From Longimicrobium sp. (GTDB lineage: Bacteria > Gemmatimonadota > Gemmatimonadetes > Longimicrobiales > Longimicrobiaceae), in the NCBI GenBank assembly GCA_036387335.1, contig DASVTZ010000008.1:1-47795 (forward strand): 47,795 bases of DNA, given 5' to 3'. Positions 1 to 47,795 of the stretch are shown in pieces. The notes under the pieces are model-generated. The model was given only the letters and a program-made list of their open reading frames with translations, searched no databases and was not told the origin of the DNA. A program made the translations under genes and the position numbers. The first letter of the stretch is position 1. Each line of letters opens with the position of its first letter.

Positions 1-1
1 G

Positions 2-1525
2 TGGAGCAGCACCAACGGCGGCTCCTTCGCCACTCCCACCAGCCAGACGAACGCGAGCGGGGTGGCGACGGTGTCGTTCACCACGAGCACGACGGCCGGC
101 ACGGTGCACACGGTGACGGCGAACGACGGCACCGTGTCCGGGACGAGCGGCGACATCACCACCAGGGTGGGCGCGTCGGCCAAGCTGGGCTTCGTGCAGC
201 AGCCGTCGAACACGGTGGCGGGCGCGTCGATCACGCCCGCCGTGACGGTGGCGATCCAGGACGCCAACGGCAACACGGTCACGACGGCCACGGACAACGT
301 GACCATCGCCATCGGCAACAACCCGGCGAGCGGCACGCTCTCCGGCACGGCGACGGTGGCGGCGGTGAACGGCGTCGCGACCTTCTCCGACCTGTCGATC
401 AACAAGGCGGGGGCCGGCTACACGCTGGCCGCCAGCTCCGGCAGCCTCACGGGCACGACGAGCGGCCCCTTCGACATCACTCCGGGCGCCCCGGCGGCGC
501 TGGCCTTCACGGTCCAGCCGTCGAGCGTGGCCGCGGGGTCCGCCATCGCTCCCGCCGTGCAGGTGGCGATCATCGACGCGGACAGCAACGTGGTCGCCAC
601 TGCGGCCGACACGGTGCGGATCGCAATCGGCACCAACCCCTCCGCGGGCTCTCTGACGGGCACGGTCGCGGTGGCGGCGGTGGGCGGAATCGCGACTTTC
701 GCCGACCTCAGCATCGACAAAGTCGGGACCGGCTACACGCTGATCGCCAGCTCCGGCACGCTGACGGCGGCGACGAGCGGGACGTTCGACGTGACCCCAG
801 GCGCGCTCCACCACTTCCGCATCGACAGCATCGGCGCCCAGACGGCGAATCTGCCGTTCAACGTGACGGTCACCGCGCAGGACCAGTACGACAACACCGT
901 CACCTCCTTCGCCGACACGGTGGTCTTCACCTCCACCCCCGCTGGCGGGATCACGTCAGGGGCGACCTCCGGCGCCTTCACGGCCGGCGTGCTGAGCGCG
1001 CACAGCATCACCATGGGAACCTCGGGGACGTTCACGCTGACGGCCACGCACAAGGGAGGCACGGAGAGCGGCACCAGCAACTCGTTCCAGGTGCAGCCCT
1101 CTCCCACCTACGTCACGTGGACGGGCGCGGTCTCCACCGAATGGTCGAACGCGGGCAACTGGGACGCGCTCAGGGTGCCCGCGGCCGGCGACACCGCCGT
1201 GATCGCCGCGACCGCGCAGCAGCCGCAGATCACCGACGGCGACAAGACGGTGCTGAGCCTGGTGATGAACGCGGGCTCCGCCACCACGCTGGGGCTCGGC
1301 GGCTTCACCCTTACCGTGACTGGCAACGTGAACGCGCCCACGGGCACGGTGAGCAACGGCACGCTGCTGGTGAGCGGGAGCGGCGCGCAGGTGCAGGGCA
1401 CGGCCAACGCGGTCAAGGTGAGCGGAGGGATCAAGCTCCAGGGGGCCGTGAAGGCGACGGGCGCGGTCAACATCACCGGCAGCCTCTACACGAACGGGCA
1501 GCCCCTCACCATCGCGATTCCGTGA
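2..1525 (+). CDS. Ig-like repeat surface protein, 3' part (start outside window)
   Basis: The reading frame is open from the first bases of the window, so the N-terminus is missing; about 507 residues are visible. They hold at least three tandem bacterial Ig-like units of about 95-100 residues, each with the recurring pattern L.F..QPS...AG..I.PAV.V.I.D..GN, then a segment ending in Y.L.A.SG.L, joined by short TPGAP linkers. The last 140 residues begin with WTGAVSTEWSNAGNW and look like a beta-rich carbohydrate-binding or beta-helix end. Such proteins are usually exported and act in adhesion or as surface layers. No transmembrane or sorting signal is visible at the C-terminus. The stop codon overlaps an ATG of the next frame (TGATG), so it may be cotranscribed with the S74 gene. 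Confidence 0.8.
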   Translation, partial: WSSTNGGSFATPTSQTNASGVATVSFTTSTTAGTVHTVTANDGTVSGTSGDITTRVGASAKLGFVQQPSNTVAGASITPAVTVAIQDANGNTVTTATDNVTIAIGNNPASGTLSGTATVAAVNGVATFSDLSINKAGAGYTLAASSGSLTGTTSGPFDITPGAPAALAFTVQPSSVAAGSAIAPAVQVAIIDADSNVVATAADTVRIAIGTNPSAGSLTGTVAVAAVGGIATFADLSIDKVGTGYTLIASSGTLTAATSGTFDVTPGALHHFRIDSIGAQTANLPFNVTVTAQDQYDNTVTSFADTVVFTSTPAGGITSGATSGAFTAGVLSAHSITMGTSGTFTLTATHKGGTESGTSNSFQVQPSPTYVTWTGAVSTEWSNAGNWDALRVPAAGDTAVIAATAQQPQITDGDKTVLSLVMNAGSATTLGLGGFTLTVTGNVNAPTGTVSNGTLLVSGSGAQVQGTANAVKVSGGIKLQGAVKATGAVNITGSLYTNGQPLTIAIP

Positions 1526-1629
1526 TGCCGCGACGCATCGCGCGGAACCTTCGATCCATCATGCCGCACCGGACCCGCCGCCATCCGCACGTGCCGGCTT
1601 CCACTTACACCAGACGAACCGTTATCCAG

Positions 1630-2724
1630 ATGACGACCCCCCGCACTTTGGCCATCGCCGCCGCTCTCCTGCTGCTCCCGGGCGCCGCGCTGCACGCGCA
1701 GACCCCCGACTCCGCGCTCGCGGTGTCGCGCGCCGGCGCGAGCCTCTTCCGCGTCAACATCAACGGCGGCGCCATCTTCGGCGGCACCTACGCCGGCAAC
1801 AGCGCCACGGGGATCCCGACGGAGGGCTCCGGCACGCGCATGATGTGGCACCCGGAGAAAGCGGCGTTCCGCGCGGGCTACGTCAACGGTACGCAGTGGG
1901 ACAACGCGAACATCGGGCTTGGCTCGGTGGCGCTGGGCGAGAGCGTGCGCGCCAGCGGGGACCACGGTGTCGCACTCGGCCTGCGGACCACCGCGGCCAA
2001 CGGCTCCAGCTTCGCCGTGGGTGAGGACAACACCGCCTCCGGATACGCTTCCGTGGCGCTGGGCTACCACGCACACACCAACGCGAGACGCGGTTCGTTC
2101 GTCTTCGGGGACAACGTCACCGGGGGCACGCAGGACTCGGTGCGGGCCGAGTTCCCCGGCCAGGCCGTGTGGCGCGTGAGCTGCGGAATGCGCATCAACA
2201 CCAACCAGGCCGCCACCAGCGGCGTCGCGTTCGGCGGCCCGTCCGTGAATTCCGCGGTCTGTGGATCCGCCAACCCGTACTTCGGCCAGAGCGACGCGAT
2301 GATCTCCACCAGCACCGGCGCCTACCTCAGCAACGCCGGGATCTGGACCAACACCTCGGACGTGAACCGCAAGCACCTGTTCCGGGCGCTGGCCGGCGAG
2401 GACGTGCTCACGCGCCTTCGCTCCATGCCGATCCAGACGTGGAGCTACCGGGTGGAGGACTCCTCCATCCGCCACCTTGGGCCCACGGCGCAGGACTTCC
2501 GCGCCGCGTTCGGCCTGGGGAACGACGAGAAGGTGATCGGCACGGTGGACGCGGACGGCGTGGCGCTGGCTGGCGTGCAGGCGCTGGACCGGCGCACCAC
2601 GCAGCAGCAGGCCGACCTCGCCGCCGCGCGCGCCGAGATCGAGAAGCTGCGCGCCGAGAACCGCGACCTTGCCGCGCGGCTGGCCCGGATCGAAGCGCTA
2701 CTCTCGTCTCCGAAGCAGGACTGA
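1630..2724 (+). CDS. S74-type self-cleaving surface/tail-fibre-like protein with YadA-like head
   Basis: The 364-residue protein starts with a signal peptide (hydrophobic AAALLLLPGAALHA, cleavage near AQ). Residues about 95-165 carry beta-roll repeats of the YadA-head kind (GSVALGE, GVALGL, SFAVGE, SVALGY). The C-terminus is an intramolecular chaperone of peptidase family S74: SDVNRK gives the Ser243/Lys248 dyad with the spacing known from endosialidases, followed by PIQTWSY, RHLGPTAQDF and DADGVALAGVQAL. The last 45 residues form a coiled coil. In this family the chaperone trimerises the protein and then cuts itself off, so the mature product would be a trimeric surface fibre. I chose ATG 1630 because it starts the signal peptide directly; in-frame ATGs at 1525 and 1561 are possible. 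No clear ribosome-binding site is visible. Confidence 0.85.
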   Translation: MTTPRTLAIAAALLLLPGAALHAQTPDSALAVSRAGASLFRVNINGGAIFGGTYAGNSATGIPTEGSGTRMMWHPEKAAFRAGYVNGTQWDNANIGLGSVALGESVRASGDHGVALGLRTTAANGSSFAVGEDNTASGYASVALGYHAHTNARRGSFVFGDNVTGGTQDSVRAEFPGQAVWRVSCGMRINTNQAATSGVAFGGPSVNSAVCGSANPYFGQSDAMISTSTGAYLSNAGIWTNTSDVNRKHLFRALAGEDVLTRLRSMPIQTWSYRVEDSSIRHLGPTAQDFRAAFGLGNDEKVIGTVDADGVALAGVQALDRRTTQQQADLAAARAEIEKLRAENRDLAARLARIEALLSSPKQD

Positions 2725-2770
2725 ACGGAAGGGGGCTCCATCAAGGCTTTCGCTACGCCGCCGCGCCTTT

Positions 2771-3110
2771 GGCCAGCGGGATCAACTTTTCGGCGAGTCG
2801 CTCCGTCTCCTCGAGTTGCGGAGAGAACCGGAGCAGGAGCAAGTCCAGCCCGCTCGCTCGAACTACAGGATGCGCTCCGCTCCGGGGTGCCGAGGAGCCC
2901 GAAGCGCAGGGGGGTGTTGTTGAGGCAGGTTCTGGTGGTTGGCGTAACCCGGCGTCTCCTCGCGCACCTCAGTGAGCGCGCCACCTCGCGCTGCGCGTCG
3001 GCCTCGGAACTGCGCACGATGGCGTACGAGCCGCGCCAAACTTCATCGATTGCAGCTCCAGCGGCTCGCGGCGTGCGCGGAGATCGGCCAACTTGGCGGC
3101 AATCCTCTCC
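2771..3110 (-). pseudogene. Decayed C-terminal fragment of an LLM flavin monooxygenase
   Basis: The minus strand of this stretch matches the 3' third of the intact LLM monooxygenase gene at 4251-4660 by eye, at roughly 80% in the well-matched blocks. The block at 2771-2850 matches 4251-4330 and the block at 2930-3105 matches the part around 4450-4655. A gap of about 50 bases in the middle and several small indels break the frame, so pieces such as EADAQREVAR, LLGTPE and ERAGL appear in different frames. No upstream part of the gene is present. It is either the remnant of a tandem duplication or a piece copied when the neighbouring AT-rich gene arrived. Confidence 0.75.
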
Positions 3111-3167
3111 CTTTCCTACGCGCGATGGTCGCAGTCTGCCGTCCAGTCTCCCGAGCAGGAATAATGG

Positions 3168-3968
3168 TTACTTGAATGTTTGCCACAATGTGAACACTAA
3201 GGACACAACGGCAAGCAAGCCGCAAACAATCGTAATGAAAAGTGAGGTTCGGCCCAGTCTCGATGAGCCCTCAAGCTCACGTTTCACAGGTTCAATAATT
3301 TCACGTCGGACTGCGAACATGCTTTGCTCAATAGCGGCGATGTCGCGCGCCTGCGTCCTCAGTTGAGAAATCAGTTCATTGAAAGGGCCTGGGTTAAGCA
3401 CTTGCTGATTCTCGCGCACCAGTCTCTCGAGTGACCGGATTACCCTGCTCATACCTACTTCTAACGGGAGCCCATCGCCTGCCTCTGTTTCAAGGGCGCG
3501 ATTCAGAGTCTTCTGAAACACGACCTCGTGCTCCGTTGGCGGCGGGACATCGTCATGAGCTTCCAGTTCCACAACATGGAAGCCATCATTGTCGGAGTTC
3601 CAGAGGCCATGTAGTCGGACATAGCGTGCTGTGAACGGTGAGGCAAAGTCAAAAACCTGCCAGCCATTAGAACCCTGATAACCTGTGTCGTAATGCACCG
3701 TCCAGGTTTCGTGATCAACGGAGGTGAGTAAGCGGTACAGGTAGCGGCGGGTTGCTCTCTGGCCGCCCCGAATCCCCCGTTGATCCCATAAAAGAAATCG
3801 TATGCAGATTATCTGAAAAGTTGCCCCAAGATCGACGGTTAGTGTCCCCGGCCAGTTCACATGCGTGAATCCGTGGTTCCCTGTGTAGCCAGTAATTATG
3901 CCATCCGTAGTGCATTCAGGGTTTCCGACATCCTCTTCGACCAGTTTCCCCAAAGCTCGATTTGACAT
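3168..3968 (-). CDS. Discoidin (F5/8 type C)-domain protein with C-terminal membrane anchor
   Basis: The 266-residue protein has an N-terminal discoidin-like beta-sandwich (residues about 15-140; LTVDLGATFQI, RYLYRLLTSVDHETWTVHYD, FASPFTARYVRLHG). A helical stretch of about 80 residues with coiled-coil character follows, then one hydrophobic helix at the very end (LFITIVCGLLAVVSLVFTLW). Discoidin domains usually bind sugars or lipids outside the cell, but no signal peptide is seen, so the topology suggests a tail-anchored protein with its sandwich in the cytoplasm. Base composition is clearly more AT-rich than every neighbour, a sign of transfer. The start is supported by AGAGG five bases upstream, which lies in a small hairpin that abuts the ATG. 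The exact role is unknown. Confidence 0.75.
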   Translation of the reverse strand: MSNRALGKLVEEDVGNPECTTDGIITGYTGNHGFTHVNWPGTLTVDLGATFQIICIRFLLWDQRGIRGGQRATRRYLYRLLTSVDHETWTVHYDTGYQGSNGWQVFDFASPFTARYVRLHGLWNSDNDGFHVVELEAHDDVPPPTEHEVVFQKTLNRALETEAGDGLPLEVGMSRVIRSLERLVRENQQVLNPGPFNELISQLRTQARDIAAIEQSMFAVRREIIEPVKRELEGSSRLGRTSLFITIVCGLLAVVSLVFTLWQTFK

Positions 3969-3984
3969 CTAAACCTCTGTTTAG
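3969..3984 (-). promoter_or_regulatory. Hairpin abutting the start codon, carrying the ribosome-binding site
   Basis: CTAAAC and GTTTAG pair perfectly around a four-base loop (AGAG on the coding strand), and the hairpin ends directly at the ATG of the discoidin gene. The AGAGG ribosome-binding site sits in the loop and the first stem base. Such a structure could limit or present the site for translation. This is visible sequence; the regulatory role is inference. Confidence 0.4.
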
Positions 3985-4004
3985 GAGTTCCCCTGACCAG
4001 GTTT

Positions 4005-4015
4005 TATTTTATACA
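4005..4015 (-). promoter_or_regulatory. Possible -10 element of the discoidin gene
   Basis: The coding strand reads GTATAAAATAAAAC about 40 bases before the ATG, an AT-rich block containing TATAAA or TAAAAT. It is the only such block in the 261-base gap between this gene and the LLM monooxygenase gene. No convincing -35 hexamer is seen at the right distance, so this is tentative. Confidence 0.3.
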
Positions 4016-4229
4016 CCCAACGCGTGGAATTTGGCTGCAGACCAGCGCCTCCTCCGTGACGCAGCCAATCACTGCGCTTTCGGAGCAAGGCGAGTTTCTG
4101 TGATACAACTGAGGCTGGAAGATAGTGTTGGTTCCCTCAGCGGCCGCGAGGCGCCTGACCCGCGCTGCCCCGCTCTACCTGCGCGTGCCCTGCTTCCACC
4201 CCGGTTCGCGGCTCCCGCCAGGTGCTGCT

Positions 4230-5270
4230 CTAGCTCACATGTACCCCGTTCACCAGCGGGATCACCTCTTCGGCGAAACGCTCCATCTCCTCCAGCTGCG
4301 GAGAGAACTGGAGGAGGAGCAGGTCCAGCCCGGCGCGCTCGAACTCGATGATACGCTCCGCCACCTGCTCCGGCGTGCCGACGAGCCCCGAGCGCAGGCC
4401 GCGGTTGGAGACGGAGTAGTCCTCCAGGGAGACGCGCTGCTCGAGCTGCGTGTTGTTGAGCCAGTCCTGGTAGTTGGCGTACCCCGCCGTCCCCTCGCGC
4501 ACCTCGGTGATGCGCGCCACCTCGCGTTGCGCATCGGCCTCCGTGCCGCGCACGATTGCGTAGCCGGCGGCGCCGAACTTCATCGGCGGGAGCTCCAGCC
4601 GCTCGCGGCGCTCGCGCAGGTCGGCCACCTTGGCGGCGATCGTCTCGGGCGGGTCGCCATGGGTGAGCCAGGCGTCGCACTTCTGTGAGATCAGCGCCTT
4701 GGCGGCCGGCGACTCGCCACCCGCGTAGATGGTGGGGCGCGGGCGCTGCACCGGCTTCGGCTCAAGGATGGCGTCATCTACGCCGTAGTACTTCCCCTGG
4801 TAGTCGAAGCGCGGCTCCTTCCACATCCCGTCCACCACGTCCAGCCACTCGCTGGTGCGGGCGTAGCGGTCGTCGTGCTGGTCGAACTGGATGCCGTACT
4901 TCTTCGCCTCGGTCGCCCACCACGACGACACGACGTTGAGTGACAGCCGTCCGTTGCTGATGTGGTCGATGTTGGCCGCCTGCTTGGCGAGGAGGGCGGG
5001 CTGATGGAAGGTGGGGCGCACCGCCACCATGATCTCCAGCCGCTCCGTGACCGCCGCCAGCGCCGCCGCCGTGGACCAGGCGTCCAGCGACGGGGCGTCC
5101 ATCCCCTTGATGTCGTTCAGGTTGAGCTCCGCCACCAGCGTCAGGTCGAAGCCGATCTGCTCGGCGCGCTGCGTCAGGCGCCTGGCGTACTCCCAAGACG
5201 CCGTCATCCCCTCGTCGGGGACGTTGCGCAGCCAACCGCCGAAGACGGGGAGCCAGAAGCCGAACCTCAT
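4230..5270 (-). CDS. LLM-class flavin-dependent monooxygenase (SsuD/SfnG-like)
   Basis: The 346-residue protein is a full-length bacterial luciferase-like TIM barrel. Family features are the N-terminal FWLPVFGGWLR strand, the EIMVAVRPTFHQPALLAKQAANIDHISNGR segment typical of SsuD-like monooxygenases, NVVSSWW, and the IYAGGESPAAK phosphate-binding turn. Relatives use FMNH2 supplied by a reductase to oxidise alkanesulfonates, dimethyl sulfone or similar small compounds; the substrate here cannot be read from sequence. Its ATG overlaps the stop of the ATP-grasp gene by four bases, so the two are probably translated together. No flavin reductase gene is nearby. A decayed copy of its 3' end lies at 2771-3110. 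Confidence 0.85.
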   Translation of the reverse strand: MRFGFWLPVFGGWLRNVPDEGMTASWEYARRLTQRAEQIGFDLTLVAELNLNDIKGMDAPSLDAWSTAAALAAVTERLEIMVAVRPTFHQPALLAKQAANIDHISNGRLSLNVVSSWWATEAKKYGIQFDQHDDRYARTSEWLDVVDGMWKEPRFDYQGKYYGVDDAILEPKPVQRPRPTIYAGGESPAAKALISQKCDAWLTHGDPPETIAAKVADLRERRERLELPPMKFGAAGYAIVRGTEADAQREVARITEVREGTAGYANYQDWLNNTQLEQRVSLEDYSVSNRGLRSGLVGTPEQVAERIIEFERAGLDLLLLQFSPQLEEMERFAEEVIPLVNGVHVS

Positions 5271-6259
5271 GCCCCCACCTCCTGCAGCACCGGCGCCTCG
5301 ATCCCCGCCTGCTCCTCCAGGTAGTCCGCCAGCCGCGCGAATGGGTCGAAGCCGATCACGTTGGGTGCATCGGCCACGAAGTTGGAGAGGGCGTTGATGT
5401 CGTAGAAGTAGAGCTGCCCGTCACGCGCGTCGATCATGTACTCGATGCCGCCGACGTCGATGCGCGCGGCGCGCATGATCGCCTCCACCTGCTCGCGGAT
5501 CTCGGCGGGGGGCTCATAGCCTTCCACGCGCAGCCCCCGCTTGGGCGCGTCCACGGCGCAGATCTGCGCGTCGAGCGCGGCGCCGTCCACCCGCTGGCAG
5601 ACGTCGGCGGGGCAGAGGTCGAAGGAGTTGCCGGGGGTGTAGATGCGGATGCCGTACAGGTACTCGCCGCCCAGCACCTCCACGCGCACGATGCGGCTCT
5701 CCTCCTGCGGGATGAACTCCTGCACCAGCGCCACCGAGTCGATCCCCAGCTCCAGCTGGCCGGCCTCCGCGGCGGCCGCAAGCTCCGCGGGCGAGTCGAA
5801 GCGCCGCACCCCCGCGCCGCTCCCGCCGATGTTGGGCTTGATGACGATGGGGAAGCGCAGCCCCTCCGCCGCGCCAACCGCCTGCGAGGCGTGGTTGATG
5901 GCGCGCGCCTTCGGATACGGCAGCCCCAGCCGGTGCAGGAGCGCGAGTTGGTGCGCCTTGGAGATCTCGGTGAGCCACGCGTCGTAGCCGTTGATGACGC
6001 GGATCCCCTTCTCGCGCAGGAAGCCCAGGTACGAGGTGGTGTAGAAGATGGCGTTCGCGTTGCCGCGGTTGAACGCGGAAGGGCTCATCCGGTTGAACAC
6101 CAGCGAGTACTCCGGCTCCTCGGCCGGGTCGAAGCCGTGCTCGCCCGCGTGGATCTTGACGTACGGCGTGCCGCGGCGGTCCAGCTCCGCGAAGAGGGGG
6201 CGGAACCACTCGGGGTGCTCGTAGAAGATGGCGATCGGGCGTTCAGGCGTAGCGGACAT
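5267..6259 (-). CDS. ATP-grasp family ligase (RimK-like)
   Basis: The 330-residue protein has the ATP-grasp layout: an N-terminal substrate domain, a linker with Lys101, then the ATP-binding core with PIVIKPNIGGSGAG (Lys141 and the glycine-rich loop), VQEF (near residue 180) and the metal-binding end YFYDINALSNF (Asp287, Asn289). ATP-grasp ligases join a carboxylate, as an acyl phosphate, to an amine or thiol; substrates are unknown here. The ATG at 6259 is preceded by AGGAG at good spacing, which makes it better than the in-frame ATG 42 bases upstream. It is the first gene of a pair with the LLM monooxygenase (four-base overlap), suggesting that a ligated product is then oxidised or that both act on one small molecule. 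Confidence 0.85.
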   Translation of the reverse strand: MSATPERPIAIFYEHPEWFRPLFAELDRRGTPYVKIHAGEHGFDPAEEPEYSLVFNRMSPSAFNRGNANAIFYTTSYLGFLREKGIRVINGYDAWLTEISKAHQLALLHRLGLPYPKARAINHASQAVGAAEGLRFPIVIKPNIGGSGAGVRRFDSPAELAAAAEAGQLELGIDSVALVQEFIPQEESRIVRVEVLGGEYLYGIRIYTPGNSFDLCPADVCQRVDGAALDAQICAVDAPKRGLRVEGYEPPAEIREQVEAIMRAARIDVGGIEYMIDARDGQLYFYDINALSNFVADAPNVIGFDPFARLADYLEEQAGIEAPVLQEVGA

Positions 6260-6580
6260 GCGGGCTCCTGTCGTGCTCTGGAGTATGTTGAAAAGCCGCA
6301 ACTCCCGTGCGGGGGTCGCGGCCTCGTCGTTTCGTGGGACGGGGTTGTCTCACCCCTTCGTCGGTCAGTTCATGCCGACCCGGTTCCCACGCACGCGCGC
6401 CGCGCCCCTCTGCCGGCGATGCCGGCAGGGACAGCAGCACATGCGCATGGAAGCGTGGTTCGCCATGCGTTCGAGTGTAAACGGTTGCGCCGGAACGGGC
6501 AAGGGGGTGCCGGTCCAGCGACGCGCGCCGCTGCCCGCCTGTGGGCGAGGGTAGCCCCATCCTTGCAGCCGTGTGCCGCC
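6260..6580. other. Divergent intergenic region
   Basis: This 321-base gap separates the minus-strand ATP-grasp operon from the plus-strand two-gene unit at 6581. It must hold promoters for both directions. I see no strong hexamer pair, no repeat of the families found elsewhere and no convincing short gene. Confidence 0.5.
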
Positions 6581-6910
6581 ATGAAAGCGACCATCTACGC
6601 CCGCGTCACGGGCGCCAAGCTCCGCCACCTGGTGCCCCCGGCATACCAGGACGCCGTCACCGCCGACACGCGGCCGGAGGGCGAGTATTCGCTCCTCCTC
6701 TTCGCCCACACGCCGCGCGACGTGGTCCCCTCGCCGCCGGTCCGCAAAGCGCTCGGCCGCCTGGACACCCCCGCGCCCGACGGCATCCTCGCCGTCGGCA
6801 CCGTCTTCACCGAGGAGGCGCTCGACCTGCTCGCCGCCGCCGGCGCCCGCCCCATCGCCTTCCGCAAAGCCAAGTGGACCGACGAGTCCGCGCGAGCCCG
6901 CCAACTCTAA
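6581..6910 (+). CDS. Unrecognised 109-residue protein, candidate toxin partner
   Basis: I do not recognise this family. The protein is soluble, with a strand-rich start (MKATIYARVTGAKLRHLVPP), a central SLLLFAHTPRD segment, then FTEEALDLLAAAGARPIAF and a charged end (KWTDESARARQL). It does not show the usual RelE/HigB pattern. Nine bases separate its stop from the next start, and the next gene is a HigA-like antitoxin, so it occupies the position a toxin has in higBA operons. The segment around residues 80-100 (helix, then ARPIAFRKAKW) could belong to a nuclease-like or Rossmann-like alpha/beta fold, but no catalytic set is evident. Function is inferred from context only. Confidence 0.65.
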   Translation: MKATIYARVTGAKLRHLVPPAYQDAVTADTRPEGEYSLLLFAHTPRDVVPSPPVRKALGRLDTPAPDGILAVGTVFTEEALDLLAAAGARPIAFRKAKWTDESARARQL

Positions 6911-6919
6911 GGAGGAGCC

Positions 6920-7204
6920 ATGAAGAACGAGTTGTTCGATGAACTGATTGGAAGCGTCGAAGAGGCAGGCGCGTACCTGCGAGGCGAGCAGGCGCCTGCC
7001 GCGGTGAGCTTCGTGGGGGAGCCGGACCCGCGCGCGATCCGCGAGCGGCTCGGGCTGACGCAGGATCGGTTTGCCGCCGCGCTCTGCATCAGCGTGGCGA
7101 CACTCCAGGACTGGGAGCAGGGGCGTCGCGAACCCAGCGGCCCGGCCATGCGGCTCCTCCAGATCGCGGCCAAGCACCCGGAAGTAATTCTCGAACACGC
7201 GTAG
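6920..7204 (+). CDS. HigA-like XRE-family antitoxin/regulator
   Basis: The 94-residue protein begins NELFDELIGSVEEAGAYLRGE, the leader typical of HigA antitoxins of the MqsA/HigA group. Residues 38-92 form an XRE helix-turn-helix (RAIRERLGLTQDRFAAALCISVATLQDWEQGRREPSGPA). In such pairs this protein binds the operon promoter and neutralises the toxin. A strong AGGAGG lies a few bases before the ATG. It follows the unrecognised 109-residue gene by nine bases, giving the toxin-first order of higBA. It ends 22 bases before the convergent yhcH-like gene. Confidence 0.85.
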   Translation: MKNELFDELIGSVEEAGAYLRGEQAPAAVSFVGEPDPRAIRERLGLTQDRFAAALCISVATLQDWEQGRREPSGPAMRLLQIAAKHPEVILEHA

Positions 7205-7226
7205 CCTGGGTTCGCTCCTCCGCGCT

Positions 7227-7688
7227 CTAACGTTCCGCGAGCCGGATCTTTACCACCACCTTGCGGACGTCGTGGCGGGCGCCGGCCATGCATCCAGGCT
7301 TGTGCGCGTCTTCGGGGAAGAAGAGCGCCGCGTCGCCGGGGTTGAGGAGGAGGGAGGAGCTCACCTTCGGCTCCTCGAAGAAGAGGATGTCGTTCTCGTC
7401 GCTGTACGGCTCGGCGACGGTGAGGCCATCCGCGGGGAGGTAGAGGATGCGCTCGGCGCCGGAGGCGATCCACTGCACGTCGGCGTGGCGGCGGTGGGCC
7501 TCGAAGCGCTTCTCGGTGGACGGGCCCGTGGCGTACGACGAGACCAGCGCGAACACGCGGTCGCCGTCGATGGCGTGGCGGCCGTCAGGGAGGGCGGGGT
7601 CGAAGGCGCGGAGCCAGGCGAGCGCCTCCGCCATTCCGGGCAGGGCGGGGAGGTAGCGGTCCGCGTGGTGGAGGGGGGTGTGGATCAC
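7227..7688 (-). CDS. YhcH/YjgK/YiaL family protein (DUF386)
   Basis: The 153-residue protein matches the DUF386 cupin-like family throughout: FEAHRRHADVQ (Glu63, His65 and His68 as probable metal ligands), YDSDEND-like PYSDENDILFF, and the closing FPEDAHKPG...VRKVVVKI with His129. Relatives are sugar anomerases or handle sialic acid and beta-linked sugars. The start is a GTG overlapping the upstream winged-helix gene (GTGA). It is the last gene of a chain of four overlapping genes. No sugar transport or catabolism gene is near, so the substrate is unclear. Confidence 0.85.
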   Translation of the reverse strand: MIHTPLHHADRYLPALPGMAEALAWLRAFDPALPDGRHAIDGDRVFALVSSYATGPSTEKRFEAHRRHADVQWIASGAERILYLPADGLTVAEPYSDENDILFFEEPKVSSSLLLNPGDAALFFPEDAHKPGCMAGARHDVRKVVVKIRLAER

Positions 7689-7939
7689 TCGCCGCGCTCC
7701 ACGTGGTCGATGCCGCGCGCGGTGATGCGGACGGTGAGGCCGTGGCGCCCGGTCGTCGTCACGAAGCCGTGGTCCTCGTGGTAGCGGACGATGCGCTCCG
7801 CGTCCTGCCGCGTGAGCTGGAGCGCGTCGGCGAGGTCGTAGCCGTCCAGGTATTCGCTGTCGCCGTGCTCGCTGGCGTCGTACAGGCGCTCCAGGAAGCG
7901 GCGGCGGTTCTCGCGGCGCGCGCGGACGTCGTCGTTCAT
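7685..7939 (-). CDS. Small winged-helix DNA-binding protein
   Basis: The 84-residue protein has a charged helical start (RRENRRRFLERLYDAS), then a winged-helix core: YDLADALQLTRQDAERIVRYHEDHGFV as helices two and three, and a wing TTTGRHGLTVRITARGIDHVERG. This resembles the C-terminal half of MarR- or phage-type regulators and the common 'transcriptional regulator' fragments of about 80 residues. It overlaps both neighbours by four bases, so it is made together with the CAP and YhcH proteins. Target unknown. Confidence 0.7.
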   Translation of the reverse strand: MNDDVRARRENRRRFLERLYDASEHGDSEYLDGYDLADALQLTRQDAERIVRYHEDHGFVTTTGRHGLTVRITARGIDHVERGE

Positions 7940-8433
7940 CCGCCCGTCGCGGTGAAGAAGACCTGGGTCCAGTAATCGCCCGCCACGCCCACGCCCGTGT
8001 GGGTCAGCGCGCAGTTCTCGATGTTGGCGCGGTGCCCAGGGCTGTTGATCCAACCGCGCACCGTGGCCTCGGCGCCGCCGCCGTTCATGGCGATGTTCTC
8101 CGCGGCGCGCGTAAAGCTGAGCCCCTGCGCGCGCATGCGGTCCCACGGCTGCGTGCCGTCCGGCGAGGTGTGGCTGAAGTAGCGGCGGCGCACCATGTCT
8201 TCGCTGTGGCGCTGGGCCGCGCGCGCCGCCGCCTCGCTCCACACCAGCGGCGCACACCCGCGGCTCTGCCGGTGCCGGTTGACCGCGGCGTGGACGGCCT
8301 GCGCGTCGTTCGCCGGTGATGCAGCGCTCGCGACCGGCGCCGATCCGCCGCCGCGCGCGGGCGGGGTCATCGCAGCGGGGGGAACGCACGCGGCCTGGAG
8401 CGCGAGCGCCACCCACATCATCCACGTCCTCAT
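7936..8433 (-). CDS. Secreted CAP/SCP-domain protein, probable lipoprotein
   Basis: The 165-residue protein opens with a short hydrophobic signal ending in QAAC (Cys16), a plausible though imperfect lipobox, then an Ala/Pro/Gly-rich linker. Residues 45-165 are a CAP (cysteine-rich secretory protein, PR-1) domain with VNRHRQSRGCAPLVW, HSEDM, SHTSPDG, AENIAMN and WINSPGHRANI. The histidines and glutamates of the CAP cavity are present. The roles of bacterial CAP proteins are poorly known. Its ATG overlaps the end of the DNase IV gene and its stop overlaps the winged-helix gene. Confidence 0.85.
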   Translation of the reverse strand: MRTWMMWVALALQAACVPPAAMTPPARGGGSAPVASAASPANDAQAVHAAVNRHRQSRGCAPLVWSEAAARAAQRHSEDMVRRRYFSHTSPDGTQPWDRMRAQGLSFTRAAENIAMNGGGAEATVRGWINSPGHRANIENCALTHTGVGVAGDYWTQVFFTATGG

Positions 8434-9320
8434 TTCTTCATCCCGTTCAGCAGCTCGATCATGCGCACGTCCCAGGGATCGCCCGTGGGGTCGTCGTCGG
8501 CGATCTCGGGATTCTCCTGCGGCGTCTCCAGGATCAGCGGGATGTCGCGGCTGCGGGGGTCGGCCAGGAGCCACCCGAACGCGTCCGCGCCGATCTCGCC
8601 CTCGCCGATCAGCAGGTGGCGGTCCTTGTTGCTCCCCAGCGTCCCCTCGCTGTCGTTGAGGTGGATGAAGCCGGGGTGCTCGCCCGTGGCCTCCTCCCAC
8701 TCGTCCAGGATCTCGCCGACCCGCTTCTTCGACTCGTTGAGCGGGTAGCCGGACGCGAAGAGGTGGCAGGTGTCCAGCCCGTACCCCGTGCGCTCGCGCA
8801 GCTCGTCGGGCACGTGGCGCAGGATGTCGCCCACCTCGGCGGCGGTGCGGCCGAGCGTCTTGCCGGCGCCGGCCGTGTTCTCCACCAGCACGCGCGTGGA
8901 GCCCTGCACCGCGCGCAGCGCCGCGGTGATGGCGCGGGCGACGCGCTCCGCCGCGGCCGCCGTGTCGCCGTCGCTGGCGGAGCCCGGGTGGAAGCAGATC
9001 GCGCCCACCCCCAGCGCGGTCGAGCGCTCCAGCTCTTTCGTGAGGCCCGCGCTGGCGCGCACCCACTTCGCCTCGTCCGGCGTGGCGACGCCCAGCACGT
9101 ACGCGCCGTGCACCACCACGTGCTCCGGCCTGATCCCCACCTCGGAGAGCGCGGCGTGGAAGCGGCGCGCCTTCTCCGGCTTCATCCCCGCCTTTTCGCC
9201 GTAGAAGCGCGGCGGCGCCGTGAAGATCTGCAGCGCCCGCGCGCCGGAGTTGCCGGCCCGCAGCGCGGCCATGTGGATGCCGCCGTTGTCGATGGTGTGC
9301 GCGCCGATGAAGTGGGGCAT
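8430..9320 (-). CDS. nfo: Deoxyribonuclease IV (AP endonuclease)
   Basis: The 296-residue protein is a full TIM-barrel AP endonuclease of the Nfo family. All nine zinc-ligand positions known from the E. coli enzyme can be assigned: VVVHGAYV, CFHPGS, VLVENTAG, LDTCHLF, FIHLNDSEG, KDRHLLIGEG and LETP. It nicks DNA at abasic sites in base excision repair. I chose the ATG at 9320 because the family starts within a few residues of IGAHTI; an upstream in-frame GTG at 9362 adds 14 unconserved residues. No good ribosome-binding site is visible. It heads a run of four overlapping genes. Confidence 0.92.
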   Translation of the reverse strand: MPHFIGAHTIDNGGIHMAALRAGNSGARALQIFTAPPRFYGEKAGMKPEKARRFHAALSEVGIRPEHVVVHGAYVLGVATPDEAKWVRASAGLTKELERSTALGVGAICFHPGSASDGDTAAAAERVARAITAALRAVQGSTRVLVENTAGAGKTLGRTAAEVGDILRHVPDELRERTGYGLDTCHLFASGYPLNESKKRVGEILDEWEEATGEHPGFIHLNDSEGTLGSNKDRHLLIGEGEIGADAFGWLLADPRSRDIPLILETPQENPEIADDDPTGDPWDVRMIELLNGMKK

Positions 9321-9369
9321 GTGCGGCTGGGCTGAAGGGTCGGTTGCGGGCGGTTCCCCCACCCCCCGG

Positions 9370-9398
9370 CCCCCTTCCCCCGCAAGCGGGGGAGGGGG
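9370..9398. repeat. GC-rich hairpin repeat, family A (variant)
   Basis: A run of C's and T's pairs with the complementary run after a two-base loop (arms end in CCCGC and GCGGG). It lies between the DUF559 gene and nfo and resembles the hairpins at 9813, 21911, 24271, 24394, 36531, 36771 and 39600. It may act as a transcriptional attenuator or be a mobile REP-like element. Confidence 0.7.
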
Positions 9399-9401
9399 TG
9401 A

Positions 9402-9785
9402 CTATCGGCGGGGGTCCGCGCCGGGTGTTAGGATCTCGGAACGCAAGGTTTGGAGCACCTCGTCGAGGCGCTCGAGCACGTCCTCGTTTCGGAAGCGGAT
9501 CACGCGGATGCCGCGTGCCGCGAGGGCCTTTGTGCGTTCTTCGTCATGCTCGCGCTGGTGGTCGTGGATCTCGCCGTCTACCTCGATGGCCAGCTTGCGC
9601 GAGGGGCAGTAGAAATCCAGTACGAAGCGGTCGAGGGGGTGCTGTCGCCGAAAAGGCACGTCGCAGAAGCGGTGGTCGCGCAGCTCGTTCCAGAGCACCC
9701 GCTCGGCCGGTGTCGAGTTCTTCCGCATGGCCCGCGCCGCTTGCAACACCTGCGGGATGCGCCTGCCCGTGTGCTTGCGGTCCAC
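9402..9785 (-). CDS. DUF559 endonuclease-domain protein (Vsr-like fold)
   Basis: The 127-residue protein has the DUF559 signature: RKNSTPAERVLWNELR, FRRQHPLDRFVLDFYCPSRKLAIEVDGEIHDHQREHDEERTKAL, then GIRVIRFRNEDVL. The D...E-x-D set fits the PD-(D/E)XK nuclease fold shared with Vsr mismatch endonucleases. Its role in the cell is not established. I chose the GTG at 9785, which has GGAG a few bases upstream. An in-frame ATG at 9896 would add 37 residues that are encoded by the hairpin repeat (PSPSPSPASGRG) and look non-native. Hairpin repeats flank it on both sides. Confidence 0.8.
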   Translation of the reverse strand: MDRKHTGRRIPQVLQAARAMRKNSTPAERVLWNELRDHRFCDVPFRRQHPLDRFVLDFYCPSRKLAIEVDGEIHDHQREHDEERTKALAARGIRVIRFRNEDVLERLDEVLQTLRSEILTPGADPRR

Positions 9786-9812
9786 ACCGTCTCCGGGAGG
9801 TGCGCAGATGTG

Positions 9813-9857
9813 CTCCCCTCTCCCGCTTGCGGGGGAGGGGCTGGGGGAGGGGGGAAG
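9813..9857. repeat. GC-rich hairpin repeat, family A (variant)
   Basis: CCCCTCTCCCGC pairs with GCGGGGGAGGGG around a two-base loop, followed by a further GGGGGAGGGG tail. It lies just upstream of the DUF559 start. Same type as the copy at 9370. Confidence 0.7.
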
Positions 9858-9927
9858 CTCCGCACTTGACCCCCGCGCCGCAACCCCCCAAAACAATCTG
9901 GTACGCGCGGTGGCGCGTAAACACCGG

Positions 9928-9956
9928 TTGCCATTTGCGGCCGGTGCTACTAAACT
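9928..9956 (+). promoter_or_regulatory. Sigma-70-type promoter of the M16 protease operon
   Basis: TTGCCA (five of six consensus bases) and TAAACT (four of six) are separated by exactly 17 bases, about 110 bases before the first M16 ATG. It is the best hexamer pair I found in the window. Confidence 0.55.
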
Positions 9957-10064
9957 AGCAGGCCGTCGCGGAGTTCATTCCGCGCGAAGGCTCCTCCCCG
10001 GAGCACGCAGCACCCAGCGGTCGGGAGGCCTCCCGATCGCATCCGTCATCCGCACGAGGGATCT

Positions 10065-11477
10065 ATGAAACGACTCCTGTTCGTCGCGCCCCTGCTGGCG
10101 CTCGCGCCGGGAATGGCCGCCGCCCAGCGCGCCCCCGCGGGCGAGTCCGTCCGCATCGCCTACACCGAAGAGACGCTGCCCAACGGCCTCAAGGTGCTGT
10201 ACCACGTGGACCGCTCGGCGCCGGTGGCGGCGGTGGCGGTGTGGTACAACGTGGGCTCCAAGCACGAGCAGCCGGGCCGCACCGGCTTCGCGCACCTCTT
10301 CGAGCACATGATGTTCAAGGGGAGCCGCAACGTGCCGGACGGCAGGCACTTCGCGCTGCTGGAGGATGCCGGCGCCCGCGCCGGGTCGGACATCAACGGC
10401 ACCACCAACACGGACCGCACCAACTACTTCGAGACGGTGCCCTCCAACCAGGTGGAGCTGGCGCTGTGGCTGGAGAGCGACCGGATGGGGACGCTGACCG
10501 AGACGCTCAACCCCGGCAAGCTGGAGAACCAGCGCGAGGTGGTGAAGAACGAGCGCCGCCAGTCTTACGAGAACCAGCCGTACGGCGTGTGGCAGGAGCG
10601 GATGCTCGCAAAGGTCTTTCCCGCCGGGCACCCGTACCACCACTCCGTGATCGGCTCGATGGAAGACCTCTCGGCCGCCACGGTGGACGACGTCACCAGC
10701 TTCTTCCGCACCTACTACGCGCCCAACAATGCCGTGCTGGTGGTGGCGGGCGACATCGAAGTGGAGCGCACCAAGGCGATGGTGCGCAAGCACTTCGGCG
10801 ACATCCGCCGCGGCCCCGCCCCGCCGCCGCTGCGCAGCATGACGCTGCCGGCCATCATCGGGCAGGGCTCGCGCGAGGTGATCGAGGACGCCAACGCCCC
10901 GGCACCGGCCGTGTACATCGGCTTCCGCATGCCCGCCGCGCGCGACCGCCAGGGCGACGCGGTGCAGCTTCTGACCGGGATGCTGTCGTCGCGCACCGGG
11001 CCGCTCTTCCAGTCACTGGTGCGCGGGCGGCAGGTGGCGACCGGCGCCGGCGCCTTCAACTTCGGCTTCGTGGACGGCGCCGACCTGATGATCGTGACGG
11101 CCACCGGCAAGCCCGGCGCCCGCCCCGACTCGCTGGAGGCCGCCCTCACCGAGGAGCTGGACCGCATCGCCGCCTCCATCACCCCGGCGGCGCTGGACCG
11201 CATCAAGGTCAACGCCCGCTTCGCCCTGATCAACGGGCTGCAGACGATGGGCGGCTTCGGCGGCCGCGCGGACGTGCTGGCGCAGGGGTACACCTTCTAC
11301 CGCGACCCCAACTGGATCAACACGCGCCTCCAGGCGATCCAGGCCGTGACCGCGGCGCAGATGCAGGCGCTGGTGCGCGAGCGGATGGTGCCCGCCAACC
11401 GCGCCGTGCTGGTGTTCGTTCCCAAGCCGCGCCCGGCCACCCCCGCCCCCACCACCGCCACGCAGGTGAACCGATGA
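10065..11477 (+). CDS. M16 family zinc peptidase, catalytic subunit, exported
   Basis: The 470-residue protein has a signal peptide (LLFVAPLLALAPGMAAAQ). The M16 zinc site is complete: HLFEH (His77, Glu80, His81) and Glu158, which lies at the family spacing of 76 residues after the motif, with NQREVVKNE around it. It follows the usual two-domain half-clamp form; the other half is the next gene. M16 pairs of this kind degrade peptides in the periplasm. The stop overlaps the next ATG by four bases, and the pair lies behind a good promoter. Confidence 0.92.
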   Translation: MKRLLFVAPLLALAPGMAAAQRAPAGESVRIAYTEETLPNGLKVLYHVDRSAPVAAVAVWYNVGSKHEQPGRTGFAHLFEHMMFKGSRNVPDGRHFALLEDAGARAGSDINGTTNTDRTNYFETVPSNQVELALWLESDRMGTLTETLNPGKLENQREVVKNERRQSYENQPYGVWQERMLAKVFPAGHPYHHSVIGSMEDLSAATVDDVTSFFRTYYAPNNAVLVVAGDIEVERTKAMVRKHFGDIRRGPAPPPLRSMTLPAIIGQGSREVIEDANAPAPAVYIGFRMPAARDRQGDAVQLLTGMLSSRTGPLFQSLVRGRQVATGAGAFNFGFVDGADLMIVTATGKPGARPDSLEAALTEELDRIAASITPAALDRIKVNARFALINGLQTMGGFGGRADVLAQGYTFYRDPNWINTRLQAIQAVTAAQMQALVRERMVPANRAVLVFVPKPRPATPAPTTATQVNR

Positions 11478-12925
11478 ACCGCTTTCTCCTTCCCGCCGCC
11501 TGTGCGGGAGTGATGGCCCTTGCGCTCCCCGCGAGCGCGCAGCAGCAGCCCGCGCCCACCGAGCAGCCGCCCGCGCCGGGGCCGCTCCGCCCCTTCACCG
11601 TGCCGCCCGTGCGAGAGATGCGCCTGTCCAACGGCGTGCGCGTGGTGGTGGTGGAGAAGCACTCCCTTCCCATCGTCACCGGCCGCGTGCTGGTGGCGGC
11701 GGGGAGCGTGTACGAGCCGGCCGAGAAGAACGGCCTGGCCTCGCTGACGGCGCAGATGCTGGACGAGGGGACCCGCACCCTCACCGGCCCGCAGCTCGCG
11801 GAGCGTGTGGAGGCGCTGGGTGCGCAGCTCGGCACGGGCGCCGGCTACAACTACGCCACCGTCAGCGTCACATCGCCCAAGGGCACCTTCGCCGAGGCGA
11901 TGAGCCTGGCCGCCACCACCCTCACGGAGCCGTCGTTCGTGGAGGGTGAGGTGGCCCGGGTGCGCAACCAGCTGGCCGCGGCGTACATGAACAGCACCTC
12001 CACAGTGCAGGGGCTTGCGGCGCTCGCCTTCAACCGCGCCGTGTACGACCCCGCGAGCGGCTACTCGCGCCCGGTGAGCGGCACCGCGGCCACGCTTCCC
12101 GGCATCAGCCGCGCCGACGTGGTGGGCTTCCACCAGCGGATGTACTCGCCGGCCAACACCACGGTGCTGCTGGTGGGCGACGTGACGCCGGAAGAGGGCC
12201 GCCGCATCGCCGAGCAGGCGCTGGGCCGCTGGACGGCTCCCGGCGCGGTGCAGGCCACCCTTCCGGCCCCGGCGCCGGTGGCGTCGTCGGGCACGCGCAT
12301 CATCCTGGTGGACCGCCCCGGCTCGGTGCAGTCCGGCGTCTTCGTGGGGCAGCCCGCCCTCGCGGCCAGCAGCCCGGACGTCATCCCCTTCAGCGCGCTT
12401 TCGCAGGTGCTGGGCGGCGGGTTCCGCGCACGCGTCAACATGAACCTGCGCGAGTCGCACGGGTGGACGTACGGCGCGTTCAGCGGGATGACCACCTTCC
12501 CCAACGCCGGCGACTTCGCGGTGAACTCGTCGGTGCGCACCAACGCCACCGACTCGGCCGTCGCGGAGATCGTGCGCGAGTACAAGCGCATCGCCACCGA
12601 GGCGGTGCCGCAGGAGGAGCTGCGCGGCTCGCTGGCGAACGTGGTTTCCAGCTTCCCCAACTCGGTGCAGACGGTGCAGGGCCTGGCCGGGCGGATGCAG
12701 ACGCTGCTGCAGAACGGCCAGCCGCTCAACTACTACAACACGTACCTCCAGCAGATGTCCGCGCTGACCCCGGCCGACATCAGCCGCGTGGGCCGCGAGC
12801 GCCTCACGCCGGGCGCGCTGACCATCGTGGTGGCCGGCGACCTGTCCAAGATCGAGGCGCCGATCCGCGCCCTGAACCTGGGCACCGTCGAAGTGCTTGA
12901 CGCATCGGGCACCAAGGTTCGCTGA
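11474..12925 (+). CDS. M16 family peptidase-like protein, non-catalytic partner
   Basis: The 483-residue protein has a signal peptide (LPAACAGVMALALPASAQ) and a Pro-rich linker. The M16 domains follow (REMRLSNGVRVVVVEKHSLPIVTGRVLVAAGS). The zinc motif is missing: where HxxEH would be it reads LTAQMLDEGT. This is the usual arrangement for the second subunit of a two-gene M16 protease, which contributes the substrate-binding half of the chamber (GWTYGAFSGM near the C-terminal third). It overlaps the catalytic gene by four bases and is followed by a strong terminator. Confidence 0.9.
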   Translation: MNRFLLPAACAGVMALALPASAQQQPAPTEQPPAPGPLRPFTVPPVREMRLSNGVRVVVVEKHSLPIVTGRVLVAAGSVYEPAEKNGLASLTAQMLDEGTRTLTGPQLAERVEALGAQLGTGAGYNYATVSVTSPKGTFAEAMSLAATTLTEPSFVEGEVARVRNQLAAAYMNSTSTVQGLAALAFNRAVYDPASGYSRPVSGTAATLPGISRADVVGFHQRMYSPANTTVLLVGDVTPEEGRRIAEQALGRWTAPGAVQATLPAPAPVASSGTRIILVDRPGSVQSGVFVGQPALAASSPDVIPFSALSQVLGGGFRARVNMNLRESHGWTYGAFSGMTTFPNAGDFAVNSSVRTNATDSAVAEIVREYKRIATEAVPQEELRGSLANVVSSFPNSVQTVQGLAGRMQTLLQNGQPLNYYNTYLQQMSALTPADISRVGRERLTPGALTIVVAGDLSKIEAPIRALNLGTVEVLDASGTKVR

Positions 12926-12951
12926 TCCCGCTTCGCTGCGGGTGATGCAGG

Positions 12952-12987
12952 GAGGGGCCGCGGATTCGTCCGCGGCCCCTCTTTTTT
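12952..12987 (+). terminator. Rho-independent terminator after the M16 operon
   Basis: A 13-bp GC-rich stem (GAGGGGCCGCGGA with its complement) closes on a TTCG tetraloop and is followed directly by six T's. It sits 27 bases after the M16 stop codon. Confidence 0.93.
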
Positions 12988-13196
12988 CAGTCCGTCACAA
13001 GTCACGGATTGGCAGTCCGCCACTCGCCGTCCGTGACCCCGAAGCCCTCCGGATCGTCCACATTCGACGCGCCGGCCTGGTGCAGCGCGGGTGCGTGACA
13101 GTCACACGCCCCCTTGCCGAGCGCCGACGCGTGGCATGATATTGGCCGGTCGGGAGGAGCGTGCGCGGGAATCAACTCGTTACGCAGCAAAGGTAT

Positions 13197-13826
13197 ATGC
13201 GAATCTGTCGTCGTGGATTGCTGGTAGGGCTGGGGGTGCTGGTGGTACCCGTGATGGCGAGCGCGCAGTCCAGGGCGCCTCGGGACACGGGGCTGATCGT
13301 GTCCACGATGGAAGCCGCGGTGTCGCAGCCGGTGGCCAAAGCCGAGCGCCTGACGGTGACGGTGGACCTTTCCGATCACACGCTCTTCGTGATGGACGGG
13401 GAGCGGGTGCTGCGGCGTTTTCCGGTGTCGATCGGCGCCGCGGGGTATCCCACGCCGCAGGGGAGCTTCACCATCCGGCACATGATCTGGAACCCGAGCT
13501 GGCGCCCGCCGCCGTCGGGGTGGGCGCGCGGCAAGAGCTACGAGCCGCCCGGCTCCCCGGGCAACCCGATGGGGCGCATCAAGATCTTCTTCCGCGCGCC
13601 GGACTTCTACATCCACGGCACCGGGCTCACCAGCTCGCTGGGCCGCCCCGCGTCGCACGGGTGCATTCGCATGCGCAACATCGACGCGGCGGAGCTGGGG
13701 CGCATCCTGATGGAGCACGGCGGCGCCACGCGCGACCCGGCGTGGTTTCAGCAGACGCTCGCGGAGGCGGGCACCTCGCGTGAGGTGCGCCTCCCCAGGC
13801 CCGTGCCCGTCCGCATCCGCGCGTAG
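13197..13826 (+). CDS. L,D-transpeptidase (YkuD domain), exported
   Basis: The 209-residue protein has a signal peptide (GLLVGLGVLVVPVMASAQ). The YkuD domain (about residues 50-175) carries the active-site pattern YIHGTG...ASHGCIRM with His140, His154 and the nucleophile Cys156. Such enzymes make 3-3 cross-links in peptidoglycan or attach proteins to it. Start choice: ATG 13197 gives a clean signal peptide with a short AGG upstream; an in-frame GTG at 13161 has a GGAGG too close to it (three bases) and adds 12 residues. A single gene with a terminator hairpin downstream. Confidence 0.9.
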   Translation: MRICRRGLLVGLGVLVVPVMASAQSRAPRDTGLIVSTMEAAVSQPVAKAERLTVTVDLSDHTLFVMDGERVLRRFPVSIGAAGYPTPQGSFTIRHMIWNPSWRPPPSGWARGKSYEPPGSPGNPMGRIKIFFRAPDFYIHGTGLTSSLGRPASHGCIRMRNIDAAELGRILMEHGGATRDPAWFQQTLAEAGTSREVRLPRPVPVRIRA

Positions 13827-13850
13827 CGGCTCCCGGGGTCCCCAAAGAAC

Positions 13851-13889
13851 GAGAGGCACGGAGATCTTTCTCCATGCCTCTCGTTTTCT
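13851..13889 (+). terminator. Terminator hairpin after the L,D-transpeptidase gene
   Basis: GAGAGGCA pairs with TGCCTCTC, extended by GGAG/CTCC with one mismatch, followed by GTTTTCTCTT. It lies 25 bases after the stop codon, between two convergent genes. Confidence 0.75.
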
Positions 13890-13911
13890 CTTATTGCAGC
13901 CATCGCTGGGC

Positions 13912-13981
13912 CTCACGCGGAGGCGCGGAGACGCAGAGGAGCACGCGGAGTTCTCTCTGCGCCTCCGCGTCTCCGCGTGAG
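13912..13981. repeat. Inverted repeat, family C (copy 1)
   Basis: CTCACGCGGAGGCGCGGAG at the left is nearly mirrored by a right arm ending CTCCGCGTGAG, around a centre of about 20 bases. Very similar 70-base elements lie at 14863-14931 and 44877-44948. This copy sits between the L,D-transpeptidase terminator and the DUF72 gene. Confidence 0.85.
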
Positions 13982-13995
13982 ACCGCTGTTCGTCG

Positions 13996-14823
13996 TTAAA
14001 ACAGCGACGTCTGCTCGGAAAGCAGCGAGGGGTCCACGGGACGCAGGCCGAGGCGGCGCTGGAGCTCGCGGGCGGTGGCGGGGCTGTGGCCGGAGAAGTG
14101 GTTGTTGAAGAAGCCGAAGATCTGTACCCCCTTCGTCGCCACGCGCCCGAGCACCTCCGTCCACGATTCGAGCTCCTCCTCGCGCGGGAACTGCACGTGC
14201 GAGTAGTCGACGACGTCGCGGTTGGGCCCCATCCAGCGGACGTAGTGAAAGGGCGCGGTGGGGCGCATCGCCAGCTCCATCATCGTTTCGCGCGGGATCC
14301 ACTTGCCGTCGCTGAGTGCCAGCGCCGCCTCGTGCTCCGCGAGCAGGGAGAGGAGCTCGGCGAGGATGGCCGGCTTCATCCACTTCCGGTTGCGGACCTC
14401 GACCGCGAAGCTCACGTCCCGCGGCAGCCCGGGGAGGAAGCGGCGGAGGGCGTCCAGCTCGTGGGGCTGGAAGTCGGGCCCCATCTGCACCAGGACCGGC
14501 CCCAGCTTGGGCCCCAGCTCGCGCGCCGCGTCCATGAACTCCGCCACCACGTCGCCGGCGTCCTGCAGGCGGCGCTCGTGGGTGATCTCCTGCGGCATCT
14601 TGAGGGCGAAGGTGAACCCTTCCGGCGTGCGCTCGGCCCATCCGCGCACGGTTTTCGGCGCGGGGACGGCGTAAAAGGTGGAATCGACCTCCACCACGTC
14701 GAACGCCTTCGCGTACAGGCCCAGGAAGTCGGCCGGGCGCGTGCCGTCCGGGTAGAAGGCGCCCACCCACCCGGTGTAGTTCCATCCCTGTGTGCCGATG
14801 CGGATGCGGCCGGGCTCGGTCAT
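13996..14823 (-). CDS. DUF72 family protein (YecE-like)
   Basis: The 275-residue protein is a full-length DUF72 TIM-barrel-like protein: IGTQGWNYTGWVGAFYPDG at the start, FDVVEVDSTFYAVPAP, FTFALKMPQEITHERRL, SFAVEVRNRKWM and FGFFNNHFSGHSPATA near the end. The family is widespread but its reaction is not established. It is flanked on both sides by family C inverted repeats, and no operon partner overlaps it. Confidence 0.9.
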   Translation of the reverse strand: MTEPGRIRIGTQGWNYTGWVGAFYPDGTRPADFLGLYAKAFDVVEVDSTFYAVPAPKTVRGWAERTPEGFTFALKMPQEITHERRLQDAGDVVAEFMDAARELGPKLGPVLVQMGPDFQPHELDALRRFLPGLPRDVSFAVEVRNRKWMKPAILAELLSLLAEHEAALALSDGKWIPRETMMELAMRPTAPFHYVRWMGPNRDVVDYSHVQFPREEELESWTEVLGRVATKGVQIFGFFNNHFSGHSPATARELQRRLGLRPVDPSLLSEQTSLF

Positions 14824-14862
14824 TCGCCTCTAGTGGTTACGATTTGGAACTGCAACAGCGGC

Positions 14863-14931
14863 CTCACGCGGAGACGCGGAGACGCAGAGAGAACTCCGCC
14901 CCACTTCTGCGTCTCCGCGCCTCCGCGTGAG
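14863..14931. repeat. Inverted repeat, family C (copy 2)
   Basis: The arms are CTCACGCGGAGACGCGGAG and its near-mirror ending CTCCGCGTGAG. It sits between the DUF72 gene and the 120-residue hypothetical gene, 880 bases after copy 1. Confidence 0.85.
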
Positions 14932-14942
14932 ATTCGCCGTAC

Positions 14943-15305
14943 TCACCCGCGCTGTGCCGTCGCCCGTGCGAGGAGACGGTGGAGGACGATGCGCGTGGCG
15001 GCGATGTACTCGCGATAGGGCGCGCGGCGATCCTCGAGGATGGGGCCGTTCTCCAGGTCCGCCTCGGCGTTGTGGAGCTGCTCGAGCTGGTCCGCGACGA
15101 GGGCCGGGTAGTCGCGCGGGCGCTCCTCCATGAACGCGGAGCCCAGCGCGTAGACGTAGCTGCGCAGGTGGTCCAGCGCGAACTCGACGGTGTAGCTGGG
15201 CTCGCCGCTCCGGTTCGCTCGGTACGTGTCCACCGGGAGCGGCGTGTGGCGCCAGGTGTACCATGCGCGGATGAACTCGCGCTGCGCTTCGTCCGTTTCG
15301 CTCAT
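14943..15305 (-). CDS. Hypothetical 120-residue helical protein
   Basis: I do not recognise the family. The protein is acidic to neutral and mostly helical (DEAQREFIRAWYTWRHTPLP, then FALDHLRSYVYALGSAFMEE and YPALVADQLEQLHNAEADLE). It has no signal or membrane segment. Codon pattern fits the neighbours. The start at 15305 lacks a clear ribosome-binding site. It ends 11 bases from the family C repeat. Confidence 0.6.
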   Translation of the reverse strand: MSETDEAQREFIRAWYTWRHTPLPVDTYRANRSGEPSYTVEFALDHLRSYVYALGSAFMEERPRDYPALVADQLEQLHNAEADLENGPILEDRRAPYREYIAATRIVLHRLLARATAQRG

Positions 15306-15447
15306 TGCAGGGGTGCTCGCGGGCCGGTTTTCACGGTCGATGGAAGGGCGGGCAACTTCGATACCGATGCCGTTGAAACTATCCGCGAACCCTCCCCGTA
15401 CGGGCACAAGACCGCCGGAAACCACAGCGTTTCACCTGGAGGACCCC

Positions 15448-15684
15448 GTGAGCAACCGCAATTCCGATTTCGAGAACGTGCTGAAGTGGGTCGTGATCGT
15501 CATCCTCGCCATCTTCGCGCTGAAGATCGTCGCGACCGTGCTGGGGATCGCCTTTTTCCTGGGCGGGTTCCTGATCACCAAGATCCTGCCGCTGGTCATC
15601 CTGGCGTGGCTGGTGATGAAGGCGGTGCAGTACTTCCGCGGCAACGGCAGCACGAGCCCCACCCCCCCGCCGTCCAGCTTCTAA
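15448..15684 (+). CDS. Small membrane protein, 78 residues
   Basis: A GTG start with a perfect GGAGG five bases upstream decides the start. The protein has a short polar head (SNRNSDFENVL), two closely spaced hydrophobic helices (KWVVIVILAIFALKIVATV and ITKILPLVILAWLVMKAV) with a GIAFFLGGF turn, and a Ser/Pro tail. No family recognised; small two-helix proteins of this kind are common in envelope gene sets. Confidence 0.75.
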   Translation: MSNRNSDFENVLKWVVIVILAIFALKIVATVLGIAFFLGGFLITKILPLVILAWLVMKAVQYFRGNGSTSPTPPPSSF

Positions 15685-15706
15685 CAGACGCGGCGGAAGC
15701 AACGAC

Positions 15707-15733
15707 GGGCGGCCCCTGACCCAGGGGCCGCCC
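15707..15733. terminator. Hairpin between convergent genes
   Basis: GGGCGGCCCCTG pairs perfectly with CAGGGGCCGCCC around a three-base loop (12 bp stem). No T-run follows on either strand, so it may be a weak or factor-assisted terminator serving both directions. Confidence 0.6.
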
Positions 15734-15769
15734 ACCCGTGCATCCCGGGCAGAAAAAGGGGCCCCCTCG

Positions 15770-16675
15770 TCACACCCACAGCCACCGCCCCTCCTCCAGC
15801 ACCACCCGCAGCGTTCCCTCGCGCTCCATCGCACCCAGGAAGCCGAGCAGCGCCGCCCGATTCAGCACCCACGACGACGGGCTGTCCAGCCGCATCCCCA
15901 TCGCGGCTGCGAACTCCACGAGCAGCTCCTCGGTGGATGCCGGGGCGCGGTGCACCCGCTCGCCCAGCCAGTCGAAGGCGCGCTCCAGTGCGGCGAAGTT
16001 CTCGGCGAACACGGGGTTTCGCGCGTCGTTCTCCGGCTCGCCGTGGCCGGGAACGTACCAGGCGGCGGGGTGTGACTGGAGACGCCGCAGGCTGTTCTGC
16101 ATCCCGCGCGCATCCACCAGGTAGGGGACGCCGTGCTTGGCGAGCGGCTCGCTTCCAAAGAACGCGTCCGCCGCGAAGAGGACGCCCTGCGCCGTCTCCA
16201 GATCGACACCCACGCCGACCTGCGCCATGCTGTGCCCGGCGAGGTCGATCAGCGAAAAGGTGCGCCCGTCGATTGTAACGCTCTCCCCTGCATGGACGAC
16301 GTGGTCCACGGGGGAGGGCTCCGCCTGGAGGAATTTGTTGGCGAGGACGCTGACCGGCTCTGCGCCGCCGAACAGGTAAACGGGCTCCAGGCGCGGGTGG
16401 CGGATGGTCGCCTCCTCGATGGCGGGGGCGTACACCGGGATGCCGAAGCGGCGCACGAGCTGCGCGTTGCCGCCATGGTGGTCCGCGTGGGCGTGGGTGT
16501 TGAGGATGGCGACAAGGGGGCGCCCCAGCTCCTCCGCGGCCCGCGCGATCCGGTTGGCGGCGCCGCGGTCCAGCCCCGTGTCGATGGCCAGCAGCCCGCG
16601 CCCCGTCTCCACCAGCCCGCTGTTCACGGACCCGCGCAGCACGTGCACGCCGCCGCCGAGCGAGGTCAGCTCCAT
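15770..16675 (-). CDS. Metallo-beta-lactamase-fold hydrolase
   Basis: The 301-residue protein has the zinc motif THAHADHHGG (His61, His63, Asp65, His66), the third-ligand region LIDLAGHSMAQ, a bridging aspartate in LFAADAFFGS and a C-terminal YVPGHGEP. This places it among MBL-fold hydrolases, a group including glyoxalase II, quinone and thiol-ester hydrolases. The last 90 residues form a helical extension. The substrate cannot be read. Start 16675 is preceded by GGAGG; an in-frame start at 16693 is less likely. It overlaps the HD hydrolase by ten bases. Confidence 0.87.
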   Translation of the reverse strand: MELTSLGGGVHVLRGSVNSGLVETGRGLLAIDTGLDRGAANRIARAAEELGRPLVAILNTHAHADHHGGNAQLVRRFGIPVYAPAIEEATIRHPRLEPVYLFGGAEPVSVLANKFLQAEPSPVDHVVHAGESVTIDGRTFSLIDLAGHSMAQVGVGVDLETAQGVLFAADAFFGSEPLAKHGVPYLVDARGMQNSLRRLQSHPAAWYVPGHGEPENDARNPVFAENFAALERAFDWLGERVHRAPASTEELLVEFAAAMGMRLDSPSSWVLNRAALLGFLGAMEREGTLRVVLEEGRWLWV

Positions 16676-17331
16676 GCGTCCTCCCCGTTCCACTCGTCGT
16701 GGAAGCGCCGCAGGAACTCCTCCATGAAGCGGTGCCGCCCCTCCGCCAGGCGCCGAGCGGCGGCGGTGTTCATGCGGTCGCGCAGCAGGAAGAGCTTCTC
16801 GTGGAAGTGGTGCGTGGTGCCGCCCGTGCCGGCGCGATAGGCGTCGAAGGTGGCGTGCGGCTCGGGCTCCGTCTCGGGATCGTGCAGCGGCCGCCCCCGG
16901 CTCCCCCCGAAGGCGAAGGCCCGCGCGATCCCCACGGCCCCGATGGCGTCCAGGCGGTCGGCGTCCTGCACCACCGCGCCCTCCGGGGTTCGCATGGGCG
17001 TGGCGACGCCGGCTCCCTTGAACGACAATCCGGCCACGATCTCACAGACGTGCTCGACGACAGGCTCCTCCGCGCCGGCCTCTTGCAGCCAGCGGCGGAT
17101 CTCGCGCGGGGCCACGCTGTCGTCGCCGGCGTGGAGCTTGTGGTCCCAGACGTCGTGCAGCAGCGCGGCGAGCTCCACGACGTACGGATCGGCGCCCTCC
17201 TCGCTCGCCAGGCGCAGCGCGGTGCGGCGCACGCGGTCCACGTGCCACCAGTCGTGGCCGGAGCCGTCGCCGTGCATGCGCTGGCGGACGAAGAGCTCGG
17301 TGCGCGCCAGGATCTCGTGCGGGCTCGTCAT
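16666..17331 (-). CDS. HD-domain metal-dependent phosphohydrolase (YedJ-like)
   Basis: The 221-residue protein carries the HD set: GHDWWHVDRVRRTA, LAALLHDVWDHK (the HD pair) and VVQDADRLDAIGAVGIARAF. The arrangement and length match E. coli YedJ-type HD hydrolases, which may act on nucleotides or small phosphates. The C-terminal HFHEKLFLLRDRMNTAAAR helix fits that subgroup. It is first in a two-gene unit with the MBL-fold gene and is divergent from the DUF3616 gene 135 bases away. Confidence 0.85.
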   Translation of the reverse strand: MTSPHEILARTELFVRQRMHGDGSGHDWWHVDRVRRTALRLASEEGADPYVVELAALLHDVWDHKLHAGDDSVAPREIRRWLQEAGAEEPVVEHVCEIVAGLSFKGAGVATPMRTPEGAVVQDADRLDAIGAVGIARAFAFGGSRGRPLHDPETEPEPHATFDAYRAGTGGTTHHFHEKLFLLRDRMNTAAARRLAEGRHRFMEEFLRRFHDEWNGEDAWS

Positions 17332-17466
17332 GTGCGGCGGGGTGGGTGTGCGGGCGTGGAGGCGTGGCCAATGTACGCACGCGGCGGCGCCCTGCAAGCG
17401 TGCGGCACCGCGTGTGCGTCGCTCGCGTGTGGAGCCATCGAAACCCACCAGCCCCGGACCTCGCGG

Positions 17467-18573
17467 ATGCCCTTTCCCGTCTTCACCGTACCGCTCTACT
17501 TCGACGCCGATCCCGGCGGCGCCAGCGACCCGGAACGGCTTCGCCAGGGCATCTCCGCCGTGGAGCGCACGGGCGACTACCTGTGGGTGGCCTGCGACGA
17601 GACGCCCACCCTGGAGCGCCTGCGGCTGCGCCCGGATGGCAGCTTCGGAGCGCACCGTACGTACGCGCTCGCCGACCTGATCGACCTCCCCGCGGACGGA
17701 GAGGTGGACGTGGAGGGGCTGGCGTACGCCGCGCCCTACCTGTGGGTGGTGGGCTCCAACAGCCGCAAGCGGAGCAAGGCCAAGGATGGCGAGGACGACG
17801 CGGAGGCCATCGCGCGGCTCGCCAAGGTGGAGACCGACGCCAGCCGCTACTTCCTCGCCCGCATCCCGCTCGCGCAGGACCCGGACGGCGGCGGGCTGGT
17901 GCCGGTGCGCTCGTGTCCCGACCCGGGCAATCCGGAGGCGGAGCTGACCGCCGCGCGGCTGCGGGGGAAGGGGTCCAAGGGCGGCATCTTCCGCGAGCTA
18001 CAAGAGGACGCGCACCTGGGCCCCTTCATGCGCATCCCGGGCAAGGACAACGGCTTCGACGTCGAGGGGCTGGCGGTGCTGGGGGACAGGATCTTCGTGG
18101 GGCTGCGCGGCCCGGTGCTGCGCGGGTGGGCGATCATCCTGGAGCTGGAGCCCGCGCCCGACCGCAAACGTCCCGACCGCCTGCGCCTCCGCAAGATCGG
18201 CGATGGCGGGGAGCGTTACAGGAAACACTTCCTCGATCTTGAGGGGATGGGGATCCGCGACATCCGCCGCGACGGCGACGACCTGCTGGTGCTGGCCGGC
18301 GCCACGATGGACCTCTCCGCCCCGTCGACGCTCTGGCGCTGGCCGGGCGGCGCCAAGGCCGAGCGGTCCTCGCTGGTGCGTGGCCACGAGCTGCACCCCG
18401 CGCTCCAGCTTCCGCACGACCGCGCGCGCCACGACGACCACCCGGAGGCCGTCGCGCTCTTCCCCGGCGGCGCGCGCGCGTCCGTGATGGTGCTGTACGA
18501 TGCCGTCTCCGACGGAAGGCTGGTGCCCGGCGGCGTGCTGGCGGACGTCTTCGAACTGGACGAAGGAGCATGA
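17467..18573 (+). CDS. DUF3616-domain protein
   Basis: The 368-residue protein matches DUF3616 in order: ISAVERTGDYLWVACDET, DLPADGEVDVEGLAYAAPYLWVVGS, MRIPGKDNGFDVEGLAVLGDRIFVGLRGPVLRGWA, LDLEGMGIRDIR, and a final WPGG...PEAVALFPGG. The repeated D-[IV]-EG-[LM] blades suggest a beta-propeller. No signal peptide, so cytoplasmic. Function is unknown in the family. Its stop overlaps the ATG of a 78-residue protein by four bases. Confidence 0.87.
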   Translation: MPFPVFTVPLYFDADPGGASDPERLRQGISAVERTGDYLWVACDETPTLERLRLRPDGSFGAHRTYALADLIDLPADGEVDVEGLAYAAPYLWVVGSNSRKRSKAKDGEDDAEAIARLAKVETDASRYFLARIPLAQDPDGGGLVPVRSCPDPGNPEAELTAARLRGKGSKGGIFRELQEDAHLGPFMRIPGKDNGFDVEGLAVLGDRIFVGLRGPVLRGWAIILELEPAPDRKRPDRLRLRKIGDGGERYRKHFLDLEGMGIRDIRRDGDDLLVLAGATMDLSAPSTLWRWPGGAKAERSSLVRGHELHPALQLPHDRARHDDHPEAVALFPGGARASVMVLYDAVSDGRLVPGGVLADVFELDEGA

Positions 18574-18806
18574 GCCAGGGTCCGGCCCACATCTTCATCA
18601 AAAAGGGCGACGCGCTGCGCGAAGTGGACGCGGCGCTGTCCCGATGCGTGGAGCGCGGTCTCGACCGCACGGCGGCGGGGTTCATCAAGTACCTCTTCGC
18701 CACACAGGCGGACCAGACGATCGTCTTCCTCGCGAGCCGCGACGCCCCGCTCGCCGCGGAGCTGCGCGCGCTCACGGGGTGGAGCGAGCCGGGGGACCAC
18801 CGCTGA
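18570..18806 (+). CDS. Hypothetical 78-residue protein coupled to DUF3616
   Basis: Not recognised. A small alpha/beta protein (AHIFIKKGDALREVDAALSRCVERGLDRTAAGFIKYLFATQ, then TIVFLASRDAPLAAELRALTGW). It overlaps the DUF3616 stop by four bases and an AGGAG lies in the end of that gene, so translation is probably coupled. Confidence 0.7.
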   Translation: MSQGPAHIFIKKGDALREVDAALSRCVERGLDRTAAGFIKYLFATQADQTIVFLASRDAPLAAELRALTGWSEPGDHR

Positions 18807-18820
18807 GGTGACGGGAAAGA

Positions 18821-18855
18821 AAGTGCGTTAGTGCGTGAGTGCGTTAGTGCGTCAG
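18821..18855. repeat. Short tandem repeat of AGTGCGTN
   Basis: Four copies of AGTGCGT followed by T, G, T and C lie head to tail about 15 bases after the 78-residue gene. It is perfect in the core and has no coding role. Confidence 0.8.
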
Positions 18856-18876
18856 GGTCGCGCGGATACTCGACCC

Positions 18877-18929
18877 GGGAGTCCGCGCAGGCGGACTTTG
18901 TGCTGTTGTTGCCGCGAGTTTACTCGCCG
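18877..18929. repeat. Dispersed element, family D (copy 1)
   Basis: AGTCCGCGCAGGCGGACTTT, itself a hairpin (AGTCCGC/GCGGACT), is followed by TGTGCTGTTGTTGCCGCGAG and TTTACTCGCC. The same 50 bases recur at 22074-22122 with one or two changes. Confidence 0.85.
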
Positions 18930-18977
18930 GGCAACTTGTGACAGGTAACGGACCCGATTTCACATTCCGGAGATTCG

Positions 18978-20252
18978 ATGCAGACGGGAGAGATCGCGCT
19001 TCAGCCGGTCCAGGACGAGGCGCTGAAGCAGACGCAGCTCACCACCATGAAGCGCCGCGCCACGGGGCTGCTGGTGCTGGCGTTCGCGGTGTACATCGTG
19101 TCGCGGGTGCTGGAGACGCGCTGGCCCGGCTTCGGGTATCTGCGCGCCACGGCTGAGGCGGCGATGATCGGCGGACTGGCGGACTGGTTCGCCGTCACCG
19201 CCCTCTTCCGCTACCCCATGGGGATCAAGATCCCCCACACGGCCATCATCCCCAACCGCAAGGACCGGATCGGGAGGAGCCTGGGGAACTTCGTCCAGAA
19301 CAACTTCCTCTCCCCGGCCATCATCCGCACCCGCCTGCGCTCGGCCGGGGCGGCGCGAAAGGGGGCGGAGTGGCTCGCGCGCCCCGAGCACGGCGAGTCG
19401 GTGGGACGGCACGCCGCGGCCGCCGTGTCTGGTGTGGTGCAGGTGCTGCGCGACGAGGACGTGCAGGAGATCATCCAGGACAACGTGATGGGCCGCGTGC
19501 GCAGGACCCAGGTCACTCCCGTGGTGGCGCGCGTGTTGTCACTTGTCACGCAGGACAACCGGCACCAGGAGCTGCTGGACTCCGCCATCCGCCTGCTGGG
19601 CCGTCTGGTGGACGAGAACCACGGGATGATCCGCGAGCGCATCGGCCGCGAGACTCCGTGGTGGGTGCCGACGCAGGTGGACGACAAGATCTTCGAGAAG
19701 CTGGTGGGGAGCGTGGAGAAGACGCTGCACGAGGTGGCCTCCGACCCCGGCCACCCGCTGCGGGGGCGCTTCAACGAGGCGGTCGCGGAGTTCATCGTGC
19801 GCCTGCAGGAGTCGCCTCAGACCATCGAGCGCGGCGAGGCGTTCAAGGAAGAGGTCCTCAGCCACCCCGCTGTGCGCGACTACTCCGCCTCGCTGTGGGG
19901 CGACCTCAAGGCATCGCTCCTCAAGAACGCCGCCGACCCGGAGAGCGAGTTCCGCCGCCGCATCGGCCACGCCGTCACGCGCGTGGGGCAGTCGCTGGTG
20001 GAGGACGACGAGCTGCTGGAGAAGGTGGAGTTGTGGATCGAGAACGCGGTGATCTACGTGGTGGAGCAGTACCGGCACGAGATCGCGGGGCTCATCTCCA
20101 CCACCGTCGCCGCGTGGGACCCGGAAGACACCACGCGCAAGATCGAGCTCCAGATCGGCAAGGACCTGCAGTTCATCCGCATCAACGGCACCCTGGTGGG
20201 CGGCCTCGCGGGCCTCGCGATCTACGCCATCGGGCGCGTCTTCGGGGTGTAG
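18978..20252 (+). CDS. DUF445 family membrane-associated protein
   Basis: The 424-residue protein is a full DUF445 member (YjiN-like). It has a first membrane helix at about 28-46 (GLLVLAFAVYIVSRVLE), the family hallmark AEAAMIGGLADWFAVTALFRYPMGIKIPHTAIIPNRKDRIG, a long helical middle, and a closing FIRINGTLVGGLAGLAIYAI helix. The family lies in the inner membrane; its function is unknown. GGAG five bases upstream supports the ATG. Confidence 0.9.
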   Translation: MQTGEIALQPVQDEALKQTQLTTMKRRATGLLVLAFAVYIVSRVLETRWPGFGYLRATAEAAMIGGLADWFAVTALFRYPMGIKIPHTAIIPNRKDRIGRSLGNFVQNNFLSPAIIRTRLRSAGAARKGAEWLARPEHGESVGRHAAAAVSGVVQVLRDEDVQEIIQDNVMGRVRRTQVTPVVARVLSLVTQDNRHQELLDSAIRLLGRLVDENHGMIRERIGRETPWWVPTQVDDKIFEKLVGSVEKTLHEVASDPGHPLRGRFNEAVAEFIVRLQESPQTIERGEAFKEEVLSHPAVRDYSASLWGDLKASLLKNAADPESEFRRRIGHAVTRVGQSLVEDDELLEKVELWIENAVIYVVEQYRHEIAGLISTTVAAWDPEDTTRKIELQIGKDLQFIRINGTLVGGLAGLAIYAIGRVFGV

Positions 20253-20518
20253 ACGTGCGCCGGCGCGGAGAATCCCTCTCCGCGCCGGCCCCGCTTCGTA
20301 CGAAATCGTTGCGGCAAAGCGGCCTGGGCATTAGCATCAGCGCGAGCCGCAGCATCTTTTTCGCCCGCCGTTCGAGTCCACTTTCGCCCGACGAGCACCC
20401 GCCGATCCGCCCGCGCGAAACTCGCGCGGGAGCGCCGCGTACTCAGGTGGCGATCCAACTCGTGAAGCCGCAGGCCCTTACCCACCGCGGCACCCGCCGC
20501 GCCACGCCCGAGGAGACC

Positions 20519-21073
20519 ATGACCGAGTCCTACACCAGCGGAGCCCCCTTCGCACGCCGTTCCCTCGTGGAGCGCGCCATCGGCGCCGCCCGGCTGGACA
20601 TTCCCACCTACGAAGAGGTCGAGGCGGATCGCGACGCGACCGGCCAGGCCGCCGTCGTGGTGGCGGTGGCGGCGATCTGTTCCGCAATCGGCAGCATGGG
20701 CCAAGGGACGACCGGGATGGTCGCGGGGCTGATCATGGCGATCGTCGGCTGGGTCATCTGGTCCGGCATCACGTACCTGATCGGGACGATGTTCTTCGGC
20801 GGGACGGCTGACTGGGGCGAGCTCCTGCGAACCATCGGCTTCGCACAGGCGCCGGGTGTGTTCTACGTCCTGGGGATCATCCCCGCCCTGGGCGGCCTGG
20901 TGAAGTTCGCCGTCGCGATCTGGGTGCTGGTGGCGGGGATCGTCGCCATTCGCCAGGCGCTGGACGTGAGCACGGGTAAGGCGGTGCTCACCGCCCTCGT
21001 CGGCTGGCTGGCGCTTCTGATTCCGATGATGCTGCTGGGCGTGATCGTGGCGATGTTGGGGATGGCCAGCTGA
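20519..21073 (+). CDS. Yip1-family membrane protein
   Basis: The 184-residue protein has a short soluble start (RRSLVERAIGAARLDIPTYEEVEADRDATGQA), then five hydrophobic segments between residues about 43 and 183, with the Yip1 pattern WGELLRTIGFAQAPGVFYVLGIIP and VAIRQALDVSTGKAV. Yip1-domain proteins in bacteria are uncharacterised integral membrane proteins. The ATG has GAGGAG upstream. Seven bases separate it from the lipoprotein gene. Confidence 0.85.
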   Translation: MTESYTSGAPFARRSLVERAIGAARLDIPTYEEVEADRDATGQAAVVVAVAAICSAIGSMGQGTTGMVAGLIMAIVGWVIWSGITYLIGTMFFGGTADWGELLRTIGFAQAPGVFYVLGIIPALGGLVKFAVAIWVLVAGIVAIRQALDVSTGKAVLTALVGWLALLIPMMLLGVIVAMLGMAS

Positions 21074-21080
21074 TCTCCCC

Positions 21081-21461
21081 ATGCGGCGTATGACGGGGCG
21101 GTGCGCGTTCCTGGCGCTGGTGCTGGCGGCGGCATGCGCCCGCCCCGGCGCCGAGCCCCTTCCCGAGCAGGCCCCGGACATCATCGGCACTATCACGGAG
21201 CGCCGCGAGGTGCAGCGCGGGGTGTCGCTGCTGATCCAGCAGGATTCCGCACGCAGCGCCGGCTACCCCGTGGCGCGGGTGACGGTGGGGAGCGGCGCGC
21301 GCGTCGTGCGTCGCACCGCCGGCGGTCTCGCCCCCGCCGCCGCGGAGGAGCTGCGGGTGGGCACGCGCGTTCAGGCGTGGTTCACCGGGCCGGTGATGAG
21401 GTCGTACCCCGCGCAGGCCACGGCCCGGCTGGTGGTGATCGTGCCCGAGCCCGCTCCGTAG
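21081..21461 (+). CDS. Small lipoprotein, DUF3221-like
   Basis: The 126-residue protein has a lipobox LAAAC at residues 15-19. The rest is beta-rich: DIIGTITERREVQRGVSLLIQQD, VARVTVGSGARVVRR, LRVGTRVQAWFTGPVMRSYP, ATARLVVI, like DUF3221 proteins. It starts seven bases after the Yip1 gene. Envelope location is likely; function unknown. Confidence 0.75.
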   Translation: MRRMTGRCAFLALVLAAACARPGAEPLPEQAPDIIGTITERREVQRGVSLLIQQDSARSAGYPVARVTVGSGARVVRRTAGGLAPAAAEELRVGTRVQAWFTGPVMRSYPAQATARLVVIVPEPAP

Positions 21462-21490
21462 CGCTCAGCTACTGCTGTGACAAACAACGC

Positions 21491-21520
21491 GGCGGCCGCC
21501 CCCGAAAGGGAGCGGCCGCC
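21491..21520. terminator. Bidirectional hairpin between convergent genes
   Basis: GGCGGCCGC-rich arms pair around a GAAA-containing centre. On the minus strand it is followed by a T-rich stretch (GTTGTTTG), so it best serves the 62-residue gene. Confidence 0.65.
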
Positions 21521-21544
21521 GACGTTCGTGGAGCGGACTTTCGG

Positions 21545-21733
21545 TCAGCGAGTCGACGCGCCTTCCAGCAGCACCGGCGCGTACCGCCGGTGATAGACGG
21601 GCGCCAGGCGGACGCAGAAGTCTTCGGCCGTGCCGCCGCGCGCCAGGAAACAGCGCATGAGCGCACACTGCAGTGCCACGTACGCCGCGAACCGCGACGG
21701 GCAACTCTCCACGTACCGACGAGCAACTTCCAT
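21545..21733 (-). CDS. Small cysteine-containing protein, 62 residues
   Basis: Not recognised. The ATG at 21733 has a perfect AGGAGG upstream, the main support for a real gene. The sequence is helical with three cysteines (VESCPSRF, LQCALMRCFL, EDFCVRLAPVYHRRY makes a fourth). No signal peptide. In-frame ATGs upstream would add residues without a matched site. It is followed by a hairpin terminator. Confidence 0.6.
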   Translation of the reverse strand: MEVARRYVESCPSRFAAYVALQCALMRCFLARGGTAEDFCVRLAPVYHRRYAPVLLEGASTR

Positions 21734-21910
21734 GGCAACCTCCTCTGGGCGATGGACTTCGCCCACATCCGTACTTCGCATCCGATGTGCCTGACCTCCT
21801 TTATGCAAACGTGGCGGAATTGCTGGGAGTTTCGCCAGGCGTGAAGGATGGAGGGTGGGGCGGTGTCCCATGCGGCGCACGCCGATTGGCCCATTCGTGG
21901 GTCAGGCGGC

Positions 21911-21990
21911 CCTCACCCCCGCTCGTTCCTCGCTGCCCCCTCTCCCGATAACAGGAGAGGGCTCCGCCCTCTGTTATCGAGAGAGGGGGC
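21911..21990. repeat. GC-rich hairpin repeat, family A
   Basis: CCTCACCCCCGCTCGTTCCT leads into CCCCTCTCCCGATAACAGG, then GGGCTCCGCCCTC and a mirrored TGTTATCGAGAGAGGGGGC. The two halves form a long hairpin. Confidence 0.85.
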
Positions 21991-22073
21991 GGAATGCCGC
22001 GTGCTCCACCGATTTATCGCGCCCGTGCCTCGGCCCGCGTGAATGTCAGGGTACGCGGGATGATCTCGCCCGC

Positions 22074-22122
22074 GAGTCCGCGCAGGCGGACTTTGTGCTG
22101 TTGTTGCCGCGAGTTCACTCGC
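22074..22122. repeat. Dispersed element, family D (copy 2)
   Basis: Same order as copy 1 at 18877: AGTCCGCGCAGGCGGACTTT then TGTGCTGTTGTTGCCGCGAG, here ending TTCACTCGCC. Confidence 0.85.
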
Positions 22123-22132
22123 CACCCCCACC

Positions 22133-23547
22133 TCAATCCACGTACGTCTCAAAGAACCCGGGCAGCCGCGCGACGATCCGCCCGTGCTCGCGGATGGTGG
22201 CGATGCCGCGCATCTGGACGAAGTAGCGGCGGCGGGGGCGCTCGCGGTCGGTGAGGTGGACGGAGGCGACGTCGACGTCCACGCGCAGGGCGGTGGAGGG
22301 GTCCTCGAAGTGGAAGCGGCGCGGGACCTGGATCGTGCGGGCGGCGGAGCGGGCGGGCTGCGTCTCGGTGAAGCGGATGGGGCCGGGGCGGTGCACGCCG
22401 CGGACGCCGTGCGCATCCACCAGGTAGGCGAAGAGGCCCTCGGCGGTGGTGGAGTCGCCGCGAACGACGCCGTAGAGGAGCGACATCTCCTCGCCGGAGG
22501 CGGAGCCCCACTCCCACGACACGTTCCTCCACACGCCCCAGTTGTGGTCGTGGTACGCCTGCGCCCCGCGCACCGCCTCGCAGCGCGGAAGGCACACCGT
22601 CCCCTCCGCGCGGGCGAAGAGGGCCGGGGCGACGTAGCCGGAGACGAGCGCCGCGCCGCCCAAGTCGGTCGGGGGAAAGTAGCGGCGCGGGGCGGGGGTG
22701 ACGCGCAGGTCCACGCGCGCGCCGCCCGCGTCGGCAGTCACGTGGTAGACGCCGTTCTCCTGCTTCACCCCCGCGCGGTCGCCAAAACGCAGGTCGGCGG
22801 AGGCGGTGTCGAAGCGGACCTCGCGGTCGGTGAGTTTGCGGGTGAGGGAGCGGTGAGTGCCGTCCGGCTCGCGAACGGTCATCAGGATCTGGCCGCCCCA
22901 CTGCCCCGGCGTCCCCACGCGCCCGCCTACAGCCAGCGTGAGGTAGACCCAGCGGCGCTCGTCCAGCACGACGTTGAAGTAGTGCCACTCCGCCCAGGTG
23001 CTGTCGCGCGCCGCCTCGCCGGTGGGCTGGTGGAAGTGGTCGATCTCGCGAAACAGCTGGCCGGCGGCGGGGGCGGCCCAGGCGCGGTCCGCGTCCGAAT
23101 CGTTCCACTCGCCTTCCAGCAGGGTGGGGAGCGCGCGCGCCGCCCGGGCACGGGAGGGGATCTCGCCGGTGCCGACGGTCTTCCAGATCCGGCCGCGCGC
23201 GAACAGCTCCACCTGCTTGCCGTCCAGGAGCGGCGACGCCGCCAGGACGCCGTGTTCCCGGCGCGCGCGCGGCGACTCCAGCACCTGGCGGTGGATGAAG
23301 CGCGCGTGGTCGATTCCAAGGAAGAGCGACGCGACGCCGCCCGACTTCAGCATCTCCGCGCTGACGCCGGAGGGGACGACGACCACGTCGCCGCCGCCGA
23401 CGAGCTCCTTGTCACGCGCCTGCTCCAGCATTGCTTCGCCGACGGCGAGGAGCACCACCATCACCGCCACGCCCAGCGCGTAGCCGCCCAGCAGGAAGAG
23501 GGCGCGACCAGGGCGGTTGCGCAGCTCGGCGAGCGCCAGGCGGAGGA

Positions 23548-23551
<4 letters not shown>
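22133..23551 (-). CDS. AttH/CrtC lipocalin-like protein fused to a permease N-terminus
   Basis: Two parts are visible in 472 residues. Residues 1-110 resemble the start of a MacB/FtsX permease: LALAELRNRPGRALFLLGGYALGVAVMVVLLAVGEAM is one membrane helix, then GGGDVVVVPSGVS and a start of the periplasmic domain. Residues about 165-472 are an AttH/CrtC lipocalin-like domain (EWHYFNVVLDERRWVYLTLAVGG; HDHNWGVWRNVSWEWG at 334-349; C-terminal YFVQMRGIATI). In other bacteria AttH stands alone beside AttE, F and G. The GTG start overlaps the ATPase stop (GTGA). The domain faces the periplasm if the helix is a signal anchor. Confidence 0.8.
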
Positions 23552-24246
<695 letters not shown>

Positions 24247-24270
24247 CTGTAACCTCGGTTCACGCGGGGG

Positions 24271-24357
24271 GCCCTCACCCCCGGCTCGTTACACTCGCCT
24301 GCCCCCTCTCCCGATAACAGGAGAGGGCTCCGCCCTCCTGTCATCGAGAGAGGGGGC
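24271..24357. repeat. GC-rich hairpin repeat, family A
   Basis: GCCCTCACCCCCGGCTCGTT followed by CCCCCTCTCCCGATAACAGG and a mirrored second half ending GAGAGAGGGGGC. It lies inside the operon, between permease and ATPase genes. Confidence 0.85.
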
Positions 24358-24393
24358 ACAGGGCTGAGATGGGTGCGCTGGTCTCGGCGTCGC

Positions 24394-24467
24394 TCCCCCC
24401 TCTCTCGATAACAGAGGCGCCAGCCTCTCCTGTTATCGGGAGAGGGGGGTTGGGGGGGGTGAGGGCC
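24394..24467. repeat. GC-rich hairpin repeat, family A (adjacent second copy)
   Basis: CCCCCCTCTCTCGATAACAG and CTCCTGTTATCGGGAGAGG form a hairpin with an 8-base centre, followed by GGGGGGGTGAGGGCC. It is placed 40 bases from the copy at 24271. Confidence 0.85.
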
Positions 24468-24469
24468 CC

Positions 24470-25642
24470 TCACTCCGCTTCCTCCCGCAGCGCCTGCGAG
24501 AGCGCGGAGCGCACGGCGGCGAGGCCGGGGATGCACCCGGCGAGCCCTCCGATGGCGATCACTAGGCCCATGGCGAGGACGACGCGCTCGGCTTCCCAGG
24601 CGAAAAAGGTCATCCGAGCGGGGATGCCGGGAAAGGAAAGGAGGATGCGGTCCAGGCGGCGCGCCATCCAGAGGCCCAGCGGCAGGCCCGCCAGGCACCC
24701 GACCGCAGCGAGGACCAGACCCTCCGTGACCACGGCGAGGAGGATGCGGCCGCGCGCCACGCCGATCGCCCGCAGCGTCGCGATCTCGCCGAAGCGCTCG
24801 CGCACGCCGATGGTGACGATGGTGGAGATCAGGAGCGCCGTCACCACCATCGCGATGCTCCCCAGGATGGTGGCGAGCTGGCGGAAGTAAAGGAGGCGCC
24901 GGTCCATCTCGCGCATCAGCTCGCGCGTGGAGAGGGCGGTGACTTCCGGGATCGCGGCGGCGATGCGGCGGGCCAGGTCGTCGCCATCCGCGCCGTCGGC
25001 CATGGCGACGCCGAAGAGGGAGACCTCGCCGGCCCTTCCCGTCGCGCGCTGCACTTCGCCGATGGGCATGGCCAGGGAGCGCTGCTCCGCGTAGTCGTAC
25101 AGGAAGTCGCCCACGCCGCTCACGCGCACCGTGCGCGTGTCGCGGCGCCCCAGCGACACGTCCGCGCCCGCGAGCCGCAGCGTGCTCCCCACGCGGATGC
25201 CGTCCAGCCGCGCCATCGGCTCGCTGACCACGACCTCGCCGGCGCCGGGCTCGCGGCCTTCGACGATGCGGTAGAGGAACTGCGCGCCGGGCCGAATTCC
25301 CATGGTGAAGAGCGGCGCACCGGCGGAGTCGCCGCGTACCACGCGGAACTGCGCGCCCAGCACCGGGGCCACCGACTTCACTCCGGATATGCGGGCGATG
25401 CGCTCCCCCACCGCGTCGCCGCCGGGAATGCCCGCTTCGCTGTCGAAGGGGAGGATTCCCTTTGGCGTTACGCGTAACGCATAGCCGCTCACCCCCAGCA
25501 GCTCCCCGAAGGAGCGGGTGAGGCCGGAGGCGAGCATGGTCATGTCGAGCAGGAGCGCGGCGGACACGGCGATCCCCGCCAGCGCCAGCGCCGTGCGCCC
25601 GCGGCGGCGCCCCAGCGCGCGCAACGAGGCGGCTACGATCAC
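24470..25642 (-). CDS. ABC transporter permease, MacB/FtsX type
   Basis: The 390-residue protein has a first membrane helix (RTALALAGIAVSAALLLDMTML), a periplasmic domain of about 200 residues, and three C-terminal helices of the FtsX domain (LATILGSIAMVVTALLISTIVTIG; ILLAVVTEGLVLAAVGCLAGLPLGLW; VLAMGLVIAIGGLAGCIPGL) with the conserved ERFGEIATLRAIG coupling segment. It matches AttG-like permeases. The GTG start overlaps the end of the truncated permease (GTGA). Confidence 0.87.
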   Translation of the reverse strand: MIVAASLRALGRRRGRTALALAGIAVSAALLLDMTMLASGLTRSFGELLGVSGYALRVTPKGILPFDSEAGIPGGDAVGERIARISGVKSVAPVLGAQFRVVRGDSAGAPLFTMGIRPGAQFLYRIVEGREPGAGEVVVSEPMARLDGIRVGSTLRLAGADVSLGRRDTRTVRVSGVGDFLYDYAEQRSLAMPIGEVQRATGRAGEVSLFGVAMADGADGDDLARRIAAAIPEVTALSTRELMREMDRRLLYFRQLATILGSIAMVVTALLISTIVTIGVRERFGEIATLRAIGVARGRILLAVVTEGLVLAAVGCLAGLPLGLWMARRLDRILLSFPGIPARMTFFAWEAERVVLAMGLVIAIGGLAGCIPGLAAVRSALSQALREEAE

Positions 25643-26445
25643 CGCTCCCCCAGCTTCTGCGGCGCCACCTGCACCACGCGCCACGCGGCGAGCGCGCCGG
25701 CCAGCGCGCCCAGCGCCAGCCCCAGCAGCGCCGCCAGGACGACGATGCGTGGCGTTACAAGTGCGAAGCGCAGCGTCGTGTCGTAGACCTGCGCGTAGTA
25801 GGCGTTGACGACGCGCGCCACGATCATCCCCAGCACCGCCCCGGCCGCGCTCCCCACCACCGCGATCGCGATCGCCTCCAGCACGATGGCGCGGAAGACG
25901 GTTCCGCGGCTCACCCCGATCAGCCGCAGCACCCCCATGTCGCGCCGCCGCTCGTCCACGCGGATCACCATCACGCAGAGCAGGAAGATGGCGCTCGCCA
26001 GGATCGTCACGATGCCGATGGCGTCGTGGAAGCGCGAGACCACGGCAAAGGTGGCGCTGGTGCGCTCGGCCAGCCCCGTGCTGGAGTAGGCCCGCGTGCC
26101 GAGCGCAGTCGTCTCGATCCACCGCGCGGCCGAGTCGCCCCGCGCGCCGGGCGCAAGGACCACGGCGAAGCGGTCCACGCGGTCGCGGTTGGGGAGGAGG
26201 GCTTCCAGGTCCGGCAGGTGGAAGCGGATCTCGAGGTCGTTGCGGGCGATGCGGTTGGGGTCCGCGGCGCGCTCGAAGACGCCGGCGACGACGAAGGGGC
26301 GCGGTGGACGGCCGCTGGCGAGGGCGCGCACGCGCACGGTGTCGCCCACCTGCAGCGGCACCGTTTCGGCCAGGCGGCGCTCGATCAGGAGGCCGGGGAT
26401 TGGGTCGGCCGCAAGCGTCGCGGCGAGCGCCAGGCTCAGGAGCAA
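25639..26445 (-). CDS. ABC permease lacking its N-terminal third (truncated)
   Basis: The 268 residues cover the second half of the periplasmic domain (GLLIERRLAETVPLQVGDTVRVRA) and the complete FtsX domain with RRRDMGVLRLIGVSRG and three helices. Compared with the neighbouring 390-residue permease about 150 N-terminal residues, including helix one, are absent; the frame upstream is unrelated and meets a family B repeat. I chose TTG 26445, which has GAGG at good spacing and starts a short hydrophobic stretch (LLSLALAATLAA). The nearby ATG at 26462 is in another frame and stops after eight codons. It may be a working short form or a decaying gene. Confidence 0.6.
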   Translation of the reverse strand: MLLSLALAATLAADPIPGLLIERRLAETVPLQVGDTVRVRALASGRPPRPFVVAGVFERAADPNRIARNDLEIRFHLPDLEALLPNRDRVDRFAVVLAPGARGDSAARWIETTALGTRAYSSTGLAERTSATFAVVSRFHDAIGIVTILASAIFLLCVMVIRVDERRRDMGVLRLIGVSRGTVFRAIVLEAIAIAVVGSAAGAVLGMIVARVVNAYYAQVYDTTLRFALVTPRIVVLAALLGLALGALAGALAAWRVVQVAPQKLGER

Positions 26446-26532
26446 AGGGTCCTCGTCGTCATGCGGGGAAGCTAGCCGGTGAAAAGCAGGTACGTCCAGC
26501 GGGGGTGTGGCGGATGCAGTGGGCGGGGCGGG

Positions 26533-26643
26533 GGAGGGCACGGGCGGCCACGCGGGGCCGCCCCTACAGGGTTTTTCGTGCGCGAGGGCGGGGGGCGGGG
26601 TGGAGGCGAGGGTGGGCAGACACGCAGGTCTGCCCCTACGGGG
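26533..26643. repeat. Composite repeat, family B (copy 1)
   Basis: Two hairpin units: GGGCGGCCACGCGGGGCCGC followed by CCCTACAGGG, and 40 bases on GGGCAGACACGCAGG followed by TCTGCCCCTACGGGG. The same pair recurs at 36641 and, inverted, at 39691. It lies between the kinase gene and the truncated permease. Confidence 0.85.
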
Positions 26644-26663
26644 TTGGCGCGGCCCGTGACTGG

Positions 26664-29579
26664 TTACGCGTCGGGGGGGAGGTGGTGGGGAAGGGTGAGG
26701 GTGAAGGTGCTGCCGGTGCCAGGGGTGCTGCGGACGGTGAGGTCGCCGCCGAGGATGCGGGCGTATTCGCGGGCCAGGGGGAGGCCCAGGCCGGTGCCGC
26801 CCTCGCGGCGCGTCATCGTCGGCTCCACCTGGTAGAAGGGCTCCCAGACGCGCTCCACGTGCTCGGCGGCGATTCCGGGGCCCGTGTCCTCCACTTCCAC
26901 CGCCACGCCGTCGCCGTGGGGGGCAACGCGCACGATCACTCCGCCCTGCTCGGTGAACTTTAGGGCGTTGCCGACCATGTTGGTGAGGATCTGGCGCACC
27001 ATCCCCAGGTCCGTGCGGATGCGGGGTGTCGCCTCGGATTCCAGCCGCAGCGTGAGATGCTTGCGCTCCGCCGCGCCGCACAGGGCGTCCACCACCGAGC
27101 CGGAGAGGGAGACTACGTTCACCTCCTCAGGCTCGGGGCGCTTGGCGCCGGCTTCGAGGCGCGCCACGTCCAGCACCTGCTCGATGAGGCCCAGGAGGTG
27201 GCGCTGCGACGCGCGCATCCGCGAGAGGGCGTGCGCCTGGCGGGGGTTCACGGGGCCGTAGATCTCGTCCGCCATCAGCGACGCGTACCCCTCCAGCGCG
27301 TTCAGCGGGGTGCGCAGCTCGTGGCTCATCGTCGCCAGGAAGTTGCTCTTGGCGTGGCTGGCCTCCTGCGCCGCCTCGTACAGCCGCGCGTTGCGCACGG
27401 CGATGGCGGCGTGGTTCGCCAGGAGCGAGAGGAGGCGCAGGTGCTCGCCGGTGAAGTCGGGGGCGCCCGGCGGGTTCACCACCGCGATCAGGCCCAGCCC
27501 CTCGTCGCCCACGCGGAGCGGCGCCACGGCGAGCGTGCCCACGCCGAACTGTGACAGGTGACGCAGCGGGGCGGGCGCGTCGGGATCGCCGGTATCCAGG
27601 ATGAGCGGCGCGCCACCGCGGAGGACCTGCTCGGTGAGGGAGCCCGCCAGCGCGCCCTCCATCCCCTGGATGGGCACCAGCGGCCCGGTCGCGACGGCGG
27701 TCCTCACGCGGTTCTGCTCCTTCCCCGTCACCAGCGTCAGCCCCGCACCCGCGGCGCCGGTCAGCTCCTCCGCGATCCCCACGATGCGCGCCGTGACCTC
27801 GGTGGGGTCGAGGGTCGAGGAGAGAACCTCTGCTGCGGCGAGGAGGGCGCGGCTCTCGTCGGCGCGGCGCCGCTCGCCGGCCAGGAGGCGGGCGTTGTGC
27901 ATCGCCATGGCGGCGGAGTCGGCGAGCGCCTCCAGCACCCGGACGTCTTCGGCGGTGAAATCCTCGGCGCGGTCCACCACGCCGAGCACGCCGAACGACT
28001 CGCCGAAGGCGCGCATCGGCGCCAGGATGACGTTGCGCACGCCCAGCCGGTGAAAGGTGGCGAGCGTCCCGGTGCCGCCTGGGATCTCGCCCGGCGTGTT
28101 GTAGACCAGGGTGCGCCCCTCCCGCTGCACGATCTCCAGCGACGAGCCGGCCAGCGGAAAGACGGCCCCGTTCACCTGCGCCATGATGCCGAGCGCCGGC
28201 CCCACGCGCGCCCTGCCATCCCCGCGCGCGGCGTTCACGTAGGCGCCGCGCGAACCCAGAAGCTCCATGGCGGAGCGCGTCGCCAGCTCCAGCACGCGCG
28301 CGGGGTCCAGCTCGGACACCAGGAGCCGCCCGATCTCGCGGAGCGCGCGGCTCTCCTCGGCGCGGAGGGCGGCGTCGGCGGCGGCGGCTTCGGCCTCCAC
28401 CTGGCGCTCGATCAGTGCCCGCTCCAGCCGCAGCCGCTCGGTGATGTCGTAGAAGGCGACCATCGCGCGGTCCACCTGCCCCGCCGCGTCGCGCAGCGGC
28501 ACGCCCATCCCCAGCACGGTGCGCTCCTTTCCGTCCGGCAGGGGGATGACCATCTCCACCTCGGGCGTCGCCTCGCCGTGGAGGGCGCGCACCAGGGGGA
28601 TCTCGTCCGCTTCGAAGGGCTCGCCGGCGGGGGTGCGGACCGGCCAGTGGGCCAGGTAATTGCTCGCATCGTGGTCGCCCAGCTCTTCCGCCGTGCGCCC
28701 GCCCAGCCGCGCGCCCGCGGGGTTCACGTACGCGATCCGCCCATCCGGCGCCCACGCCACGATCACGCCGACCGGCAGCGTGTCCAGGATGTCGAAGAGG
28801 GCGCGCCGCTCCGCCTCGGCCGCGCGGCGGGCACGTACAGGGTTCGTCACCTCCACCGCGACGACGAGGAGGTGGCGGCGGCCGTCCGAGGCGTCCACGG
28901 CGCGCACGCTCAGCCGCAGCCACTTCGGGCGCGGCCCCGTGGGCGGAACGCGGAGCTCGGCTACTTCCCACGCCTCGCCCGTCTCCGCCACCCGCTTCAC
29001 CCGCTGCTCCGCCGCCGACCCCGCCCACCCCGGGACGATCTCGGCCGGCGTGTGCCCCACCAGCGAGCCCGGCTCGCGCCACGGATCGGCGAGCAGGGTG
29101 TGGCACGCGGCGTTGGCCTCGCGCACCTCCAGCGTCTCCGCGTCCAGCAGCGCCACGGCGACGGGGAGGTGCGCGACCATCGAGGCGAGGCGGGCCTCGT
29201 GCGTGGCGGCCGCTCCGGGCGCGGGGGCGGTGCGCGGGGTGGTGTGCCGCACGTGCACGCGCAGGTCGCCGGTGGGGAGCGGCTCGGCCTCCACTTCCCA
29301 GGTGCGCCCGGCCCCGCGCGCGCCCGCCACGCGGAAGCAGACGGCGGCGCGGTCCTCCATCGCCCGCTCCAGCGCCTCGGCCTCCGGCGTGCCGCGCCAC
29401 CCCGGGAGCGCATCCCACAACGACGACACCCCCTCGCGCCTCCCCAGCAGGTGAAGGATCTCCAGCAGCGAGGCGTTGACGTAGCGGAAGCGCCAGTCCG
29501 GCGCCAGCACGCACACGCCTTCACGGGCAGCGCCGTAGCGCGCTTCGTGGTCGCGGTGGCGGGCTTCTGGGCTGGGCAT
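26664..29579 (-). CDS. Soluble PAS/GAF sensor histidine kinase
   Basis: The 971-residue protein has no membrane helix. In order: a short PAS-like domain (about 15-120), PAS domains at about 135-250 and 260-390 (FDILDTLPVGVIVAWAPDGRIAYVNPAG), a coiled coil, GAF domains at about 425-570 and 590-730 (LLSLLANHAAIAVRNARLYE closes the second), HisKA with SHELRTPLN (His753), and a HATPase domain (NMVGNALKFTEQGG, EDTGPGIA, EGGTGLGL). It is an orphan kinase: no response regulator is adjacent. The ATG at 29579 has no clear ribosome-binding site; an in-frame start at 29690 is possible but adds unconserved residues. Confidence 0.87.
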   Translation of the reverse strand: MPSPEARHRDHEARYGAAREGVCVLAPDWRFRYVNASLLEILHLLGRREGVSSLWDALPGWRGTPEAEALERAMEDRAAVCFRVAGARGAGRTWEVEAEPLPTGDLRVHVRHTTPRTAPAPGAAATHEARLASMVAHLPVAVALLDAETLEVREANAACHTLLADPWREPGSLVGHTPAEIVPGWAGSAAEQRVKRVAETGEAWEVAELRVPPTGPRPKWLRLSVRAVDASDGRRHLLVVAVEVTNPVRARRAAEAERRALFDILDTLPVGVIVAWAPDGRIAYVNPAGARLGGRTAEELGDHDASNYLAHWPVRTPAGEPFEADEIPLVRALHGEATPEVEMVIPLPDGKERTVLGMGVPLRDAAGQVDRAMVAFYDITERLRLERALIERQVEAEAAAADAALRAEESRALREIGRLLVSELDPARVLELATRSAMELLGSRGAYVNAARGDGRARVGPALGIMAQVNGAVFPLAGSSLEIVQREGRTLVYNTPGEIPGGTGTLATFHRLGVRNVILAPMRAFGESFGVLGVVDRAEDFTAEDVRVLEALADSAAMAMHNARLLAGERRRADESRALLAAAEVLSSTLDPTEVTARIVGIAEELTGAAGAGLTLVTGKEQNRVRTAVATGPLVPIQGMEGALAGSLTEQVLRGGAPLILDTGDPDAPAPLRHLSQFGVGTLAVAPLRVGDEGLGLIAVVNPPGAPDFTGEHLRLLSLLANHAAIAVRNARLYEAAQEASHAKSNFLATMSHELRTPLNALEGYASLMADEIYGPVNPRQAHALSRMRASQRHLLGLIEQVLDVARLEAGAKRPEPEEVNVVSLSGSVVDALCGAAERKHLTLRLESEATPRIRTDLGMVRQILTNMVGNALKFTEQGGVIVRVAPHGDGVAVEVEDTGPGIAAEHVERVWEPFYQVEPTMTRREGGTGLGLPLAREYARILGGDLTVRSTPGTGSTFTLTLPHHLPPDA

Positions 29580-29676
29580 GGCACGGGGCCAGGGTTGCGT
29601 TACGTGACGGAATCGGTCGTCTGGTGGCAAGAAGACGGCCATCCTCCGGGAGCGAGTAAAAACCCAGCTACATGGC

Positions 29677-29763
29677 TCACACAGAGACACAGAGATGAAA
29701 AGAGAGAACGACCACGGGGCTGTTCTCCGCGGCTTGCAGTTGTCTCTGTGCCCTCTGTGTGAT
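29677..29763. repeat. Inverted repeat with CACAGAG/CTCTGTG arms
   Basis: TCACACAGAGACACAGAG on the left is mirrored by TCTCTGTGCCCTCTGTGTGA on the right, around about 45 bases. It differs in sequence from family C but has the same overall form. Confidence 0.75.
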
Positions 29764-29815
29764 GGTTCGCTTGTGCCGTTCTTCGCCCCCGAACCGCCAC
29801 TACATTTGTTTTCAC

Positions 29816-29839
29816 TTCGTTCAGTATTGACTGAACGAA
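29816..29839. promoter_or_regulatory. Perfect palindrome, likely operator of the efflux operon
   Basis: TTCGTTCAGT and its exact reverse complement ACTGAACGAA flank a four-base centre (ATTG). It ends 48 bases before the regulator's ATG. TTGACT, a good -35 match, overlaps its centre and right arm, so a bound dimer would block RNA polymerase. The regulator itself is the natural candidate to bind it. Confidence 0.65.
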
Positions 29840-29887
29840 ACGAACGCTTTAGCTTGCGGCCTCGAATTCCCCTGACCCGGTGAGCAG

Positions 29888-30367
29888 ATGGAAGGATCGG
29901 TACAGCAGTTCGTGGAGCGGATGGGGCTCCTTTGCGAGCGGGAAGGGATGCCGCGCGGGGCCGGACGCATGTTCGGGCTGCTGCTGGTGGGCGACCGGGC
30001 GTACTCGCTCGACGAGCTCACCGAGAAGCTGCAGGCCAGCAAGGCGTCCGTCAGCACCAACGCGCGCATGCTGGAGTCGCTGGGACTCATCGAGCGGGTG
30101 TCGTCGCTGGGGGACCGGCGCGACTTCTACCGCGCGGGCGACGACCCGTGGGAGAGGATGCTGCGCGTGGCGCAGGGTCGCTGGACAGACATGATCCAGC
30201 TCTTCGACGAGGCCCGCGAGAGCTTCCCGGCCGACCGCGCCGTGGGATGCGAGCGCCTCTGCGGGGCGGCCCGCTTCCACCGCCTCCTGGTGGACCGGGT
30301 GGAAGGGCTGATCCAGGAGTGGAAGGAGACCCGCCGCGCCAGCCGCCGGACCGGCGACGCGGCGTGA
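29888..30367 (+). CDS. GbsR/MarR-family transcriptional regulator
   Basis: The 159-residue protein has the GbsR layout: a helical start (QQFVERMGLLCEREGMPRGAGRMFGLLLVG), the winged helix (YSLDELTEKLQASKASVSTNARMLESLGLIERVSSLGDRRDFYRAG), and a long C-terminal helix pair for dimerisation. GbsR proteins control osmoprotectant or efflux genes. It is 27 bases from the TolC gene in the same direction, so it probably regulates this RND operon through the palindrome upstream. Confidence 0.87.
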   Translation: MEGSVQQFVERMGLLCEREGMPRGAGRMFGLLLVGDRAYSLDELTEKLQASKASVSTNARMLESLGLIERVSSLGDRRDFYRAGDDPWERMLRVAQGRWTDMIQLFDEARESFPADRAVGCERLCGAARFHRLLVDRVEGLIQEWKETRRASRRTGDAA

Positions 30368-30394
30368 CGAAACCTTGAAACGGACCGTTCTGAC

Positions 30395-32038
30395 ATGAGA
30401 TCGCACAAAGGGTATCGCCGCGGGGCGGCCGCCCTCTTCCTGCTTGCATTCGCGGCACCGCTCGCGGCGCAGACCCCGGTGGCTTCGCGCCCCGCGGCCG
30501 GCGCGGCGCTGTCGCTGGAGGACGCGCTGCGCGTGGCCGAGGACGCCAGCGAGACGGTGGCCGTGGCGCGGGCAGGGGTGACGCGGGCGCGCGGGCAGGT
30601 GCTGCAGGCGCGCAGCCAGCGGCTTCCGCAGATCGCCGGGAACCTGTCGTACTCGCGCACGCTGGCGTCGCAGTTCTCGGGGTTCAGCGGGGCGGACACC
30701 ACCGGAACCGGGCCGCCCGCCGGGTGTCCCGTACCGCCGCCCACCGGGCCGTACACGCCCAACCCGGCGCTCCCCATCGAGCAGCGGGTGGACTCGCTGG
30801 AGCAGCGGCTGCGCTGCGCGGGGCAGGGGACGAACCCCTTCGCGGGGCTCAGCAGCGCCGGCTTCGGAAGCGAGAACACCTGGCGCTACGGGGTGACGGC
30901 GCAGCAGAACCTGTTCAACGGCGGCGCCCTCAACGCGCAGAACCGCATCGCGGACGCGGGGCGGCGCGTGGCCGAGGTGACGCTGAGCACCCAGCGCGCG
31001 CAGCTCGCCCTGGACGTGACGCAGGCGTACTTCGACGCGGGGCTCGCCAACCAGCTTGTGGACATCGCGGAGGCGACGCTGGCACAGGCGGAGACGACGC
31101 TGCGCCAGACGACGCTCGCGCGGCAGGTGGGGAACCAGCCCGAGTTCGACCTGCTGCGTGCCCAGGTCTCGCGCGACAACCTGCGCCCGCTGCTCATCCA
31201 GCGCCGGGCCGAGCGCGACCTGGCGTTCCTGCGCCTCAAGCAGCTCCTGGACCTTCCGGCCGACGTGCCCATCACCCTCACCACGCCGCTGGACGACGCG
31301 CGGCCGGTGTCGGTGGCGCGCTTCGCCAGCCGCGAGGAGGCGCTGGGCGATACATCCACCGCGCTGCGCGCGCCCGTACGGCAGGCGGCGGAGGCGGTGC
31401 GCGTGCAGGAGGAGCAGCGGCGGATCGCGAGGGCTGCCTCGTATCCCAACATCGCGCTGACCTTCAGCTACGGGCGGGTGGCGTTCCCGCAGGACGTGCT
31501 TCCCGCGTACGACGACTTCCGCACCAACGCCAGCGTGGGGGCGGGGCTCTCGGTGCCCATCTTCACCGGCGGGCGGTTGCGCGGCGAGCGGCTGGTGGCC
31601 GAGGCCAACCTCGCCGAGGCGCAGGCCCAGTACCGCCAGACGCGCGAGGCGGCGTCGCTCGACACGCGCACCGCGCTGGAGCAGCTGGAGGCGGCGCAGG
31701 CGTCGTGGCAGGCGTCGACCGGCACGGTGGAGCAGGCGCGGCGCGCGTACTCCATCGCCGAGATCCGCTACCGGGAGGGGATCTCCACGCAGATCGAGGT
31801 GGCGGACTCGCGCATTCTCCTGCAGCAGGCGGAGGCCAACCGCGCCCAGGCCGCGCGCGACCTGGCGGTGGCGCGCGTGAGGCTGGCGCTCCTTCCCGAC
31901 CTTCCGTTCAACCTCGGCGGCGCGGCGCGCACGCAGTCGTCGGCGGGGCAGAACACGCAGCAGCAGCAGCGGCCGCAACAGCAGCAGGCGCCCGCGACGG
32001 ATCCCACACAGGCGGCGTTCACCGGAGGCGGTCAATGA
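30395..32038 (+). CDS. TolC-family outer-membrane efflux channel
   Basis: The 547-residue protein has a signal peptide (AAALFLLAFAAPLAAQ) and the duplicated TolC repeat (LSLEDALRVAEDASETVAVARAGVTRARGQVL; NLAEAQAQYRQTREAASLDTRTALEQLEAAQASW; YREGISTQIEVADSRILLQQAEANRAQA). An unusual Gly/Pro-rich stretch of about 65 residues lies near residue 95-160, and the C-terminus is Gln-rich (QQQQRPQQQQ). It forms the outer-membrane duct of the tripartite pump. Its stop overlaps the adaptor's ATG by four bases. Confidence 0.92.
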   Translation: MRSHKGYRRGAAALFLLAFAAPLAAQTPVASRPAAGAALSLEDALRVAEDASETVAVARAGVTRARGQVLQARSQRLPQIAGNLSYSRTLASQFSGFSGADTTGTGPPAGCPVPPPTGPYTPNPALPIEQRVDSLEQRLRCAGQGTNPFAGLSSAGFGSENTWRYGVTAQQNLFNGGALNAQNRIADAGRRVAEVTLSTQRAQLALDVTQAYFDAGLANQLVDIAEATLAQAETTLRQTTLARQVGNQPEFDLLRAQVSRDNLRPLLIQRRAERDLAFLRLKQLLDLPADVPITLTTPLDDARPVSVARFASREEALGDTSTALRAPVRQAAEAVRVQEEQRRIARAASYPNIALTFSYGRVAFPQDVLPAYDDFRTNASVGAGLSVPIFTGGRLRGERLVAEANLAEAQAQYRQTREAASLDTRTALEQLEAAQASWQASTGTVEQARRAYSIAEIRYREGISTQIEVADSRILLQQAEANRAQAARDLAVARVRLALLPDLPFNLGGAARTQSSAGQNTQQQQRPQQQQAPATDPTQAAFTGGGQ

Positions 32039-33144
32039 GGAATAGAGGAATGCGCGCCGCAGCCGCGGCGTCGGTGCTGGTGCTTGCGGCTTGCGGGCGG
32101 GATTCGGACGCGGCGGTGGCCAAGGGGCCGGCGGAGATCGTGCTGGGACCGGAGGCGATTGAGATCGTTTCCACCCGCGAGGTGTCGAGCGGGCCCACCC
32201 TTTCCGGCACGCTGGCGGCGGAGCGCGAGGCGGCGGTGACGGCGCAGCTCGGCGGGACGGTGCTGCAGGTGACGGCGGACCGCGGGCAGCCGGTGCGCGC
32301 GGGGCAGACGCTGGGGCGCATCGACGACTCCGCGATCCGCGACGCGGTGATCTCCGCCCAGTCCGGGGTGCGGTCGGCGCAGATCAGCGTGAGCACGGCG
32401 CAGCGCAACTCGGAGCGCGCCGCCACCCTCAACCAGGCCGGCGCCGTGGCGGACCGCGACCTGGAGCTGGCGCGCAGCCAGCTGGCTGCGGGGCAGGCGC
32501 AGCTCGCCGATGCCCGCACGCGGCTGGCGCAGGCGCGCAAGCAGCAGTCCAACACCATCATCTCGGCGCCGATCAGCGGCATCGTGAGCGCGCGGCCGGT
32601 GAGCGCGGGCGACGTGGTGCAGCCGGGGACGCCGCTCTTCACCATCATCGACCCCGGCAGCATGCGGCTGGAGGCGGCGGTGCCGGCGGAGCAGCTCAGC
32701 GCGCTGCGGGTGGGCACACCGGTGAGGTTCACCATCAGCGCGTACCCGGGGCGCACCTTTACCGGCACCATCCAGCGCATCTCCCCCGCGGCCGACCCGG
32801 CCACGCGGCAGATCCCGGTGGTGGTGACGATCCCCAACCAGGACGGGGTGCTGGTCTCCGGCCTCTTCGCCGAGGGGCGGGTTCAGGCGGAAGCGCGGCA
32901 GGCGGTGACGGTGCCGGCCGACGCGGTGGACGAGCGCGGCGTGGCGCCCAGCGTGCTGCGGCTGCGCGGCGGCAAGGCGGAGCGGGTGACGGTGCAGCTC
33001 GGCGCGCGCGACTCGGACACGGACCGCGTGGAGGTGATCACGGGTTTGGCGCCGGGCGACACGGTGCTGGTGGGGGCGGCGGTCGGCACCACGCCGGGAG
33101 CCAAGGTACGGGTGCGCGCCGCCGGCGCCGCCCCGGCACGGTAA
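32035..33144 (+). CDS. RND efflux periplasmic adaptor, lipoprotein
   Basis: The 369-residue membrane-fusion protein has a lipobox LAAC at about residues 17-20. The barrel-sandwich/lipoyl halves are at TLSGTLAAEREAAVTAQLGGTVLQV and TIISAPISGIVSARPVSAGDVV, with a helical hairpin between. The beta-barrel domain (LRVGTPVRFTISAYPGRTFTGTI) and membrane-proximal domain follow. It links the inner-membrane pump to the TolC channel. It overlaps tolC and lies 12 bases before the pump gene. Confidence 0.92.
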   Translation: MRNRGMRAAAAASVLVLAACGRDSDAAVAKGPAEIVLGPEAIEIVSTREVSSGPTLSGTLAAEREAAVTAQLGGTVLQVTADRGQPVRAGQTLGRIDDSAIRDAVISAQSGVRSAQISVSTAQRNSERAATLNQAGAVADRDLELARSQLAAGQAQLADARTRLAQARKQQSNTIISAPISGIVSARPVSAGDVVQPGTPLFTIIDPGSMRLEAAVPAEQLSALRVGTPVRFTISAYPGRTFTGTIQRISPAADPATRQIPVVVTIPNQDGVLVSGLFAEGRVQAEARQAVTVPADAVDERGVAPSVLRLRGGKAERVTVQLGARDSDTDRVEVITGLAPGDTVLVGAAVGTTPGAKVRVRAAGAAPAR

Positions 33145-33156
33145 GGAGACGGCACC

Positions 33157-36100
33157 ATGTTCATCTCGGATTTCGCCATCAAGAAGCCCGTCGTCACCGT
33201 GGTGACGATGCTGGCGCTGGTGGTGTTCGGCATCTTTGCGCTCATCAATCTGGACACGGACGAGTTCCCTGAGGTCTCGCCGCCCATCGTGAACGTGGCG
33301 GTGCCGTACCCCGGCGCCTCGCCCGACATCGTGGAGCGCGAGGTGGTGGAGCCGATGGAGGAGGCGATCGCCGGGATCAGCGGCGTGGACCGCGTGACCT
33401 CGCAGTCGCTGGACGGCTTCGGCACCATCCTGGTGGAGTTCAACTTCGAAAAGGATCTGCAGCAGGCCACGCAGGACATCCGTGACGCCGTGTCGCAGAT
33501 TCGCGGCGACCTGCCGCCGGAGATGGAGGAGCCGATCCTCACCCGCTTCGACCCGAACGACCAGCCGATCGTCTCGCTGACGCTGTCGTCTCAGGCGCTG
33601 CGCTCCCCCGAGCTCACGCGGCTGGCCGACCCCGGCGTGACGCGGCAGCTGCGCGGCCTGCAGGGCGTGGCCGAGGTGAACGTGGTGGGCGGCGTGGAGC
33701 GCGAGCTGACGGTGGAGGTCGATCCGCAGCGCATGCAGGCGGCGGGCATCGGCATTCCGCAGGTGGTGCAGGCGGTGCAGTCGCAGAACCTGGCCGCGCC
33801 GGTGGGGCGCATCAACGGCGCGCTGGACGAGCGCACCATCCGCCTGCGCGGCCGCCTGGCGAACCCGGCGGAGTTCTCGCAGCTCGTGGTGGCGCAGCGC
33901 GGCGGGCAGATCATCCGCCTGGGCGAGGTCGCCACCGTCCGCGACGGCACCGAGGAGGCGCGGTCGGTGGCGCTCTTCAACGGGCGCCCCGCGGTGGGGA
34001 TCGAGGTGGTGAAGTCGCAGGGGTACAGCACCACCGCCGTCGCCGAGCGGGTGCTGGCCGAGATCACGGAGCTGCAGAAGACGCTGCCGGCCGGCGTGGA
34101 GCTGGGCGTGGTGCAGAACGCCGGCGAGCGGGTGGAGAACTCGGTGAACAACGTGCAGGAGACGCTCATCGAGGGCGCGCTCCTCACGGTGCTCGTCGTC
34201 TTCATCTTCCTCAACTCGTGGCGCAGCACCATCATCACCGGCCTGGCGCTGCCGGTGTCGGTGCTGGCCTCGTTCACGGCGGTGTGGGCCTTCGGCTTCA
34301 CGCTCAACACGATGTCGCTGCTGGGCCTCTCGCTGGCCATCGGCATCCTGATCGACGACGCCATCGTGGTGCGAGAAAACATCGTGCGCCACGTGGAGAT
34401 GGGTAAGGACCACTACACGGCGGCGCGCGAGGGCACGGACGAGATCGGACTGGCCGTGGCGGCCACGACGTTCTCCATCGTCTGCGTCTTCGTGCCCATC
34501 GCCTTCATGGGGAGTTTGGCGGAGCAGTGGTTCGCGCCGTTCGCGCTCACCATCGCCTGCTCGGTGCTGGTGTCTCTCTTCGTGTCGTTCTCGCTGGACC
34601 CGATGCTCTCCGCCTACTGGCCGGACCCGCACGTGCCCGAGAACGAGAAGTGGTGGATCACGCGGATGCTGGACCGCTTCAACCGCTGGTTCGACCACCA
34701 GGCGCACCGCTACCGCCGGGTGATCGGGTGGGCGCTGGACCACCGGCTCTTCATCGTGATGCTGGCGCTGGGGATGTTCCTGGGCGCCCTGCAGATCCCC
34801 GCCACCGGCATCCTGGGCTTCGCCGTGGTGCTGGGGATGGCGCTGCTGGCCGCCGTCGTCGCCCCGCTCGTACCCATCGGGCGCAGGCGCCGCGGCAAGA
34901 TCCTGGGCGGCATCGGGCGAGCGGCGGTGGTGCTGGGCTCGCTGATGATCGGGATGATGGCGGCAGGGATGGTGCCCGTCGTCTTCAAGCTGGGCGGCGA
35001 GTTCTTCCCCGCCGACGACCGCAGCGAGTTCATGGTGGAGATCGACACTCCGCCGGGCAGCAACCTGGCCTACACGCAGATGAAGGCCGAGGAGGTGGCG
35101 TCGCTGGCCCGCGGCAAGCCCGAGGTGCGCTACACCTACACCACGGTGGGCGGGCGCGGCGGGGCGGTGGACGAGGCGACGGTCTACATCCGCCTCACCC
35201 CCAAGGGCGACCGCGCGCGCGGGCAGGACGAGATCGCGGCCGAGCTTCGCGAAGAGGCCAAGCGCATCGGCGGGGCGGAGGCGGCGCTGGCCACGGGCGG
35301 CTTCGGCAACCAGAAGCAGATCCAGATCCAGCTTCGCGGGCCGGACCTGGCCACCCTCAACACCCTCGCCGAGCAGGTGATGGCTGAGGTGAAGCAGGTG
35401 CCCGGCGCGGTGGACGTCAGCCTCTCCACCAAAGGCCAGCGCCCGGAGCTCACGGTGGAGCTGAACCGCGGGCTGGCGGGGTCGCTGGGCGTGACGGCGG
35501 GCCAGGTCGCGCAGGCCCTCCGCCCCGCCTTCGCCGGCATCGATGCGGGCGACTGGGTGGACCCCTCGGGCGAGACGCGCGACGTGTACGTGCGCTTCTC
35601 CGCGGAGGCGCGCAGCCGCACGGCCAACCTGGAGGCGGTGCCGCTGGTGCTCCCGCCGACGGGCGCGGGCGGGCCGGTCTCGGTGCCGCTGGGGCAGGTG
35701 GCCCGCGTGCAGCGCAACCTGGGCCCCGCCGTCATCAGCCACCTGGACCGCGAGCGCGTCATCAACGTGGAGGCTAACACGGAGGGCGTCCCGCTGACCG
35801 ACGTGGTCGCCGGCATCACCCAGCGGCTGGAGAAGGTCAACGTCCCGGTGGGCTACCAGGTGTCGCAGGGCGGCGAGACGGAGGACCAGAACGAGGTGTT
35901 CGGGCGCATCTTCTTCGCGCTGGGCGTGGCGGTGATGCTGATGTACCTGATCCTGGTCGTGCAGTTCGGCTCGTTCCTGGACCCGCTTCCCATCATGTTC
36001 TCCCTGCCGCTCTCGCTGGTGGGGGTGATGCTGGGGCTGCGCATCACGGGGAACACGCTCAACATCATGAGCATGATCGGCGTGATCCTGCTGATGGGGA

Positions 36101-36528
36101 TCGTGGCCAAGAACGCCATCCTGCTGATCGACTTCGCCATCTGGTCGCAGGAGAAGGGGCTGCCGCGGCGCGAGGCGCTGATCGAGGCGGGCGCCATCCG
36201 CCTGCGCCCGATCCTGATGACGACGTTCGCGCTGATCGCCGGCATGATCCCGGTGGCGCTGGGGTCGGGCGAGGGGGCGCAGTTCCGCTCACCGCTGGGG
36301 GTGGCCGTGATCGGCGGCACCATCACCTCCACCCTGCTCACCCTGATCGCGATCCCGACGTTCTACGAGATCCTGGACGAGCTGCGCGAGAACACGATGG
36401 CGTTCTTTGGGCGCAAGTCCACGCACGCAGCGGGTGCGCATGGCGGCGGGCACGGTGGCGGCGGGCATGGCGACGAGCGCCCGCGCCGGGTGACGGTGCT
36501 GGAGCCGGAGGCGGTGCCGGGGGATTGA
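33157..36528 (+). CDS. RND efflux pump, inner-membrane transporter
   Basis: The 1123-residue protein is an HAE1-like RND transporter: N-terminal helix (PVVTVVTMLALVVFGIFAL), porter-domain motif AVPYPGASPDIVEREV, TM4 with the proton-relay aspartates GILIDDAIVV (Asp400, Asp401), and C-terminal TM10-12 (GVILLMGIVAKNAILLIDFAI; RLRPILMTTFALIAGMIPVAL). It exports drugs, detergents or similar compounds by proton antiport. Two oddities: residues about 548-610 add two hydrophobic segments around an RRRRGK loop between TM7 and the FFP motif, and the C-terminus ends in a His/Gly-rich tail (AHGGGHGGGGHG). GGAG lies upstream of the ATG. Confidence 0.92.
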   Translation: MFISDFAIKKPVVTVVTMLALVVFGIFALINLDTDEFPEVSPPIVNVAVPYPGASPDIVEREVVEPMEEAIAGISGVDRVTSQSLDGFGTILVEFNFEKDLQQATQDIRDAVSQIRGDLPPEMEEPILTRFDPNDQPIVSLTLSSQALRSPELTRLADPGVTRQLRGLQGVAEVNVVGGVERELTVEVDPQRMQAAGIGIPQVVQAVQSQNLAAPVGRINGALDERTIRLRGRLANPAEFSQLVVAQRGGQIIRLGEVATVRDGTEEARSVALFNGRPAVGIEVVKSQGYSTTAVAERVLAEITELQKTLPAGVELGVVQNAGERVENSVNNVQETLIEGALLTVLVVFIFLNSWRSTIITGLALPVSVLASFTAVWAFGFTLNTMSLLGLSLAIGILIDDAIVVRENIVRHVEMGKDHYTAAREGTDEIGLAVAATTFSIVCVFVPIAFMGSLAEQWFAPFALTIACSVLVSLFVSFSLDPMLSAYWPDPHVPENEKWWITRMLDRFNRWFDHQAHRYRRVIGWALDHRLFIVMLALGMFLGALQIPATGILGFAVVLGMALLAAVVAPLVPIGRRRRGKILGGIGRAAVVLGSLMIGMMAAGMVPVVFKLGGEFFPADDRSEFMVEIDTPPGSNLAYTQMKAEEVASLARGKPEVRYTYTTVGGRGGAVDEATVYIRLTPKGDRARGQDEIAAELREEAKRIGGAEAALATGGFGNQKQIQIQLRGPDLATLNTLAEQVMAEVKQVPGAVDVSLSTKGQRPELTVELNRGLAGSLGVTAGQVAQALRPAFAGIDAGDWVDPSGETRDVYVRFSAEARSRTANLEAVPLVLPPTGAGGPVSVPLGQVARVQRNLGPAVISHLDRERVINVEANTEGVPLTDVVAGITQRLEKVNVPVGYQVSQGGETEDQNEVFGRIFFALGVAVMLMYLILVVQFGSFLDPLPIMFSLPLSLVGVMLGLRITGNTLNIMSMIGVILLMGIVAKNAILLIDFAIWSQEKGLPRREALIEAGAIRLRPILMTTFALIAGMIPVALGSGEGAQFRSPLGVAVIGGTITSTLLTLIAIPTFYEILDELRENTMAFFGRKSTHAAGAHGGGHGGGGHGDERPRRVTVLEPEAVPGD

Positions 36529-36530
36529 GG

Positions 36531-36600
36531 GGCCCTCACCCCCCGGCCCCCTCTCCCGATAACAGGAGAGGGTGCCCCTCTCGTTCTCGGGAGAGGGGGA
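36531..36600. repeat. GC-rich hairpin repeat, family A
   Basis: GGCCCTCACCCCCCGGCCCC, then CTCTCCCGATAACAGGAGAG, then a degenerate second half ending CGGGAGAGGGGGA. It starts right after the RND pump stop codon and may help end that transcript. Confidence 0.8.
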
Positions 36601-36640
36601 GAACAGCGGGCCGGTGGCCGATGGCCGGGCGACGGGGCGC

Positions 36641-36750
36641 GGGAGGGCACGGGCAGCCACGTGGGGCGGCCCCTACAGGGGGTCGGGGTGCGTTGCCGGA
36701 GTTTGGCGCGCGGGAGAGGGTGGGCAGACACGCAGGTCAGCCCCTACCGG
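36641..36750. repeat. Composite repeat, family B (copy 2)
   Basis: GGGAGGGCACGGGCAGCCAC followed by GTGGGGCGGCCCCTACAGGG, then 40 bases later GGGCAGACACGCAGGTCAGC followed by CCCTACCGG. Same order and spacing as copy 1 at 26533. Confidence 0.85.
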
Positions 36751-36770
36751 AATCCGGGCGACGCAAACCG

Positions 36771-36855
36771 CCCCCTCTCATGATAACGGCGAGGGCGCAG
36801 CCCTCTCCTGTTATCGGGAGAGGGGGCAGCGAGGAACGAGCGGGGGTGAGGGCGA
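36771..36855. repeat. GC-rich hairpin repeat, family A
   Basis: CCCCCTCTCATGATAACGGC, GCAGCCCTCTCCTGTTATCG, then GAGGAACGAGCGGGGGTGAG. The last part is the reverse complement of the leader seen in the copy at 21911, so this copy runs in the opposite direction. Confidence 0.85.
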
Positions 36856-36873
36856 GCTAAACGGTTGTTCCGG

Positions 36874-36902
36874 TTGCATTTAGGTGTAATCTGTTGTAAA
36901 TT
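36874..36902 (+). promoter_or_regulatory. Candidate promoter of the mla operon
   Basis: TTGCAT and TAAATT are 17 bases apart, in an AT-richer patch 50-80 bases before the mlaE ATG. The match to consensus is moderate (three and four of six). Confidence 0.4.
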
Positions 36903-36952
36903 CGCGGCTTAGCTTCGGTGGGGTTGGAGCGGGCCTTACAGGGGGGAAGGCG

Positions 36953-37807
36953 ATGCAGGCGGAGAGAGAGGCCACGGAGCACGCCACGCTCCCCGAGGCA
37001 CGGCAGCGCACCCGGGTGCGGCCGCTGCGGCCGGTGGAGAAGGGGCTCGGCGGGCTGGGACGCGGGGCGGAGAACCTGCTCGCCCACCTCGGGAACATCG
37101 GGTCGCTGGTGTGGCAGACGGCCGTGTACCTGTTCACCGGGCGCATTCCGCTGCGCGAGGTGGTGCGGCAGATGTACTGGATGGGCGTGTCGTCGGTGCC
37201 CATCGTGCTGGTGACCGGGATCCTGGCCGGCGTGGTGACCTCGCAGCAGGGCGGCTACCAGTTCACCGGCTCCGTGCCGCTGTACGTGCTGGGAAGCGTC
37301 GTGACCTCGTCGGTGGTGCTGGAGCTGGGGCCCATCATGACGGCCGTGGTGCTCATCGGCCGCGTGGGCGCGCGCATTACCGCCGAGCTGGGGACCATGC
37401 AGGTGTCCGAGCAGATCGACGCGCTCCACTCGCTGGGGCGCGACCCGGTGCGCACGCTGGTGTCGCCCCGCATCATCGCGGGGATCATCGTGGTGCCCTG
37501 CCTGGTGGGGCTCGCCAACACGGCCGGCATCCTGAGCGGGATGTTCTCCGCGCAGGCCACCATCGGGCTGAGCGCGGACTCGTTCCTGTACGGCGCGCAG
37601 CTCTGGTGGCACAGCTGGGACCTCTTCTACTCGCTGTGCAAGGGCGTGGTCTTCGGCTTCGTGATCCCGCTGATCGCCAGCCACATGGGGCTCACCACCC
37701 GCGGCGGCGCCGAGGGCGTGGGGAAGGCCACGACGAGCGCGGTGGTGCTGATGACGCTCGCCGTCCTCTTCCTGGACGCGCTCTTTCCGCCCCTCCTCCT
37801 CAACTGA
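36953..37807 (+). CDS. mlaE: MlaE-type ABC permease of the MCE phospholipid transport system
   Basis: The 284-residue protein matches the MlaE permease family: a soluble start of about 60 residues, then SSVPIVLVTGILAGVVTSQQGGYQFTG, LELGPIMTAVVLIGRVGARITAELGTM (the family signature), VSPRIIAGIIVVPCLVGLAN and a last helix TTSAVVLMTLAVLFLDALFPPLLL. It forms the membrane core that moves phospholipids or related hydrophobic compounds between membranes. A purine-rich GGGGGGAAGG precedes the ATG. Its stop overlaps the first possible start of mlaF. Confidence 0.93.
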   Translation: MQAEREATEHATLPEARQRTRVRPLRPVEKGLGGLGRGAENLLAHLGNIGSLVWQTAVYLFTGRIPLREVVRQMYWMGVSSVPIVLVTGILAGVVTSQQGGYQFTGSVPLYVLGSVVTSSVVLELGPIMTAVVLIGRVGARITAELGTMQVSEQIDALHSLGRDPVRTLVSPRIIAGIIVVPCLVGLANTAGILSGMFSAQATIGLSADSFLYGAQLWWHSWDLFYSLCKGVVFGFVIPLIASHMGLTTRGGAEGVGKATTSAVVLMTLAVLFLDALFPPLLLN

Positions 37808-37821
37808 TGATGGAGGGAGCG

Positions 37822-38598
37822 ATGAACGGCCAGCCGATGGTGGAGTACCGCGACCTGCACAAGCGCTTCGACCGGCCCATCCTGGCCGGGGTGAACCTGC
37901 AGATCGGGCGCGGCGAGACGCTGGCGGTGGTGGGGCACTCCGGCACGGGCAAGAGCGTGCTGCTCAAGACCACCATCGGGCTGATCCACCCCGAGCGCGG
38001 CGACGTGGTGATCGACGGCGATTCGGTCGTCAACGCACCCAAGCGCACGCTGGACAAGATCCGCCGCAAGGTGGGCTACGTATTCCAGAACGCGGCCCTG
38101 TTCGACTCGATGACGGTGTTCGAGAACGTGTCGCAGGGGCTCAGCGACCAGGAGCAGCGCGAGGCGGGGGAGGAGGAGGTGCTGCGGCGCGTGGTGAACG
38201 CGCTGGAGCTGGTGAACCTGGACCCCAACGCGGTGCTCGGTAAGATCCCCTCCGAGCTCTCGGGCGGGATGAGGAAGCGGGTGGGGATCGCGCGGGCCAT
38301 CGTGTCGCGCCCGCAGATCCTGCTGTACGACGAGCCGGTCACGGGGCTCGACCCGGTCAACGCGACGGTGGTCCACCGGCTGATCGCCCGCCTGGCGGGG
38401 GAGCTGGGGGTGACCTCCATCATCGTGACGCACGACATCGAGGGGGCGCTCCCCATCTCCGACCGGGTGGCGATGCTGGACCACGGGGAGATCCGCTTCG
38501 TGGGCACGCCGGACGAGTTCCGGGCGAGCCGCGATCCGCTGGTGAGGGCGTTCCTGGAGCGCGACGTTCCCGACTCAGACCTGCTCGAGGCAGTATAA
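37822..38598 (+). CDS. mlaF: MlaF-type ABC ATPase
   Basis: The 258-residue protein has Walker A GHSGTGKS (38-45), Q-loop VFQNAALFDSMTVFENV, the Mla-family signature LSGGMRKRVGIARAI and Walker B ILLYDEPVTGLDPV. It powers MlaE. I chose ATG 37822 because GGAGG lies five bases upstream; ATGs at 37807 and 37810 are in frame and would give five or four extra residues, with 37807 overlapping the mlaE stop. The stop TAA shares its last base with the mlaD ATG. Confidence 0.93.
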   Translation: MNGQPMVEYRDLHKRFDRPILAGVNLQIGRGETLAVVGHSGTGKSVLLKTTIGLIHPERGDVVIDGDSVVNAPKRTLDKIRRKVGYVFQNAALFDSMTVFENVSQGLSDQEQREAGEEEVLRRVVNALELVNLDPNAVLGKIPSELSGGMRKRVGIARAIVSRPQILLYDEPVTGLDPVNATVVHRLIARLAGELGVTSIIVTHDIEGALPISDRVAMLDHGEIRFVGTPDEFRASRDPLVRAFLERDVPDSDLLEAV

Positions 38599-39593
38599 TG
38601 ATACAGCGCGCAGATGGCGGGGCCCCCACGGCCCCGCGCAACCGAATCCCTAGCGAGGACCTCGCCACCGTGAGCGTCGCACGCACTCCCCGCCGCGAAG
38701 TGCAGGTCGGCATCTTCGTGCTGGTGGGCATCCTTTCCGTGCTCTTCGCCCTCTTCCTGCTCACCGACCCGGGCACCTTCCGCGGCCGGTACTACATCTC
38801 CACGCTGGTGGAGACGGCGGGCGGGATCCGAAAGGGCGACCCGGTGCAGCTCCGGGGCGTGAACATCGGCCGCATCCGCTCCTTCGAGATCCAGGACAAC
38901 GGCGTCCGGGTGCGGATGGAGCTGGAGGGCGAGTACCCGGTGCCCTCCGACTCGCGCGTGTACCTGAGCAGCAACGGGCTGCTGGGCGGCGTCGTCGCCA
39001 CCATCCTCCCGGGCCGCTCGCGGCAGAAGCTGGCGGACGGCGGCATCCTGCCCTCCACGGACGCGGCCGGCGCCGGCGCCAGCGACATCATGGCCACCGC
39101 CACCGCCGTCGGCACGCGCGCGGACACCGTTCTTGGCCGGGCACAGGCCCTTCTGAGCCAGCAGACGATCGGTGCCGTGCAGACGAGCGCCACCGAGTTG
39201 CAGGCGATGCTGACGGAGCTCAGCGCGCTGGCCGCCGAGCAGCGGCGCGAGCTGCAGGGCGTCTCCGGCTCGCTGCGCCGCTCGGCCGCGGGCGTCGAGG
39301 GCGCCGCGACGCGTCCGGAGCTGGCGCGCGCCATCGCCCGCACCGACTCCATCTCGCTGCGGATGGACGCGGCGGCCCGCTCGTTCAACGCCGCCGGCGA
39401 ATCCATGGCGAGCATCGCCGGCCGCATCGACCGCGGCGAGGGCACGCTGGGCAAGCTGAGCCGTGACGAGTCGCTCTACAACAACCTCAACGCCGCCGCC
39501 GCCAACATCAACCAGACAGCCACGCGCTACGGGTCGCTGGCAGAGGACATCCAGGCGAACCCGAAGAAGTACATCAATTTGCGGGTGTTTTAG
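38598..39593 (+). CDS. mlaD: MCE-domain substrate-binding protein (MlaD family)
   Basis: The 331-residue protein has a short cytoplasmic head, one membrane helix (VGIFVLVGILSVLFALFLL, 37-55) and an MCE domain (about 64-145; ETAGGIRKGDPVQLRGVNIGRIRSFEI, SSNGLLGGVVATILPG). A helical tail of about 180 residues follows, ending in the family tail EGTLGKLSRDESLYNNL...DIQANPKKYINLRVF. The long tail is typical of MCE proteins outside the enterobacterial MlaD form and may make a periplasmic tube. No mlaC or mlaB gene follows. Confidence 0.92.
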   Translation: MIQRADGGAPTAPRNRIPSEDLATVSVARTPRREVQVGIFVLVGILSVLFALFLLTDPGTFRGRYYISTLVETAGGIRKGDPVQLRGVNIGRIRSFEIQDNGVRVRMELEGEYPVPSDSRVYLSSNGLLGGVVATILPGRSRQKLADGGILPSTDAAGAGASDIMATATAVGTRADTVLGRAQALLSQQTIGAVQTSATELQAMLTELSALAAEQRRELQGVSGSLRRSAAGVEGAATRPELARAIARTDSISLRMDAAARSFNAAGESMASIAGRIDRGEGTLGKLSRDESLYNNLNAAAANINQTATRYGSLAEDIQANPKKYINLRVF

Positions 39594-39599
39594 AGGGGG

Positions 39600-39652
39600 C
39601 CCCCTCCCCCGCTCGTTCCTCGCGACCCCTCCCCCAAACCGCGGGGGAGGGG
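39600..39652. repeat. GC-rich hairpin repeat, family A (variant)
   Basis: CCCCCTCCCCCGCTCGTTCC, then CGACCCCTCCCCCAAACCGC and GGGGGAGGGG. It starts eight bases after the mlaD stop codon and could end that transcript. Confidence 0.75.
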
Positions 39653-39690
39653 TGTTTGCGTGCATCCGTGCCGGTCTTGCCGCACCGTCA

Positions 39691-39800
39691 CCGGTAGGGG
39701 CAGACCTGCGTGTCTGCCCGCCCTCGCCCCCACCGCGACGCCCGCCATTCGGGGCCGACACCCGTAGGGGCCGCCCATGTGGCTGCCCGTGCCCTCCCCA
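39691..39800. repeat. Composite repeat, family B (copy 3, inverted)
   Basis: CCGGTAGGGGCAGACCTGCG then TGTCTGCCCG, followed after about 40 bases by CCGTAGGGGCCGCCCATGTG and GCTGCCCGTGCCCTCCCC: the reverse complement of the units at 26533 and 36641 in the reverse order. Confidence 0.85.
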
Positions 39801-40129
39801 CCACCATCGCTCGCGCTTCCGGCCCCGCCCTCTTAGGTGCGTGCGGCACCGGGTGGCGCCCGCGAGGGTCACAGATTCCATGCGCGCCACGATTTAGAGG
39901 AAGAACGATCCCGCGGTGCTTTCCGCCCGCGACGGGTACTTGCGTGACAGTCAGCGTGGTTTGGCCCGTCGCTATGAACGAATGTGTACCCACGGGCCGC
40001 ACTTTATGTTACATTAGATGTTCCGCCTTCACGCTCTGATGTTCCAGCCCGCATTCGGCCATCTCCCAGACCCTTTGCTTGTGTCGCGGCCGTTCCGCCG
40101 CGCACCCGCAGCAGCCATATATTTCAGCA

Positions 40130-43100
40130 ATGAACCAGCAGACCCTCACCCCTCAAGACCGCGTACTCCGAATCGACGAGATCCGGCGCCGCATAGACGC
40201 GCTCCGGGCGGAGATGCGCGAGCTCGGCGGCGACGAGCGCACCACGCTGTTCCCGCGCGACCGCGAAGCCAGCGAGGTGCTGCAGGCTTCCATCGACGCG
40301 CTCTCCGCGCACCTGGCCGTGGTGGACGGGGAAGGCGCCATCGTGGCCGTGAACGAGGCGTGGCGCCGCTTCGGCGAGGAGAACGGGGCCGCACGCAGCT
40401 ACCTGGGCGAGAGCTACACCGGCGTCTGCGCCCGCGTGCGCGGCGGCGACGGCGACATGGCCAGGCGCACCGCCGAAGGGATCCGCGCCGTGCTGGCCGG
40501 GGAGACGGACTTCTTCACCCTCCAGTATCCCTGCCACACGCCACGCGAGCGGCTCTGGTTCCAGCTTCGGGTGACGCCGCTCGTGTCGGACGGGGTGCGG
40601 CACGCCGTGGTGGCGCACGAGAACGTGACCGCCGAGCAGAGCGCCCGCGCCGAGGCCGAGGCCGAACGCGACCGCGCCGTGCGCATCCTCGAAAGCGTGA
40701 CCGACGCCTTCTTTGCGCTCGACGAGGACTGGCGCTTCCGCTACCTGAACCCACAGGCCGAGCCGCTCCTGCGCCGGCGGCGCGATGAGCTGCTGGGGCG
40801 CCGCATCTGGGACGAGTTTCCCGAGGCGGTGGGGACGGTGTTCGAAACGGAGTACCGCGCCGTGGTGGAGACGGGCCTGCCCAGGACCTTCGAGACCTAC
40901 TTCGCCCCGCTGGAGGGGTGGTTCGAGGTGAACGCCCACCCCAACGACGGCGGGGTGTCCGTTTACTTCCGCGACGTCACCCGCCGCCGGCAGCGCGACG
41001 AGGAGGCCGCGAAGTTCACCGAGCGGCTCGCCGAGGAGCGGAGCCTGCTGAACGCCGTGGTGCAGCAGCTCCCGGTGGGGGTCATCATCGCCGAGGCGCC
41101 GTCGGGGCGCCTGATCCTGGGGAACCGCAAGATCGACGAGATCTGGAGCCACGGCTACATGTCGTCCGGCTCGGTGAGCGAGTACGGGGACTGGGAGGGG
41201 TACCACCCGGACGGGCGGCGCGTGCGGGCGGAGGAGTGGCCGCTGGCCCGCGCGCTGCGCACGGGGCGCAGCGTGGTGGACGAGACGTACGAGATCGTGC
41301 GGCCGGACGGGGTGCGCGGCACGGCCCGGCTGAGCGCCACGCCCGTGGCGGACGCGCGGGGCGACATCGTGGCCGGAGTGGTGATCGCGGCCGACATCAC
41401 CGCCGAGGCGGCCGCCGCGCGCGCCGTGCGGGCCAGCGAGGAGCGCTACCGCCTGGTGTTCAGCGCCACAAACGACGTGCTGTGGGACTGGGAGCTGGCG
41501 AGCGACACGCTGGAGTGGAACGAGGCGCTCACCGCCGTCCTCCGCCACCCGCGCGGCAGCGGCATCACGAACCTCGCCTGGTGGGAGGAGCGCATCCACC
41601 CCGAAGAGCGCGCGCGCGTCGTCGCCAGGCTGCGGTCGGCCCTGGACGGGAGCGACCTCACCTGGTCCGACGAGTACCGCTTCGCGCGCGGGGACGGGAG
41701 CTACGTGCGCATCCTGGACCGCGCCTACCTCCTGCGCGAGGCGGACGGCCGCCCGGTGCGGATGATCGGCTCCATGCTGGACCTCTCGGAGCGTGACCGC
41801 GTGGAAGACGCCGTGCGCCTGCAGGCGCTCCTGCTGGACACGGTGCAGCAGGCCGTGATCGCCACCGACCTGGACGGCGCCATCACCTCGTGGAACCCGT
41901 ACGCCGAGCAGCTCTACGGCTGGCGCGCGGACGAGGTGCTCGGGCTCACGCGGCGCGAGCTGTTCGGCGCCGACATCGACGAGGCGGACGCCGAGGCCGC
42001 GGAGGCGCTGGCCAGCGGCGAGAGCTGGACGGGGGAGCTGACGCTGACGCGGCGCGACGGCCGCCCCCTGACGGTGATCGCCACCCGCTCGCCGGTGCAG
42101 GACTCCACGGGGCGCACCATCGGCGTGGTGGGCGTCTCCACCGACCTCACCGAGCAGCGCAACCTGCAGGAGCAGCTCCGCCAGTCGCAGAAGATGGAGG
42201 CGGTGGGGATGCTGGCGGGCGGGGTGGCGCACGACTTCAACAACGTGCTCACCGTCATCGGCGGCAACGTGAGCCTCCTGCTGTCCGACACTCCGGCGGA
42301 CGACCCGCGCCAGGAGGACCTGCGCGAGATCCGCCAGGCGGCGGAGCGCGCCGCCTCGCTCACGCGCCAGCTCCTGGCGTTCAGCCGCCGCCAGATCCTG
42401 AAGCCGCAGAGCCTGCAGGTGGGCTCGCTGGTCTCCGACATGCTCCCCATGCTGCGGCGCCTGATCGGCGAGGACGTGGATCTCCACTTCAACGCCCGCG
42501 ACCAGGCGGTGAGCGTGGAGGCCGACCCGGGGCAGCTGGAGCAGGTGCTGATGAACCTGACGGTGAACGCGCGCGACGCCATGCCACACGGCGGGCGCAT
42601 CTCCATCGAGACGGCGGAGGCGGAGTTCGACGGCTCGCAGCGGGCGTGGGACGGGTCGCTGATCCCGGCGGGGCGCTACGTGATGCTGGCGGTGAGCGAC
42701 ACGGGGAGCGGGATGCCGCCGGAGGTGATGGGGCACATCTTCGAGCCCTTCTTCACCACCAAGGAGGTGGGGCGCGGCACGGGGCTCGGGCTGTCGACGG
42801 TGTACGGAATCGTGCGGCAGAGCGGGGGGCACCTCTGGGTGTACTCGGAGGTGGGCGTGGGGAGCGTCTTCAAGATCTACCTCTCCGCCGCGGCGGCCGG
42901 GCGCCCCGCGCGCACCCCGGCCGACCCGGCGGCGGCGGGGGGCACGGAGACCATCCTGCTGGTGGAGGACGAGGACGCGGTGCGGATGGTGGCGCGCCGC
43001 GCGCTCACCCGCTCCGGCTATGCCGTTCTGGAGTGCCGCAACGGCGTGGAGGCCATCGAGATGGCGGAGCGGCACGGCGGCGTCATCGACCTGGTGCTGA

Positions 43101-43321
43101 TGGACGTGGTGATGCCGCACATGGGCGGCCACGCCGCCGCCCAGCGGCTGGGGGACATCCTGCCTGGCGTTCCGCTGGTCTTCATGTCCGGCTACACGGA
43201 CGACGAGGTGCTGCGGCGCGGCGTGCTGACCTCCGCCGCGCTCTTTCTGCAGAAGCCTTTCACCCCCTGGTCCCTCCTGGAGATCATCCGCGCCACGCTG
43301 GACCAGCACGCCGCCCGCTGA
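40130..43321 (+). CDS. Hybrid histidine kinase with five PAS domains and a receiver domain
   Basis: The 1063-residue soluble protein has a coiled-coil start, PAS domains at about 55-165, 185-290, 305-425, 435-555 and 562-675, a HisKA with GGVAHDFNNVLT (His701), a HATPase domain (MNLTVNARDAMPHGG; SDTGSGM at about 856; GRGTGLGLSTVYGIV) and a C-terminal receiver (LVEDED, LMDVVMP with Asp992, QKPF with Lys1042). This is the AHDFNN class of hybrid kinases common in environmental bacteria. Signals are unknown. The start at 40130 is preferred because 17 upstream residues look unconserved. It converges on the outer-membrane protein gene 28 bases away. Confidence 0.9.
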   Translation: MNQQTLTPQDRVLRIDEIRRRIDALRAEMRELGGDERTTLFPRDREASEVLQASIDALSAHLAVVDGEGAIVAVNEAWRRFGEENGAARSYLGESYTGVCARVRGGDGDMARRTAEGIRAVLAGETDFFTLQYPCHTPRERLWFQLRVTPLVSDGVRHAVVAHENVTAEQSARAEAEAERDRAVRILESVTDAFFALDEDWRFRYLNPQAEPLLRRRRDELLGRRIWDEFPEAVGTVFETEYRAVVETGLPRTFETYFAPLEGWFEVNAHPNDGGVSVYFRDVTRRRQRDEEAAKFTERLAEERSLLNAVVQQLPVGVIIAEAPSGRLILGNRKIDEIWSHGYMSSGSVSEYGDWEGYHPDGRRVRAEEWPLARALRTGRSVVDETYEIVRPDGVRGTARLSATPVADARGDIVAGVVIAADITAEAAAARAVRASEERYRLVFSATNDVLWDWELASDTLEWNEALTAVLRHPRGSGITNLAWWEERIHPEERARVVARLRSALDGSDLTWSDEYRFARGDGSYVRILDRAYLLREADGRPVRMIGSMLDLSERDRVEDAVRLQALLLDTVQQAVIATDLDGAITSWNPYAEQLYGWRADEVLGLTRRELFGADIDEADAEAAEALASGESWTGELTLTRRDGRPLTVIATRSPVQDSTGRTIGVVGVSTDLTEQRNLQEQLRQSQKMEAVGMLAGGVAHDFNNVLTVIGGNVSLLLSDTPADDPRQEDLREIRQAAERAASLTRQLLAFSRRQILKPQSLQVGSLVSDMLPMLRRLIGEDVDLHFNARDQAVSVEADPGQLEQVLMNLTVNARDAMPHGGRISIETAEAEFDGSQRAWDGSLIPAGRYVMLAVSDTGSGMPPEVMGHIFEPFFTTKEVGRGTGLGLSTVYGIVRQSGGHLWVYSEVGVGSVFKIYLSAAAAGRPARTPADPAAAGGTETILLVEDEDAVRMVARRALTRSGYAVLECRNGVEAIEMAERHGGVIDLVLMDVVMPHMGGHAAAQRLGDILPGVPLVFMSGYTDDEVLRRGVLTSAALFLQKPFTPWSLLEIIRATLDQHAAR

Positions 43322-43349
43322 GCTTCAAAACGAAAGTGAGACAATCCGG

Positions 43350-43910
43350 TCAGAACGCGAAGCCGATGTTCACCAGGCGGATGGTGGGGATCACTACCGG
43401 GAGGTCGGAGGCGTCGTCGATGTCGCCGCCGATCAGGCGGCGGGCGCCGATGCCGGTGCCGATGAAGAAGCGGCGGTCGCGCCCCACCAGCCAGTTGTAG
43501 TTCAGCTCCACACCCACGATGAACGCGGATGAGGTCGTGCCGTCATCCTGCCGCACCTGCGAATCCACGACGAACTCCTCGAAATCGTTCTCGTCGGTCA
43601 CCTGGCCGTACCCCAGCGATCCGCCGATGGAGAAGCCGGAGAGGGGGCGCGCCTGCGGATAGTAGCGGAACTTGGCCTCGACGGTGGCCAGCGCGTCGTT
43701 GTCGGGCGAGAAGTACGCCCCCGCCACGCCCACGGTGGTGGTGGTGCTGACCGCCCGCTCGTACTCGCCGTTGAAGTAGCCGAAGAGGAGGCCCAGCGGA
43801 TTCGCGGAGATGACCTGCTGGTACGCGGGCACGGAGTCGGTCTGGGCGCGCGCCGGGGCGGCGGAGACCAGGGCGGCGGCTGCTACGGCGGCGATGAATC
43901 GCTTCTTCAT
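43350..43910 (-). CDS. Outer-membrane beta-barrel protein
   Basis: The 186-residue protein has a signal peptide (AAVAAAALVSAAPARAQ). Alternating strands follow (PLGLLFGYFNGEYERAVSTTTTVGVAGAYF, VEAKFRYYPQ, FSIGGSLGYGQV, AFIVGVELNYNWLVG, FFIGTGIGARRL) and it ends IRLVNIGFAF, a typical barrel end with terminal Phe. It resembles small DUF3575-like barrels. Not part of an overlapping operon; mqnA ends 110 bases upstream. Confidence 0.85.
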   Translation of the reverse strand: MKKRFIAAVAAAALVSAAPARAQTDSVPAYQQVISANPLGLLFGYFNGEYERAVSTTTTVGVAGAYFSPDNDALATVEAKFRYYPQARPLSGFSIGGSLGYGQVTDENDFEEFVVDSQVRQDDGTTSSAFIVGVELNYNWLVGRDRRFFIGTGIGARRLIGGDIDDASDLPVVIPTIRLVNIGFAF

Positions 43911-44020
43911 GGATACGGGACCGTGTGTGGAAGAGTGCTGGGATCGGAAGCCGGGAGCGGCTCCCGATGGTGCATCTGCAGGCGAATGCGCGAGCGCGGG
44001 CGGTTCTGACGAAGCCGGGC

Positions 44021-44845
44021 CTACACGGCCCAGCGCAGCTCCGGAACCCGCGGGATCTCGCCGATCTCGGCGGCAAGGGCATAGAACGCCCGAAGCCCCT
44101 CGATCATGGACGGGTCCAGCTCGAACGACAGGTCGCCCCAGTAGCGCTCGAGGAACGGGGGCTCGAAACCGAAGTGCGGCCCCCAGCGCACCGCCAGCTC
44201 CGCGCGGTTGCGCGCGCCGTACTCGCGCGAGGCCAGCAGGGTGCGGTGCAGGCGGCGCAGCGCGTCCGGGCTGCCCCCCGCCACCTGCCATACGGCGAAG
44301 GCGAAGGGGAGCCCCGTCTGCTCCCACCAGACCTGGCCCAGGTCGAAGCGAAAGGGAAGGCCGGGGTGCAGCCCTCCGCGCAGCGCCACGTCGCCGATGA
44401 AGAGCGCCGCGTCCGCGCCGGCGGCGAAGGGGTCGTCGCGGGCCTGGTCGAACCAGTGGAAGGCGGGCTCCACGCCCCAGCGCGTGCGCAGCAGCACCTT
44501 GAGCAGCACCACCGAAGTCGCCGACGCGGTGGGGATCGCCACGCGCGCGCGGTCGAGCGACTCGGGCGGGCGGCGCGCCAGGAAGAGGATGCTCCTCACC
44601 GGCCCCCGCGACCCGATCACCAGCTCCGGCATGATGCCGTACTCATCCGCATGCCGCGCGAACTCGATGCTGGACGACGGCGCCACGTCGATCTCGCCGC
44701 GGTCCAGCATCCCGTTCAGCTCCGACGGCACCCCCTCCACCACCGAGAGCCCCGCCCCCAGCCCGCCATCCAGGATCCCGGCGTGCACCGGAAAGCAGTT
44801 GCTGTACGTGATGTGCCCCAGCCTGAGCGCCCTCTCCTCCTCCAT
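44021..44845 (-). CDS. mqnA: Chorismate dehydratase (menaquinone, futalosine pathway)
   Basis: The 274-residue protein is an MqnA family member: LRLGHITYSNCFPVHAG at the start, VVEGVPSELNGMLDRGEIDVAPSSSIEFARH, ALFIGDVAL, and FDLGQVWWEQTGLPFAFAVW. MqnA removes water from chorismate to make 3-enolpyruvylbenzoate, the first step of futalosine-type menaquinone synthesis. Other mqn genes are not in the window. ATG 44845 has GGAGG upstream and is chosen over in-frame ATGs at 44857 and 44881. Confidence 0.92.
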   Translation of the reverse strand: MEEERALRLGHITYSNCFPVHAGILDGGLGAGLSVVEGVPSELNGMLDRGEIDVAPSSSIEFARHADEYGIMPELVIGSRGPVRSILFLARRPPESLDRARVAIPTASATSVVLLKVLLRTRWGVEPAFHWFDQARDDPFAAGADAALFIGDVALRGGLHPGLPFRFDLGQVWWEQTGLPFAFAVWQVAGGSPDALRRLHRTLLASREYGARNRAELAVRWGPHFGFEPPFLERYWGDLSFELDPSMIEGLRAFYALAAEIGEIPRVPELRWAV

Positions 44846-44876
44846 CGCCCCCTCCATCCAAAAAGAAAACAGCAGT

Positions 44877-44948
44877 CTCACGCGGAGACGCGGAGGCGCT
44901 GAGAGAACTTCGCGTGCTCTCCTCTGCGTCTCCGCGCCTCCGCGTGAG
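44877..44948. repeat. Inverted repeat, family C (copy 3)
   Basis: CTCACGCGGAGACGCGGAGG at the left and a right arm ending GCGCCTCCGCGTGAG form a near-perfect stem. It sits between mqnA and the cytidylate-kinase-like gene, 30 kb from the other two copies. Confidence 0.85.
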
Positions 44949-44966
44949 GCCGCAGTAGAAGCCGGT

Positions 44967-45590
44967 TCAACCCGGACGCTGGAGCACGCGGTTGGTGGCC
45001 TCCCAGATCAGCTCCGCCGTCCCCTCCACGCCGAAGCGTGCGGTGTCGACGCTGAGGTGGTAGAGGGCGGGATCGAGCCAGTCCTGCCCGAAGTGCTCGC
45101 GGACGTACGCGCGCCGGTCCGCGTCCGAGCGGCGCACGCGCTCTGTGGCGACGCGCTCGTCGATGCCGAAGTGCTCCCTCACCCGCGCCACCCGCGCCGC
45201 GAACGGGGCATGTAGCAGCACGTGAAAGGTGTCCGCGTTGCCGCGCAGGATGCACTGCGCCCCGTGCCCCACGATCACCGCCGGCTCCTCCGCCGCGGCC
45301 TGGGCCACGATGCGCCGCGCCGCCTTCGCCGTCGCCTCGGGCGAGAGGGCGGCGGGGACGCCGGCGAGCGACTCCGGGAAGCTCTCGGAGAGATACAGCC
45401 CCAGCCGCTCCACGAAGCGCTCCACGCGCTCGGTGTTGGCCTCCACCTGCTCAGGCGCCACCTCCAGCTCGGCGGCGATCCGCTCCACCAGCGCGCGGTC
45501 CAGCAGGCGCCAGCCGAGCGCCTCGGCCAGCCGGTTGGCCACCGCCTCGCCGCGGGCGCCGAACTGCCTCGCAATCGTGACCACCGTCAT
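44967..45590 (-). CDS. Cytidylate-kinase-like family protein
   Basis: The 207-residue protein has the cytidylate-kinase-like fold: TIARQFGARGEAVANRLAEALGWRLLDRALVERIA at the start with a P-loop variant lacking the classical GxxGxGK, then VIVGHGAQCILRG, FHVLLHAPFAARVARV and a mid-helical region. This is the Cytidylate_kin2 type, whose substrate is not established. No second gene of nucleotide metabolism is adjacent. No clear ribosome-binding site. Confidence 0.85.
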   Translation of the reverse strand: MTVVTIARQFGARGEAVANRLAEALGWRLLDRALVERIAAELEVAPEQVEANTERVERFVERLGLYLSESFPESLAGVPAALSPEATAKAARRIVAQAAAEEPAVIVGHGAQCILRGNADTFHVLLHAPFAARVARVREHFGIDERVATERVRRSDADRRAYVREHFGQDWLDPALYHLSVDTARFGVEGTAELIWEATNRVLQRPG

Positions 45591-45730
45591 CCGTCACGCC
45601 TCCGCCGAAGGTGCGCGCTGAGAATGCCCCCCGCCGCGTCCCCTTGTCAACGCGCGCGCACCGGCCTAACGTCCCACGACCCATCCCGATTCGCGAAAGT
45701 GCCCGCCGTTCCCTCCACCCGGGGTCCTCC

Positions 45731-46077
45731 ATGTCAGGTCCGTCCACACCGCCGCCGCCTGAACCGCTCACCGCCGATGCCTGGGCGCGGCTGGAGAACG
45801 ACCCCGAGTTCCGCGCCCTGGTGGCCGCCAAGCGCCGCTTCATCATCCCCGCCACGCTCTTCTTCGTGGTCTACTACTTCGCCCTGCCGGTGCTCGTGGG
45901 CTACTTCCCCCGGGCGATGGGACGCGACGTGGTGGGGAACGTGAACGTCGCCTACCTCTTCGCCCTGTCGCAGTTCTTCATGGCGTGGATCCTCATGGTG
46001 ATGTACGTGCGCCGTGCCCGCGACTTCGACGCCCAGGCCGAGCGGATCGCGTCGCGCGCCCACGCGGGAGGTGCCAG

Positions 46078-46081
<4 letters not shown>
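45731..46081 (+). CDS. DUF485 membrane protein, partner of the sodium symporter
   Basis: The 116-residue protein has a Pro-rich head (STPPPPEPLTADAWARLENDPEFRALVAAKRRFI) and two membrane helices (IIPATLFFVVYYFALPVLVGY; VAYLFALSQFFMAWILMVMYVRRARDF), the usual form of DUF485 (YjcH) proteins that precede actP. Its stop overlaps the GTG start of the symporter (GTGA). Confidence 0.88.
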
Positions 46082-47709
<1,628 letters not shown>

Positions 47710-47717
47710 GGGGCGGG

Positions 47718-47795
<78 letters not shown>

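Follow-up and report, generated by a model that had tools for sequence, protein, structure and literature searches.

The stretch analysed here, referred to throughout as the window, comprises 47,795 nucleotides with a GC content of 70.6%. It contains an efflux operon on the plus strand that is headed by a regulator gene, followed after a gap of 27 bases by genes for an outer membrane efflux protein (OEP), a periplasmic adaptor (MFP) and an RND permease; the ATG of the MFP gene overlaps the OEP stop codon. The candidate operator is located between a divergent sensor kinase gene and the regulator gene, with the palindrome starting 72 bases 5' of the regulator ATG (29888). The features of the locus are as follows.

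26664–29690, minus strand: divergent sensor kinase with PAS, GAF, HisKA and HATPase domains
29809–29846, no strand assigned: putative extended operator with four half-sites on a 9-base grid
29816–29839, no strand assigned: perfect palindrome with centre ATTG, putative operator core, conserved before regulator homologues
29827–29832, plus strand: predicted −35 hexamer TTGACT, across the palindrome axis
29850–29855, plus strand: predicted −10 hexamer TAGCTT, 17 bases after the −35
29888–30367, plus strand: GbsR/MmpR5-like MarR regulator of 159 amino acids (PF12802, PF01047 and fold matches)
30395–32038, plus strand: outer membrane efflux protein (OEP, TolC-like; PF02321)
32035–33144, plus strand: periplasmic adaptor (MFP; TIGR01730, 237 bits with a cut-off of 94.9)
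33157–36528, plus strand: RND permease (AcrB/MdtB-like; PF00873)

The palindrome TTCGTTCAGTATTGACTGAACGAA consists of TTCGTTCAGT, the centre ATTG and ACTGAACGAA, and its letters agree with the preliminary description of a perfect 10-base palindrome around a four-base centre. The overlap with TTGACT claimed there is likewise correct, with the hexamer spanning the palindrome axis. The further statement that such symmetry is unlikely by chance in a GC-rich genome holds for AT-rich repeats and not for perfect 10-base repeats in general. A search of the window for perfect inverted repeats (arms of at least 10 bases, spacer of 0–8) returned ten overlapping entries that correspond to five distinct places, compared with a mean of 2.4 entries in dinucleotide shuffles (n = 40), whereas repeats that, like the operator palindrome, are at least 50% AT gave a single entry over all 40 shuffles. 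With three mismatches allowed, a search of the window for the full palindrome pattern still gives a single occurrence, with none expected (100 shuffles). Symmetry was dropped as proof of an operator, since the window holds five perfect 10-base inverted repeats; by itself it is suggestive evidence of moderate weight, and the operator question is therefore decided by comparison across genomes.

The regulator matches the MarR winged helix-turn-helix (wHTH) families PF12802 (27.1 bits, cut-off 27) and PF01047 (26.2 bits, cut-off 24.6), and its predicted model (pLDDT 92.9) displays helices and two strands in wHTH order. The best solved relative by profile is 4nb5 (6.1e-29), followed by 5jbr and 1ku9, and a single-sequence search returned the same three structures (4nb5 at 4.2e-14). 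The model superposes on 4nb5, which is Rv0678 (PMC10156607), with a Z score of 19.4 and 1.5 Å over 146 residues at 30% identity; 5jbr and 1ku9 tie at a Z score of 16.1. The latter is Mj223 of Methanocaldococcus jannaschii (PDB 1KU9), an archaeal protein whose operator is described as unknown (PMC7396694), and its superposition (r.m.s.d. of 4.3 Å over 146 residues) indicates a Mj223/GbsR-type fold over most of the chain. All NCBIfam matches, CudC included, fall under the curated cut-offs, and the score for the CudC choline regulator (NF047500) is 43.6 bits with a cut-off of 218. The label 'GbsR-type regulator' given previously is thus appropriate for the fold, that of a GbsR-type MarR protein, and has to be refined in that the protein resembles Rv0678/MmpR5 more closely than it does the choline regulators. 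The aromatic cage of the osmostress subgroup is described as absent outside that subgroup (PMC6207618). As in an MmpR5/Rv0678-like arrangement, an RND-superfamily transporter adjoins the regulator in the window operon, and OEP, MFP and/or RND matches adjoin it in most of the loci examined. Among named relatives, the nearest one identified is Longimicrobium sp. YPbin7, with a regulator that is 92% identical.

Regulator homologues were located by protein search in 38 of 99 related genomes, including that of the window. The conservation sample comprised 44 regulator genes from protein searches, that of the window among them; the four weakest regulator matches (G023, G060, G078 and G082) and four duplicates of other loci (L031–L034) were left out. 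The half-site consensus was built on the window together with close relatives, and the related sequences are not independent. At least 13 of 16 half-site bases are matched in 36 of the 44 regulator upstream regions, the other eight falling under this threshold, compared with 4 of 1208 stretches taken elsewhere in these loci and 1 of 880 in a shuffle control; as the consensus was taken from the family itself, the contrast with the controls weighs more than the match rate. When near-identical sequences are dropped, 32 of the 36 sites remain. Genome G006 has a 97% identical regulator; its DNA has diverged further upstream, but hardly at all in the operator and promoter. The preliminary description had named a lack of conservation among relatives sharing the operon as one result that would count against the proposed operator; almost every close homologue is preceded by the site. 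At a further locus (L066), divergent regulator paralogues (9074–9400, minus strand, and 9584–10021, plus strand) share one operator palindrome.

The pattern CGTTCAGT-N4-ACTGAACG with at most one mismatch occurs at 21 sites in the 99 genomes, every one of them 34–176 bases 5' of a regulator homologue, while a reversed-pattern control yielded one site in each of two genomes. The preliminary description had proposed a genome search for other copies. With up to three mismatches, the pattern is found at 13 places in the own genome (seven for the reversed control), three of which precede regulators: the window site and two further copies on contig 214, where two tandem regulator paralogues head a second OEP–MFP–RND operon (L048, 2183–8920) and each has its own operator copy, with one and three mismatches. 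The remaining ten places all have three mismatches and fit background. Within this limit of three mismatches, the own genome gives no sign of a wider regulon, with weaker sites being possible.

The sequence TTGAC stands at the axis in 28 of the 44 homologous sites, and 25 of these 28 have TAnnnT at a spacing of exactly 17 bases, compared with one site at most for any other spacing between 9 and 26. With TTGACT across the axis and TAnnnT at a fixed distance, the operator is predicted to overlap the −35 of a promoter, and this −35, not symmetry, best accounts for the conservation of the centre ATTG. A generic promoter scan called no promoter at the window site, and the −10 hexamer TAGCTT is weak by itself. 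The fixed −10 spacing, the location of all 21 sites before regulator homologues and the copies before the paralogues support the original assignment of the palindrome as operator of the RND operon.

The operator appears to be longer than was stated originally and to consist of four half-sites on a 9-base grid, which is new here. In the window these are TTCA (29811–29814), TTCA (29820–29823), TGAA (29832–29835) and CGAA (29841–29844), the last with three of four bases. Spacings were determined in 70 upstream regions, namely the 44 above, 13 from wider Gemmatimonadota and 13 from alphaproteobacteria, with L136 left out as a duplicate of L035. The arrangement TTCA-N8-TGAA is present in 40 of the 70 upstream regions (33 of these 40 sites are distinct at 80% identity) and in none of 70 gene bodies. 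Spacings of N17 (24/70) and N26 (6/70) between TTCA and TGAA lie on the same 9-base grid, and every other spacing from 0 to 27 is found in at most three regions. Pairs in the same direction are likewise concentrated at one spacing, TTCA-N5-TTCA in 15 and TGAA-N5-TGAA in 13 of the 70 regions, with at most two at other spacings, and the control in reversed order (TGAA followed by TTCA) reaches at most 4/70 at any spacing. A second TTCA-N8-TGAA in the window, at 3502, lies within an ORF; it was taken as chance and rejected as an operator.

Symmetry under change was assessed in 32 non-near-identical sites. Positions ±7 are complementary in 30 of them (23.5 expected; reached by none of 500 shuffles) and positions ±9 in 28 (25.0 expected; reached by 37 of 500 shuffles), where two rows of the set represent the one site shared at L066 and the statistics ignore kinship. 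No significant paired change was detected for the outer half-sites, with positions ±15 to ±19 matching about as well as in shuffled rows, and the case for these half-sites rests on spacing enrichment and conservation. On the protein side, residue 49 (Q/H) is associated with the base at ±7 (24/37 versus 0/4, Fisher p 0.02) in a comparison that was chosen post hoc and is confounded by kinship; an unbiased column scan for regulator residues co-varying with the half-site gave nothing convincing and placed residue 49 outside the top 12.

We interpret the palindrome as the operator of the downstream regulator gene, with a probability of roughly 90%. A GbsR/MmpR5-like MarR dimer would bind the inner TTCAGT-N4-ACTGAA pair, and a second protein unit, giving two dimers, would probably occupy the outer half-sites. 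The bound protein would cover TTGACT and prevent RNA polymerase from starting the regulator–OEP–MFP–RND operon until a ligand, probably a pump substrate, released the repressor. As the regulator is the first gene of the operon, such a circuit would be one of negative autoregulation. What the sequence comparison offers towards this model is the site, conserved and specific to the regulator family, together with its built-in promoter and the grid of half-sites every 9 bases.

The proteins of this type studied in Bacillus subtilis bear on how the regulator might act. The half-sites of the gbsAB operator are four bases apart, as in the window. GbsR acts as a roadblock from a site downstream of the transcription start, so GbsR-type proteins do not all block a −35 (PMC7396694). 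A regulator that binds the window site and activates, or that mainly acts as a roadblock, could also be reconciled with the weak −10, as seen at some activated promoters. We nevertheless consider this unlikely, because the −35 lies within the operator and the 17-base spacing is kept in 25 of 28 sites, a layout with the −35 in the operator is described for OpcR, another GbsR-type MarR protein of B. subtilis (PMC7396694), and repression is the role described for those GbsR-type proteins that have been characterised (PMC6207618). Both OpcR and GbsR differ from the present case in their A/T-rich operators and in governing osmoprotectant genes (PMC7396694).

The position of the site between the two genes would also allow the palindrome to control the divergent sensor kinase (26664–29690, minus strand), in addition to the regulator or as its main target, and kinase homologues are found 5' of the regulator in several relatives (G004, G005, G014 and G015 among them). 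We regard this as improbable, since the conserved −35 and −10 are oriented towards the regulator and the site is present in G006 (L049) with no kinase match in the 1.8 kb upstream. Pump operons often have several regulators, and in relatives such as L051 a TetR-family gene (8885–9520, minus strand) is situated between the regulator and OEP genes, which raises the question of whether the site serves another protein, for instance a TetR-family or global regulator, and not the product of the following gene. This has little to recommend it: the window operon lacks this TetR-family gene and keeps the site, the 21 sites go with homologues of the window regulator, tandem paralogues included, and the CydE footprint contains TTCA-N8-TGAA bound by a GbsR-type protein (PMC6096048). 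Finally, an inverted repeat with a four-base loop is able to form a stem, but a transcription terminator or RNA hairpin is highly implausible, as no terminator-like site was found at 29580–29900 and the conserved features agree with a promoter and with half-sites for a dimer, with ATTG preserving TTGACT and not a loop.

The preferred reading, a repressor that acts on the promoter of its own pump operon, has parallels in two known systems. Rv0678 (MmpR5) is the MarR-type repressor that regulates MmpS5–MmpL5, an RND-superfamily pump of Mycobacterium tuberculosis (PMC5895659), and is the closest solved relative of the window regulator by both sequence and fold. The element TTTCAGAGTACAGTGAAA upstream of Rv0678 contains TTCA-N8-TGAA, like the window operator, but is suggested to lie at the −10 (PMC10300004) and not at the −35, and the pump is of the MmpS/MmpL type instead of OEP–MFP–RND. 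Mutations in the intergenic region before Rv0678 are associated with decreased and with increased drug susceptibility (PMC10300004). The second system is CydE, a GbsR-type repressor of the cytochrome bd genes in Alishewanella sp. WH16-1, for which site 1 of the DNase footprint, TATTTCAGAAATTTCTGAAAGTTCA, holds TTCAGAAATTTCTGAA and thereby the same TTCA-N8-TGAA as the window (PMC6096048). CydE represses its own operon (PMC11837568), as proposed for the present circuit, but it governs cytochrome bd and not a pump, is derepressed by sulfate and has a second footprinted site without the motif (PMC6096048).

Beyond the 99 related genomes, a regulator match was obtained in 24 of 150 genomes of wider Gemmatimonadota; seven of the 13 new regulators have a site with at least 13 of 16 half-site bases and six fall under the threshold. 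In the alphaproteobacterial order to which the Bauldia genome belongs, a regulator match was obtained in 12 of 199 genomes, and 12 of 14 regulators have the site (one of the 14 was already counted as L035), which at L140 has 15-base perfect arms. The next genes at these 14 loci encode MMPL in four cases and MFP in nine, so that one or the other is present in 13; eight of the nine MFP loci also show the start of an RND permease, and L139 has neither MMPL nor MFP within the 1.5 kb examined. Homologues also occur on plasmids, for which eight regions were examined out of 175 records with a match (among the matches listed). TTCA-N8-TGAA is present in three of the eight and absent from five. The three are a Roseateles plasmid with regulator, adaptor and RND permease and a 12-base perfect inverted repeat, a Rhodococcus plasmid and a Rhizobium plasmid on which the regulator lies beside cydD and has TTCAGAAATTTCTGAA. 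A blastn search of plasmids with the operator–regulator DNA returned one partial match only, inside a MarR gene.

On balance, we favour the view that GbsR/MmpR5-type regulators of RND pumps and of cytochrome bd use one common operator code in different phyla. This code would consist of TTCAG-N6-CTGAA, extended to a total of four half-sites at 9-base intervals and in many cases placed around a TTGACT −35, and would be kept in Gemmatimonadota, in alpha- and betaproteobacteria and probably in mycobacteria, even where the type of pump has changed. We propose an operator with TTCA-N8-TGAA, present in the window at 29820, as a criterion for such regulators; the criterion is our own and not an established one. 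A pump operon preceded by an autoregulated repressor–operator pair is nothing unusual. The interest lies in the cross-phylum operator, and the rule common to several phyla and pump types may be new. The contexts given in a survey of the GbsR family are importers, cydAB, glycine betaine synthesis and Opu; RND operons are not named in the examined parts of the survey, in whose main text 'efflux' occurs once, in relation to water, and 'multidrug', 'exporter' and 'resistance-nodulation' are absent (PMC6207618). In the open papers searched, we found none joining GbsR, efflux and RND and no statement that phyla and pump types have such an operator rule in common. For a regulator subfamily that has been little characterised and includes Rv0678, the targets appear to be predictable from a single spacing rule (TTCA-N8-TGAA plus outer half-sites at a further 9 bases), which would allow regulons to be read from sequence. 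If the code is correct, two dimers would load cooperatively onto the four half-sites and the response would be switch-like.

Several other sequence elements were observed at or near these loci. In Rhizobium johnstonii pRL9 (L154), a perfect palindrome, TGATTTCAGAAATTTCTGAAATCA, is located 5' of 3483 at a GbsR-type regulator beside cydD and is nearly the CydE footprint sequence. Palindromes resembling AAGCAAGTGCTTGC (contig-strand reading) are found near the TetR-family gene of those relatives that have one between the regulator and OEP genes. In the window, a short repeat, TCTCTGTGNCCTCTGTGTGA, occupies positions 29743–29762, just 5' of the operator, with an inverted relative at ∼29677–29695. 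This is a dispersed repeat, which is absent from the corresponding spot in G006 and is found at 87 places in the own genome with up to two mismatches, compared with none for the reversed control.
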